Shown here: piece after piece, positions 1 to 41,522 of the stretch
Layout: each line of letters opens with the position of its first letter
Numbering within the stretch: position 1 is the first letter of the stretch
Assembly: GCA_017883235.1 (NCBI GenBank)
Contig: JADGNY010000053.1
Coordinates: 1-41,522, forward strand
DNA from: Thermoanaerobaculia bacterium
GTDB lineage: Bacteria; Acidobacteriota; Thermoanaerobaculia; Gp7-AA8
Length of the DNA stretch: 41,522 bases
Direction: 5' to 3'
Notes under the pieces: generated by a model
The model's input: the letters and a program-made list of their open reading frames with translations, nothing else
Told to the model about the DNA's origin: nothing
Databases searched by the model: none
Position numbers and translations under genes: made by a program

Positions 1-221
1 TTCCTGTTTCTTTCGTTCTTCGACAAGACAATTGAAACACGGGGCTTTTCGAGTCTCCACCTCTTTCTCACATCATTTCTTCGCTTGTTTCAGGACTAAG
101 CTCATGCCGGGGTAGAGGCAAGCGGACCCCGGATTCGCGTGTTCGTCTTTCTTCGCTAACACCCCCAGCCGCGGGTGGTACAGAACGCTGTGGAAAACAC
201 AGAGGGTCAGTGCATCCGGCG

Positions 222-276
222 GGTCAGGCCTTCTTTTTTTCTCCCCGCAACTGATTGATAAAACTGCTATTTGGCA
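222..276 (+). repeat. Diverged copy of leader repeat L (copy a)
   Basis: This stretch resembles the leader repeats that start near 1038, 2458 and 3338. It shares the order GGTCAG, CCTTC, a T-run, GCAAC, TGAT, AAACTG. It is the most diverged of the four copies and lies directly upstream of the PIN toxin gene, as the 1038 and 2458 copies lie upstream of antitoxin-like genes. Bases 1-221 show no gene I can support. Confidence 0.5.
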
Positions 277-277
277 A

Positions 278-307
278 TGGACATCGTGCGTGATGAAGCG
301 TTAGGCT
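278..307 (+). promoter_or_regulatory. Putative sigma-70 promoter of the PIN module
   Basis: TGGACA (278-283) and TAGGCT (302-307) are separated by 18 bp, close to the -35/-10 consensus. The GTG start of the PIN gene follows only 6 bp after the -10, and no Shine-Dalgarno sequence is visible. This suggests a leaderless transcript. Prediction from sequence only. Confidence 0.4.
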
Positions 308-313
308 ACGTCC

Positions 314-796
314 GTGAGGCCGAGGGTCTATCTTGAAACGACGATCATCAGCTACCTCGTGGGCTGGGTAAACCGTCATGATCTGTATGTAGCCGCGAAT
401 CAGGAGTTTACTCGCGACTGGTGGGCGCAGCGCCGGCATGACTTTGAGCTGTTCGCGTCGGCGGTTGTCGTCAGCGAAGCTCGCGACGGCGAACCGGAAC
501 GTGCGGCGGAGAGGTTGGCATTTCTGAGGGAGGTGAACCTTCTCGAGGTCAACGACGAAGCTGAGCAGCTCAAAGCGGAGCTTCTCAGAGGTGCGGCTCT
601 TCCCGCCAAAGCGGAGCTCGATGCACTTCACATCGCCGTGGCGACGGTTCATGGGTTGGACTACCTGTTGAGCTGGAACTGTCGACACATCGCGAATGCG
701 TTTACCCTCCCGAGGGTTTACGATATCTGCTGGCGGGCTGGCTACGAGCCGCCCTTTGTGTGTACGCCGCTCGAGCTGATGGAAGGGAAACAATGA
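314..796 (+). CDS. PIN-domain toxin (VapC-like), toxin-first module
   Basis: A 160-residue PIN-domain protein, expected to be a metal-dependent ribonuclease toxin. It opens with VYLETTIISYL, the first PIN strand with acidic Glu8. Candidate further metal ligands are Glu55 in VVSEA and Asp103 in LDALHIAVA, followed by the WNCRHI motif at 121-126, which is characteristic of this PIN subgroup. The start is GTG with no Shine-Dalgarno sequence. The stop overlaps the start of the small downstream gene in an ATGA arrangement, so the toxin precedes the antitoxin, the reverse of classic vapBC order. The family assignment is strong; the RNA target is unknown. Confidence 0.8.
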   Translation: MRPRVYLETTIISYLVGWVNRHDLYVAANQEFTRDWWAQRRHDFELFASAVVVSEARDGEPERAAERLAFLREVNLLEVNDEAEQLKAELLRGAALPAKAELDALHIAVATVHGLDYLLSWNCRHIANAFTLPRVYDICWRAGYEPPFVCTPLELMEGKQ

Positions 797-969
797 TGGA
801 AGATCCAATCGTTGAGGAAGTGCATAAGACACGCGAGCGGCTTCTCGCGGAGTACGGCGGCATGGACGGGCTGCGCCGAGAGTTTCGCGCGATCGAAGAT
901 GAGATGAGAGACAGGGTCGTTCGCCTTGAGCCGCGGCCGCCGGTCCGGACGAGGCGCAAGGGTTTGTAA
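793..969 (+). CDS. Small antitoxin-like protein paired with PIN toxin (copy 1)
   Basis: A 58-residue charged protein beginning MMEDPIVEEVHKTRERL; translation could start at either of two adjacent ATGs (793 or 796). The DPIVEEV...R..LLAEYG..D.....F pattern is typical of small proteins found beside this PIN subgroup, so it is most likely the cognate antitoxin. It overlaps the toxin gene by ATGA, implying translational coupling. Two near-identical paralogues, without a toxin gene, lie at 1209 and 2630. The antitoxin role is inferred from context and family resemblance. Confidence 0.7.
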   Translation: MMEDPIVEEVHKTRERLLAEYGGMDGLRREFRAIEDEMRDRVVRLEPRPPVRTRRKGL

Positions 970-1037
970 CGCAGGAGCGCACAAGGGTAAACGCAGGAGG
1001 GTTCAGACCTTCGTTTTCCGCCTAGTCGGAAACAGGA

Positions 1038-1180
1038 GGGTCAGACCTTCGTTTTTCGGCTACGCGCAACCTACTGATCAAACTGGTACTTGCGGGCGAT
1101 CACTTGGCACGCAGCGACAAGTGATCAGTTATTTGGTCGCACTGGTGTGATGGATGCGTGTGACGTGCTTCCGGGAACGC
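1038..1180 (+). repeat. Leader repeat L (copy b), with internal hairpin
   Basis: This segment is nearly identical to 2458-2600 and resembles 3338-3452. It contains a 9-bp inverted repeat, GATCACTTG (1098-1106) and CAAGTGATC (1118-1126), with an 11-nt loop. A shorter partial copy of its first 30 bases lies at about 1000-1030. The hairpin arms are less well kept in the other copies. It could be a regulatory leader or an operator for the antitoxin that follows. Confidence 0.7.
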
Positions 1181-1208
1181 CGTGCGCGCGACGTACGTTA
1201 ACGGAGCA

Positions 1209-1373
1209 ATGATCGAGGATCCCATCGTCGAGGAAGTACACCGGACCCGGAAACGTCTTCTCGCTGAGTACGGTGGCATGGATGGCCTGCTCCGAGAGTT
1301 CCGCGCGATCGAAGATGAGATGAGAGACAGGGTCGTTCGCTTGAAGCCTCGCCCGCCGATCCGGACGGCGTGA
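1209..1373 (+). CDS. Orphan antitoxin-like protein (copy 2)
   Basis: A 54-residue paralogue of the gene at 793, starting MIEDPIVEEVHRTRKRL and ending PRPPIRTA. It differs from copy 3 at only about five residues. ATG 1209 is chosen because the sequence before it is not conserved in copy 1, and a weak GGAG lies just upstream. No PIN gene precedes it; the space instead holds leader repeat L. It may be a decoy antitoxin or the relic of a second toxin-antitoxin module that lost its toxin. Confidence 0.6.
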   Translation: MIEDPIVEEVHRTRKRLLAEYGGMDGLLREFRAIEDEMRDRVVRLKPRPPIRTA

Positions 1374-1391
1374 GGGGGTAGGGCGGTGGGA

Positions 1392-1580
1392 GGAGAGCGG
1401 GCGTCCCGCCTGCTCCCGACGTGGCGTCTCGCCCGGCGGTGGTTTCTGAACGCGAAAAGGACGCGAACCTCGTAACGCGGGCTCGCCGGCGTCCGCGTTC
1501 TTGCTCGACAGTCCCGTGTCAATCTCGTCCCCACCGCCGGGCGAGACGCCCATCGGGAGCAGGCGAGACGCCCGCTCTCC
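1392..1580. repeat. Long palindromic element, family A (copy 1)
   Basis: A 189-bp imperfect palindrome with arms of about 50 bp. It opens GGAGAGCGGGCGTCCCGCC and closes with the near-complement ending GACGCCCGCTCTCC; the shared core is GCGTCTCGCC. Related copies lie at 2809, 24889 and 28073, and a variant at 4573. It starts 18 bp after the stop of antitoxin copy 2. Translations through it give spurious AGVSPAPDGR-type peptides, so reading frames crossing it are not genes. Confidence 0.8.
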
Positions 1581-1708
1581 GAGCGCGCGGGTCGTTCAGA
1601 CCGCCACTTCTCGCGATTCGACGGAGACTGTGCGCGGGGAGGGAAACAGAGCAGCGCGATCGCCGTGAGTTTATGATGGCGTCCTCACCAATCAACACGG
1701 AGGACACC

Positions 1709-2209
1709 ATGGCGGCATGCAGTGCGTGCGGTTCGACCATTCTGTTTGGCGGGAAAGCGAACGGCGATCTGCGGTTTTGCAATGCGAGGTGTCAGAGCAA
1801 GGGATCGCTGATCATTCTGGCCCGTCGGCTGCCGCCTGACCTGGTGAAGGAGCGGACGCGGTCCGTTTACCACGGTGCTTGTCCGAAGTGTCAGGGCCCG
1901 GGACCCGTTGATGTCCACGTCTCCTATCAGATCTGGTCGGCAGTCTTCTTGACGTCGTGGAAGAACACGCCTCGGGTTTCCTGCAGACATTGTGGCGTCA
2001 AGAGCCAGTTGGGCGACGCCGCCTTTTCTCTCGTCCTTGGCTGGTGGGGTATCCCCTGGGGCTTGCTCATCACACCGGTACAGATCACTCGGAACATCGT
2101 GGCGATGGTGAGGGGATCGTCCGCCGACGGTCCTTCGCCCAGTCTGGAGCGAATGATCGGGCTGGCGCTGGCCGCGGAGATGGTCAGGCAGGGCCAGGTT
2201 CAAGCATGA
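1709..2209 (+). CDS. Conserved zinc-ribbon protein with hydrophobic C-terminal half
   Basis: A 166-residue protein. ATG 1709 is preceded at proper spacing by a good Shine-Dalgarno sequence (GGAGG), which favours it over the upstream ATGs at 1673 and 1676. Three cysteine clusters are visible: CSAC near residue 4 with CNARC near 24, CPKC near 55, and CRHC near 83, suggesting two zinc ribbons. A glycine- and tryptophan-rich hydrophobic stretch (LVLGWWGIPWGLLITPVQI) around 100-120 could contact the membrane. I recall similar proteins as conserved hypotheticals in acidobacterial and planctomycete-type genomes; no function is known to me. It sits between the two copies of the leader-antitoxin-palindrome cassette. 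Confidence 0.75.
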   Translation: MAACSACGSTILFGGKANGDLRFCNARCQSKGSLIILARRLPPDLVKERTRSVYHGACPKCQGPGPVDVHVSYQIWSAVFLTSWKNTPRVSCRHCGVKSQLGDAAFSLVLGWWGIPWGLLITPVQITRNIVAMVRGSSADGPSPSLERMIGLALAAEMVRQGQVQA

Positions 2210-2307
2210 CTCGCTCGAGCGGGGGCAAATTGAGGGCGCAGGCACCAGACTCCCAGGCGGTTGGAACTCGTCATCCGGATGCAACATTGCGACACGGGGA
2301 TAATGCA

Positions 2308-2450
2308 CCTTCGTCCCCAGTTTGCGGCGTTGCGAGCAGGTGCTGACATACCTTCGTCCCCAGTTTGCGGCGTTGCGAGCACGTGCTGACACACCTCGTC
2401 CGCAGTTTGCGGCGTTGCGAGCAGGTGTTGACCACACGTTCGTCCCAGAA
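2308..2450 (+). repeat. 43-bp tandem repeat array (about 3.3 copies)
   Basis: Units begin at 2308, 2351 and 2394 with a 43-bp period, and a degenerate fourth begins near 2436. The unit contains CCAGTTTGCGGCGTTGCGAG. The array lies between the zinc-ribbon gene and leader repeat copy c. Both strands have open frames across it, but its repeat nature argues against coding. Nothing else is recognised in 2210-2307. Confidence 0.85.
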
Positions 2451-2457
2451 AGCGGAG

Positions 2458-2600
2458 AGGGCCAGACCTTCGTTTTTCTCCTACGCGCAACCTACTGATC
2501 AAACTGGTACTTGCGGGCGCTCATCTGGCGCGTAGCGACAAGTGATCAGTTATTTGATCGCACTGGTGTGATGGATGCCTGTGACGTGCTTCCGGGAACG
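2458..2600 (+). repeat. Leader repeat L (copy c)
   Basis: Close copy of 1038-1180, followed at the same distance by another antitoxin-like gene and another family A palindrome. Together 2458-2998 duplicates 1038-1580. The internal hairpin seen in copy b is degenerate here on its 5' arm. Confidence 0.75.
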
Positions 2601-2629
2601 CCGTGCGCGCGACGGACGTTCAAGGAACA

Positions 2630-2794
2630 ATGATCGAGGATCCCATCGTCGAGGAAGTACACCGGACCCGGAAACGTCTTCTCGCTGAGTACGGCCGCAT
2701 GGATGGCCTGCGCCGAGAGTTCCGCGCGATCGAAGATGAGATGAGAGACAGAGTCGTTCGCTTGGAGCCACGCCCGCTGATCCGGATGGCCTGA
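2630..2794 (+). CDS. Orphan antitoxin-like protein (copy 3)
   Basis: A 54-residue protein, MIEDPIVEEVHRTRKRL to PRPLIRMA, about 90% identical to copy 2 at 1209. It is preceded by leader repeat L and followed 14 bp after its stop by palindrome family A. No toxin gene is linked. Conservation of the reading frame among three copies, with only conservative changes, suggests the protein is or was recently under selection. Confidence 0.6.
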   Translation: MIEDPIVEEVHRTRKRLLAEYGRMDGLRREFRAIEDEMRDRVVRLEPRPLIRMA

Positions 2795-2808
2795 AGGGTA
2801 GGGCGGGG

Positions 2809-2998
2809 GGAGAGCGGGCGTCCCGCCTGCTCCCGACGTGGCGTCTCGCCCGGCGGTGGTTTCCGAACGCGAAGAGGACGCGAACATCGAAACACGGGGT
2901 CGCCGGCGTCAGCGTTTCTGCTCGGCAGTCCCGTGTCGATTTCGTCCCCACCGCCGGGCGAGGACGCCCGTCGGGAGCAGGCGAGACGCCCGCTCTCC
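2809..2998. repeat. Long palindromic element, family A (copy 2)
   Basis: A 190-bp near-copy of 1392-1580, including the non-palindromic centre, so these two were duplicated together with the flanking cassette rather than inserted independently. Arms and core are as in copy 1. Confidence 0.8.
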
Positions 2999-3055
2999 GA
3001 GCGCGCGTTTGAGGGTGGTCGTTCAGACCGTCACAACCACTGTGGACACGGTCGG

Positions 3056-3319
3056 TACCCCACTGGGACACGGTGCGTACCCCACTGGGGGACGGTGCGT
3101 ACCCCACTGGGGGCCGTTGACAACCCCACTGGGGGACGGTGCGTACCCCACTGGGGGCCGTTGACAACCCCACTGGGGGACGGTGCGTACCCCACTGGGA
3201 GACGGTGCGTACCCCACTGGGGGACGGTGTGTACCCCACTGGGAGACGGTGCGTACCCCACTGGGGGACGGTGTGTACCCCACTGGGACACGGTGCGTGC
3301 CCCACTGGGACACGTTGCG
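3056..3319 (+). repeat. 22-bp tandem repeat array, 12 units
   Basis: Twelve contiguous 22-bp units follow the pattern TACCCCACTGGGGGACGGTG plus CG. Each carries a palindrome CCCCA-C-TGGGG, shortened by one or two bases in some units. Variant units (GGGGCCGTTGAC, GGGAGACGG) alternate, suggesting expansion by unequal duplication of two-unit blocks. The 22-bp period is not a multiple of three, so it is not a protein repeat. Two helical turns per unit would place every palindrome on the same DNA face. Confidence 0.9.
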
Positions 3320-3337
3320 GGGCCAAACGGAGGGGGG

Positions 3338-3452
3338 GCCAGACCTTCGTTTTTCTCCTCCGCGTAACTTACTGACCACCCGGCTACTTGCGGTCGCTCA
3401 CCCGGCACGTCGCGACAAGTGATTAGTTATTGGGTCACCCTGGTGTGATGGT
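3338..3452 (+). repeat. Leader repeat L (copy d), without antitoxin
   Basis: Diverged copy of leader repeat L starting at the AGACCTTCG motif and ending at GGTGTGATGG. No antitoxin-like gene follows. Downstream, 3453-3648 holds loose, degenerate repeats rich in GCCTGCCGG but no gene I can support. Confidence 0.65.
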
Positions 3453-3648
3453 TCGAACTCCTCCTGGTAAGCCCGACACCTGCCGGCGCAGGCATCAGGC
3501 CTCCTGGGTCGGGCGCAGAGCCTGCCGGGGTGGGCGGAGAGCTTGCCCGGAGAGGCGTGGAGCCCGCTGTAGTGGCCCAATAGCCTGTCCGGCGAGGCGT
3601 GAATCGAATTCCGGGGCACTAAGATCAACCCGAGCTCAAAACGAAGCA

Positions 3649-3717
3649 CTCACGCGGAGGCGCGGAGAAAGACGTTCATCGCCGTTCTCCTCCGCGTCCT
3701 CCGCGCCTCCGCGTGAG
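3649..3717. repeat. Inverted repeat upstream of proC
   Basis: Perfect 19-bp arms, CTCACGCGGAGGCGCGGAG (3649-3667) and its complement (3699-3717), enclose 31 bp. It lies 50 bp before proC. It may be a terminator for upstream transcription or a dispersed genomic repeat. It lacks a T-run typical of intrinsic terminators. Confidence 0.8.
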
Positions 3718-3767
3718 CCCAAGTCTTTGATCCGGCGTCAATCTCCAGACCGACATAGACTCCCCCC

Positions 3768-4643
3768 ATGAAAACCATCGGATTCCTTGGCGCGGGGAAC
3801 ATGGCGGAGGCGCTCATTCGCGGGCTTCTGCGGGGACATTTCGAGGCGGGGCAGATCACAGCCTCCGGGCCGCGGCAGGAGCGGATGGCGGAGTTGCACG
3901 AGCGGTTCGGCATCAACGCTACGACGGACAATCGCCTGCCGGCGGCGGCGGACATCGTCGTCCTGTCGGTGAAGCCGCAGATTCTGAGGCGCGTGCTCGA
4001 AGAGGTGGGAGGGCTGATCCGGGCCGATTCGCTGGTCATCTCCATCGCCGCCGGGGTTCCGATCGCCGCCATTCAGGCGCGCCTGGCCGCCGGTGTCGCC
4101 ATCGTTCGGGCCATGCCCAACACCCCGGCACTTGTCGACGCGGCGGCGACCGCGATCGCGTCCGGGGAGCATGCAAAGGCCGCCGACCTGGAGGAGGCGA
4201 AGCGGATCTTCGATGCCATCGGCATCACCGTGATCCTCGAGGAATCGCAGCTCGATGCGGTGACCGGGCTGTCCGGATCGGGGCCGGCGTATGTCTTTCT
4301 GATCCTCGAGGCCCTCAGCGATGCCGGGGTCAAAGTCGGACTCTCGCGCCGCACGGCCCAGCTTCTCGCCGCCCAGACCCTTCTCGGTTCGGCGAAGATG
4401 CTCATCGAGACCAACGAACATCCGGGACGGCTCAAGGACATGGTCACCTCGCCCGGCGGTACCGCCATCACCGGTCTGCACACGCTGGAGGAAGGCGGAA
4501 TCCGTACCACGCTGATGAACGCCGTCGAAGCGGCGACCAAGCGCTCACGCGAGCTGGGGGAGGAGTTGGTAAGGAGCGCTGGCGTCTCGCCGGCTGGCTC
4601 GGCAGAGCCTGCCCTGAGCGAAGCCGAAGCGTCTCGCCGCTGA
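3768..4643 (+). CDS. proC: Pyrroline-5-carboxylate reductase
   Basis: Catalyses NAD(P)H-dependent reduction of pyrroline-5-carboxylate to proline, the last step of proline synthesis, in the cytoplasm. The Rossmann nucleotide-binding motif GFLGAGNMAEAL is at residues 5-16. VKPQ is near 66, MPNTPA near 112, and the family signature (SGSGPAY, then VTSPGGTAITGL) is at about 171 and 226. The protein is 291 residues, about 20 longer than usual. The extra tail from about residue 269 (AGVSPAGSAEPALSEAEASRR) is encoded by a palindromic element that supplies the stop codon. The native end was probably near GEELVRS. Confidence 0.95.
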   Translation: MKTIGFLGAGNMAEALIRGLLRGHFEAGQITASGPRQERMAELHERFGINATTDNRLPAAADIVVLSVKPQILRRVLEEVGGLIRADSLVISIAAGVPIAAIQARLAAGVAIVRAMPNTPALVDAAATAIASGEHAKAADLEEAKRIFDAIGITVILEESQLDAVTGLSGSGPAYVFLILEALSDAGVKVGLSRRTAQLLAAQTLLGSAKMLIETNEHPGRLKDMVTSPGGTAITGLHTLEEGGIRTTLMNAVEAATKRSRELGEELVRSAGVSPAGSAEPALSEAEASRR

Positions 4644-4723
4644 GGGTCACGAGCGAAGGTATGGAGGCTTGCCAGACCGGAGGCGAGACGCCTCCGGGCC
4701 AGCCGGCGAGACGCCAGCGCTCC
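4573..4723. repeat. Palindromic element, family A variant, overlapping the proC 3' end
   Basis: Starts GGAGCGCTGGCGTCTCGCC and ends with its near-complement GGCGAGACGCCAGCGCTCC, enclosing an imperfectly symmetric 110-bp centre. The core GCGTCTCGCC is shared with the elements at 1392, 2809, 24889 and 28073. The element begins before the proC stop codon, so it encodes the last 23 or so residues of ProC. Confidence 0.85.
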
Positions 4724-4766
4724 GGGCGCAAGCGCTTCTCGCGGCGCTTCGTCATCAAACGTTTTC

Positions 4767-4795
4767 TTGACATCGTCCGACCTCGCCCTCAAGAT
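4767..4795 (+). promoter_or_regulatory. Putative promoter of the sulfur assimilation operon
   Basis: A perfect -35 TTGACA (4767-4772) is followed after 17 bp by CAAGAT (4790-4795), which keeps the most conserved -10 positions. A start near 4802 would place the first base only about 5 nt before the ATG of the first cysteine leader peptide. This fits the lack of a Shine-Dalgarno sequence there. Confidence 0.5.
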
Positions 4796-4806
4796 GCCGA
4801 CTCGAC

Positions 4807-4887
4807 ATGATCTGCAATCCTCGTCCGATGTGTTGTCTTTGCGACGCGACTTCCGTCGCTGCATCCGGCGAGTTTGTGCACATGTAG
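4807..4887 (+). CDS. Cysteine-rich leader peptide 1 of the sulfur operon
   Basis: A 26-codon reading frame starting MICNPRPMCCLCDATSV and ending FVHM. It has four Cys codons, three of them clustered (TGT TGT CTT TGC, 4831-4842). About 18 nt beyond this cluster, bases 4860-4868 (TGCATCCGG) are perfectly complementary to 4920-4928 within the following terminator hairpin. A ribosome stalled at the Cys codons would leave this segment free to block the terminator. A ribosome reaching the stop would not. The arrangement is that of a ribosome-mediated attenuator sensing charged tRNA-Cys, ahead of cysteine-biosynthesis genes. Translation is probably leaderless. Confidence 0.6.
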   Translation: MICNPRPMCCLCDATSVAASGEFVHM

Positions 4888-4911
4888 AGCTACTCCAACC
4901 TCACAACGCAC

Positions 4912-4953
4912 AGCCCACCCCGGATGCAACCGGCGGTGGGCTTTTTCGTTTTT
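4912..4953 (+). terminator. Intrinsic terminator 1 (attenuator) of the sulfur operon
   Basis: Stem AGCCCACC (4912-4919) pairs with GGTGGGCT (4935-4942). It is extended by CCGG/CCGG around an ATGCAA loop with one bulged C. It is followed by TTTTT-CG-TTTTT. Bases 4920-4928 in the loop side also pair with 4860-4868 in leader peptide 1, giving a mutually exclusive antiterminator. Confidence 0.75.
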
Positions 4954-4983
4954 GGCCGCACCTTGGATGACATGAACGTGACG

Positions 4984-5061
4984 ATGACCTCTCTCCGGAT
5001 GACGAACTGTCCCTGCTGTCGTGACAGCCGATGGACATCGTCCGGCAATGGGAGCGGGTAG
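4984..5061 (+). CDS. Cysteine-rich leader peptide 2 of the sulfur operon
   Basis: A 25-codon frame, MTSLRMTNCPCCRDSRW then TSSGNGSG; an in-frame ATG at 4972 or 4999 could also start it. Cys codons lie at 5008, 5014 and 5017. Downstream of them, still inside the frame, CCGGCAATGGG (5042-5052) is complementary at 10 of 11 positions to CCCATCGCCGG (5110-5120) in the second terminator. The Cys codons also lie within a strong alternative hairpin spanning about 4995-5045, with GCTGTC-GT-GACAGC at its tip. This is the same logic as leader 1 in a second, tandem copy with unrelated sequence. Confidence 0.5.
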   Translation: MTSLRMTNCPCCRDSRWTSSGNGSG

Positions 5062-5106
5062 TCGTAGTCACACATCCACCCCCCACACAACAAAAAGCCA
5101 GAAAGG

Positions 5107-5144
5107 ATGCCCATCGCCGGAAACGGGGATGGGCATTTTCGTTT
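5107..5144 (+). terminator. Intrinsic terminator 2 (attenuator), just before sulfite reductase
   Basis: Stem ATGCCCATC (5107-5115) pairs with GATGGGCAT (5128-5136), extended by CCG/CGG around a GAAA tetraloop, followed by TTTTCGTTT. Its 5' half can instead pair with 5042-5052 in leader 2. The same bases hold a third tiny frame with a good Shine-Dalgarno sequence (AAAGG): 13 codons, MPIAGNGDGHFRL. Its TGA (5146-5148) overlaps the sulfite reductase ATG at 5145, which may couple translation. Confidence 0.65.
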
Positions 5145-6833
5145 ATGAGCGCAACGACAGAAACGAAAGCACAGAGGGCCGAGCGGTTGAAGCGGGAGAA
5201 GAACCCGTGGGAAGCGCTGGCCGAGCTGCGGACATTTGCCGCCAAGGGCTTCGACGCCATCCCGCCGGAGTGGCTCGGCACGTACCTCCGCTGGTGGGGC
5301 GTCTATACCCAGGGCGACGGGGCGGGCGTGCTGGGCGGGCGGAACGGGGAGGGGAAGTCGGCACCGTATCTGATGGTGCGCATCCGGATCACCAACGGTC
5401 TGCTGCTTGCGCATCAGGTCCGCACGATCGCGGCGGTGGCGGAGAAGTACGCCCGAGGGGGCGCGGACATCACCGTCCGGCAGAACGTGCAACTGCACTG
5501 GGTGGCCATCGAGGATCTGCCGGAGATCCTCGAGTCTCTCTGGAGAGTGGGACTGACCACCACCGGCTCCTGCGGCGACGACACCCGCAACATCACCGGC
5601 TGCCCGCTGGCCGGCATCGACGCCTCGGAACTGATCGACGCCTCGCCGCTGGCGGAGCAGGCCACGCGCATGCTGGTGGGAGACCCGCGCTTCTACAATC
5701 TCCCACGAAAATTCAAGGTCACCATCACCGGCTGCCGGGACTGGTGCTCCTATCCGGAGATCAACGACGTCGGTCTCACGGCGACGCAGCGCGGCGACGA
5801 GATCGGCTTCTCCATGCGCGTAGGCGGCGGGCTGTCGGCCGATCCGCATCTGGCCGTGCGGCTCAATGCCTTCATCCGCTGGAACCAGGTGCTCCCGGTT
5901 CTGCGCGCGGCGGCGGAGATCTTCCGCGACGCCGATGCCCTGCGCGAGCACCGCGACCGTGCCCGTCTCAAGCACCTCTTTCTGCGACACGGCTGGACCG
6001 GCGATCAGTTCCTCGGCGAGCTGCAGCGCCGGGTTCCTTTCAAGATCGACGAAGCGGCTCACGAGGTTCCGCCGGCCGATGTGTTCCGCGATCACGCCGG
6101 AATCCATCGGCAGAAGCAGGAGGGTTACTCGTACGTTGGCGCCTCGGTGCTGCGCGGGCGGATCACTGCGGAACAGTTGCTCGTCGCCGCCAACATCGCC
6201 GAGGCCTTTGGAAGCGGCGAGCTGCGGACGACCATCTCGCAGAACCTGCTCATCGCCAATGTCCCGACGCGCAACGCCGAGGCGGTGGCGCGGGAGCTGA
6301 CGGACGCGGGCCTGCCGACCGGCGGCTCGCCCTTCTCACGCGGCACGGTGGCCTGCACCGGTTCGCAGTTCTGCAAGCTGGGGATCACCGAGACCAAATC
6401 GTTCGCGCGCTGGCTCGTCGACGAGCTGGACACGCGCCTGCCGGGTTTTGAAGAGCAGTTGAAGATCAACATCTCCGGTTGCCCGAACAGTTGCGGCCAG
6501 CACTGGATCGCCGACCTCGGCATCGAGGGAAAGAAGATCAGCGATGGCGGCAAGCTGGTCGACGCGTATTACTTCTGCGTCGGCGGCGGGGTCGGACTGC
6601 ACGCCTCGATCGCCCGCCCGATCGGCTACCGCTGCGCGGCGAGCGACGTGCCGGACGCCATCGAGCGTCTGCTGCGGACCTGGGAAGAGGAGCGCACGGG
6701 CGGCGAGCCGCTGCGCGCGTTTCTGGGACGGCGCTCCGAGGACGCTCTGCGATCGATTCTGGCCGGCACGGCGGTGGAGGCCGCGCTGCGCGATCCATCG
6801 CCGGGCCGACCGCCACATTCACTCGAGATGTAA
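5145..6833 (+). CDS. sirA: Ferredoxin-type sulfite (nitrite/sulfite) reductase
   Basis: Siroheme/[4Fe-4S] enzyme reducing sulfite to sulfide; 562 residues, normal for the ferredoxin-dependent family. It has VRQNVQLHW near 111, SCGDDTRNITGCPLAG at 142-157, and the siroheme/cluster ligands C404-x5-C410 (ACTGSQFC) and C446-x3-C450 (SGCPNSCGQHW). Sequence alone does not separate nitrite from sulfite reductase. The neighbours (ATP sulfurylase, APS reductase) and the upstream cysteine leaders argue for sulfite. ATG 5145 is chosen over an upstream in-frame start at 5031, because the region between holds the attenuator and MSATTETKAQ looks like a normal N-terminus. First gene of a four-gene operon. 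Confidence 0.88.
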   Translation: MSATTETKAQRAERLKREKNPWEALAELRTFAAKGFDAIPPEWLGTYLRWWGVYTQGDGAGVLGGRNGEGKSAPYLMVRIRITNGLLLAHQVRTIAAVAEKYARGGADITVRQNVQLHWVAIEDLPEILESLWRVGLTTTGSCGDDTRNITGCPLAGIDASELIDASPLAEQATRMLVGDPRFYNLPRKFKVTITGCRDWCSYPEINDVGLTATQRGDEIGFSMRVGGGLSADPHLAVRLNAFIRWNQVLPVLRAAAEIFRDADALREHRDRARLKHLFLRHGWTGDQFLGELQRRVPFKIDEAAHEVPPADVFRDHAGIHRQKQEGYSYVGASVLRGRITAEQLLVAANIAEAFGSGELRTTISQNLLIANVPTRNAEAVARELTDAGLPTGGSPFSRGTVACTGSQFCKLGITETKSFARWLVDELDTRLPGFEEQLKINISGCPNSCGQHWIADLGIEGKKISDGGKLVDAYYFCVGGGVGLHASIARPIGYRCAASDVPDAIERLLRTWEEERTGGEPLRAFLGRRSEDALRSILAGTAVEAALRDPSPGRPPHSLEM

Positions 6834-6847
6834 AGGAAGAGGGCGAA

Positions 6848-7933
6848 ATGACTACGCAAACCATCGATATCGACTCACGCAACCTCAGCGATCTCTGGCT
6901 GCTCACAAACGGAGGGTTCGACCCTTTTCGAGGCTTTCATGGTTTCGACGACGCACGCTCGATCGTGGAGAACGTCGAGACCGTCGACGGCACGCTATGG
7001 CCGATCCCCATCCTGCTGCAGCTCGATCCGTCGCGGGCGGCGGAGCTGGAGATCGGCACTCTGGCGACGCTGCGCTACAGCGGGCGGGACGTGGCCACCA
7101 TGCGCGTCGACGATCGCTATCGCATTCCGCTCCGCGAGTGGGCGCGGAATATCTACAAGACAGACGATCCCGCCCATCCCGGCGTGGAGGCCTTCTACCG
7201 CGGCGGGGAAGTGGCCATCGCTGGTCCGGTGGAGTGGCTGGAAGAGGTGCCGGCATACGAGCTGGGGCTGACCGGGCTCACGCCGGCACAAACGCGCGAT
7301 GGAATCGCGCTACGCGGATGGACGTCGGTGGTGGCCTTCCAGACGCGCAATCCGATCCATCGCGCCCATGAGTACATCCTCCGCACGGCCCTGGAGATCA
7401 TCGACGGGCTGCTGCTCCATCCTCTGGTCGGCGACACGCGCGGTGAAGACGTTCCGGCGGCGGTGCGGCTGCGCTGTTACGACGCGCTGCTCGATCACTA
7501 CCTGCCGCGTGAGCGCATTCTCTTCACGACGTTCCATGGGTGGATGCGTTACGGCGGACCGCGCGAGGCGGTGCTGCATGCGCTGGTGCGCCGCAGCTTC
7601 GGGGCTACGCATTTTCTGGTCGGACGCGATCACGCCGGCGCCGGCAATTACTACGGCCCGTACGAGGCGCAGGAGCTGTTGCGGTCGATCGGCGTGGAGC
7701 GGCTGGGCATCACGCCGCTCTACTTCGACGACATCTTCCACTGCACGCGCTGCGGCTCGATGGCGTCGTCGCGCACCTGTTCGCACGAGCCAGGCCAGCG
7801 GCTGACGTTGAGCGGGACCGAGGTGCGCCGCCGCCTGCGCGACGGTGAGCCGCTGCCCGCGGAGATCACCCGCCCCGAAGTGGCGGCGGTACTGCGCGAG
7901 GCATACGCCTCGCCGGGGAGGCTTCATGCTTGA
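6848..7933 (+). CDS. sat: Sulfate adenylyltransferase (ATP sulfurylase)
   Basis: Makes adenosine 5'-phosphosulfate (APS) and pyrophosphate from sulfate and ATP, the activating step of sulfate assimilation. The 361-residue length fits the monofunctional bacterial Sat type. Nucleotide-binding motifs are QTRNPIHRAHEY from residue 165 and GRDHAGAGNYYGPY from 259. A Cys-rich segment CTRCGSMASSRTCSHE near 300 matches the zinc-binding loop of this family. The Shine-Dalgarno sequence AAGGAAGAGGG lies before ATG 6848, 14 bp after the sulfite reductase stop. No APS kinase domain is fused, consistent with direct use of APS by the reductase encoded two genes later. Confidence 0.95.
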   Translation: MTTQTIDIDSRNLSDLWLLTNGGFDPFRGFHGFDDARSIVENVETVDGTLWPIPILLQLDPSRAAELEIGTLATLRYSGRDVATMRVDDRYRIPLREWARNIYKTDDPAHPGVEAFYRGGEVAIAGPVEWLEEVPAYELGLTGLTPAQTRDGIALRGWTSVVAFQTRNPIHRAHEYILRTALEIIDGLLLHPLVGDTRGEDVPAAVRLRCYDALLDHYLPRERILFTTFHGWMRYGGPREAVLHALVRRSFGATHFLVGRDHAGAGNYYGPYEAQELLRSIGVERLGITPLYFDDIFHCTRCGSMASSRTCSHEPGQRLTLSGTEVRRRLRDGEPLPAEITRPEVAAVLREAYASPGRLHA

Positions 7934-8699
7934 GATTCTCATCGGCATCGCCGGAGGCGTGCTGATCGGCGCGACGGGGGCAGGAACGGGATCGCTGCTC
8001 ACGCCGCTATTGATCCTTGCCGGATACCGCCCGGCGCTGGCGATCGGCACGGGGATGGGGAGCTTGTTCGTGTCGAAGCTGGTCGGTTCGGTGGCCCATC
8101 GGCGGCTCGGCCACTGGCCGGGGAAGATCGGCTGGTTCGTCATCGCCGGTGGTTTGGTCGGTGTGGCCTTGGCGTCGGCCGCCGTCGCGCAATGGGGGCA
8201 GCCGGGAGGAGAGATGGCAATGCGGAGGCTGGTGGGAGGGACGCTCCTGATCGCCAGTGCCGCGGCGACGTTTGTGAGCCGGCGGCAAAAGGATGTTGTC
8301 GAAGAGGACGTTGAACGCGCCGCTCTTCCGTCGGACGATCACCCCACGCCGCGGCCATGGATTCTTCTCGCCGTCGGCATCGCTGTCGCCGCCATCGTCT
8401 CTCTCACCTCAGCAGGTTCGGGCAGCCTCCTGGTGACGCTCCTGCTGGTGGCTACGAGCTGGCGCGTGCCGCAGCTCGCCGCCATGAGCAATGTCTTCGG
8501 CTCCGTCGTCGGCGCGCTGACGCTGGGGCTGCACTGGAAGCTGCACGACTTCGATCCCCACCTGTTCGGCCTGGTGATGGCCGGCGTGATCCCGGGAGTG
8601 CTCTTTGGGGTGCTCCTCTCCCGATGGATCTCCCGCCAGTGGCTGGTGTGGGGCGTCTACATCCTCGGTATCTATCTCGGCGTGGCCTTGCTCGCCTGA
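7926..8699 (+). CDS. TauE/SafE-family sulfite/sulfonate-type exporter
   Basis: A 257-residue inner-membrane protein with about eight hydrophobic segments in two similar halves, as in the TauE/SafE (DUF81) family. The repeated glycine-rich motif occurs as GATGAGTGSLLTPLL near 15 and as LTSAGSGSLLVTLLL near 160. A charged cytoplasmic loop (RRQKDVVEEDVERAAL) separates the halves. ATG 7926 overlaps the end of sat. Its place between sat and the APS reductase gene suggests transport of a sulfur oxyanion, either export of excess sulfite or uptake of sulfate. Direction and substrate cannot be told from sequence. No classical sulfate ABC importer is in the window. Confidence 0.85.
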   Translation: MLEILIGIAGGVLIGATGAGTGSLLTPLLILAGYRPALAIGTGMGSLFVSKLVGSVAHRRLGHWPGKIGWFVIAGGLVGVALASAAVAQWGQPGGEMAMRRLVGGTLLIASAAATFVSRRQKDVVEEDVERAALPSDDHPTPRPWILLAVGIAVAAIVSLTSAGSGSLLVTLLLVATSWRVPQLAAMSNVFGSVVGALTLGLHWKLHDFDPHLFGLVMAGVIPGVLFGVLLSRWISRQWLVWGVYILGIYLGVALLA

Positions 8700-8718
8700 A
8701 AACGAAAGGAAATGAATA

Positions 8719-9423
8719 ATGACTGAGCTTGCAATCACCAGCAGCATCGATAACGGAGATCTCCCGGATGCCGAAAACTGGACGGCGCCGGAGGTCATCG
8801 AATGGGGCCTCTCGGAGTACGGGGGAGAGATCGCCATAGCCTCCAGCTTTGGAGCGGAGGATGTGGTGCTCATCGACATGGCGGCGAAGCTGGCGCCTCG
8901 GTTCCGCGTCTTCACACTCGACACCGACTTTCTCTTTCCCGAGACGTATGCGCTCATCGACCGTATCGAGCAGCGCCACGGCATCACGGTTGAGAGAACG
9001 CGCGCGGAGTTCTCGCCGATAGAGCAGGCGCGGGCGCTGGGGGAGGCGTTGTGGACGCGGCAGCCCGACGTCTGCTGCAACCTGCGGAAGGTCGAGCCGC
9101 TGACGAAGAAGCTGGCGGAGCTCAAGGGATGGATCACCGGCATCCGCCGCGATCAGTCGCCGGCGCGCGCAAACGCCCGGAAGATCGAATGGGACGCCCG
9201 TTTCGGCCTGGTCAAACTCAACCCTCTGGCCAGTTGGAACTGGAGCGACCTGTGGCAATACATCAAAGCGAACGGCGTCGACTACAACCCGCTGCACGAC
9301 CAGAACTACCCGAGCATCGGCTGCACGCACTGCACGCGTCCCGTGCTCCCGGGCGAGGATCCGCGCGCCGGCCGCTGGTCGGGGACGGCGAAGACCGAGT
9401 GCGGATTGCACGTTCAGAATTGA
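8719..9423 (+). CDS. cysH: Assimilatory adenylylsulfate (APS) reductase
   Basis: Reduces activated sulfate to sulfite using thioredoxin; 234 residues, PAPS/APS reductase family. SSFGAEDVVLIDM near 42 is the PP-loop-like phosphosulfate-binding motif, and FTLDTDFLFPETY follows near 65. The paired cysteines CC (119-120) and C202-x2-C205 are the [4Fe-4S] ligands that distinguish APS reductases from PAPS reductases. The catalytic Cys is C228 in TECGLH. It starts 19 bp after the exporter with an AAAGGAA ribosome binding site. With sat and sirA it forms a complete sulfate-to-sulfide path without APS kinase. Confidence 0.93.
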   Translation: MTELAITSSIDNGDLPDAENWTAPEVIEWGLSEYGGEIAIASSFGAEDVVLIDMAAKLAPRFRVFTLDTDFLFPETYALIDRIEQRHGITVERTRAEFSPIEQARALGEALWTRQPDVCCNLRKVEPLTKKLAELKGWITGIRRDQSPARANARKIEWDARFGLVKLNPLASWNWSDLWQYIKANGVDYNPLHDQNYPSIGCTHCTRPVLPGEDPRAGRWSGTAKTECGLHVQN

Positions 9424-9448
9424 AACCGGGAGCGATCACGCGCATAAT
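9420..9448 (+). promoter_or_regulatory. Putative promoter of pheA
   Basis: TTGAAA (9420-9425), a 17-bp spacer, then CATAAT (9443-9448) matches sigma-70 consensus at five of six positions in each box. It overlaps the cysH stop codon. A start near 9455 would place the leader-peptide GTG (9459) only about 4 nt from the 5' end, paralleling the cysteine leader. Confidence 0.6.
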
Positions 9449-9458
9449 GCCGCCCCAC

Positions 9459-9521
9459 GTGAACACGACGTCCTGCTTCGCCGCGCGATTTACCGGCTTC
9501 TTTTCGAAGGAGCGGCGGTGA
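9459..9521 (+). CDS. pheL: Phenylalanine-rich leader peptide of pheA
   Basis: A 20-codon frame, MNTTSCFAARFTGFFSKERR, with GTG as the start; an upstream ATG at 9447 in the same frame overlaps the predicted -10 box and would not be transcribed. Phe codons lie at 9477, 9489, 9498 and 9501. Just after them, AGGAGCGG (9508-9515) is complementary to CCGCTCCT inside the terminator 5' arm. Stalling at the Phe codons for lack of charged tRNA-Phe would leave 9508-9515 free to disarm the terminator. Reaching the TGA (9519) would cover it. This matches classical pheL attenuation logic upstream of a phenylalanine-synthesis gene. The name is by analogy; the sequence is unrelated to the enterobacterial peptide. 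Confidence 0.65.
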   Translation: MNTTSCFAARFTGFFSKERR

Positions 9522-9556
9522 CGTCTTAGCGTAGCAATCTCAGTCAGTCCACCCGA

Positions 9557-9590
9557 CCCGCTCCTCATGCCGAGGAGCGGGTTTTTTGTT
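9557..9590 (+). terminator. Intrinsic terminator (attenuator) in the pheA leader
   Basis: A perfect 10-bp stem, CCCGCTCCTC (9557-9566) with GAGGAGCGGG (9572-9581), has a 5-nt loop and is followed by TTTTTTGTTTTC. It sits 3 bp before the pheA Shine-Dalgarno sequence AGGAGGA (9594-9600), a position that only makes sense as a conditional terminator. The 5' arm has an alternative partner in the leader peptide at 9508-9515. Confidence 0.85.
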
Positions 9591-9601
9591 TTCAGGAGGA
9601 A

Positions 9602-10450
9602 ATGATGATCGCGGATCAAGTGACCGTTGCGTTTCAGGGGGAGTACGGAGCCTTCAGTGAGAGCGCCGTGCGGAGAATATTGGGCACCGAGGTGACCCTT
9701 CGTCCGTGTGAAACGTTCGACGACATGTTCGACGCGGTCCGGTCGTCCGATGCCGATTGTTGCGTCGCGCCGATCGAGAACAGCCTGGCCGGCTCGATTC
9801 ACCGCAATTACGACCTGATGATCGATTCCGGTCTCCGCATCTTCGGTGAGACCAACGTCAAGATCGTCCATAACGTGATTGCCGCGCCCGCGGTGACGCT
9901 GGCGAATGTCCGGCGGATCTACTCGCATCCGGTGGCGCTTGCGCAATGCCTGCGGTTCTTTCGCGCCAATCCGGACATCGAGGCCATCCCTACTCACGAC
10001 ACCGCCGGGGCCGTGCGCGAAGTGCTGCTACGGCAGCGGCCCGATGAAGCGGCCATCGCCTCGGCACGGGCGGCGGAGATTTATGGCGGGACGATCCTTG
10101 CCAGCTCTGTGGAGGATCACCAGCAGAACTTCACGCGCTTCCTGCTGCTGGCGGCGGGAACCTCGGATATTCAGCCGGTCGAGCCGGCCCGCCGCTGGAA
10201 GACGTCGCTGATGCTGCGGCTTCCCGACAAGCCCGGCGTGCTCTTCCGCGCCCTCGGCGCGTTCGCGCTGTTCGACATCGACCTCTCCAAGATCGAGTCG
10301 CGCCCCATCGAAGGAAGGCCGTGGGAGTACGCATTCTACATCGACGTCATCGGCAACCGCACCGAGGCCCCACTCGAACGGGCCATCAGCAACCTCGAGC
10401 AGATGGCGGAGGAGCTTCACGTCCTCGGCTCGTATCCGACGCGATGGTAG
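9602..10450 (+). CDS. pheA: Prephenate dehydratase
   Basis: Converts prephenate to phenylpyruvate in phenylalanine synthesis. 282 residues. The catalytic PDT domain covers roughly 6-185, with FQGEYGAFSESA near 11, PIENSLAGSI near 60, and the active-site loop THDTAGAVREV near 137. A C-terminal ACT regulatory domain (about 197-282) includes LPDKPGVLFRAL near 208 and the phenylalanine-binding-type ESRP motif near 230. It is monofunctional, with no chorismate mutase domain. A strong Shine-Dalgarno sequence precedes ATG 9602; a second ATG follows immediately. Expected control is both allosteric, through ACT, and by the attenuator upstream. Confidence 0.95.
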   Translation: MMIADQVTVAFQGEYGAFSESAVRRILGTEVTLRPCETFDDMFDAVRSSDADCCVAPIENSLAGSIHRNYDLMIDSGLRIFGETNVKIVHNVIAAPAVTLANVRRIYSHPVALAQCLRFFRANPDIEAIPTHDTAGAVREVLLRQRPDEAAIASARAAEIYGGTILASSVEDHQQNFTRFLLLAAGTSDIQPVEPARRWKTSLMLRLPDKPGVLFRALGAFALFDIDLSKIESRPIEGRPWEYAFYIDVIGNRTEAPLERAISNLEQMAEELHVLGSYPTRW

Positions 10451-10463
10451 GATCGGTGACGTC

Positions 10464-10925
10464 ATGCAAAGCAAAGCAACAACCGTCTCCGCCTACCTTG
10501 CTTCCCTGCCGGACGACCGGCGGAAGGCCATCGAGACCGTGCGTTCCGTGATCCTGGCGAACCTCGACAAGGACTTCGAAGAGGGGATGCAGTACGGGAT
10601 GATCGGATACTACATCCCGCACCGCATCTATCCGGCCGGCTATCACACGGACCCGAAACAGGGGCTTCCGTTTGCCGCGCTGGCGTCGCAGAAGAATTAC
10701 ATGTCGATCTACGTGATGGGCCTGTACACCGGCTCGGACAACGCGCGGGTGCGTTGGTTTCACGAGGCTTGGGTGAAGTCGGGAAAGAAGAAGCTGGATA
10801 TGGGGAAGTCGTGCATCCGCTTCAAGAAGGTTGACGATCTGGCCCTCGACGTCCTCGGCGAGGCGATCCGCCGGATGCCGGCGAAGGCGTATATCGAGGC
10901 CTACGAGAAGGCGCGGAATCGTTAA
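10464..10925 (+). CDS. DUF1801 (YdhG-like) domain protein
   Basis: A 153-residue cytoplasmic protein of the DUF1801 / YdhG-like fold. Recognisable features are YLASLPDDRRKAIETVRSVI at the N-terminus, the GMQYGMIGYYIPHRIYP segment near 40, and KSCIRFKKVDDLALDVLGEAI near 120. The family has no established biochemical role. It begins 13 bp after pheA and is probably cotranscribed with it. A REP hairpin follows 16 bp after its stop. Confidence 0.85.
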   Translation: MQSKATTVSAYLASLPDDRRKAIETVRSVILANLDKDFEEGMQYGMIGYYIPHRIYPAGYHTDPKQGLPFAALASQKNYMSIYVMGLYTGSDNARVRWFHEAWVKSGKKKLDMGKSCIRFKKVDDLALDVLGEAIRRMPAKAYIEAYEKARNR

Positions 10926-10941
10926 GGACATGCCAAGTATC

Positions 10942-11122
10942 GGCACAGACAAGAGTGTCTGTGCCACATTGGTCCCTGCCTTTTCGCGGCAGTCACGGGT
11001 GACACCAGACAGGAGTGTTGGTACCACATCGTCAGCGTCGTCTTGACGTCGTGGTCTGTGCTACAGGCAGTAGACGAACAAACAGCAGGGACCAATGTGG
11101 CACAGACACTCTTGTCTGTGCC
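10942..11122. repeat. Inverted pair of REP hairpins upstream of the RAYT gene
   Basis: Two copies of a hairpin with arms GGCACAGACA / TGTCTGTGCC and a 4-nt loop occur at 10942-10965 and, reversed, at 11099-11122. Homology extends through the flank ACATTGGTCCCTGC on one side. The pair faces inward around about 100 bp that hold a degenerate relative (ACCAGACAGGAGTGTTGGT near 11003). This is the layout of bacterial REP doublets (BIMEs). Confidence 0.85.
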
Positions 11123-11179
11123 GGTCTACCGCTTGTAGCACATTGCATCCCTCGGTAACCACCGAGGGAAACTGCAGCG

Positions 11180-11683
11180 ATGGAGAGAGCGCTCGCCCTT
11201 CGAGGTTTCTACCGTCGAAACCTTCCTCATCTCGTAACGTCCTTGCGGCCGATCTTTGTGACCTTCGATACGCGCAATCATCGGATCCTGCCTCCCTGCG
11301 CTCGAAACATTGCTTTGCGCCATGCACTACACGATCACGGGCGGAAGATCTTCATGGACGTCGCCGTCATCATGCCGGATCACGTCCATCTGATTTTCAC
11401 GCTGCTGCAAGGGGAAGACGAGCTTCCCTGCTCACTGGCCGAGGTGATGAAAGGAATCAAAGGAGTGTCGGCGCGGAGGATCAATCAATTGCTTGGACGC
11501 CGAGGCCTGCTGTGGCAGGACGAGTCCTTCGATCATGTGGTCAGGGATAGTGAGAGGTCGCTGGCGAAGTTCGAGTACGTGTGCAATAACCCGGTTCGGG
11601 CCGGCTTGGTCAGTTGTGCTGATGAGTATCCCTGGCTTTGGAGGTCATGGGTTGAAGGAAGACGCGATGCGGACATGCAGTGA
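11180..11683 (+). CDS. REP-associated tyrosine transposase (RAYT)
   Basis: A 167-residue Y1 (IS200-like) HUH transposase of the REP-associated class, expected to nick and join single-stranded REP hairpin DNA. The HUH metal-binding motif is H68-V-H70 in PDHVHLIF. The likely catalytic Tyr133 lies in KFEYVCNNPVRAG, followed by the NPVRAGLV signature. RRNLPHL near the start is typical of RAYTs. It is flanked by three copies of one REP hairpin, two upstream and one 9 bp downstream, as expected for a RAYT and its substrate. The frame is intact, so it may be active. Confidence 0.9.
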   Translation: MERALALRGFYRRNLPHLVTSLRPIFVTFDTRNHRILPPCARNIALRHALHDHGRKIFMDVAVIMPDHVHLIFTLLQGEDELPCSLAEVMKGIKGVSARRINQLLGRRGLLWQDESFDHVVRDSERSLAKFEYVCNNPVRAGLVSCADEYPWLWRSWVEGRRDADMQ

Positions 11684-11692
11684 GGTGAAGCC

Positions 11693-11716
11693 GGCACAGA
11701 CAAGAGTGTCTGTGCC
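11693..11716 (+). repeat. REP hairpin downstream of the RAYT gene
   Basis: Third copy of the GGCACAGACA / TGTCTGTGCC hairpin, followed by CACATTGGTC like the others. It starts 9 bp after the RAYT stop and has the same orientation as the copy at 10942. Confidence 0.9.
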
Positions 11717-11748
11717 ACATTGGTCGTGCTGTTGACCCCGCAACCCCG

Positions 11749-12189
11749 TCAAACCGCCGCCGGAACCTTATCCGGTATCAGCACCGCTCGCCCTTCTCTG
11801 CGCCAGATCATGGCGCTGATCCACCAGCGGCCGTCGCGCTCGAAGAGCTGGATGCTGTTGACGCCGCGGTTGAGCGGGGCGCCGTTGCGGGTCTGGCGGG
11901 TCTCGTAGGCGCTCAGAACCTGGGCGACTTCACCGAAGAGATGTATCTCGCGCCAGATCTCGCCTTCCCAGAAACTCGGGAGAACACCTGAGTCGATCAT
12001 CGACTCGAGATTCTCCCGGAACGAATCGACGCCGAATTCGAAGACGCCCTGGTCGTTGACGCGCACCAGGCGCGCACCCGGAACGAAGATCTCCAACTGC
12101 CGGCCCCAGTCGGGACGGGTGCCGGGCTCGAAGGAGACCATCTCGTACATCTCTGCTATGACCCTGTCGATGCTGCTGTCGATGCTCAT
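11749..12189 (-). CDS. SnoaL/NTF2-like (DUF4440-type) protein
   Basis: A 146-residue protein, probably an NTF2-like cone fold of the SnoaL/DUF4440 group. Visible elements are MYEMVSFEPGTRPDWG near 14, FVPGARLVRV, EIWREIHLFGEVAQVLSAYETR near 90, and the closing strand GVNSIQLFERDGRWWISAMIW. In related proteins these form a small hydrophobic pocket, but here no catalytic residues are identifiable. ATG 12189 is preferred to a TTG further upstream at 12243. It is transcribed divergently from the gene at 12300. Function unknown. Confidence 0.8.
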   Translation of the reverse strand: MSIDSSIDRVIAEMYEMVSFEPGTRPDWGRQLEIFVPGARLVRVNDQGVFEFGVDSFRENLESMIDSGVLPSFWEGEIWREIHLFGEVAQVLSAYETRQTRNGAPLNRGVNSIQLFERDGRWWISAMIWRREGRAVLIPDKVPAAV

Positions 12190-12299
12190 GACCTTGGATT
12201 CTCGCAGGATTCGCGCGTAACGCGGTGCTGGAACTTCGTGCAATGAATCGCATCAGAACGTTTTCCATACGAAAGCGGATGCGCAAGTAGACTTCGTCG

Positions 12300-13640
12300 A
12301 TGCCCGCACAGATCGTGTTCATCTCGTTGTACCTCGGGCTGATCTCCGGGCGGCAGCCTGTCGAGCTGCATGCCGGCCCGGAAGTGAAATCAATCCGCAT
12401 ACTCGTCGACGGACGCGAGGCGGCGATGCTGAAAGCTCCCCCCTGGCGGGCCGTCGTCGATCTGGGCAGCGCGTTTGAGCCGCACGGGCTGGTTGCGGTG
12501 GCTTACGACCGCGATGGCGACGAGATCGGCCGCACGTCGCAGACCATCAATCTGTCCCGCCCCTCGGCGGAGCTGACGCTCGGTCTGCAGAGCGATGAGA
12601 AGGGAGTCCCCGTCTCCGTGACACTTCGCTGGGAGCATGTGTTCGCCGCGAAACCGTCGCGCGCAACGGTCAGCATCGATGGACAGAAGTTGCGCGTCGA
12701 TGAGCAGTTTCACGCACGCCTCCCGGCACTCGACGCCGCGCATCCTCACGTGATCGAGGCGGAGATGCGCTTCGACGACGGTGTGACGGCGCGGCGCGAA
12801 CTGGTGATCGCCGGAGGGCAGGCCGGCGACTCGATCAGCACCGAGCTGACGCCGGTGGCGTTCACGGGAAAGGTTCCCGGAAAACAGCAGACGCTCGACG
12901 GTTGCCTGTCGCTCAACGGTAACCCGCTGCAGACCAGAGGCGTCGAGACCCCGGACGCGCAGGTGCTCGTGGTACGCGAGCCGAATGCCGCGGAGACGCT
13001 GGCGGCGCTCGATCCCGGCCATTCCAGCAGGCGTAGCTGGCGCGAAACGGAGGAGCTGAACCATCGGAATGCCCTCGATCCGGGGACGATGATGACCTAC
13101 ACCTGGCCGATCGCCAAACACCTCGAGGCCGCGGGGCATGTGGCCTCGACGGTCTTCCAGACCTCAGCGAGCGTGTCGTCGGTCTACGCCGGGATGCTCG
13201 AGTTTCTGATACTGGACTACGTCGAGGCCAGCGGGCAGGGGGTGGTCGACCCGAACAGCCGCCGGCGCTTCGCCGACGCCGCGGCGGTGGCCGGTCTCAA
13301 TGCCAGCACCGGCGCGCATCGCCGCGCCGTGGTCCTGGTACTGAGCCGGTCGGCGGACCAGAGCACGATCGAGCCGGCGCAGGCACGGCACTATCTCGAG
13401 GCCATCGGTGTGCCGCTGTTCGTCTGGTCGCTGACAGGTCCGCGTCCCGATCTGGCCGTGTCGTGGGGAGAGATCGACGACATCTCCGACCCGAGGCAAT
13501 TCCGGGCGGCGGTGAAGCGGCTGCGCGCGTCACTGGCGTCGCAGCACATCGTTTGGGTGGCCAGCGATCCGCTGAGCGCGTTGCACGTCGAAGCCGATCC
13601 GCGATGCGGGATCACGCCGCTGGCGAAACTCGGACGGTGA
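12300..13640 (+). CDS. Secreted protein related to acidobacterial VWFA-type proteins
   Basis: A 446-residue protein of uncertain function. The first about 17 residues are hydrophobic (MPAQIVFISLYLGLISG), consistent with a short signal or anchor. Residues 20-170 look like beta-rich Ig-type repeats (KSIRILVDGREAAML, RATVSIDGQKLRVDE). The second half, with TSASVSSVYAGMLEFLILDY near 290, RRAVVLVLSRSADQS near 345 and FVWSLTGP near 375, resembles the degenerate von Willebrand A-type domains of the acidobacterial VWFA-related family. The canonical metal-binding DxSxS motif is not evident. A large palindrome begins 1 bp after the stop. Confidence 0.6.
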   Translation: MPAQIVFISLYLGLISGRQPVELHAGPEVKSIRILVDGREAAMLKAPPWRAVVDLGSAFEPHGLVAVAYDRDGDEIGRTSQTINLSRPSAELTLGLQSDEKGVPVSVTLRWEHVFAAKPSRATVSIDGQKLRVDEQFHARLPALDAAHPHVIEAEMRFDDGVTARRELVIAGGQAGDSISTELTPVAFTGKVPGKQQTLDGCLSLNGNPLQTRGVETPDAQVLVVREPNAAETLAALDPGHSSRRSWRETEELNHRNALDPGTMMTYTWPIAKHLEAAGHVASTVFQTSASVSSVYAGMLEFLILDYVEASGQGVVDPNSRRRFADAAAVAGLNASTGAHRRAVVLVLSRSADQSTIEPAQARHYLEAIGVPLFVWSLTGPRPDLAVSWGEIDDISDPRQFRAAVKRLRASLASQHIVWVASDPLSALHVEADPRCGITPLAKLGR

Positions 13641-13641
13641 T

Positions 13642-13808
13642 CTGCGCTACGCGCGTTGTCTGCGCCTTCGGCGCGTTGTCGGTTGTCTGCGCGCTGCGGC
13701 GCGCGTGATCGATACTGAAGGGCTTGGAAGGCCTTTGATTAGTGACCACGCGCCGCAGCGCAGACAACCGACAACGCGGCAAAGCCGCAGACAACGCGCG
13801 TAGCGCAG
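13642..13808. repeat. Large palindrome between convergent genes
   Basis: Arms of about 60 bp start with CTGCGCTACGCGCGTTGTC and end with its complement, ending TAGCGCAG at 13808. They enclose about 40 bp. Each arm contains smaller hairpins and repeats of GTTGTC. It begins 1 bp after the stop of the rightward gene and ends 16 bp before the stop of the leftward one. It may serve as a bidirectional terminator. Confidence 0.85.
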
Positions 13809-13824
13809 TGGGCGGTGAGCATCG

Positions 13825-14382
13825 TCATGCGATCGGCTGCGTGCGAAGCGGCGACTCGAGCTGGACGAGACCGTCGAGCAGGTGCTCGTCGACGCCCGGA
13901 TCGATGGCGCGGACCAGCGTCAGGACGCGCCCGACGTGCTGGATCACCACCAGCAGCGCTCCGTAGAGCGGCTCGGCCTTCGAGCGTTCGCCGGTCTGAA
14001 ACGGAAAGCGGCGGCCGATGAGGTGCGGATCGAGCGAGTTGAGGCTGCCGACCGCCTGATTCACCGCCCAGACGAGGCGGTCGCCGAGCTCGTGCGGTGG
14101 ATGGATGTTGCGGGAGTGGCGCGCCGTGTCGGAGAGACGGTCGATGGCGCGGCAGAGCGCGCGAAGCTCATTCTCCAGCGGGCCGCGCCGTGCGTCGTCG
14201 GAGGAGAGATTGGCGTAAGGGCCGTAGAGGAGCTCGATCCGCCGCCGCAGATCGTGATCCACTTTCCACGACATCCATTCCGCGGAGGGGACGTGCCGCA
14301 TCGGTTCGTTGCGGCCCCATGTTTCGAGCAGTGACCGCCCAGCGGCGGCCTCTTCGGCGTCAGTTGCGAGCATGTCATTCAT
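13825..14382 (-). CDS. Conserved hypothetical protein
   Basis: A 185-residue, mostly helical soluble protein that I do not recognise. It is charged at the N-terminus (DAEEAAAGRSLLETWGRN) and contains WKVDHDLRRRIELLYGPYA near 40, HPPHELGDRLVWAVNQAVG near 94, and a C-terminal hydrophobic helix LYGALLVVIQHVGRVL near 140. No signal peptide or catalytic motif is evident. It is transcribed divergently from accA with only 19 bp between starts, so their promoters must overlap. Codon use matches the neighbours. Confidence 0.65.
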   Translation of the reverse strand: MNDMLATDAEEAAAGRSLLETWGRNEPMRHVPSAEWMSWKVDHDLRRRIELLYGPYANLSSDDARRGPLENELRALCRAIDRLSDTARHSRNIHPPHELGDRLVWAVNQAVGSLNSLDPHLIGRRFPFQTGERSKAEPLYGALLVVIQHVGRVLTLVRAIDPGVDEHLLDGLVQLESPLRTQPIA

Positions 14383-14401
14383 CTGTTAGGGTCGCGCACC
14401 T

Positions 14402-15343
14402 ATGAGTCCTGACCCGACGCAGTTCGAGGAGCCCCTTCTGCAGCTCCGGCGGCGGATCGAGGAGACCGCCGCGGCTGAAGGAGATTCCGATCAGCTGGCG
14501 GCGTTGCAGGCCGAGCTTACCAAAGTCGCCGACGAAATCTACGCCAACCTCACCCCCTGGCAGAAAACGCTCGTGGCCCGGCATCCGCAGCGACCCTACA
14601 CGCTCGACTTCATCGGCCATCTTTTCGAGGAGTGGACGGAGATCCGCGGCGACCGTAAGTTCGCTGACGATCCGGCCATCGTTGCCGGTTTTGCACGCTT
14701 CCGCGGTACGCCGTGCGCGATCATCGGCCACCAGAAGGGGCGGAACACCAAAGAGAAGATCTACCGCAACTTCGGCCAGCCGCGGCCCGAGGGTTTCCGC
14801 AAGGCGCTACGGGTGATGAAGCTGGCGGAAAAGTTCAACCTCCCGATCTTCACCTTTGTCGACACCCCGGGCGCCTATCCCGGCCTGGGGGCGGAGGAGC
14901 GCGGCCAGGCCGAAGCGATCGCCGTCAATCTGCGGGAGATGGCCATGCTCACGGTGCCGGTGATCGTCATCGTCATCGGCGAAGGCGGCAGCGGCGGGGC
15001 GCTGGCGCTGGGAGTCGGCGACCGCGTCTTCATGCTCGAGCATTCCGTTTACTCGGTGATCTCGCCCGAGGGATGCGCGGCCATCCTTTGGAAAAACCCC
15101 TCGGCGGCCGCCGAGGCGGCAGCGGCAATGCGCATCACGGCATCCGATCTGAAACGGCTGGCCATCATCGACGAGATCGTTCCCGAGCCGAACGGCGGCG
15201 CCCACGCCGACCCCGGCAAGGCGGCCACACTGCTCGCGCCGTACCTCGAGAAGGCGCTGAAAGAGCTGCAGAAACTCAAGCCGGCCGCCCTTCCGGAGGA
15301 GAGGTACAAGAAGTTCCGGAAGATGGGGGTCGTGGAGAAGTAG
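14402..15343 (+). CDS. accA: Acetyl-CoA carboxylase carboxyltransferase subunit alpha
   Basis: Alpha subunit of the carboxyltransferase that moves the carboxyl group from biotin to acetyl-CoA, making malonyl-CoA for fatty acid synthesis; works as an alpha2-beta2 complex with AccD. 313 residues, typical. It has an N-terminal coiled segment (EEPLLQLRRRIEE), then RHPQRPYTLDFI near 60, GRNTKEKIYRNFG near 112, DTPGAYPGLGAEERGQ near 153, and the oxyanion-hole glycines GEGGSGGALALG near 193. A weak promoter (TTGCGA, 17 bp, TAGGGT) lies just before the ATG and overlaps the divergent gene. An STR-type hairpin starts directly after the stop codon. Confidence 0.96.
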   Translation: MSPDPTQFEEPLLQLRRRIEETAAAEGDSDQLAALQAELTKVADEIYANLTPWQKTLVARHPQRPYTLDFIGHLFEEWTEIRGDRKFADDPAIVAGFARFRGTPCAIIGHQKGRNTKEKIYRNFGQPRPEGFRKALRVMKLAEKFNLPIFTFVDTPGAYPGLGAEERGQAEAIAVNLREMAMLTVPVIVIVIGEGGSGGALALGVGDRVFMLEHSVYSVISPEGCAAILWKNPSAAAEAAAAMRITASDLKRLAIIDEIVPEPNGGAHADPGKAATLLAPYLEKALKELQKLKPAALPEERYKKFRKMGVVEK

Positions 15344-15420
15344 CAGAAACCAGAAACCAGAAACTAGAAACCAGAAATGGCGGCGGAGCGCAGCATTCTG
15401 GTTTCTGGTTTCTGGTTTTT
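15344..15420. repeat. Hairpin with heptamer tandem-repeat arms (STR hairpin 1)
   Basis: Five 7-bp units of CAGAAAC type run from 15344. Complementary GTTTCTG units run to about 15420, and the loop is GC-rich (GGCGGCGGAGCGCAG). It starts at the base after the accA stop codon and ends in a T-rich run, so it may terminate accA. The opposite strand also gives a hairpin toward the convergent hydrolase gene. Its architecture matches the elements at 30780, 31927 and 32737, although the sequences differ. Confidence 0.85.
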
Positions 15421-15450
15421 CTCTGTGCCTCTGTGGTTAAAGCCTTTTCT

Positions 15451-17433
15451 TCACCGAGGTGGTGGCGATGGTTCCGTAGGTGAGACGACCAGCGGCAATT
15501 CGATGAAGCTCGCCTGCTCGGGCGTGTGGTAGATCCGCTGCGTCGCCTTTCGGTAGTCGCCGGGCTTGGCCCAGAAGATGTTGGGGACGAAGGTCTGAGG
15601 ATTTCTGTCGTACAGCGGGAACCAGCTCGACTGGATCTGGACCATGAGCCGGTGTCCCGGTTGGAAGACATGGTTGGCGGTAGGGAGAGCCCAGCGGTAA
15701 AGAAGGGGCGTGTCGGACGAGATCGCCTGGGGCGTTTCCAGACTCTGACGATAGCGGCCGCGGAAGATGTCGGCCGAAATCATCAATTGATAGCCGCCCA
15801 TCTCCGGCTGACCGGCCACCTCGTCCGGGTAGACGTCGATGAGCTTCACCACCCAATCCGAGTCGCTGCCGCTCGTCGAGGCGACGAGATTCGCGATCGG
15901 CTGACCGCTGATCTTCACCGGCGCGGTCAGAACGTCCGAGACGAACACCAGCACGTCCGGTCGGCCTGACGCCTCGCGCTGGTCGTCGACGAGCCAGCGC
16001 GCCCAGCCCGCGCCCTCTTCGACGATGGGACGCGCGCGAAACGGCACGGGCTTGGCGGGATCGGAAACGTATTCGTCGTACGCAGCGGCGCTGGGCTTGG
16101 GTGCGTTAAATCCGAGCGCGAGACCGGCGCCGAGGTAGAGCGGCGTAGCCTTGACCGTACAGCCGGTGGCGCAGCCGGCCGGCCATGAGGGGAGACGTCG
16201 CCAGGTGTTCGTGCCGGTCTCGAACGCCGTGACCGGCGCGACGTCGGCTTTCGGTGCATCGTCCTTGAGGTAGTGATCCAGGAATGGGCGAAGGATCTCG
16301 CGCCGGAAGGTGAGCGCGGTATCGCTTCCGAAGTGCAACGGGCCGAGCGTGCTCCCTTCGCGGATCTCCTGACCGTGATGCCACGGTCCCATGACCAGGA
16401 ACACCTTGTCATTGTCCCGGTCCTTCGGTTTGATGGCCCTGTAGACGGCCATGGCGCCGTAGATGTCCTCCTGATCCCAGAGGCTGTGGACGAGCATCAC
16501 CGGCACGCTCAGCGGCTGCGCGGCGAGCACGCGATCGACGGCCTGGTCCCGCCAGAAAGCGTCATACGACGGATGATCGAGCAGCTTTCTCCAGAAACCG
16601 ACCTGCTCGAGGCCGCGGCGGCGTCCCAGCTCGCCGGCCGATCCGGCATGCATGAACATGTCGTAGTCGTCGAATTGGCTGGTGAACCATTTGGCGTCCC
16701 CTTTTCGCGTCCCCTCCTGTTCGTAGATGTAGGACATGCCCTGCTCGCGGAAGGCGCCGTTGTGGAACCAGTCGTCACCCATCCAGCCGTCGACCATCGG
16801 GTTCATCGGCACGGATACTTTCAGCGCGGGATGCGGATTGACGAGCGCCATCAGCGGCAGGAATCCGTCGTAGGAGATGCCGAGGATCCCCACCTTGCCG
16901 TTGCTCTCCGGGACGTTCTTCACCAGCCAGTCGATGGTGTCGTAGGTGTCCGTGGCGTGATCGACCGGAGTCGGATTCTGCGGCCCATGCAGCGGCCGGT
17001 TCATCACGTAATCCCCCTCGGAACCGTGCTTGCCGCGCACATCCTGGATCACGCGAATGTAGCCGCCCTCGACGATGACGTCGGTGGCGTTGTCGTAGCC
17101 GAAGAGGTTCGGCCCGAGGTGCGCGCTGTGGGCGTGGCTGGTGAGCTCGTCGGCGTCGTACGGTGTTCGGGTCAGGAGGATGGGGGCGCGTTTGGCGCCG
17201 CGCGGAACGAGGATGACCGTGTGCAGCTTGACCCCGTCGCGCATCGGGATCATGACTTCACGCCGGACATGATCGAAGCTGTCGTTGGAAGGGACGAGCT
17301 TGTCGGGCGTCTCGCTCGGGAGGGCGGGATACTTGGCCGCCGGCGTCGTCTGCGCGATCACGCCGGGTACTGCAACGAGGATCAGGAGGATCGAGAGCGA
17401 GAGCTGCAGTCGAATGCGGGCGGTCAGCCTCAT
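15451..17433 (-). CDS. Secreted CocE/NonD-family hydrolase (alpha-amino acid ester hydrolase/acylase type)
   Basis: A 660-residue alpha/beta hydrolase of the peptidase S15 / CocE family, which includes cocaine esterase, alpha-amino acid ester hydrolases and glutaryl-7-ACA acylases. A signal peptide (LQLSLSILLILVAVPGVIAQ, residues 9-28) indicates export. The nucleophile is Ser187 in GILGISYDG. A likely catalytic Asp lies in VHSLWDQED, near 320, and the His in MGPWHHGQE, near 350. The C-terminal jelly-roll domain typical of the family follows, with DVYPDEVAG and RYRQSLE. The true substrate cannot be deduced. It lies 53 bp after the DUF4143 ATPase gene on the same strand. Confidence 0.88.
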   Translation of the reverse strand: MRLTARIRLQLSLSILLILVAVPGVIAQTTPAAKYPALPSETPDKLVPSNDSFDHVRREVMIPMRDGVKLHTVILVPRGAKRAPILLTRTPYDADELTSHAHSAHLGPNLFGYDNATDVIVEGGYIRVIQDVRGKHGSEGDYVMNRPLHGPQNPTPVDHATDTYDTIDWLVKNVPESNGKVGILGISYDGFLPLMALVNPHPALKVSVPMNPMVDGWMGDDWFHNGAFREQGMSYIYEQEGTRKGDAKWFTSQFDDYDMFMHAGSAGELGRRRGLEQVGFWRKLLDHPSYDAFWRDQAVDRVLAAQPLSVPVMLVHSLWDQEDIYGAMAVYRAIKPKDRDNDKVFLVMGPWHHGQEIREGSTLGPLHFGSDTALTFRREILRPFLDHYLKDDAPKADVAPVTAFETGTNTWRRLPSWPAGCATGCTVKATPLYLGAGLALGFNAPKPSAAAYDEYVSDPAKPVPFRARPIVEEGAGWARWLVDDQREASGRPDVLVFVSDVLTAPVKISGQPIANLVASTSGSDSDWVVKLIDVYPDEVAGQPEMGGYQLMISADIFRGRYRQSLETPQAISSDTPLLYRWALPTANHVFQPGHRLMVQIQSSWFPLYDRNPQTFVPNIFWAKPGDYRKATQRIYHTPEQASFIELPLVVSPTEPSPPPR

Positions 17434-17486
17434 ATCAGTTGTGTTCCTTTGCGGCGCATTCTATTCGCGTCGCGCGTATGCCGTGG

Positions 17487-18734
17487 TCATCGTGTCTCCC
17501 ACAACGCTCGAATAGGAACGGCGAAAAAACGGTCGCCGAAGCTTGCGGTGATCTCACCGTCGTAGAGCACTACTCCGGCGACGAAGTGTTTTCCGGCTGC
17601 TTCCCGAAGCTTTTGCATGCCGCGGAAGTCGTTCATCGTCACGGTGGCCGACGCCTTGACCTCCACTCCCACCACTTCGCTCGCACCGCGTTCCAGCACG
17701 ATGTCGACCTCAGCGCGATCCCTGTCGCGAAAGTGGAAGAAGCCGATCTGCTCGTCGCGCCAGCTTGCCTGTCGCCGCAACTCCTGAAAGACGAAGGTCT
17801 CCAGAAGTTGTCCGAGCAACGACCGATCGGCCGTCAGCGACGAAGCATCCGCGCCCAGCAGCGCGCACGCCAGTCCGCTGTCTCCGAGATGCAGTTTGGG
17901 CGTCTTCACGAGGCGGCTGAGCCGGTTGCTATGCCATGGGGGGAGCGTCTCCAGGAGGAAGACGCGCTCGAGCAATGTGACGTAATCGCGAATGGTCTGC
18001 CGGCTGAGTTGGAACGGTGCCGCGAGATCCGCGACGTTCAGTAGCCGCGCGGTCTGTGCGGCTGCGAGTGAGAGCAGCCGTGGCAATGCATCCAACGCGC
18101 TGATGCGTGCGAGATCCCTCACGTCGCGTTGAACAATGGCTTCGAGGTAGTCGCGATACCAGGTTGCGCGACGCCGCTCGGTGGGCCGCGTCAGGGCCGC
18201 GGGATATCCACCCGCGGCGATCCGCTCGGCGAGCTGTCCGCCCAACCGCTCGGTCTGCCGGGTTTTGAATCCGCCTCCGAACAAGACGTCGAGAAACGCT
18301 GGTGGACGCCGCGCAAGCTCGCACTGCGCCAGCGGATGAAGCCGCAGGATCTGCATCCGGCCCGCCAGCGAGTCCGCCAGCTTCGGCAGGAGGAGCACAT
18401 TGGCCGAGCCAGTCAAGATGAAACGGCCAGCCAGGCGCTTGCGGTCGACGGCCGTTTTCAAGGCACCGAAAAGCGCCGGCACGTGCTGCACCTCATCGAG
18501 GATCGTGTGCTCCGGGAGATCGGCTACGAAGCCCGCCGGGTCGGCCAGTGCGGCGGCGCGCGCCACATCATCGTCGAAGGTAATGTAGGCGTAGCCCATC
18601 CGGTCGCCCACCGCGCGCGCGAGTGTAGTCTTGCCACACTGTCGCGGGCCGTGGATCAGCACAACCGGCGAATCCTCGAGCGCCTCAGTCAGGCGCCGTT
18701 CGGCGTAGCGCGGATAGAGGCCGGTTTCCGTCAT
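17487..18734 (-). CDS. AAA-type ATPase with DUF4143 domain
   Basis: A 415-residue protein of the widespread AAA_14/DUF4143 family. Walker A is GPRQCGKTT (29-37), Walker B is HTILDEVQHVP (76-86), and sensor-like LTGSANVLL lies near 113. The C-terminal DUF4143 region includes RDVRDLARI near 205, LHLGDSGLACALLG near 290, LLETFVFQELRRQ near 315 and a nuclease-like FRDRDRAEVDIVLE with VGVEVKAS near 345-365. The E/D...ExK pattern resembles PD-(D/E)xK folds. The function of the family is unsettled. ATG 18734 is chosen because upstream sequence consists of 23-bp direct repeats. No partner gene is evident. Confidence 0.85.
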   Translation of the reverse strand: MTETGLYPRYAERRLTEALEDSPVVLIHGPRQCGKTTLARAVGDRMGYAYITFDDDVARAAALADPAGFVADLPEHTILDEVQHVPALFGALKTAVDRKRLAGRFILTGSANVLLLPKLADSLAGRMQILRLHPLAQCELARRPPAFLDVLFGGGFKTRQTERLGGQLAERIAAGGYPAALTRPTERRRATWYRDYLEAIVQRDVRDLARISALDALPRLLSLAAAQTARLLNVADLAAPFQLSRQTIRDYVTLLERVFLLETLPPWHSNRLSRLVKTPKLHLGDSGLACALLGADASSLTADRSLLGQLLETFVFQELRRQASWRDEQIGFFHFRDRDRAEVDIVLERGASEVVGVEVKASATVTMNDFRGMQKLREAAGKHFVAGVVLYDGEITASFGDRFFAVPIRALWETR

Positions 18735-18735
18735 C

Positions 18736-18804
18736 GGCTGATCGTAACCTTTGGGTTCGGCTGATCGCAAGGTTAGGGTTCGGCTGATCGTAAGGTTCGG
18801 CGCC
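18736..18804 (-). repeat. Three 23-bp direct repeats at the DUF4143 gene start
   Basis: GGCTGATCGTAA-type units start at 18736, 18759 and 18782 and lie immediately upstream of the ATPase start codon. Spacing of 23 bp and promoter location suggest operator sites, but they could equally be a minor tandem duplication. Confidence 0.55.
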
Positions 18805-18886
18805 GTCGATTGCGTGCGAGGCCGAGGCTTGTCGCGGCAAGACCCGCGTTGAGAAAAGGCCTGCCCCGAACCTCTCCCGGGTAGCG

Positions 18887-19360
18887 TTACGGCTTCGACG
18901 CGCGGCGCTTTTCGGCAGCTTCCAGCCAGCCACGCCGGAGCGCTTCTGCCGGAATGCTCGACGTGCAAGGCTTGATGTCGAGAATCGGTGTTCCATCGAG
19001 CATGTCCACTCCATGAACGTGCAGCGACGTCCCTTCGCGTCTTAGAAGCTCGACGACGGTGAGAGCAATCGGATTCGGACGGAACGGAGAGCGCGACGCG
19101 AAAACGCCATGCGGAACCTCCTCGCCACGCGGTGAGGCAAGGAGGTCGAAGCCTTGCGAGCGATCGAACACCCAGAGGACGAAGAGATGGGAAAAGCCCT
19201 CGATATCGGTCAGGCCAACCTCGAGCTCGGGAAGGATCTCCAGCGTGCCGTTCGCTTCATGCTTCGTACCCGGTCCCTTCGGAATCTGGGCCGTCTCTCT
19301 GAAGGGAGTTCTTGCCACTCCGATGGCCCGTGGCATGAAGAGCGGCTGTGGTGTCGTCAT
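18887..19360 (-). CDS. trmO: tRNA (t6A37)-methyltransferase TrmO family protein
   Basis: A 157-residue beta-barrel protein of the TsaA/TrmO (UPF0066) family, which uses S-adenosylmethionine to methylate t6A at position 37 of tRNA-Thr. Signature segments are GVARTPFRE near 13, EGFSHLFVLWVFDRS near 55, the hallmark GVFASRSPFRPNPIALT near 85-101, and DMLDGTPILDIKP near 118. The E. coli enzyme has an extra C-terminal domain that this short form lacks, as in many bacteria. ATG 19360 starts just before the conserved IGVARTPF. Divergent from the ychF-type gene. Confidence 0.88.
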   Translation of the reverse strand: MTTPQPLFMPRAIGVARTPFRETAQIPKGPGTKHEANGTLEILPELEVGLTDIEGFSHLFVLWVFDRSQGFDLLASPRGEEVPHGVFASRSPFRPNPIALTVVELLRREGTSLHVHGVDMLDGTPILDIKPCTSSIPAEALRRGWLEAAEKRRASKP

Positions 19361-19484
19361 CGCGATTTCCACTGTACCAGTGAGGCGGTAACGTACGAAG
19401 CCAATCAGGTTTGTCGCGGCGCAACCCGCATTGAGGGATACTGCACGCGCGGCAACGGCCGGCACGTTCGCAGGAGAGGATCTC

Positions 19485-20570
19485 ATGCAGCTCGGCATCG
19501 TCGGACTCCCTTTTTCAGGAAAGACCACCCTCTTTCAGACCGTCACGAAGACGCATCTCGATCCCGCGGCGAGCGGGAAAACGGATGCCCACCTCGGAAT
19601 CGCCAAGGTTCCCGACGAGCGTCTGGATCGATGTTCGGCTCTCTTCCATCCGAAGAGCACCGTCAACGCCACGATCGAGTTCGTCGATGTGGCCGGACTG
19701 AAGAAAGGGGCCAGTGGCACGACGCAGTTCACCACCAGCTTCCTGTCGGCGGTGAAGACCAACGACGCCCTGATCCAGGTGGTTCGCCTCTTCGCCAACG
19801 ATGCCGTGCCGCACCCGGACGGCAGCATCGATCCGCTGCGTGACGTGGCCACCTTCGAGACCGAGTTCATCCTCGGTGACATGACCGTGCTGGAAGCGCG
19901 CATCGAGAAGATCCACAAGCAGATCGGGCGGCCGAATGACGAGCCGCTGAAGAAGGAGCTGCCGGTGCTGGAGAAGTGCCTGGCCCTCCTCCAGGCGGAG
20001 AAGCCGCTGCGGAACGAGGCGCTCTCGCCCGAAGAGCTGCAGATTCTCAAGACCTACCAGCTCCTCTCGATCAAGCCGATGCTGATCGCCCTTTCCCTCG
20101 ACGAGTCGCAGCAGCCGGTCATGGAGGAGGAGGTCGGCCGCATCGCCGCGGCGAAGGCGGGGCTGGGCACGCGGGTGGCCGCCTTCTTCGGCAAGATCGA
20201 CATGGAGATGTCCGAGCTGTCCGGGGACGACGCCCGGGTCTTCATGGCCGAATACGGGATACTGGAGTCGGCGCTCGATACGCTGATCCGCGAGGCCTAT
20301 GCGCTGCTGGGGCTGCAGTCGTTCCTGACGGTGGGGGAGGATGAATGCCGCGCCTGGACCATCCGCGCCGGCATGACCGCGCAGGAGGCCGCCGGCGTCA
20401 TCCACACCGACTTCATCAAGAACTTCATCCGCGCCGAGGTCGTTCACTACGACGACTTCATCGCCGCGGGAGGATCGTTTGCAAAGGCAAAGGAAGCCGG
20501 CCACTGGCGACTGGAGGGGAAGGGGTACATCGTGAAGGATGGGGACATCCTCAACATCCGGCACAGCTAG
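19485..20570 (+). CDS. ychF: YchF/Obg-type ATP/GTP-binding protein
   Basis: A 361-residue P-loop NTPase of the YchF branch of Obg proteins, associated with ribosomes and stress responses in other bacteria. Walker A is GLPFSGKTT (7-15), differing from the usual GLPNVGKST. Switch II is VDVAGLKKGASG near 67. A helical region around 130-200 and the C-terminal TGS-like DUF933 domain follow, the latter with FLTVGEDECRAWTI near 280 and AGHWRLEGKGYIVKDGDIL near 335. The canonical NKxD base-specificity motif is not seen, as in YchF proteins that prefer ATP. A good Shine-Dalgarno sequence (AGGAGAGGA) precedes ATG 19485. A decayed copy of its last 26 codons lies at 20850. Confidence 0.9.
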   Translation: MQLGIVGLPFSGKTTLFQTVTKTHLDPAASGKTDAHLGIAKVPDERLDRCSALFHPKSTVNATIEFVDVAGLKKGASGTTQFTTSFLSAVKTNDALIQVVRLFANDAVPHPDGSIDPLRDVATFETEFILGDMTVLEARIEKIHKQIGRPNDEPLKKELPVLEKCLALLQAEKPLRNEALSPEELQILKTYQLLSIKPMLIALSLDESQQPVMEEEVGRIAAAKAGLGTRVAAFFGKIDMEMSELSGDDARVFMAEYGILESALDTLIREAYALLGLQSFLTVGEDECRAWTIRAGMTAQEAAGVIHTDFIKNFIRAEVVHYDDFIAAGGSFAKAKEAGHWRLEGKGYIVKDGDILNIRHS

Positions 20571-20849
20571 CGCTAACCGCCACGGCCAACATGGGCGACT
20601 CAGGCTTCATCGGCGACAAGAATCGTACGGTCACGGGCTGGTTCCGATGGCCTCGACTGCCTCGTGTCGCAAAGGGGCTCGATTTGCGTTGGAAGCCAAC
20701 ACCGCGGCACGAGCTGCATGAACGATAAGTCCTCCCTCGCGCGAACATCCTGATGCACGCGCATGGAGAAAATCACCTTCCGAGGACCTCTCAGATAGCA
20801 GATGTACGGTTTGGTTCATGTTGTGAATCCCCTCCGCTGGTGGCCGGGC

Positions 20850-20926
20850 CCGCCGTTCGCCAAGGCAAAAGAAGCGGGACACTGGCGCCTTGAGGGGAAG
20901 GGACATCCTGAATATCCTGCACAGCG
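20850..20926 (+). pseudogene. Decayed duplicate of the ychF 3' end
   Basis: Reads PFAKAKEAGHWRLEGKG and then, after losing about 18 bp, resumes at GACATCCTGAATATCCTGCA. This matches the end of the intact ychF gene about 360 bp upstream. Silent differences indicate it is old or came from a divergent homologue. It lacks any start or domain. The rest of 20571-20990 shows no gene I can support. Confidence 0.75.
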
Positions 20927-20990
20927 GAAAGGGCCTTGATCTATGCGATCATCTGCCATCCTTGTAACCCCCGAAAGGCCGAAAATCACC

Positions 20991-22922
20991 ATGCGCGTCG
21001 TGCGGCTCGCTTCCGCTCTTTTCGCGCTGTTTCCCGCGGTTCTCCTCGCCGGGGGCTTCTCCCGCGGTCACGATTTTCATTTGCCGACCGAGGCGGAGAA
21101 GGCACTGAAAAGCGAAGACGGTTCTCCGGCCGCCGTGCTTGACTGGGTGCGCCTGGACGACAATACCGACGGCATTGAAGCCGAGTACGTCCGCATTAAG
21201 ATCTTCACCGACGAAGGGAAGAAATACGGCGACGTCGAGGTGCCGTACTTCAATGCCTATCCGATGTTCGGACTCGTCACCGACATTTCCGCGCGAACGA
21301 TCCATGCGGGTGGGACCATCGTTCCGTTCGACGGTAAGGTTTTCGACAAAGTGCTGTACAAGTCCGGCGGAATATCCGGCGGCGTATCGCTGCGCGCCAG
21401 AACCTTCAGCCTCGCCGACGTGCAGCCGGGGAGCATTCTCGAATATCGCTTCCTGCTGCGGCACGCGGCAAACATGCTGACCGACACGTTCTGGGAGTTG
21501 CAGCGCGACATCCCTCTTCTTCATGCGAAGCTGACGCTTCGCCCGTACCCGGCAGGCGATTTCCAGACGTTTTTTACATACGCCGGACTGCCGGCGGGGA
21601 AGGTCCCGGTCAGGAGTCCCGATCGCACGCACTACGATCTGGAGGTCGATCACATCCCGCCGTTTTTGCGGGAGGAGTATGCGCCGCCCGAGGAGGAGCT
21701 CAAGCCTCACGTGGCGTTCTACTACACGAGCAGTCACCTTCGGCCCGATGAATTCTGGAAGGCGCAGGCGCAGCAGTACGTGAAGACCATCGAGACCTTC
21801 ATCGGCTCGCCAGCCCAGTTCGCCGCCGCCCGAGCGGCGGCGGCATCAAACGACACGAGAAGTGCGGATGAGAAGGCTCGGAAGATTTACGCGCGCACGC
21901 AGAAGTTGCGTAATCTCAGCTTCGGCACCGACAGTTCGAAAACGGCCGCGAGCCGCAGCGCGCTTGACGTGCTTAACGCGGGTGCTGGATTCAGCGACGA
22001 GATCAGCCGTTGCTTCGTGGCACTGGCGCGCGCGGACGGGCTCGATGCCGTGGCCGTGCGCGTAGCGCCGCGCAATCGCTCGTTCTTCAGCGACAAGATT
22101 CCTGACGCCGGTCAGATGAGTGGCGAGATCGCGCTGGTCATGATCGACGGCAAACCGGTCTATCTCGATCCGGGAACGCCGGGTGCTCCTTACGGCGTCG
22201 TGTCGTGGGAGAAGACGGGCGTGCCTGCCATCCGCATGTCCAAAGGCGGTCCCGAGTGGATCAAGACGCCGGCAGGCGCGCCCGCCGAAGCAGTGACGCA
22301 GCGCAAGGCCGATCTTCGCATCGAAGACGAGGGTTTGAAGGGGACGGTGACCGCCACCTTCACCGGACAGGAGGCGTTGATCCGCCGCCTGCGGGGAGAC
22401 GATGAGGCGGCGCGCAAAAAGGCGATCGAAGAGGAAGCGAAGGGGTGGTTTCCGAACGGCGCAATCCTGAAGCTCGTCAAGGCGGACGATTTATCGTCAT
22501 CGGCCGACGCTGTCGTGGCCACATTCGACCTCGAGTTGCCGAACGTCATGTCGTCGGCGGGAACCCGCACGCTCGTCCCGCTGTCGGTATTCACCACTAC
22601 CTCGAAAAATCCGTTCGCGCCGAGCACGCGCACCCAACTGATTTACTTTCCATACGCGCGGAGCACGCGGGACGAGGTGACGATCACCGTTCCGGCGTCG
22701 ATGGAGATCGTCTCGCTACCGCAGGCGGCGGACGTGAGCGCGGGCGTGCTGAAGTACAGCAGCAACGTCCGGCAGAACGGCAATGAAGTGGTGTTTCATC
22801 GGACGATGAGCATCGACGCGATGTTCGTCGAGCGCCAGTACTACGGCGCGCTCCGGAACTTCTTCGCCGCGGTTGGCAACGCCGACCAGCGTCCGCTGGT
22901 GATCAAGAGAGCCGGGAATTGA
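20991..22922 (+). CDS. Secreted DUF3857/transglutaminase-like protein, catalytically degenerate
   Basis: A 643-residue exported protein. ATG 20991 gives a clean signal peptide (RLASALFALFPAVLLAGG); an in-frame ATG at 20943 would put 16 polar residues before it. Residues about 40-260 match DUF3857 (ADVQPGSILEYRFLL near 143), followed by a transglutaminase-like core around 290-400. Aligned with the next gene, the catalytic Cys position is Ser335 (GAGFSDEIS), the His position is Glu379 (SGEIALV), and only Asp393 (YLDPGT) remains. It is therefore probably a binding rather than a catalytic protein. Its last bases overlap the start of the second paralogue, so the two are coexpressed. Confidence 0.8.
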   Translation: MRVVRLASALFALFPAVLLAGGFSRGHDFHLPTEAEKALKSEDGSPAAVLDWVRLDDNTDGIEAEYVRIKIFTDEGKKYGDVEVPYFNAYPMFGLVTDISARTIHAGGTIVPFDGKVFDKVLYKSGGISGGVSLRARTFSLADVQPGSILEYRFLLRHAANMLTDTFWELQRDIPLLHAKLTLRPYPAGDFQTFFTYAGLPAGKVPVRSPDRTHYDLEVDHIPPFLREEYAPPEEELKPHVAFYYTSSHLRPDEFWKAQAQQYVKTIETFIGSPAQFAAARAAAASNDTRSADEKARKIYARTQKLRNLSFGTDSSKTAASRSALDVLNAGAGFSDEISRCFVALARADGLDAVAVRVAPRNRSFFSDKIPDAGQMSGEIALVMIDGKPVYLDPGTPGAPYGVVSWEKTGVPAIRMSKGGPEWIKTPAGAPAEAVTQRKADLRIEDEGLKGTVTATFTGQEALIRRLRGDDEAARKKAIEEEAKGWFPNGAILKLVKADDLSSSADAVVATFDLELPNVMSSAGTRTLVPLSVFTTTSKNPFAPSTRTQLIYFPYARSTRDEVTITVPASMEIVSLPQAADVSAGVLKYSSNVRQNGNEVVFHRTMSIDAMFVERQYYGALRNFFAAVGNADQRPLVIKRAGN

Positions 22923-24841
22923 TTTCTTCACGGCTCGCTGTTGCTGCAGCCGTTCTCGCCGCCGCGCCGTTCGCGCGAGCGGCGCCGGATTGGGTGGTCA
23001 TGGCCGCGCATACGTCCGCTCCGGCGTATGCGGCAAGCGCAAGCGCGGTGATCCTCTACGACTTCACCGCGGTTTCGGTCACTGGCGACACGGTCTCGAC
23101 ACGCCGGCGCCGCGTGATCAGGATACTGACGGCGGCGGGACGCGATCTGGCCGAGATCGATCTTGTGCTCGACCGCGCCACAAAGCTTGGCTATCTCCAT
23201 GCCTGGAGCATCACCAACGGCGTGGAGAAGGAAGTGGGGGAGCGCGACGCCATCGAGACGGCCGCATTCGGTGACGTCTACGACGATCTGCGCGTAAAGG
23301 TCCTGCGGATCCCCGCGGCGCAGCCCGGGAGCGTGATCGCGTACGAGTACGAAGAGAGCACGCGTCCATGGGCGATGGAAACGACCTGGCATTTTCAAAG
23401 CGATGTTCCCGTGATCGAGACGACGTTTGCGCTGGCGCTGCCGGCGGGCTGGTCGTATGACGCGCACTGGTTTCATCGCGACGCCGTCGCGCCGTCGGCT
23501 GGTCCCGCTGGGGCGGTTTGGACTCTTCACGATGTTCCGGCGATCGGCGACGAGCCGCGGAGACCGTCCCTGAGTGCACTCTCCGGCCGCCTCTCCATCA
23601 GCTTCGGCGCGAAGGGGGGCCGGTCGTGGAGCGATATCGGGCGCTGGTACGCGCTGCTCGCCGATCCGCGCTGCGCGGCATCGCCGCAAATGAGCGCGAA
23701 CGTGCACGCTCTGGCCGCGGCGGATGCCCCGGCGGTCGATCGAGTCCGCGCGCTCGGTGCGTTCGTGCAGCAGCAGGTGCGCTATGTGGCCGTGGAGATC
23801 GGTATCGGCGGGTATCAGCCACACGCCGCGGCGGATGTCTTCTCGAACCGTTACGGCGACTGCAAGGACAAAGTGACCGTGCTGCGCACGATGCTGCGGG
23901 AAGCGGGGATCGAGTCGCACTACGTGCTCGTCAACACCACGCCGGGCGTCGTCGATGCAGACTTCTCCACCGCCGGCGTGTTCAATCACGCCATCATCGC
24001 TGTTCTCCTTCCGCCGGGAGCCTCCCTGAGCGGCATTTACTCCTCGGTTCAGCATCCGCGCCTCGGCACGCTGCTGTTCTTCGATCCGACGAGCGCTGTG
24101 GCGCCGGTCGGATATCTGCCGCAGTATCTGCAGCGGAGCCGCGGATTACTCGTGACCGCTGATGGTGGAGAGCTGGTCGAGCTGCCGGCCGCGCCGCCCG
24201 CGGCAAATCAGTTGCGGCGGCATGCGGCGTTCCGCCTTGATGAGAACGGTACACTCAGTGGCGAAGTCGAAGAAGTGCGCAGTGGGGAGATCGCCGCCGA
24301 TCTGCGCGCGCTATTGCGGCCGCTCAAAGCCAGCGATCGCATCGGCGCGATCGAGTCGGGCGTTGCCGGTTCTCTCGGCGACTTCCACGCAACGGATATG
24401 AAGATCGAGAACCTGGACCAGTCCGGTACCGACCTTCTGATTCGCTACAGAGTGGCCGTGCCCGGCTACGCGAAGCGGACGGCCGGCATGGTGCTCGTTC
24501 GCCCGCGCGTCCTGGGCCAGAAGGAAGAGACGATCGTCGATGCCTCCCACCGCGAATACCCGTACGTCACCGACGGTCCCTCGCTTCAGACCGATGACTT
24601 CGAGATCACCTTTCCCGGCTCGCTGCATCTCGACGAGCTTCCGCCGCCCGTGTCGCTGTCGAACGAGCTCCTGAGTTACTCGAGCAGCTCGCACGCCGCG
24701 GAGGGGAAACTGATGTTCCAGCGGCAATACGAGATGCGGGCGTTTTCCGTGCCGCCCTCGAAGCTCCCCGAGTTGAATCGCGCCTTCTCGAAAATCGCCG
24801 CCGACGAACGCGGCAATGCGGTGTTCACCGAGAAGCCGTAG
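22919..24841 (+). CDS. Secreted DUF3857/transglutaminase-like cysteine protease fold protein
   Basis: A 640-residue paralogue of the preceding protein with an intact catalytic triad: Cys315 in RYGDCKDK, His357 in FNHAIIAV and Asp389 in FFDPT. It starts at TTG 22919, overlapping the previous stop (TTGA). The signal peptide is LAVAAAVLAAAPFARAA. DUF3857 occupies about 40-250, with AQPGSVIAYEYEEST near 133. The transglutaminase core covers 260-400, then a beta-rich C-terminal domain (DUF2569/3858-like region) carries GSLHLDELPPPV near 563. Likely periplasmic or surface; may act on peptides or cross-link substrates. The substrate is unknown. Confidence 0.85.
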   Translation: MISSRLAVAAAVLAAAPFARAAPDWVVMAAHTSAPAYAASASAVILYDFTAVSVTGDTVSTRRRRVIRILTAAGRDLAEIDLVLDRATKLGYLHAWSITNGVEKEVGERDAIETAAFGDVYDDLRVKVLRIPAAQPGSVIAYEYEESTRPWAMETTWHFQSDVPVIETTFALALPAGWSYDAHWFHRDAVAPSAGPAGAVWTLHDVPAIGDEPRRPSLSALSGRLSISFGAKGGRSWSDIGRWYALLADPRCAASPQMSANVHALAAADAPAVDRVRALGAFVQQQVRYVAVEIGIGGYQPHAAADVFSNRYGDCKDKVTVLRTMLREAGIESHYVLVNTTPGVVDADFSTAGVFNHAIIAVLLPPGASLSGIYSSVQHPRLGTLLFFDPTSAVAPVGYLPQYLQRSRGLLVTADGGELVELPAAPPAANQLRRHAAFRLDENGTLSGEVEEVRSGEIAADLRALLRPLKASDRIGAIESGVAGSLGDFHATDMKIENLDQSGTDLLIRYRVAVPGYAKRTAGMVLVRPRVLGQKEETIVDASHREYPYVTDGPSLQTDDFEITFPGSLHLDELPPPVSLSNELLSYSSSSHAAEGKLMFQRQYEMRAFSVPPSKLPELNRAFSKIAADERGNAVFTEKP

Positions 24842-24888
24842 GGGGTAGGTTGCCAGCCAACCCGGCCAGCCGTGTCGGTTGTGTGCGG

Positions 24889-25050
24889 GGAGAGCAGGCG
24901 TCTCGCCGGGCGGTGGGTGTCGCCAACAGCAGGGTTGAGCTTGAAAACTCGGATCGGGGCGCTTCCGTCTTTGGCCAACAGTTCCGTTCGCCTTCGTCCC
25001 CACCGTCGGGCGAGACGCCCGCCGGGAGCAGGCGCGGACGCCTGCTCTCC
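24889..25050. repeat. Long palindromic element, family A (copy 3)
   Basis: A 162-bp element starting GGAGAGCAGGCGTCTCGCC and ending with the complement type GGACGCCTGCTCTCC. It shares the GCGTCTCGCC core and the RAGVSPA-type frames of the other copies. It lies 47 bp after the second DUF3857 gene. Confidence 0.8.
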
Positions 25051-25093
25051 TTTGTCGAAGTGATAGGGTTGACGGAGTGAGTGTGATTGTCTA

Positions 25094-25116
25094 AACTTAG
25101 TCCGACTAACTTAGTC
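25094..25116 (+). promoter_or_regulatory. Putative operator of the phd/vapC-type module
   Basis: AACTTAGTC occurs twice (25094-25102 and 25108-25116), and GACTAA-C-TTAGTC (25104-25116) is a perfect inverted repeat. It lies 14 bp before the antitoxin start, where autorepressors of toxin-antitoxin operons bind. The sequence is AT-rich compared with its surroundings. Confidence 0.6.
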
Positions 25117-25129
25117 TTGTGAGAGCGAC

Positions 25130-25369
25130 ATGGTCACCGTGAATATTCATGAAGCGAAGACGCAGCTTTCCAAGCTGGTCGATCAAGCCGTCAAGGGCGA
25201 AGCGTTCATCATCGCCAAGGCGGGCAAGCCGCTGGTGAAGGTTGCGGCCCTGGATGCTCCGCCGGTGCCGAAGCGGCTGGGATTTCTGGCGGGCGAGATT
25301 GCCGTGCCGAAGGATTTCGACCGCATGGGCGAAGCCGAGATCGCGGCCCTGTTCGGTATCGTTGCGTGA
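25130..25369 (+). CDS. Phd/YefM-family antitoxin
   Basis: A 79-residue antitoxin. The N-terminal DNA-binding part MVTVNIHEAKTQLSKLVDQ, then GEAFIIAKAGKPLVKVAAL, is the canonical Phd/YefM pattern. The C-terminal tail (GFLAGEIAVPKDFDRMGEAEIAALF) should wrap the toxin. The stop overlaps the toxin GTG start (GTGA), implying coupling. It probably represses its own promoter through the inverted repeat at 25094-25116. Confidence 0.93.
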   Translation: MVTVNIHEAKTQLSKLVDQAVKGEAFIIAKAGKPLVKVAALDAPPVPKRLGFLAGEIAVPKDFDRMGEAEIAALFGIVA

Positions 25370-25752
25370 AGCTCCTGCTGGATACGCAGATCCTTCTCTG
25401 GGCGGCCGGCCAGCCTGAGCGTCTTTCCGTCGCGGCGCGCAAGCTGCTCAACGATCCGAGTAACGAGCTCCTCTTCAGTGCTGCCAGCCTGTGGGAGATT
25501 GCGATCAAAAACACACTCGGCCGCGAGGACTTCCGCGTCGAGCCCCGTCTACTGCGCCGCGGGCTGCTCGACAACGGCTACACCGAGTTGCCCATCACGG
25601 GGCAACACGCGGTGAGCGTCGATGGCTTGCCTCCATTGCACAAAGATCCGTTCGATCGCATCCTGGTTGCTCAGGCTCTCACCGATGGCATCACGCTGGT
25701 CACTGCCGATGCGCAACTGGTTCGGTATCCCGGTCCGGTACGCAAGGTGTAA
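25366..25752 (+). CDS. vapC: VapC-family PIN toxin
   Basis: A 128-residue PIN-domain ribonuclease toxin paired with the preceding Phd-type antitoxin. Acidic metal-binding residues are visible: Asp6 in LLLDTQILLW, Glu44 in SLWEIAIK, and Asp94/Asp97 in HKDPFDRILVAQA, followed by VTADAQLVRY. This is the classical antitoxin-first order, unlike the module at 314. The start is GTG, overlapping the antitoxin stop. The cleaved RNA is unknown; many VapCs cut tRNA or 23S rRNA. Confidence 0.93.
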   Translation: MKLLLDTQILLWAAGQPERLSVAARKLLNDPSNELLFSAASLWEIAIKNTLGREDFRVEPRLLRRGLLDNGYTELPITGQHAVSVDGLPPLHKDPFDRILVAQALTDGITLVTADAQLVRYPGPVRKV

Positions 25753-25790
25753 GCAGTTCCGGGAACCTCGTACCGCGATACGATCCCGCC

Positions 25791-27107
25791 ATGCGGCAGA
25801 TCGCTCTCTTCCTCTTCCTCCTCGCCTCAGCGGCGACGCTGACCGCCCAGATTAACGACTCCGAAGTCTGGGTCGGTTCGCTCGACATGGCCCGTGGCCG
25901 CTTCGTCGTCTCGAACCTGGTCAACATCTCCAAGCATCCGGGATACGACAACCAGCCGGCGTTCTTTCCGGATGGGAGAGTGGTGTTCACGTCGCAGATC
26001 GCGGTGCTCGATGAGACGGGGCATGCGGTGCAGGCAGTGATCCACGATTTCGCGAGCGGCACGTCGGCGCCGGTTCCGGGAGCGCTCGGGTTCAGTCCCA
26101 CGCCGGCGGCGGATGGATCGCTGATGCTGCTGCGCGAGGGGAAGGTGTGGCTTCACGAGGCCTCGGGGAAAGAGCGCACGCTGACGGAGACGAACGACGC
26201 GGGCTACTTCTGCCGCTTCGACGACCGGACGTGGGTTCTTTTCATGAACGACAAGCAGCGCCGCATCGTCGTCTATGACGCGATGACGAAGGCGCTCGAT
26301 ACGATGGCGGTCGGTGCGGGGTCGGCGCCGATCCGCATTCCGGGCAAGCGGGCGGTGACCTTCGTCGCCGTCGAGCCGTTTCCGGCTCCGGAAGGCGAAG
26401 CGGCGAAGAGCGCGCCGCCTCGCAAGTTGTTCCTGCGGCAACTCGACCTCGGCAACCGCCTGGTGACGACGCTGACCGCGGTTCCCTTCCCCACCTCGGG
26501 GAGCCACGTCCGGACTTCGCGCGGCACGCTCCTCATGGCCTCCGCGCACACCATCTACGAGTGGAATCCAGCGCATCCCGATGAATGGCGTCCCGTGGCC
26601 CAGTTCGATGATCCGGAGCTGCAAGGACTCACGCGAATCGCGCTCAACCCGCGCGGCGATCGGATCGCCCTGGTCTCGACGCCGAGGGATGAGACGATCA
26701 TCCGCGACTCGCGGGCGGCATCGAACGAGGCGCTGGCCGCCCACAACGCGGCGGCATTCGCACAGGTGCTGAGGGACGACGTCATCGTCACCGCGGCGAG
26801 CGGGAAGGTGATTCAGGGTCGCGCGGCGATGCGGCAGGAGATCGAGTCGCGCTGGAAAGCGCAGCCGGACCTCGTGTTCGTTCGAACGCCGGCGTCGATC
26901 GAGATCAGCCGCAGCGATCCCTCGGCATCGGAACGGGGAACATGGACGGGACACGCAACGACAACCGCCGGTCCGGCCGATTGGCGCGGCGACTACATGG
27001 CAGTTTGGCGAAAGACGGTGAGCAGCGCGGGATTGCCATCGTGGGCGATCGCGACGGAAGTGTTCGTCGCACTCGATTGCAGCGGCGCTGGGTGTGCGGC
27101 GCGGTAG
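25791..27107 (+). CDS. Secreted beta-propeller protein with C-terminal NTF2-like domain
   Basis: A 438-residue protein. The signal peptide is RQIALFLFLLASAATLTA. Residues 22-310 look like a WD40/TolB-type propeller: repeated strands such as NQPAFFPDGRVVFTS near 47, LGFSPTPAADGSLML near 100 and RIALNPRGDRIALVS near 285. Residues about 315-435 form a SnoaL/DUF4440-like domain (SNEALAAHNAAAFAQVLRDD, RAAMRQEIESRW, DYMAVWRKTV). The combination suggests a periplasmic binding or sensing role, but no enzyme activity is indicated. A TACGAT -10-like hexamer sits 6 bp before the ATG. Confidence 0.75.
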   Translation: MRQIALFLFLLASAATLTAQINDSEVWVGSLDMARGRFVVSNLVNISKHPGYDNQPAFFPDGRVVFTSQIAVLDETGHAVQAVIHDFASGTSAPVPGALGFSPTPAADGSLMLLREGKVWLHEASGKERTLTETNDAGYFCRFDDRTWVLFMNDKQRRIVVYDAMTKALDTMAVGAGSAPIRIPGKRAVTFVAVEPFPAPEGEAAKSAPPRKLFLRQLDLGNRLVTTLTAVPFPTSGSHVRTSRGTLLMASAHTIYEWNPAHPDEWRPVAQFDDPELQGLTRIALNPRGDRIALVSTPRDETIIRDSRAASNEALAAHNAAAFAQVLRDDVIVTAASGKVIQGRAAMRQEIESRWKAQPDLVFVRTPASIEISRSDPSASERGTWTGHATTTAGPADWRGDYMAVWRKTVSSAGLPSWAIATEVFVALDCSGAGCAAR

Positions 27108-27182
27108 GCCAACTACGGGCGCGGGACTTGCGTTCGTGTAACGCCATTCCTGCATCGGCCGCTCTCCATCGTTGCCCTTCTT

Positions 27183-28055
27183 TTGATCACCCAGGCCGCA
27201 AGCGCCGCCAGCGTTCCCGATTCGTCGCTCAAAGCCGGCGACTCATCGATCACTGTCGGCTTCTCCGAGGAGGTTCCGCAAGCATTTCGAACGCTCGTGG
27301 AAAACTGGGTTCACGATGCGGCGGATGCGGTGATGACGGTCTATGGCCGCTATCCCGTCAAGCAGGTGATGATCAGGGTGGAGGTCGGGCTCGGCGGGCA
27401 TGGTGTGAGCAGCGGCAGAACCTTCGACGGGCGGCTGATCAAAGTGCGCATGGCATCGGATGTGACTCGGGCAATCCTCCGCTCCGACTGGATCCTGACT
27501 CACGAGATGTTTCACCTCGGCTTTCCCGACACCGAGGCCAATTGGATCGGGGAGGGCTTGTCGACCTACCTGGAGCCGCTGGCCCGCGCGCGGGCGGGAC
27601 AGCTCGGTGCTGACGAAGTCTGGGGCAGCATGATGGACGGCTTCCCGAAAGGCCTTCCCGCCGCCGGTGACATGGGCCTCGACAAAACGCCGACCTGGGG
27701 CCGCACCTACTGGGGCGGAGCGCTGTTCTGGCTGCTCGCCGACGTCGAGATCCGCCAGAAGAGCGGTAACCGAAAGTCGCTCGACGACACCCTTCGCGCC
27801 ATCCTTGTCGAAGGAGGAACCGGATCAGAGAACTGGCCGGAGGAGAAGATCTTCCGCCGTGGTGATGCCGCCATCGGAATGCCGATCCTTGAAGAACTAC
27901 ACGAACGCCTTGGTGCTCACCCGGAGACGACCGATCTCGCCGCGTTCTGGGCGCAACTCGGCGTCAGCCGAAAGGGGCGCGCGGTCGTTTTCAATGAGGA
28001 CGCGCCGCTGGCAGCGATCCGGCGTGCGCTGACGAGTGGCAAAGCTGGTCACTGA
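27183..28055 (+). CDS. Exported HExxH zinc metallopeptidase-like protein (start uncertain)
   Basis: At least 290 residues. The zinc motif is H107-E-M-F-H111 in LTHEMFHLGFPDTEANW, with a downstream GEG (Glu124) as the candidate third ligand and the aromatic stretch TWGRTYWGGALFWLLAD near 170, as in gluzincin aminopeptidases. The first recognised start is TTG 27183, which gives a truncated signal peptide. The same frame continues upstream with HRPLSIVALLLITQAASA, a full signal sequence, back to the TAG at 27105, with no ATG, GTG or TTG. Either a rare start (CTG 27150) is used or the sequence has an error or mutation. Follows the propeller gene by 75 bp. Confidence 0.7.
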   Translation: MITQAASAASVPDSSLKAGDSSITVGFSEEVPQAFRTLVENWVHDAADAVMTVYGRYPVKQVMIRVEVGLGGHGVSSGRTFDGRLIKVRMASDVTRAILRSDWILTHEMFHLGFPDTEANWIGEGLSTYLEPLARARAGQLGADEVWGSMMDGFPKGLPAAGDMGLDKTPTWGRTYWGGALFWLLADVEIRQKSGNRKSLDDTLRAILVEGGTGSENWPEEKIFRRGDAAIGMPILEELHERLGAHPETTDLAAFWAQLGVSRKGRAVVFNEDAPLAAIRRALTSGKAGH

Positions 28056-28072
28056 TCGGATTCACGACACCG

Positions 28073-28257
28073 GGAGAGCGGGCGTCCCGCCTGCTCCCGG
28101 CGGGCGTCTCGCCCGACGGTGGGGGACGAACGCAAACATAAATGTTGGCGAACGATGGCGGAGTCTCGATCCGCGTTTCCAGGTTCAACCCTGCTGCTCC
28201 GGGGACCCACCGCCGGGCGAGACGCCGCGCCGGGAGCAGGCGAGACGCCCGCTCTCC
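28073..28257. repeat. Long palindromic element, family A (copy 4)
   Basis: A 185-bp palindrome starting GGAGAGCGGGCGTCCCGCC and ending GAGACGCCCGCTCTCC. It begins 17 bp after the metallopeptidase stop. The centre differs from copies 1 and 2, so this is an independent insertion. The remaining bases to 28420 show no separate gene. Confidence 0.8.
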
Positions 28258-28420
28258 TGTCCAGGCTCTGGCGCTTCCGCGCGGGCGATCGTGGTGTTCA
28301 TGCGGCCAACGCAGTGAGCGGAGAGCGGGCCAGCGGCGTGCCGACTCTCGCCTTGCAGAGGCCGGATTGCGCTGGTCGTCCCGGAATAGAGCCTCGTTCT
28401 GTGTCTTACTATTCAGGCTC

Positions 28421-29080
28421 TTGCTGCCGCCGATCCAACTGAAAACCGTTCTCATACCCGCGCAATCCTTCGTCATGGGATCGGACGACGGCCGTCCCGA
28501 CGAGGGTCCCGTCCATCGCGTGTGGGTCGATGCGTTTGCGATCGGTCTCACGCAGGTGACCAACGGCGAATACGCGGCGTTTGCGAAGGCGACCGGCCGT
28601 CCGTTGCCGCCGTCGCCGTTCGTCGATCCGGAGCAGCCGGTCGTGGCGGTGTCGTGGTTCGACGCCGTGGCATTCTGCGAGTGGATGGGAGGACGTCTGC
28701 CGACCGAGGCGGAGTGGGAGTGCGCGGCACGGGGAGGGGTGGAAGGGATGCGCTATCCGTGGGGGAACGAGTTGCCGCCGCACGACGAGATGGATGGGCC
28801 GCGTCCAGTCGGCCGAGGGGCGCCGAATGCCTATGGTCTCTTCGACATCTGCGAGAACGTTCACGAATGGTGCAGCGACTGGTATGCGGCTGATTTCTAT
28901 CGTTCGTCGCCGGAGCGGAATCCGCTCGGTCCGGAGACGGGGACCCGCCGCGCCTCGCGGGGCGGTTCCTGGCGGCATCAGATCAAGGTCAGCCGCTGCG
29001 CGGCGCGATCGAGCCTTCCGCCGGAGTTTGAATATGCGGACTACGGCTTCCGGATTGCGCGCTCGGTGAAAGGCAGTTAA
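28421..29080 (+). CDS. Formylglycine-generating-enzyme (SUMF1)-like domain protein
   Basis: About 219 residues covering one SUMF1/FGE-sulfatase domain: TVLIPAQSFVMGSDDG at the start, VTNGEYAAF near 48, VAVSWFDAVAFCEWMGGRLPTEAEWE near 76-101, YPWGNE near 114, NAYGLFDICENVHEWCSDWY near 135-155, RRASRGGSWRHQ near 180 and RCAARSSLPP. True sulfatase-activating enzymes have a Cys pair after GGS; here those positions are not Cys and only the later RCAARS cysteine remains, so formylglycine formation is unlikely. TTG 28421 is a guess; sequence further upstream belongs to a palindrome. The TAA stop lies in the first unit of the following repeat array. Confidence 0.8.
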   Translation: MLPPIQLKTVLIPAQSFVMGSDDGRPDEGPVHRVWVDAFAIGLTQVTNGEYAAFAKATGRPLPPSPFVDPEQPVVAVSWFDAVAFCEWMGGRLPTEAEWECAARGGVEGMRYPWGNELPPHDEMDGPRPVGRGAPNAYGLFDICENVHEWCSDWYAADFYRSSPERNPLGPETGTRRASRGGSWRHQIKVSRCAARSSLPPEFEYADYGFRIARSVKGS

Positions 29081-29592
29081 CTGCTTTCCAGAGGCAGCTC
29101 GCTGCCTTCCAGAGGCAGTTCGCTGCCTTCCAGAGGCAGTTAACTGTCTTCCAGAGGCAGTTAACTGTCTTCCAGAGGCAGTTTAACTGCCTTCCAGAGG
29201 CAGTTCGCTGCCTTCCAGAGGCAGTTAACTGTCTTCCAGAGGCAGTTACCTGTCTTCCAGAGGCAGTTTAACTGCCTTCCAGAGGCTGTTTAACTGCCTT
29301 CCAGAGGCAGTTAACTGTCTTCCAGAGGCAGTTTAACTGTCTTCCAGAGGCAGTTAACTGTCTTCCGGAGGCAGTTTAACTGTCTTCCAGAGGCAGTTTA
29401 ACTGTCTTCCAGAGGCAGTTACCTGTCTTCCAGAGGCAGTTTAACTGTCTTCCAGAGGCAGTTAACTGTCTTCCAGAGGCAGTTAACTGTCTTCCTGAGG
29501 CAGTTAACTGTCTTCCAGAGGCAGTTAACTGTCTTCCAGAGGCAGTTAACTGTCTTCCAGAGGCAGTTAACTGTCTTCCAGAGGCAGTTAAC
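29073..29592 (+). repeat. Array of 24 stem-loop units, 21-22 bp each
   Basis: Twenty-four units of the type GGCAGTTAACTGTCTTCCAGA occupy the whole gap between the FGE-like gene and the patatin gene. Each unit holds an inverted repeat GGCAG-loop-CTGYC. Loops vary (TTAA absorbed in a perfect palindrome, TTTAA, TTCG, CTCG), while the stem is kept, with C/T changes that allow G-U pairing in RNA. Unit lengths of both 21 and 22 bp break any reading frame. The 5' units are the more varied (CTGCC, TTCG); the 3' units are homogeneous, indicating recent expansion at that end. Confidence 0.93.
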
Positions 29593-29621
29593 CCGCATCT
29601 TGTGCAAGTATCCTGTTCTGC

Positions 29622-30797
29622 ATGGCCGCAATTGCTGATTCCTTCGCTCTCGTCCTGACCGGCGGCGGCGCACGCGCGGCGTATCAGGTTGGTGTTCTGC
29701 GCTGCCTGGCGAGGCATCTTCCGGAGGACAGCTTCAACGTCATCACCGGCGTCTCCGCCGGGGCGATCAACGCGGTCTTCCTCGCTTCGCGCAGTGCGGC
29801 GCTGTCGGTGGTCGTCGATGAATTGTCCGAGGTCTGGCGGTCGCTCAAGTTGAAAGACGTGATCCGGATCGAGGCCGGGTCGCTGGCGCGGAATGTCTTT
29901 GGTTGGGGGACGAAGCTCATCTCAGGCGGAGCGCAAGTGGCACCGCGCGTCCATGGGCTGGTCGATACCACGCCCCTTCGGGACGTTCTGGTGCGGCTCT
30001 TTCCCTCGAACGAGAGTGGGAAGATCGCCGGGATCGCCGAGAACATCGCCCGCTGTCAACCGAGGGCGGTGGCGGTGACCGCGCTCGACTACACCACCGG
30101 TCAGACGGTGACCTGGGCGGACGGGTGTGACATCGAGTCGTGGAAACGCCCGTTGCGGCGCGGCGTGCGCGAGGCGCTCACGGTCGATCACATCATGGCC
30201 TCGGCATCATTACCTATGGTGTTTCCCGCCGTCCGGCTGGGGAAGCACTGGTTCGGCGATGGCGGTATCCGGCTCTCCGCGCCGCTCTCGCCGGCCCTGC
30301 ACCTCGGCGCGACGCGCATGCTGGCGATCTCCACGCACTATGCGAAATCGGTCTCGGAAGCCGACGAGCCGCAGATCGCCGGGTACCCGCCTCCCGCGCA
30401 GATCCTTGGGCAGTTGATGGACGCCATCTTTCTCGACGTCATGGACGAGGACACCGTGCGTCTTCAGCGTTCCAACGATTTCCTGCGGGACCTGCCGCCC
30501 GAGCTGCGCCACGGCTACCGCCCGGTCGACTTCGCGGTCATCCGCCCCTCCCAGGACATTGGAAAGCTCGCCGCCGAATACGAGCCACAGCTCCCGCGGA
30601 CATTCCGTTTCCTGACCCGGAGCCTGGGAACGCGCGAGACGTCGAACGCCGATTTCATGAGCCTCTTCATGTTCGTCCCCGAGTACCTGGAACGGCTCAT
30701 GGAGATCGGCGAGAACGACGCAAATGAGAGGATCGAGGAGATCAAGCGTGTGGCGACGGCACCGGGCAGGGAGCCGGTAAGTAGATTAGTGGATTAG
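29622..30797 (+). CDS. Patatin-like phospholipase (RssA type)
   Basis: A 391-residue serine lipid hydrolase with a Ser-Asp dyad. The glycine-rich oxyanion loop is TGGGARAAYQ (13-22), the nucleophile is Ser45 in GVSAG (43-47), and the catalytic Asp lies in FGDGGIR near 206. TALDYTTGQTVTW near 148 and ASASLPMVFPAV near 190 are also family-typical. No signal peptide, so probably cytoplasmic or peripheral on the inner membrane. A TATCCT hexamer 7 bp before the ATG suggests a leaderless transcript starting inside the repeat-array edge. The last residues (SRLVD) and the stop are encoded by the repeat arm of the following hairpin. Confidence 0.9.
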   Translation: MAAIADSFALVLTGGGARAAYQVGVLRCLARHLPEDSFNVITGVSAGAINAVFLASRSAALSVVVDELSEVWRSLKLKDVIRIEAGSLARNVFGWGTKLISGGAQVAPRVHGLVDTTPLRDVLVRLFPSNESGKIAGIAENIARCQPRAVAVTALDYTTGQTVTWADGCDIESWKRPLRRGVREALTVDHIMASASLPMVFPAVRLGKHWFGDGGIRLSAPLSPALHLGATRMLAISTHYAKSVSEADEPQIAGYPPPAQILGQLMDAIFLDVMDEDTVRLQRSNDFLRDLPPELRHGYRPVDFAVIRPSQDIGKLAAEYEPQLPRTFRFLTRSLGTRETSNADFMSLFMFVPEYLERLMEIGENDANERIEEIKRVATAPGREPVSRLVD

Positions 30798-30874
30798 TGG
30801 ATTAGTGGATTGGTGAGAACGAGTTGGCGGGTTCTGACCTCCTAATCCACTGATCTACTAATCCACTGATCACC
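30780..30874. repeat. Hairpin with octamer tandem-repeat arms (STR hairpin 2)
   Basis: Four 8-bp units GATTAGTG (30785-30816; the last is GATTGGTG) are followed by a smaller GAACGAGTTGGCGGGTTC stem. The complementary arm has CTAATCCACTGAT repeats up to 30874. The patatin stop codon lies within the first arm. Located between patatin and recJ. Confidence 0.85.
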
Positions 30875-30924
30875 AGCTCATCTACGAACCGTAGAGTCCC
30901 CACCCCTCACGTACACTGCATCGA

Positions 30925-32730
30925 ATGCTTCACGACTCATGGCACCTTGCCGAGCCGCTGCCGGACATCCCGCTGCTGCCGATTCCGAACGAGAAGCTGC
31001 GGGGCATCATCGCCCGGCGGGGGATCACCACCGAGGATGAGTACAGGCGGTATGTGGCGCCGTGTATCGGCGACCTGCACGACCCGGGGACGATTCACGG
31101 AATCGGCGAGGCGTGTGAACGGATCGAGCGGGCGGTGCGCGGCCGCGAGACGATCCTCATCTACGGCGACTACGACGTCGATGGCGTGACGTCGATCGTC
31201 CTCCTGCAGACGGTTCTTCGCGCGCTGGGGGCCGACGCCGCGCACGTCGTCCCACACCGGCTCGTCGACGGCTACGGTCTCAAGACCTCGGTGATCGACC
31301 GAGTCCTCACCGACCGCGACGTCCGGCTGATCATCACCGTCGATTGCGGGATCACCAGCGTCGATCCGGTGCGCCAGGCCATCGAACGGGGGATCGACGT
31401 GATCGTCACCGACCATCACCTTCCCCCGGAACTGCTCCCCGCGGCGGCGGCGGTGCTGAACCCCAAGCAGCCGGGATGCGCGTATCCGTTCAAAGAGCTG
31501 GCCGGAGTGGGCGTGGCCTTCAAGCTCTGTTGCGAGCTGTTGCGGCGCAGCGGCAAGAAGATGGCCATCGCCTCGCTGCTGAAGATCGCCGCGATCGGCA
31601 CCGTCGCCGACGTCGCGCCGCTCATCGGCGAGAACCGGACCATCGCCTGGCTCGGTCTGGCCGGTCTGGCCGATCCGCGCAATCCCGGCTTACGCGCTCT
31701 GCTACGGCGTCTGGGGATGCTGGGGCGGCCTCTACGAGCGGTAGATGTCGGCTTCAAAATCGGACCGCGCATCAACGCCGCCGGGCGGCTCTCCTCCGCC
31801 GAAACCGCCATCGATCTCTTCGCAGCGACCTCCGAGGAAGCGGCATGGACGCTCTGCGCCGAGCTCGATCGGCTCAATGCCGAACGGCAGGAGATTGAAA
31901 GGGGAGTGAGGGAGGAGGCGGAGGGGATGGTTGCTGGGTTGCTGGGTTGCTCGGTTGCTGGGTCGAATTCGCCAAGCAACCAGGCAACGGAGATGGTTGC
32001 TGAGTTGCAGGGTTGCTCGGTTGCTCGGTCAGATCCGCCAAGCAACCCAGCAACCCAGCAACCCAGCAACCAACGCCCCCGCATCCTCGTCCTGGCCGGC
32101 CACAACTGGCACAAAGGCGTTCTTGGCCTTACCGCGGGGCGCATCGCCCAGCGTTATCACCGGCCGACGCTGGCCATTGGAATCGAAGGAGAGCTGGCGG
32201 TCGGGTCGGGGCGCAGCATTCCGACGATCAATCTTCACGAGCAGCTCGAGTCGGTTGCGGATCTGTTCACGCACTTCGGCGGACACGAGTTCGCGTGCGG
32301 CTTCGCCTTGCCGGCGAGCAACGTCGACGAGTTGCGGCGGCGGCTGGAGGAACGGTTTGCCGCCTTCGACGACGAACTCTTCCGCCGCGAGGCGCAGGTC
32401 GATGCCGAAGTGACGCTCGCCGAGGTCGATCGGGAGTTCGTGGCGGCGCACGAGATGATGCAGCCGTTCGGAGCGGGCAACCTGCAGCCGCTCTTTCTCG
32501 TCCGCAACGCGAACGTGCTGTCCACGCGCGAATTCGCACCGGACTGCTGCGAGCTGACCATCGATGACGAGACCGGGAAGGCGCTTGCCGTGCTCTGGCC
32601 CTCCGCGCGTGCGCTCGCGCCGGAGCTCGTACGCGGTGCGACGGTCGATCTGCTATTTCAGATCGAGCCGGATGGGTATGCGGCGAGCGGGGCGAAGCTG
32701 GCGATCGTGGATGCGCGGGCATCCGGGTAA
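30925..32730 (+). CDS. recJ: Single-stranded-DNA-specific exonuclease RecJ
   Basis: A 5'-3' single-strand exonuclease for recombination and repair. 601 residues. DHH-domain motifs are YGDYDVDGVTS (80-90), TVDCGI near 138, VTDHH (161-165) and GTVADVAPL near 229. The DHHA1 domain has HNWHKGVLGL near 395 and FGGHEFACGF near 451. The C-terminal OB part includes MQPFGAGNLQPLF near 512. Between the two catalytic domains, residues about 335-383 are replaced or expanded by a low-complexity stretch (GLLGCSVAGS, SNQATE, NPATQQPSNQ) encoded by an in-frame hairpin repeat. Core motifs are all intact, so the enzyme is probably functional. A TACACT hexamer 7 bp before ATG hints at leaderless expression. Confidence 0.94.
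   Translation: MLHDSWHLAEPLPDIPLLPIPNEKLRGIIARRGITTEDEYRRYVAPCIGDLHDPGTIHGIGEACERIERAVRGRETILIYGDYDVDGVTSIVLLQTVLRALGADAAHVVPHRLVDGYGLKTSVIDRVLTDRDVRLIITVDCGITSVDPVRQAIERGIDVIVTDHHLPPELLPAAAAVLNPKQPGCAYPFKELAGVGVAFKLCCELLRRSGKKMAIASLLKIAAIGTVADVAPLIGENRTIAWLGLAGLADPRNPGLRALLRRLGMLGRPLRAVDVGFKIGPRINAAGRLSSAETAIDLFAATSEEAAWTLCAELDRLNAERQEIERGVREEAEGMVAGLLGCSVAGSNSPSNQATEMVAELQGCSVARSDPPSNPATQQPSNQRPRILVLAGHNWHKGVLGLTAGRIAQRYHRPTLAIGIEGELAVGSGRSIPTINLHEQLESVADLFTHFGGHEFACGFALPASNVDELRRRLEERFAAFDDELFRREAQVDAEVTLAEVDREFVAAHEMMQPFGAGNLQPLFLVRNANVLSTREFAPDCCELTIDDETGKALAVLWPSARALAPELVRGATVDLLFQIEPDGYAASGAKLAIVDARASG
31927..32076. repeat. Double octamer-repeat hairpin inside recJ (STR hairpin 3)
   Basis: Two tandem modules of about 60 and 85 bp. 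Each begins with 8-bp GGTTGCTG-type repeats and ends with complementary CAGCAACC-type repeats, around CGAATTCGCCAAG-like and CAGATCCGCCAAG-like centres. The whole insertion is about 147-150 bp, keeps the reading frame and has no stop codon in the recJ frame. It falls in the linker between DHH and DHHA1 domains. Confidence 0.9.
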
Positions 32731-32736
32731 GTCAAC

Positions 32737-32837
32737 GTCAAAAGCAATGTTGAATGTTCAACGTTGAATGGAACTGGGCTGGCAACGCCATTCAACACTC
32801 AACATTGAACACTCAACATTCAACATTAGCTTTTGAC
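32737..32837. repeat. Hairpin with heptamer-like repeat arms (STR hairpin 4)
   Basis: Outer arms GTCAAAAGC (32737-32745) and GCTTTTGAC (32829-32837) are perfect complements. Inside them are AATGTTGA/GTTCAACGTTGAATGG repeats against CAACACT, CAACATT, GAACACT, CAACATT, CAACATT units. It starts 6 bp after the recJ stop. Confidence 0.85.
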
Positions 32838-32905
32838 TCTCGGAACGTTTCCGCGGCGGCCATCAAACTAGGAATAGCACTCACCCATAACAAGTTACTG
32901 GCCCC

Positions 32906-34912
32906 GTGCAGCGCACGATCCGCCTCCTTCGCGTGGCACTTCCCCTCGTCTTCATCGCCTTCGTCGTCGTGATCGCAGTGAATTGGCGGCGCGGCAAACC
33001 GCATAAGGACAAGGCTGGCGCCGTCCCGGTGACGTCGACCTTGCGCCCCACCGGAGACAATCCGTCCATCGAGTCGAAGGTGTTCGAGGACACGCAGACC
33101 GTCAACGGGCGGGTGGCGTCGCGCATCCGCGCGCAGCGCGTGGTGGCGTTCCAGTCGGGATGGAACACGCTCGAGAACGTTCAGATGACGATCTACCGGC
33201 CGACGGGGCTGACCTATGACCTGGTCTGTCCGCTGGCGCAGTTCAACAGCAACACCAAAGAATCCGATGCCAAGGGCGGCGTGCGCGTGACGTCGAGCGA
33301 CGGTGTCGAGATCACCACCGCGGAGATCCACTTCGACGGCATTCACCTGACGAACCACGTCGCGGTCAACTTCAAGGTCGATCGCTGGGTGGGCAGCGGC
33401 GGCTCGCTGGACATGGACGTCCCCGGCGAGATGGTCCGCCTCTACGACAAGGTCGACGCCACCATGGCGCCGGAGGCTCCCGGCGAGTCGCCGCTCAACA
33501 TCAAGTCGCAGGAAGGGGTCTTCCGCCGCAAGGAAGGCTTCGCCGACTTCACCAAAGACGTCGTGGCCACGCGGGACGCGGACCGTTTCAAGGTCGATCA
33601 CATGGCCGGCCGCTTCGGCGCCGACCGGAAGTCGCTCATCGCTCTGGAAGGGCAGGGGCACGTCTCGATCGTCATGACCGGGGATGCGACACTCGGCGGC
33701 GGGAAGGCAGCCGAATCCGCCGGACGCAAGACGATCACCGCCGACCGCTTCTGGAGCGAGATCGGCGCGAACGGGCAGATCAGCGCGCTTGATTTCATCG
33801 GCGACACGGCGCCGGCCCACGCCGTCATCGAGGGACCGCCGAACCGCGACCTCGTCGCGCACACCTTCCGCGTCGGCCTGGCCAACAAGCAGGTCACCGA
33901 CATGAAGGCGGACGAGAACGTGGTGATGAAGGAGACGTCCCCGATCAAGCGCGAGATGACCTCCGGCCATCTCACGGTCTACTTCGACGCCGCGACGCAT
34001 CGCGCCGCGAGCGCCAACCTCGATGGCAACGTCCACTACAAGGATCCGAAGAACGACGCCCGTTCCGTGCGGGCGAATTACGACATCGCCAACGACCAGG
34101 TCTTCCTCACCGGCGAGCCCGGCTTCTATCCCACGGTGGTCGCGGATGGGCAGATGCTGAAGGCGAAGCTGATCGAATTCTCGCCGCGCGCCGGAACGGC
34201 TCGGGCTACCGGCGAGGTGATCGCGCAACTGGTTTCCAAGCAAGTGACCGGCGCACCGACCGCCGTCAGCGCCGACTCCACCAACGTCTTTCCCGCCAAC
34301 AAGCCGGTCTTCGTCAACTCCGATGTGGTGACGATGCGCCAGGCCACGAAGATTGCCGTCTTCACCGGCAACGTCCGCGCCTGGCAGGACACCAACACCG
34401 TCTTCGCGCAGGAGATGCAGGTCATGGGTGCCGGCGATCAGGTCACGGCGCGCGGCAACGTCCGGACGCTGCTCTACAACACCAGCACAAACGCCACCGC
34501 CGAGGCGCGCAAAGTGCCGATGCAGTCGAAGAGCGACGTTCTCATCGCCAGGAAACTCGACCGCCGCATCGACCTGACCGGGAGCGTTCAGATCGACGAC
34601 GGCGAGCAGCGGCATCTCAGCTCGGAGCACGCCTCGTTCTTCTTCGACGCCAACAAGAAGATGGACCACATCGAAACGCAGGAGAAAGTCATCCTGGTCG
34701 AGAAGTCGACGGGCCGCCGCGGAACGGGCGACCGCGCCACGTATAACGTCGGACGGCGGATGGTCTACCTGACCGGCGCACCGGCCATCGTCACGCAGCC
34801 GAACGGGAGCGACGTCAGCGGCGAGATGATCGCCATGGATCTCGAGCACAACAAAGTCAACATCATCAGCCCGAAGTTGCCGATGCAGGGAACGTACAAG
34901 CCGCAGCCGTGA
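32906..34912 (+). CDS. LptC/LptA-like LPS transport fusion protein
   Basis: A 668-residue periplasmic, inner-membrane-anchored protein. A single membrane helix near the N-terminus (LRVALPLVFIAFVVVIAVNW, 8-27) is followed by an LptC-like segment (SKVFEDTQTVNGRVASRIRA near 57, LENVQMTIYRPTG near 90). Repeated OstA/LptA-type beta-jellyroll units then run to the C-terminus (ITADRFWSEI, GNVHYKDPKNDARSVRANYD, FTGNVRAWQDTNTVFAQEM, HLSSEHASFFF). It is far longer than LptC or LptA (both near 190 residues), so it could form several rungs of the periplasmic LPS bridge by itself. GTG start. Context with lptB, rpoN, hpf and hprK supports the assignment. The next gene overlaps its stop. Confidence 0.82.
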   Translation: MQRTIRLLRVALPLVFIAFVVVIAVNWRRGKPHKDKAGAVPVTSTLRPTGDNPSIESKVFEDTQTVNGRVASRIRAQRVVAFQSGWNTLENVQMTIYRPTGLTYDLVCPLAQFNSNTKESDAKGGVRVTSSDGVEITTAEIHFDGIHLTNHVAVNFKVDRWVGSGGSLDMDVPGEMVRLYDKVDATMAPEAPGESPLNIKSQEGVFRRKEGFADFTKDVVATRDADRFKVDHMAGRFGADRKSLIALEGQGHVSIVMTGDATLGGGKAAESAGRKTITADRFWSEIGANGQISALDFIGDTAPAHAVIEGPPNRDLVAHTFRVGLANKQVTDMKADENVVMKETSPIKREMTSGHLTVYFDAATHRAASANLDGNVHYKDPKNDARSVRANYDIANDQVFLTGEPGFYPTVVADGQMLKAKLIEFSPRAGTARATGEVIAQLVSKQVTGAPTAVSADSTNVFPANKPVFVNSDVVTMRQATKIAVFTGNVRAWQDTNTVFAQEMQVMGAGDQVTARGNVRTLLYNTSTNATAEARKVPMQSKSDVLIARKLDRRIDLTGSVQIDDGEQRHLSSEHASFFFDANKKMDHIETQEKVILVEKSTGRRGTGDRATYNVGRRMVYLTGAPAIVTQPNGSDVSGEMIAMDLEHNKVNIISPKLPMQGTYKPQP

Positions 34913-36522
34913 ACCGCCGAAGTGCACTGGTGGCGTCACTCTTCGTCGCGCTGGCGGTCGCGCGCGTCACTGCGACATACACCCACTTCTCCCAGACGTA
35001 CGATGAGCCGGTCCATGTGGCCATGGGGCTGGAGTGGCTGGACCGCGGAACCTACACCCTGGAGCTGCAGCATCCGCCGCTGGCCAGAATCTTCGACGCG
35101 ATCGCGCTGCGGATCGATGGAGAGCACTATCCACCCGGTCCGATCGTGCTCACCGATCCGGCGGCGCCGATCCGGAAGGGGAACGCCATCCTCGGCGGGC
35201 CGGACGACTATCAGCGCAACCTGACGCTGGCGCGCATCGGTGTGCTGCCGTGGCTGCTGCTGGCGGCGTTCGTGGTCTTTCACTGGACGCGGGCCATCGC
35301 GAACACGGAATCCGCCGTGGCGGCGGTGGCGCTCTTCACATTCGTCCCGGCGATCCTCGGGCACGCCGGACTGGCGACGACCGACATGGCGCTGGCGGCG
35401 ACGCTTCCGGCGGCAATCTACGCGATGGTCCGATGGATCGAGCGGCCGTCCGCGGGACGGACGGTGCTGTTCGCGTGCGCGCTCGCGGCGGCTGTGCTTT
35501 CGAAGTTCTCGGCGATCCCATTCCTGGTGGTCATCGGGGGCGTGGTTTTGTTGCTGAAGTTTCGCGAGAACGGGTCGGACTGGAGAGTCCGACCTACGTT
35601 TGTTGCGCTCGTCATCGCGGTTCCGATTGCGGCACTTCTCATCTGGGCTGCGTACCGCTTCTCGATCTGGCCGGCGCCGATGTATGGATTCCCGCCGAAC
35701 GAACTACTGGCGATGCTCGCGGAGGCGAAGGCACCGCCCGATCGCGCGCTCTTTTTCCTGCTCAGCCATTTCCGCCTGCCGGCTCCTGAGCTCTTCGCCG
35801 GTCTGGCACACCTCGGCGAGCACACTCTGTTCGGGCATCCCTCGTACTTTCTCGGGCAGATCCGGACGCATGGGGTCTGGTACTTCTTCCCGGTCGTCAT
35901 CGCCGTGAAGACGCCGATCGCATTTCTGGTTCTGGCCGTGCTCGGCGCGCGCCGGGCAACCATTCCAGTCCTGTCGGCCGCGGCAATCGTAGTGATCGCG
36001 ATGGTGTCCCGGATCAACCTCGGCGTACGGCACGTGCTGCCGATCTATCCGCTGCTGGCGATCGCCGGCGGCATTGCGCTGATCGAGATGTGGCAACGGC
36101 GGCGGATCGTTGCTCTGATCATGGCCGTCGTCCTCGGTGCGTGGATGGCGGTCAGCAGCCTGCTCGCGCATCCCGACTACATCGCCTACTTCAACGAGGT
36201 GGCGGGCCGCCATCCGGAGCGAATCGTCGTCGACAGCGATCTCGATTGGGGACAGGACCTGCCGCGCCTGCGCGACGCCATCGTCGATCGCCGCATCGAC
36301 CGGCTCTGGATCGCCTACTTCGGATCGACGGATCTCTCCCGATATCCGCTCGCACCAGCGATCCGAAAGCTCCCGCCGAGGACCAGGGTAAAAGGGTGGA
36401 TCGCGATCAGCAAAACGTCGCTGAAAGGCGCGTACGGACGGCCCGATGACTACGCGTGGCTCGAACAACTGACGCCGGTGCAGGAGATCGGACGGTCAAT
36501 CCTGCTGTATCACTCCGAGTGA
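34909..36522 (+). CDS. Polytopic membrane glycosyltransferase-like protein (GT39/ArnT type)
   Basis: A 537-residue integral membrane protein with roughly ten hydrophobic helices and a periplasmic C-terminal region. The first periplasmic loop contains [14 protein letters not shown] near 31 and LQHPPLARI near 53, the acidic-plus-HPPL pattern of GT-C glycosyltransferases such as the GT39/ArnT/DUF2723 group that use polyprenyl-phosphate sugars. [14 protein letters not shown] near 442 is a motif I associate with these dolichyl-mannosyltransferase-like proteins. The gene overlaps the LptC/A fusion stop (GTGA) and precedes lptB, suggesting a role in envelope glycan or LPS modification. Substrate unknown. 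Confidence 0.78.
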
Positions 36523-36554
36523 CGCGAGCAATTCAGTTAACATCCACACCCTGT

Positions 36555-37343
36555 ATGCCCGATCGCTCAACCGTCGTCTCGTTCACGCCCGCCGAGCGGG
36601 AACGTCCATCCGAAGCACCACTGCGTCTGGCGGCCGACCACCTCGTCAAGGTATACAAGCGGCGCAAGGTGGTGCTCGACGTATCGGTGGAGATCAAGCA
36701 GGGGGAGATCGTCGGCCTCCTCGGGCCGAACGGGGCCGGAAAGACGACGACCTTCTACATGATCGTCGGCCTGGTGCGCCCTGATGGCGGGCGAGTCACG
36801 CTCGGCGAGGACGACATCACCACGCTACCGATGTATTTGCGCGCGCAGCGCGGCATCAGCTATCTGCCGCAGGAGCCATCGGTCTTCCGCAAGCTCACCG
36901 TCGAAGAGAATCTGTTGGCGGTCTTCGAAACGATGGATCTGCCGCTGGCGGAGCGGAAGCGGCGGACGCGTTTGCTGCTCGAGGAGTTCGGCATCACCCA
37001 CATCGCGCGGAACCGGGCTTTTTCACTTTCGGGAGGGGAACGGCGGCGGGTGGAGATCGCAAGAAGCCTGGCCATCAACCCGGCATTCATCTTGCTGGAT
37101 GAGCCGTTTGCAGGAATCGATCCAATTGCCGTATTCGAGATCCAAAGAATCGTTTCGCAGCTCCGCTCGCGCGGTATCGGAATCCTCATCACCGACCACA
37201 ACGTACGCGAAACATTGAAGATCACTGACCGCGCCTATATCATCAAAGAGGGTGAGATTTTCCGGCAGGGAGCACCTGAGAGTCTTTCGACCGATCCCGA
37301 GGTTCGTAGAATTTACCTGGGGGAGTCCTTCAACCTGTATTAA
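36555..37343 (+). CDS. lptB: LPS export ABC transporter ATP-binding protein LptB
   Basis: ATPase that powers LPS extraction from the inner membrane with LptFG and LptC. 262 residues: Walker A GPNGAGKT (57-64), Q-loop in SYLPQEPS (Gln106), signature LSGGE (158-162), Walker B FILLDEP (178-184) and H-loop TDHNVRETL near 214. The segment [16 protein letters not shown] is diagnostic for LptB. The N-terminus has about 20 extra residues. ATG 36555 is chosen because an in-frame start at 36456 lies inside the previous gene. It is 32 bp after the glycosyltransferase gene and 43 bp before rpoN, the order conserved in many Gram-negatives. Confidence 0.96.
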
Positions 37344-37386
37344 CGAGAGACGATCGTAAAGACGTAGTAACCTGCTGGCCCGGACC

Positions 37387-38838
37387 ATGGCACTAGAACA
37401 GAAACTCCACCTCAAACTCTCGCAGAAACTGATCATGACGCCTTCGCTGCAGCAGGCGATCAAGCTGCTGCAGTTGTCGAAACTCGAGCTCCAGGAAGTG
37501 CTCAATCAGGAATTGCTCGAGAACCCGCTCCTCGAAGAATCGGCCGAAGAAGCGAAACAGGAAGACGCCGAAGCCGAAGCACAGGAAAAAACGCAGACCG
37601 AGGAAGAAGCAAAGGCGGCCGAGCCGGCGCCGGAGAAAGAGAAGGACTCCTTCGACGAGATCGACTACGACGCCTACTTCCAGGACTACATCGAGTACGG
37701 TTACAACCCGCGGATGGGGGAGGAGCACGAGGAGTTCCCGATCGAGAACACCCTCACCCGCCCGCCGAACCTGACCGACCATCTGGCATGGCAGCTCGGG
37801 ATGAGCGACGCCTCGCCGGGAATTAAGGAGATCGCCGCCTTCATCATCGGCAATATCGATGAAGACGGCTACCTTCGCGCCACGAGCGAGGAGATCGCCG
37901 CCGCCGGTCCATACGATCCGGCCGACGTCGAGAAGGCCATCGCCGCCATCCAGTCGCTCGATCCCATCGGCGTCGGTGCCCGCGATCTGCGGGAGTGCCT
38001 GCTGCTGCAGCTCCAGTTCCTGGAAGTCGACAACCCCCTGGTCGAGAGCATCGTCCGCGATCACTGGGACCTGTTCATGCAGCGCCACTTCGTGCAGATC
38101 TCGAAGGCCATCGGCGTCGACATGAAGACGCTCGAAGGGGTCGTCGAGATCATCAAGCATCTCGATCCCAAACCCGGCCGCAAGTATTCGAACGAGCGCG
38201 CCATCTACGTCGAGCCGGACGTCTACATCCAGAAGGTCGGCGACGAGTACATCATCGTTCTCAACGAAGACGGAATGCCCAAACTACGCATCAACGGCAG
38301 CTACCGCAACATGCTCAACTCGATGGACTCGAAGTCCGACGGCGAGACCGTCAACTACATCAAGGACAAGATCCGCTCCGCGGTGTGGCTGATCAAGTCG
38401 CTCGACCAGCGCCAGCGGACGATCTACAAGGTGTCCGAGTCGATCGTGAAACACCAGCGCGAGTTTCTGGAGAAGGGGATCGACTACCTGCGTCCGCTCG
38501 TCCTCCGCGACGTCGCCGACGACATCCAGATGCATGAGTCGACGGTCTCGCGCGTGGTGTCGAACAAGTACATGCACACGCCGCGCGGGCTGTTCCTGAT
38601 GAAGTACTTCTTCCACAGCGGCATCGACTCCGACACCGGCGAGGACATCTCCAGCCTCACGGTCAAAAAGAAGATTCAGGGCTTTATCGACGCGGAGGAT
38701 CCACGGAAACCGCTGTCGGATTCCAAGATCATGAAGATCCTGAACGATGAGGGCATCAATATTGCCAGACGTACCGTTGCGAAGTATCGCGACGAGTTGA
38801 ACATCCCCTCATCGACCGACCGCAAGCAGATTTTCTGA
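37387..38838 (+). CDS. rpoN: RNA polymerase sigma-54 factor
   Basis: Alternative sigma factor that recognises -24/-12 promoters and needs AAA+ enhancer-binding activators. 483 residues. Region I is Gln/Leu-rich (LSQKLIMTPSLQQAIKLLQL, 11-30; then ELLENPLLEE near 42). Region II is long and very acidic (about 50-120). Core-binding and helix-turn-helix regions follow (LRDVADDIQMHESTVSRVV near 375). The RpoN box ARRTVAKYRD is at 460-469. Full length and intact. No sigma-54 promoter or activator gene is recognised in this window. Confidence 0.97.
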   Translation: MALEQKLHLKLSQKLIMTPSLQQAIKLLQLSKLELQEVLNQELLENPLLEESAEEAKQEDAEAEAQEKTQTEEEAKAAEPAPEKEKDSFDEIDYDAYFQDYIEYGYNPRMGEEHEEFPIENTLTRPPNLTDHLAWQLGMSDASPGIKEIAAFIIGNIDEDGYLRATSEEIAAAGPYDPADVEKAIAAIQSLDPIGVGARDLRECLLLQLQFLEVDNPLVESIVRDHWDLFMQRHFVQISKAIGVDMKTLEGVVEIIKHLDPKPGRKYSNERAIYVEPDVYIQKVGDEYIIVLNEDGMPKLRINGSYRNMLNSMDSKSDGETVNYIKDKIRSAVWLIKSLDQRQRTIYKVSESIVKHQREFLEKGIDYLRPLVLRDVADDIQMHESTVSRVVSNKYMHTPRGLFLMKYFFHSGIDSDTGEDISSLTVKKKIQGFIDAEDPRKPLSDSKIMKILNDEGINIARRTVAKYRDELNIPSSTDRKQIF

Positions 38839-38868
38839 TCCTGCAACTTCAGGGGAAGCGATAGCGAC

Positions 38869-39447
38869 ATGGCCACGACAATCACGGGACGCAAATTCGA
38901 AGTCACGAACGACATCCGCGCGCTGATCACGAAGAAACTCGACAAGATCCTCGACAAGCTTTTCGACGATGTGATCGAGGTGCGCGTCGTGCTGCAGGTC
39001 CAGAAGTACCGGAACCTCTGCGAGATCCTCATCACCGGCAAGGAACAAGACGTCAAGGCGGCGCAGGAGTCCGGCGAGTCGATGCAGGACGCGATCAACC
39101 TGGCCCTCGACCATGTCAAACGCCAGGCGCAGAAGAACCGGAGCACGATCCGCGATCACCACCGCAAGGCCGGCAGCCTGAACAAGGCACCGGGCGGTCT
39201 GGTGACGCAATGGTCGGTTCAGGTGCTCGAGCCCGGCAAGCTGCGGCAGTCCGGCCCCAAGCGGCTGCCGCGCATCATCAAGACCAACAATCTGGCCATC
39301 CTGCCGATGACCATCGAAGATGCCGCCGAGTCGCTCGATGGGTCGAAAAACGAGTTCATCGTCTTCCGCGATCTCGATACGGACCGCATCTCGGTGATGT
39401 ACAAGCGCCGGGACAACAACCTCGGCCTGATCGCCCCAGAGATCTGA
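38869..39447 (+). CDS. hpf: Ribosome hibernation promoting factor, long form
   Basis: Binds the 30S subunit and, in the long form, dimerises 70S ribosomes into inactive 100S particles during starvation. 192 residues: an N-terminal S30AE domain (about 1-100; TITGRKFEVTNDIRALITKKL at the start, DAINLALDHVKRQAQKNR near 82) and a C-terminal dimerisation domain (about 130-190; KTNNLAILPMTIEDAAESL, FIVFRDLDTDRISVMYKRRD). A linker joins them. ATG 38869 follows an AGGGGAAG ribosome binding site 30 bp after rpoN, so it is probably in the rpoN operon. Confidence 0.95.
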   Translation: MATTITGRKFEVTNDIRALITKKLDKILDKLFDDVIEVRVVLQVQKYRNLCEILITGKEQDVKAAQESGESMQDAINLALDHVKRQAQKNRSTIRDHHRKAGSLNKAPGGLVTQWSVQVLEPGKLRQSGPKRLPRIIKTNNLAILPMTIEDAAESLDGSKNEFIVFRDLDTDRISVMYKRRDNNLGLIAPEI

Positions 39448-39480
39448 CGGCAGGCCGTTCGCGCGCCCGCTGTGCCTGCC

Positions 39481-39837
39481 GTGACCGGTCGCCTATCGAC
39501 GGCTGGTCACGGCACTTGGACGTTTTGCCGGCGAAGCCGGCTTGAGATCCTAGCCCCCGGTTTCAACCGGGGGGTTTCGAGGTCGCCCCCGGATTGCAAG
39601 CCCGCTTTAGCGGGCGACAGAATCCGAGGTGCATTCCGCGGGGACGTCCGCACCCTGCCTGCTCTGTCGCCCGCTAAAGCGGGCTCGCAATTTTGGGGCG
39701 ACCACGAAACCCCCGGTTGAAACCGGGGGCTACGATCTCTCGCCGGCTCCGCCGGCGAATTTGCCGCCATCGCGGCGTCGTAACGTCCAATCTCCAGATG
39801 CGGTGACCGGCCGCCTATCGATGGCTGGTCACGGCAC
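39481..39837. repeat. Composite nested palindrome downstream of hpf
   Basis: Two 35-bp direct copies of GTGACCGGYCGCCTATCGA plus YGGCTGGTCACGGCAC (39481-39515, 39803-39837), each with GTGACC/GGTCAC ends, flank an inverted structure. Its ends are TTGGACGTT and AACGTCCAA. Inside are two inverted hairpins of CCCCCGGTTTCAACCGGGGG type and two of GCCCGCTTTAGCGGGC type. It fills the gap between convergent hpf and GWxTD genes. No coding sequence is supported in 39448-39852. Confidence 0.85.
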
Positions 39838-39852
39838 CAAAGCCGGCTGTGA

Positions 39853-40527
39853 TTACTTGGCAGCCGGTTGAGCAAGTTTCGACTGGGCTACCATCTCATA
39901 CACCCTGTCAAGCTGTGCTTTCATCCCGCGGTCGATGAGTTCTTTTCCGCTCGGGTCCACACCGATGGCGACCGTGAGAGCGCCGCCGAATTTGGGCGGC
40001 ATGCGGTTGGCGTCATAGGTGAATGAGTACGTGTGGATCATGCTATCGCCAGCATGGGCATTGTTCGCTGCGCCCATGTAATCTTCCGTGCTGCCACCGC
40101 CCGAGGTATCGCCGCCACCGCCTCCATTCGCGTTCGTCAGCGCACCTCCGGAGGGGCTGCGCATCGCTCCGCGCACTGGCGTATTGACCACGGACATCGC
40201 GGAGGGAGGCCCGAGGATGATGGCCATCCGGCCCCGCTCCGTGAGTGAGCCAGGTGTCTTGCCGGTGGTGAAGTACTTGTCGGCGGCGGCGGTGGCCCGA
40301 TTCACCTGATCCGGGAAGTCGGGGCTGCGCCTGGCGAGAAAATCTTTGACGAACTTGTCGGCGTCGTCGTCGGTCTTGACGTTCGCCCACTGAGCGCGTT
40401 CGTCAGCCGTCATGAGGTACCCCTGAGGCGTTTTGTCCCACCCCTTGTACTTGGAGAGACCGCCGGCGAAGGCCGCTACGGTCAGAAAGCAGATGACTGC
40501 AACGCCGATTAGACGATTGTTTTTCAT
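39853..40527 (-). CDS. GWxTD domain-containing exported protein
   Basis: A 224-residue protein with a short signal peptide (LIGVAVICFLTVAAFAGG, 6-23). The N-terminal half matches the acidobacterial GWxTD domain: TPQGYLMTADERAQWANVKT near 33, DDADKFVKDFLARRSPDFPD near 53, and GRMAIILGPPS near 98. A glycine/serine-rich linker (NANGGGGGDTSGGGSTED) around 133-150 precedes a beta-strand region with HTYSFTYDANRMPPKFGG. Function unknown. It is on the opposite strand between hpf and hprK, interrupting an otherwise co-directional cluster, and is divergent from hprK. Confidence 0.82.
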   Translation of the reverse strand: MKNNRLIGVAVICFLTVAAFAGGLSKYKGWDKTPQGYLMTADERAQWANVKTDDDADKFVKDFLARRSPDFPDQVNRATAAADKYFTTGKTPGSLTERGRMAIILGPPSAMSVVNTPVRGAMRSPSGGALTNANGGGGGDTSGGGSTEDYMGAANNAHAGDSMIHTYSFTYDANRMPPKFGGALTVAIGVDPSGKELIDRGMKAQLDRVYEMVAQSKLAQPAAK

Positions 40528-40625
40528 GGATGCCCACCTTATGTCGGATTTAAGGCGAAGAGTGTGACAGAAACTCCCGGACTGCGGAAGGGCCGCAGTC
40601 GCGATTCGCTTACCATAGGGTACGC

Positions 40626-41522
40626 GTGAGCAACCAAACAGCTGAAGACTTCATCGAGACGACGGTACGCTCGCTCCTCAGCGAGGAGCTGGATGAGCTT
40701 GCACTCAAGATCGTCACAGGCGATGACGGCCTCGATCGGACCATCCTCCGGCCGCGAGTCCAGAAGCCTGGACTGGCGTTCGCCGGCTACTACGAGTACA
40801 TCAAGCCGTGGCGCGTCCAGATCATCGGCGAGTCGGAGACGAAGTACCTGCAAAGCCTTCCGGCGCGCCTTCGCGAGAAGCGGGTCCGTGACGTAGCGGC
40901 GCTCGACGCCTCCTGCTTCATCGTCACGAAGGGGATCACGCCGCTCGAGGAGCTGAAGCATGAGTGCGAGAAGCGCTCGGTGCCTCTCTTCTCGACGCCG
41001 GCAATGTCGTCGACGTCGATCACGCGCACGACGTACTTTCTCGAAGAGACGATGGCGCCGAAGCTGACGATGCATTCGGGGCTTCTCGATGTCTACGGCA
41101 TCGGCGTCCTGCTCCTCGGCGAGAGCGGCATCGGCAAGAGCGAGTGTGCGCTCGATCTGATCTACCGCGGGCATCGGCTGATCGCCGACGATATGGTGAT
41201 CATCAAGCGCCATCCGAACGATGTGCTCCTCGGCTATTCGAACGATCTGCTGCGCCATCACATGGAGCTGCGCGGTATCGGCATCATCGACATCAAGGAT
41301 CTCTTCGGCGTGGCCTCGACGCGCGATGTGAAGCCGATCGATCTGGTGGTCCGGCTGGAGAAGTGGGTCGAGGGAACGGAGTATGACCGCCTGGGCATCA
41401 CCGGCGAGACCTTCGAGCTTCTCGGTGTTTCGAAACCGTATGTCCGCCTTCCGGTGGCCTCGGGACGAAACCTGGCGCTGCTCGTCGAGATCGCCGCGCG
41501 CAATCACCTGATGAAACTGCAG
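40626..41522 (+). CDS. hprK: HPr kinase/phosphorylase (truncated by window end)
   Basis: Bifunctional kinase/phosphorylase acting on a serine of HPr or an HPr-like phosphocarrier. 299 codons are visible, running off the window without a stop; usual length is about 310-330. The N-terminal regulatory domain ends near 130. The catalytic part has TMHSGLLDVYG near 148, Walker A GESGIGKS (165-172), GHRLIADD near 182, and the HprK signature ELRGIGIIDI (214-223). The start is GTG 40626. Linked to lptB-rpoN-hpf, as in Gram-negatives with an incomplete PTS used for regulation; the expected HPr and EIIA genes may follow outside. Confidence 0.94.
   Translation, partial: MSNQTAEDFIETTVRSLLSEELDELALKIVTGDDGLDRTILRPRVQKPGLAFAGYYEYIKPWRVQIIGESETKYLQSLPARLREKRVRDVAALDASCFIVTKGITPLEELKHECEKRSVPLFSTPAMSSTSITRTTYFLEETMAPKLTMHSGLLDVYGIGVLLLGESGIGKSECALDLIYRGHRLIADDMVIIKRHPNDVLLGYSNDLLRHHMELRGIGIIDIKDLFGVASTRDVKPIDLVVRLEKWVEGTEYDRLGITGETFELLGVSKPYVRLPVASGRNLALLVEIAARNHLMKLQ

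Follow-up and report, generated by a model that had tools for sequence, protein, structure and literature searches.

A predicted pair of cysteine-codon attenuators in series ahead of an acidobacterial sulfate assimilation operon

In the window (the whole stretch of DNA that was analyzed, 41,522 nucleotides), the sulfate assimilation genes sirA-sat-tauE-cysH lie 3′ of two Cys-codon leader ORFs, each with its own terminator. We consider it probable that positions 4797–5144 contain a series of two transcription attenuators of the ribosome-mediated type, each responding to charged tRNA-Cys, and that both go back to a single acidobacterial attenuator that was duplicated long ago. An earlier sequence-only reading of this DNA had also interpreted the region as attenuators, and the comparative data support that interpretation overall. 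Explanations based on a riboswitch, on Rho, on translational control, or on chance all rank below attenuation.

Layout and folding potential of the two devices

The features of the region are listed in Table 1. Both Cys-rich leader ORFs and both terminators are where the sequence-only reading had placed them, and its statement that they precede genes of the cysteine pathway is correct. The −10 element of promoter 1 begins 17 nt 5′ of the leader-1 ATG, so the leader-1 RNA would begin just a few bases 5′ of that codon; this element matches three of six positions, and the site was unflagged by an automated promoter scan of the window. The RPMCC motif of leader 1 is kept in G001. In leader 2, the Cys run is short (NCPCC), the frame is also open from an upstream ATG at 4924, inspection by eye revealed no clear Shine-Dalgarno match, and test windows at 4969 and 4996 (3 bases off) showed no separate promoter. 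The sirA gene is named from its context; all NCBIfam matches of its product fall below cut-off. A Phe leader also starts in the window, at 9447.

Table 1. Positions of the regulatory features and downstream genes in the window
Feature	Position	Strand	Details
Promoter 1	4767–4795	+	TTGACA 4767–4772, 17-nt spacer, CAAGAT 4790–4795
Leader ORF 1	4807–4887	+	MICNPRPMCCLCDATSVAASGEFVHM; Cys codons 4813, 4831, 4834, 4840
Protector helix 1:2, device 1	4820–4872	+	4820–4825:4867–4872 with 4827–4831:4861–4865; −24.5 kcal/mol (fold)
Antiterminator 2:3, device 1	4860–4928	+	4860–4868:4920–4928; −26.0 kcal/mol
Terminator 1	4912–4947	+	stem 4912–4942, U tract 3′; −25.8 kcal/mol
Leader ORF 2	4972–5061	+	MNVTMTSLRMTNCPCCRDSRWTSSGNGSG; Cys codons 5008, 5014, 5017
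Protector helix 1:2, device 2	4995–5045	+	4995–5002:5038–5045 with 5008–5012:5033–5037; encloses Cys codons; −25.4 kcal/mol
Antiterminator 2:3, device 2	5029–5120	+	5042–5052:5110–5120 (−24.8 kcal/mol), or alternative 5029–5034:5111–5116 with 5036–5039:5106–5109 (−26.6 kcal/mol)
Terminator 2	5104–5142	+	stem 5104–5139, U tract; −26.2 kcal/mol
sirA (named from context)	5145–6833	+	sulfite/nitrite-reductase family haemoprotein, operon gene 1; Pfam above cut-off
sat	6479–7933	+	ATP sulfurylase; frame open from 6479, domains recognised from about 6839
TauE/SafE family membrane protein	7845–8699	+	frame start uncertain
cysH	8719–9423	+	(P)APS reductase

Both terminators are far more stable than expected from their composition (z −4.9 and −6.1 for terminators 1 and 2), and none of 200 shuffles folded as well in either case, although an automated scan of the + strand of the window (3 sites found vs. 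4.7 expected) listed neither. The pairings between leader and terminator described in the sequence-only reading were also confirmed, with 9 of 9 pairs in device 1 and 10 of 11 in device 2. When the leader-side stretch was dinucleotide-shuffled, the best such pairing was matched by 1 of 300 shuffles for device 1 and 0 of 300 for device 2 (complementarity p 0.007 and 0.003), and by 0 of 200 for each in a separate run. The antiterminator stretch of device 1 is unusually stable (z −3.8, 0/200 shuffles as stable), and that of device 2 (5026–5122) is not (z −0.99, 31/200 as good), its alternative helix being slightly stronger than the one first described (Table 1). Protector helices that include the Cys codons can be folded in both leaders, with p values of 0.34 and 0.80 in an ungapped shuffle test in the window, significant for neither. 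Within each device, the three competing structures, each calculated on its own stretch, are nearly equal in energy.

In full-length folds, the terminator was the best structure in every ribosome state, stalled ribosomes included. A switch would therefore have to be kinetic, as the completed terminator, with its 3′ arm present, always wins, and for this reason we turned to truncated RNAs, masking every base as far as the stalled ribosome. In such folds of device 1, the antiterminator forms with the ribosome on each of the three Cys codons of the cluster (3′ ends at 4929, 4932, and 4935); in device 2, the 5′ arm of the terminator is likewise paired upstream. Truncated device-1 RNA also favors the antiterminator when no ribosome is present, 7 pairs of antiterminator 1 remain possible with a ribosome footprint placed on the stop codon of leader 1, and the loss of that helix on masking the whole stretch as far as the stop follows by construction.

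Kinship of the two devices

The two leaders align end to end with a local score of 42, which none of 500 shuffles reached. A covariance model, R1, built from 61 relatives with the window kept out of training, matched the window at two places and no more when E values up to 10 were allowed, one on device 1 (4807–4949, 26.3 bits, E 3e-5) and one on device 2 (4978–5142, 20.5 bits, E 8e-4), these E-values being rough by the tool's own statement. With nhmmer, the leader part alone was weak in the window (E 1.6 and 6.8, ranks 1 and 6), and the terminator part alone was stronger (E 0.0011 and 0.11, ranks 1 and 2). Judged by alignment and model, devices 1 and 2 are diverged copies and not unrelated elements. 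The sequence-only reading had held that the leaders share no sequence, which the alignment contradicts; of its two suggestions, that the devices are independent or long diverged, only the latter fits.

In whole-genome scans with R1, device 1 passes and device 2 does not. No second device was found in relatives, and, since the tandem is seen in the window only, a function for device 2 and for the serial arrangement is a prediction. It is conceivable, but rather unlikely in our view, that device 1 alone works and that device 2 is a decaying copy, leaving a second terminator that is unregulated or weakly regulated. The lower R1 score of device 2, its fewer Cys codons, the lack of a promoter of its own, the unremarkable stability of its antiterminator stretch (z −0.99), and relatives in which no second device was found all point that way. 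However, despite its far divergence, device 2 keeps the frame, three Cys codons, the protector, the antiterminator match (p 0.003), the terminator, and balanced energies, some of which an unselected copy would be expected to have lost, and a second terminator that was always active would lower expression at times when the operon is required. Two working attenuators remain our preferred interpretation.

A leader family in Acidobacteriota

We collected 80 loci and examined 79, one (L097) having been dropped because its match lay at a contig edge; by their titles, the loci are mostly from metagenome assemblies. A polycysteine leader followed by a terminator is present 5′ of sirA in 64 of the 79 relatives, all 64 titled as acidobacterial taxa. 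The leader is absent 5′ of sirA in 13 others, 12 of them titled Methylomirabilota or Rokubacteria, and none of the 13 has an R1 match at E up to 1. Two loci were counted neither with nor without a leader: in neither L104 nor L106 did a Cys ORF pass the scan, and R1 found its terminator part before sirA in the former (41.6 bits) and, in the latter, a fragment lying where the contig ends (17.6 bits). On a SirA tree (22 with the leader, 13 without), the leader label needs a single change, on a branch with support 70/99.

The Cys run, the 2:3 pairing, and the terminator all recur in the 64 relatives, as the sequence-only reading would predict of the Cys codons and the antiterminator, and in some of them the pairing is significant when taken alone. 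In alignment A2, which holds 61 leaders after exclusion of three divergent ones (L031, L059, and L101), 8 terminator pairs changed on both sides, in 31 cells, and 0 of 500 shuffles reached either figure. The 2:3 helix of these leaders is paired in 92.7% of cells, compared with 30–42% when slid, and its covariation lies within that of shuffles (46 to 467 of 500 as high, depending on the measure), its letters being nearly invariant; covariation of the 1:2 protector is also within shuffles. For 22 of 34 devices, complementarity between leader and terminator reached p < 0.05, and the letters differ on both sides. This test covered full-length matches, with three partial opposite-strand matches excluded, as were L131 and L142, which we rejected as Cys leaders because they look like terminator-only matches, and L140, whose device sequence is that of L132; for L136, which was retained, the chosen leader frame is probably wrong. 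The G001 antiterminator was not significant (p 0.68).

A promoter score of at least 8 was obtained in 49 of 60 relatives tested, with no shuffle control. Thirty-eight of the 49 have their −10 element at −12 to −20; in another 9 it lies at −4, and the ATG picked for these was probably a longer one. Device 1 shares this trait of a −10 element shortly 5′ of the leader ATG, and the internal device 2 is without one.

Given such conservation, it is very improbable that the region is a chance juxtaposition of short Cys frames with ordinary terminators, whether that of proC or of no specific gene. Short frames holding three or more Cys and a CC pair are indeed not rare (7 on both strands of the window vs. 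3.75 per Markov copy), but a strict scan for a Cys ORF plus terminator, which in the window found only device 2, found no case in 20 Markov copies, and the family conservation and R1 matches already contradict a chance origin.

The R1 scaffold extends beyond sirA. In other genomes, Cys leaders of this scaffold stand 5′ of cysteine-synthase-like, Mec-like, cysH, rhodanese-encapsulin, and peroxiredoxin genes. R1 also matches Thr, His, and Met/Cys leaders, so the model is not cysteine-specific and Cys specificity rests on the codons. Another candidate, L111, was rejected as no Cys leader is visible there. Searching 18 genomes of the family with the leader DNA yielded, besides the window itself, three weak matches (L003, L004, and L005), of which L003, inside a permease-like frame, was taken as chance. 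No Rfam family, including SAM, T-box, and amino-acid leaders, matched in the window at gathering score, and 10 loci gave only two tRNAs.

Proposed mechanism and relation to known systems

We propose that transcription would begin just 5′ of leader 1. When Cys-tRNA is ample, the ribosome would pass the Cys codons, segment 2 would be covered or would pair again with segment 1, and the polymerase would be halted by terminator 1. When it is scarce, the ribosome would stall at the Cys codons, allowing segment 2 to pair with segment 3 and so block terminator 1. A polymerase past terminator 1 would then meet leader 2, where the same test would be repeated ahead of the operon. Because the operon would be reached only when both tests are passed, the readthrough fractions should multiply, and the pair would be expected to leak less and respond more steeply than a single device.

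The E. coli trp and his leaders are ribosome-mediated transcription attenuators. The trp attenuator is described in a passage of PMC3641672. The devices of the window resemble both in having a leader peptide with codons for the end product and alternative folds that set terminator against antiterminator; by structure, the window has the Cys-codon leader ORF, an intrinsic terminator before the first gene, and an antiterminator past the control codons. They differ in that they would sense cysteine, belong to Acidobacteriota, have a leader 1 that is probably nearly leaderless, and stand two in series.

Polycysteine leaderless ORFs were reportedly found in mycobacteria (Canestrari, 2020). Such leaders share with ours the runs of Cys codons 5′ of sulfur assimilation genes and the leaderless start. 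Cys leader peptides precede cys operons in Mycobacterium and P. acnes, and cbs in B. longum, according to a passage of PMC1262725, which states that conserved terminator hairpins were not found for the Mycobacterium leaders, whereas the window family has conserved ones. The mycobacterial pattern, a Cys run near the stop with no terminator hairpin, is thus not that of the window family. Control by mycobacterial Cys leaders is called translation attenuation in a passage of PMC13236596, and the nearly leaderless look of leader 1 would suit a similar action here, mainly through translation or Rho instead of intrinsic termination. We regard this as quite improbable, given two strong hairpins with U tracts, family terminator stems that covary, a leader-terminator pairing that is kept, and a terminator 2 that ends (5139) before the sirA start codon (5145).

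The uORFC-8-2 motif, located 5′ of cysS in Rhodobacterales, likewise combines tandem Cys codons in a short ORF with stems and a U run that fits an intrinsic terminator, as described in part of PMC8632094; compared by that description only, it differs in being alphaproteobacterial, single, and 5′ of cysS. Leaders that carry two successive control elements are also known from Salmonella mgtCBR (tandem attenuators) and B. clausii metE (tandem riboswitches), both in a passage of PMC3641672, and from the tandem terminators of the gammaproteobacterial rimP-leader, in a passage of PMC2965389 that names no leader peptide. In those accounts, mgtCBR and metE each respond to two different signals, whereas the window pair would read one signal twice with homologous leader-peptide devices, and the stem-loops of mgtCBR are unlike intrinsic terminators (PMC3641672).

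We are evenly divided on a wider proposal, namely that the series pair is a multiplicative, ultrasensitive cysteine gate and that it belongs to an unlisted acidobacterial scaffold in which sensor codons (Cys, Thr, His, and Met/Cys) were exchanged while the RNA frame was kept, with a cysteine regulon to which family 2A encapsulin operons also belong. In 2010, nearly all attenuators predicted in Acidobacteria were without an assigned function, according to a passage of PMC2965389. The leaders described here offer a concrete acidobacterial case, a predicted family of terminator-based cysteine attenuators 5′ of sulfate assimilation, cysteine-synthase-like, rhodanese-encapsulin, and peroxiredoxin genes. 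As a natural pair of attenuators for an equal signal, the tandem would provide a clean test of whether stacking sharpens a response, and the family predicts regulated genes in Acidobacteriota.

Two copies of one device before sirA

The window, a single 41,522-base contig from a 6.9 Mb genome, carries, in order, proC, a promoter, leader ORF 1, terminator 1, leader ORF 2, terminator 2 and sirA-sat-tauE-cysH. A covariance model built from 61 aligned leaders of relatives, with the window left out (R1), gave two matches in the entire window at E values up to 10, and these are devices 1 and 2, each a Cys-codon leader with its terminator. The sequence-only reading had stated that the two leaders share no sequence, which proved wrong, since both are matched by R1 and the devices align from the start codon through the U tract with a score of 42, reached in none of 500 shuffles. 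The device of G001, a relative from the window's family, aligns to device 1 (score 38) and to device 2 (score 44), and none of 500 shuffles scored as high in either case. The duplication is genuine and old.

A second same-strand, full-length match to R1 within 1 kb (E up to 1) was found in none of 65 sirA loci, 63 of which have a full match (4 of these with <200 bases upstream of it), and in none of 31 other loci. No tandem was seen by eye among the matches listed for 396 phylum genomes or for the 299 in the class to which genome G225 belongs; the strict filters used there miss device 2 itself. Because no second device was found in the searched loci and genomes, the tandem is, as far as we have seen, peculiar to the window's lineage. 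In G001, a second strong hairpin (-24.4 kcal/mol, z -5.1) lies between the terminator and sirA, close to the gene; no leader was found with this hairpin, which may be what is left of a second device.

Among the matches listed from the open-access literature (most subscription papers lay outside the search), we found neither acidobacterial Cys attenuators nor tandem leader-peptide attenuators reading the same signal. Published work describes attenuators with Cys codons 5′ of cysS in Rhodobacterales (PMC8632094) and, in mycobacteria, Cys leaders that lack conserved terminators (PMC1262725). In Salmonella, tandem attenuators read two signals (PMC3641672). The rimP leader has terminators in tandem, and the paper describing it states that, of the attenuators predicted in Acidobacteria, hardly any had functions (PMC2965389).

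The window also holds an apparent Phe attenuator before pheA, with the leader MPPHVNTTSCFAARFTGFFSKERR and a strong terminator. Separately, a GCKGGCGTCTCGCCKGC-like sequence recurs as inverted pairs, the two copies 110-165 bases apart; the pattern, picked after one pair had been seen, has 13 matches in the window at ≤3 mismatches versus ~1 expected, and one copy is inside the end of proC.

Cys leaders before sirA in relatives

SirA homologues (62-69% identity) were taken from named genomes at the best 80 of 287 places, and 79 loci were examined. The suggested search upstream of sirA for Cys frames and terminators favoured the proposal, as a Cys-rich short ORF (for example, MTSFSNLRQICMCACCCCACVCSGAGRLLT), with its stop roughly 60-175 bases 5′ of sirA, is found in 64 of the 79, all with titles naming acidobacterial taxa. 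No Cys leader was found before sirA in 13 loci, 12 of them titled Methylomirabilota or Rokubacteria; the thirteenth (L073) is titled Acidobacteria, and its SirA groups with a Rokubacteria sequence. Two loci were placed in neither class. A 38-row SirA tree (the window, 34 chosen loci and 3 outgroups) can be explained with one change of leader label (22 with, 13 without; branch support 70/99), and 0 of 500 shuffles was as low.

A search of 148 genomes from the window's class gave a sirA match at E ≤1e-40 in 19, and only the window genome itself and G001 (69%) exceed 60% SirA identity. G001 has one device, comprising leader MISAYRPMCCNAHGSNGAEAFV and a terminator (-32.1 kcal/mol), and RPMCC is common to this leader and window leader 1. 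In family f12 of the same class (L008, L009, L010), short ORFs ending CTCS(G/W/K)R(V/M) precede a distant sir, and these may be a different Cys leader.

Pairing, folding and the proposed mechanism

Most of these sirA leaders share one layout: CGCCAGA or a close variant, a Cys run, then TCTGGCG or a close variant that still lies in the leader frame, the stop, a hairpin of the type CCCACCGCCAGA...TCTGGCGGTGGG, and a T run. The segments can pair three ways, as a protector (1:2), an antiterminator (2:3) or the terminator (3:4). In the 61 aligned leaders, terminator covariation is strong; the antiterminator has 92.7% of cells paired versus 30-42% when slid, with covariation not above shuffles and nearly invariant letters, and the protector has 71.6% of cells paired and no excess covariation. 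Among 34 more diverse devices, with the two window devices counted in, the letters vary while the leader-terminator match stays, and the best match is above shuffles (p<0.05) in 22; as many of the devices are related to each other, they do not amount to 34 independent tests. A separate shuffle test of the 64 leaders and 2 window devices gave p<0.05 in 31/66 for 2:3 and 27/66 for 1:2. Leader Cys codons are mostly TGT, whereas genes favour TGC: TGT:TGC is 283:154 in leaders of the 64 relatives versus 89:674 in their sirA genes (Fisher p 7e-82, inflated by relatedness), and 4:3 in the window leaders versus 5:29 in eight window genes (p 0.03).

The claimed leader-terminator pairings were reproduced on recomputation (9/9 in device 1, 10/11 in device 2). 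If a stalled ribosome occupies the clustered Cys codons and transcription has reached a point just short of the terminator 3′ arm, device 1 takes up the antiterminator fold (-26.0 to -33.6 kcal/mol, 3′ ends 4929-4935); the 5′ arm of the device 2 terminator is likewise paired upstream, through a helix partly unlike the one proposed. On the stretches folded, competing folds lie within about 2 kcal/mol of one another in each device. After the 3′ arm has been made, the best fold is the terminator in every ribosome state, and the choice would therefore have to fall while RNA polymerase is still transcribing, as in known attenuators. For device 1, the simple model has weak points: 7 antiterminator pairs can still form when the ribosome footprint sits at the leader stop, and the truncated RNA favours the antiterminator with no ribosome as well. 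In series, readthrough fractions would be expected to multiply. The devices are of a real, conserved kind, for which transcription attenuation at Cys codons, as first proposed, is the best reading; device 2 may still sense cysteine.

The wider family and its genes

At E 0.01, R1 matched in 24 of 396 phylum genomes and in 113 of 299 genomes of G225's class, which we take as Terriglobia because the leader peptide of L114 (from G225) is identical to that of L098. The table lists the genes behind the Cys leaders of those loci that were translated. Gene families were tested for one member per group (L108, L109, L117, L124, L138, L137, L141, L130, L123), and the rest were named by likeness. The gene is PALP in L108 (cysteine synthase models below their cut-offs), Prok-JAB in L109, PAPS reductase in L124, and AhpC/1-Cys Prx by Pfam in L138 (peroxiredoxin by likeness in L132 and L140). 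The L121 sequence stops short of the gene downstream of its Cys leader.

Features of the window and of fetched loci (L)
Feature	Locus	Position	Remarks
Promoter TTGACA-17-CAAGAT	window		3′ of proC, 5′ of leader ORF 1
Leader ORF 1	window	4807-4887	terminator 1 next; matching letters TGCATCCGG/CCGGATGCA
Leader ORF 2	window	4972-5061	terminator 2, then sirA-sat-tauE-cysH; matching letters TCCGGCAATGGG/CCCATCGCCGGA
Phe attenuator (apparent)	window	9447-9590	leader 9447-9521, terminator 9555-9583
GCKGGCGTCTCGCCKGC-like inverted copies	window	1397/1559, 2814/2977, 4578/4702, 24894/25006, 28078/28236	
Second G001 hairpin	L007	3181-3218	minus strand
Cys leader before sirA	L114, L115, L122		
Before cysH, then a reductase	L124, L126, L127, L134, L135		
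Before another sir-like gene	L129		
Before cysteine-synthase-like PLP genes	L108, L119, L120, L139		L119 matching letters CTCTCCGGCGGTGG/CCACTGCCGGAGAG
Before JAB/Mec-like genes	L109, L112		
With terminator, before rhodanese, then encapsulin shell gene	L116, L117, L118, L125, L128, L133	about 1501-1675	
Polycysteine leader before peroxiredoxin gene	L132, L138, L140	about 1501-1647	
Before sulfur-transport-type membrane proteins	L137, L141		
Before Cys/Met PLP enzyme	L130		
Before outer-membrane transport protein	L123		
Other-codon scaffold matches	L106	5445-5611	
	L103	4081-4186, 12808-12939	
	L096	10930-11060	
	L040	2649-2762	minus strand

R1 matches show the same scaffold carrying Thr/Ile, Thr, His and Met/Cys codons. 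From protein starts, we take the genes that follow to be aspartokinase-like (Thr/Ile), homoserine-kinase-like (Thr), threonine-synthase-like (Met/Cys) and hisI-like (His). Met-rich leaders also occur 5′ of Cys/Met-metabolism PLP-enzyme genes in L130 (MCCMAMPM; gene by Pfam) and L136 (MAMAM; by likeness), possibly as a Met-sensing version. Downstream of the L117 leader are a rhodanese and a family 2A encapsulin (NF041162, above the NCBIfam cut-off), and the encapsulin of L116, L118, L125, L128 and L133 was named by likeness. At gathering score, no Rfam family was found in the window, and ten loci gave two tRNAs only. Cys leaders before rhodanese-encapsulin genes would link encapsulin expression to cysteine.
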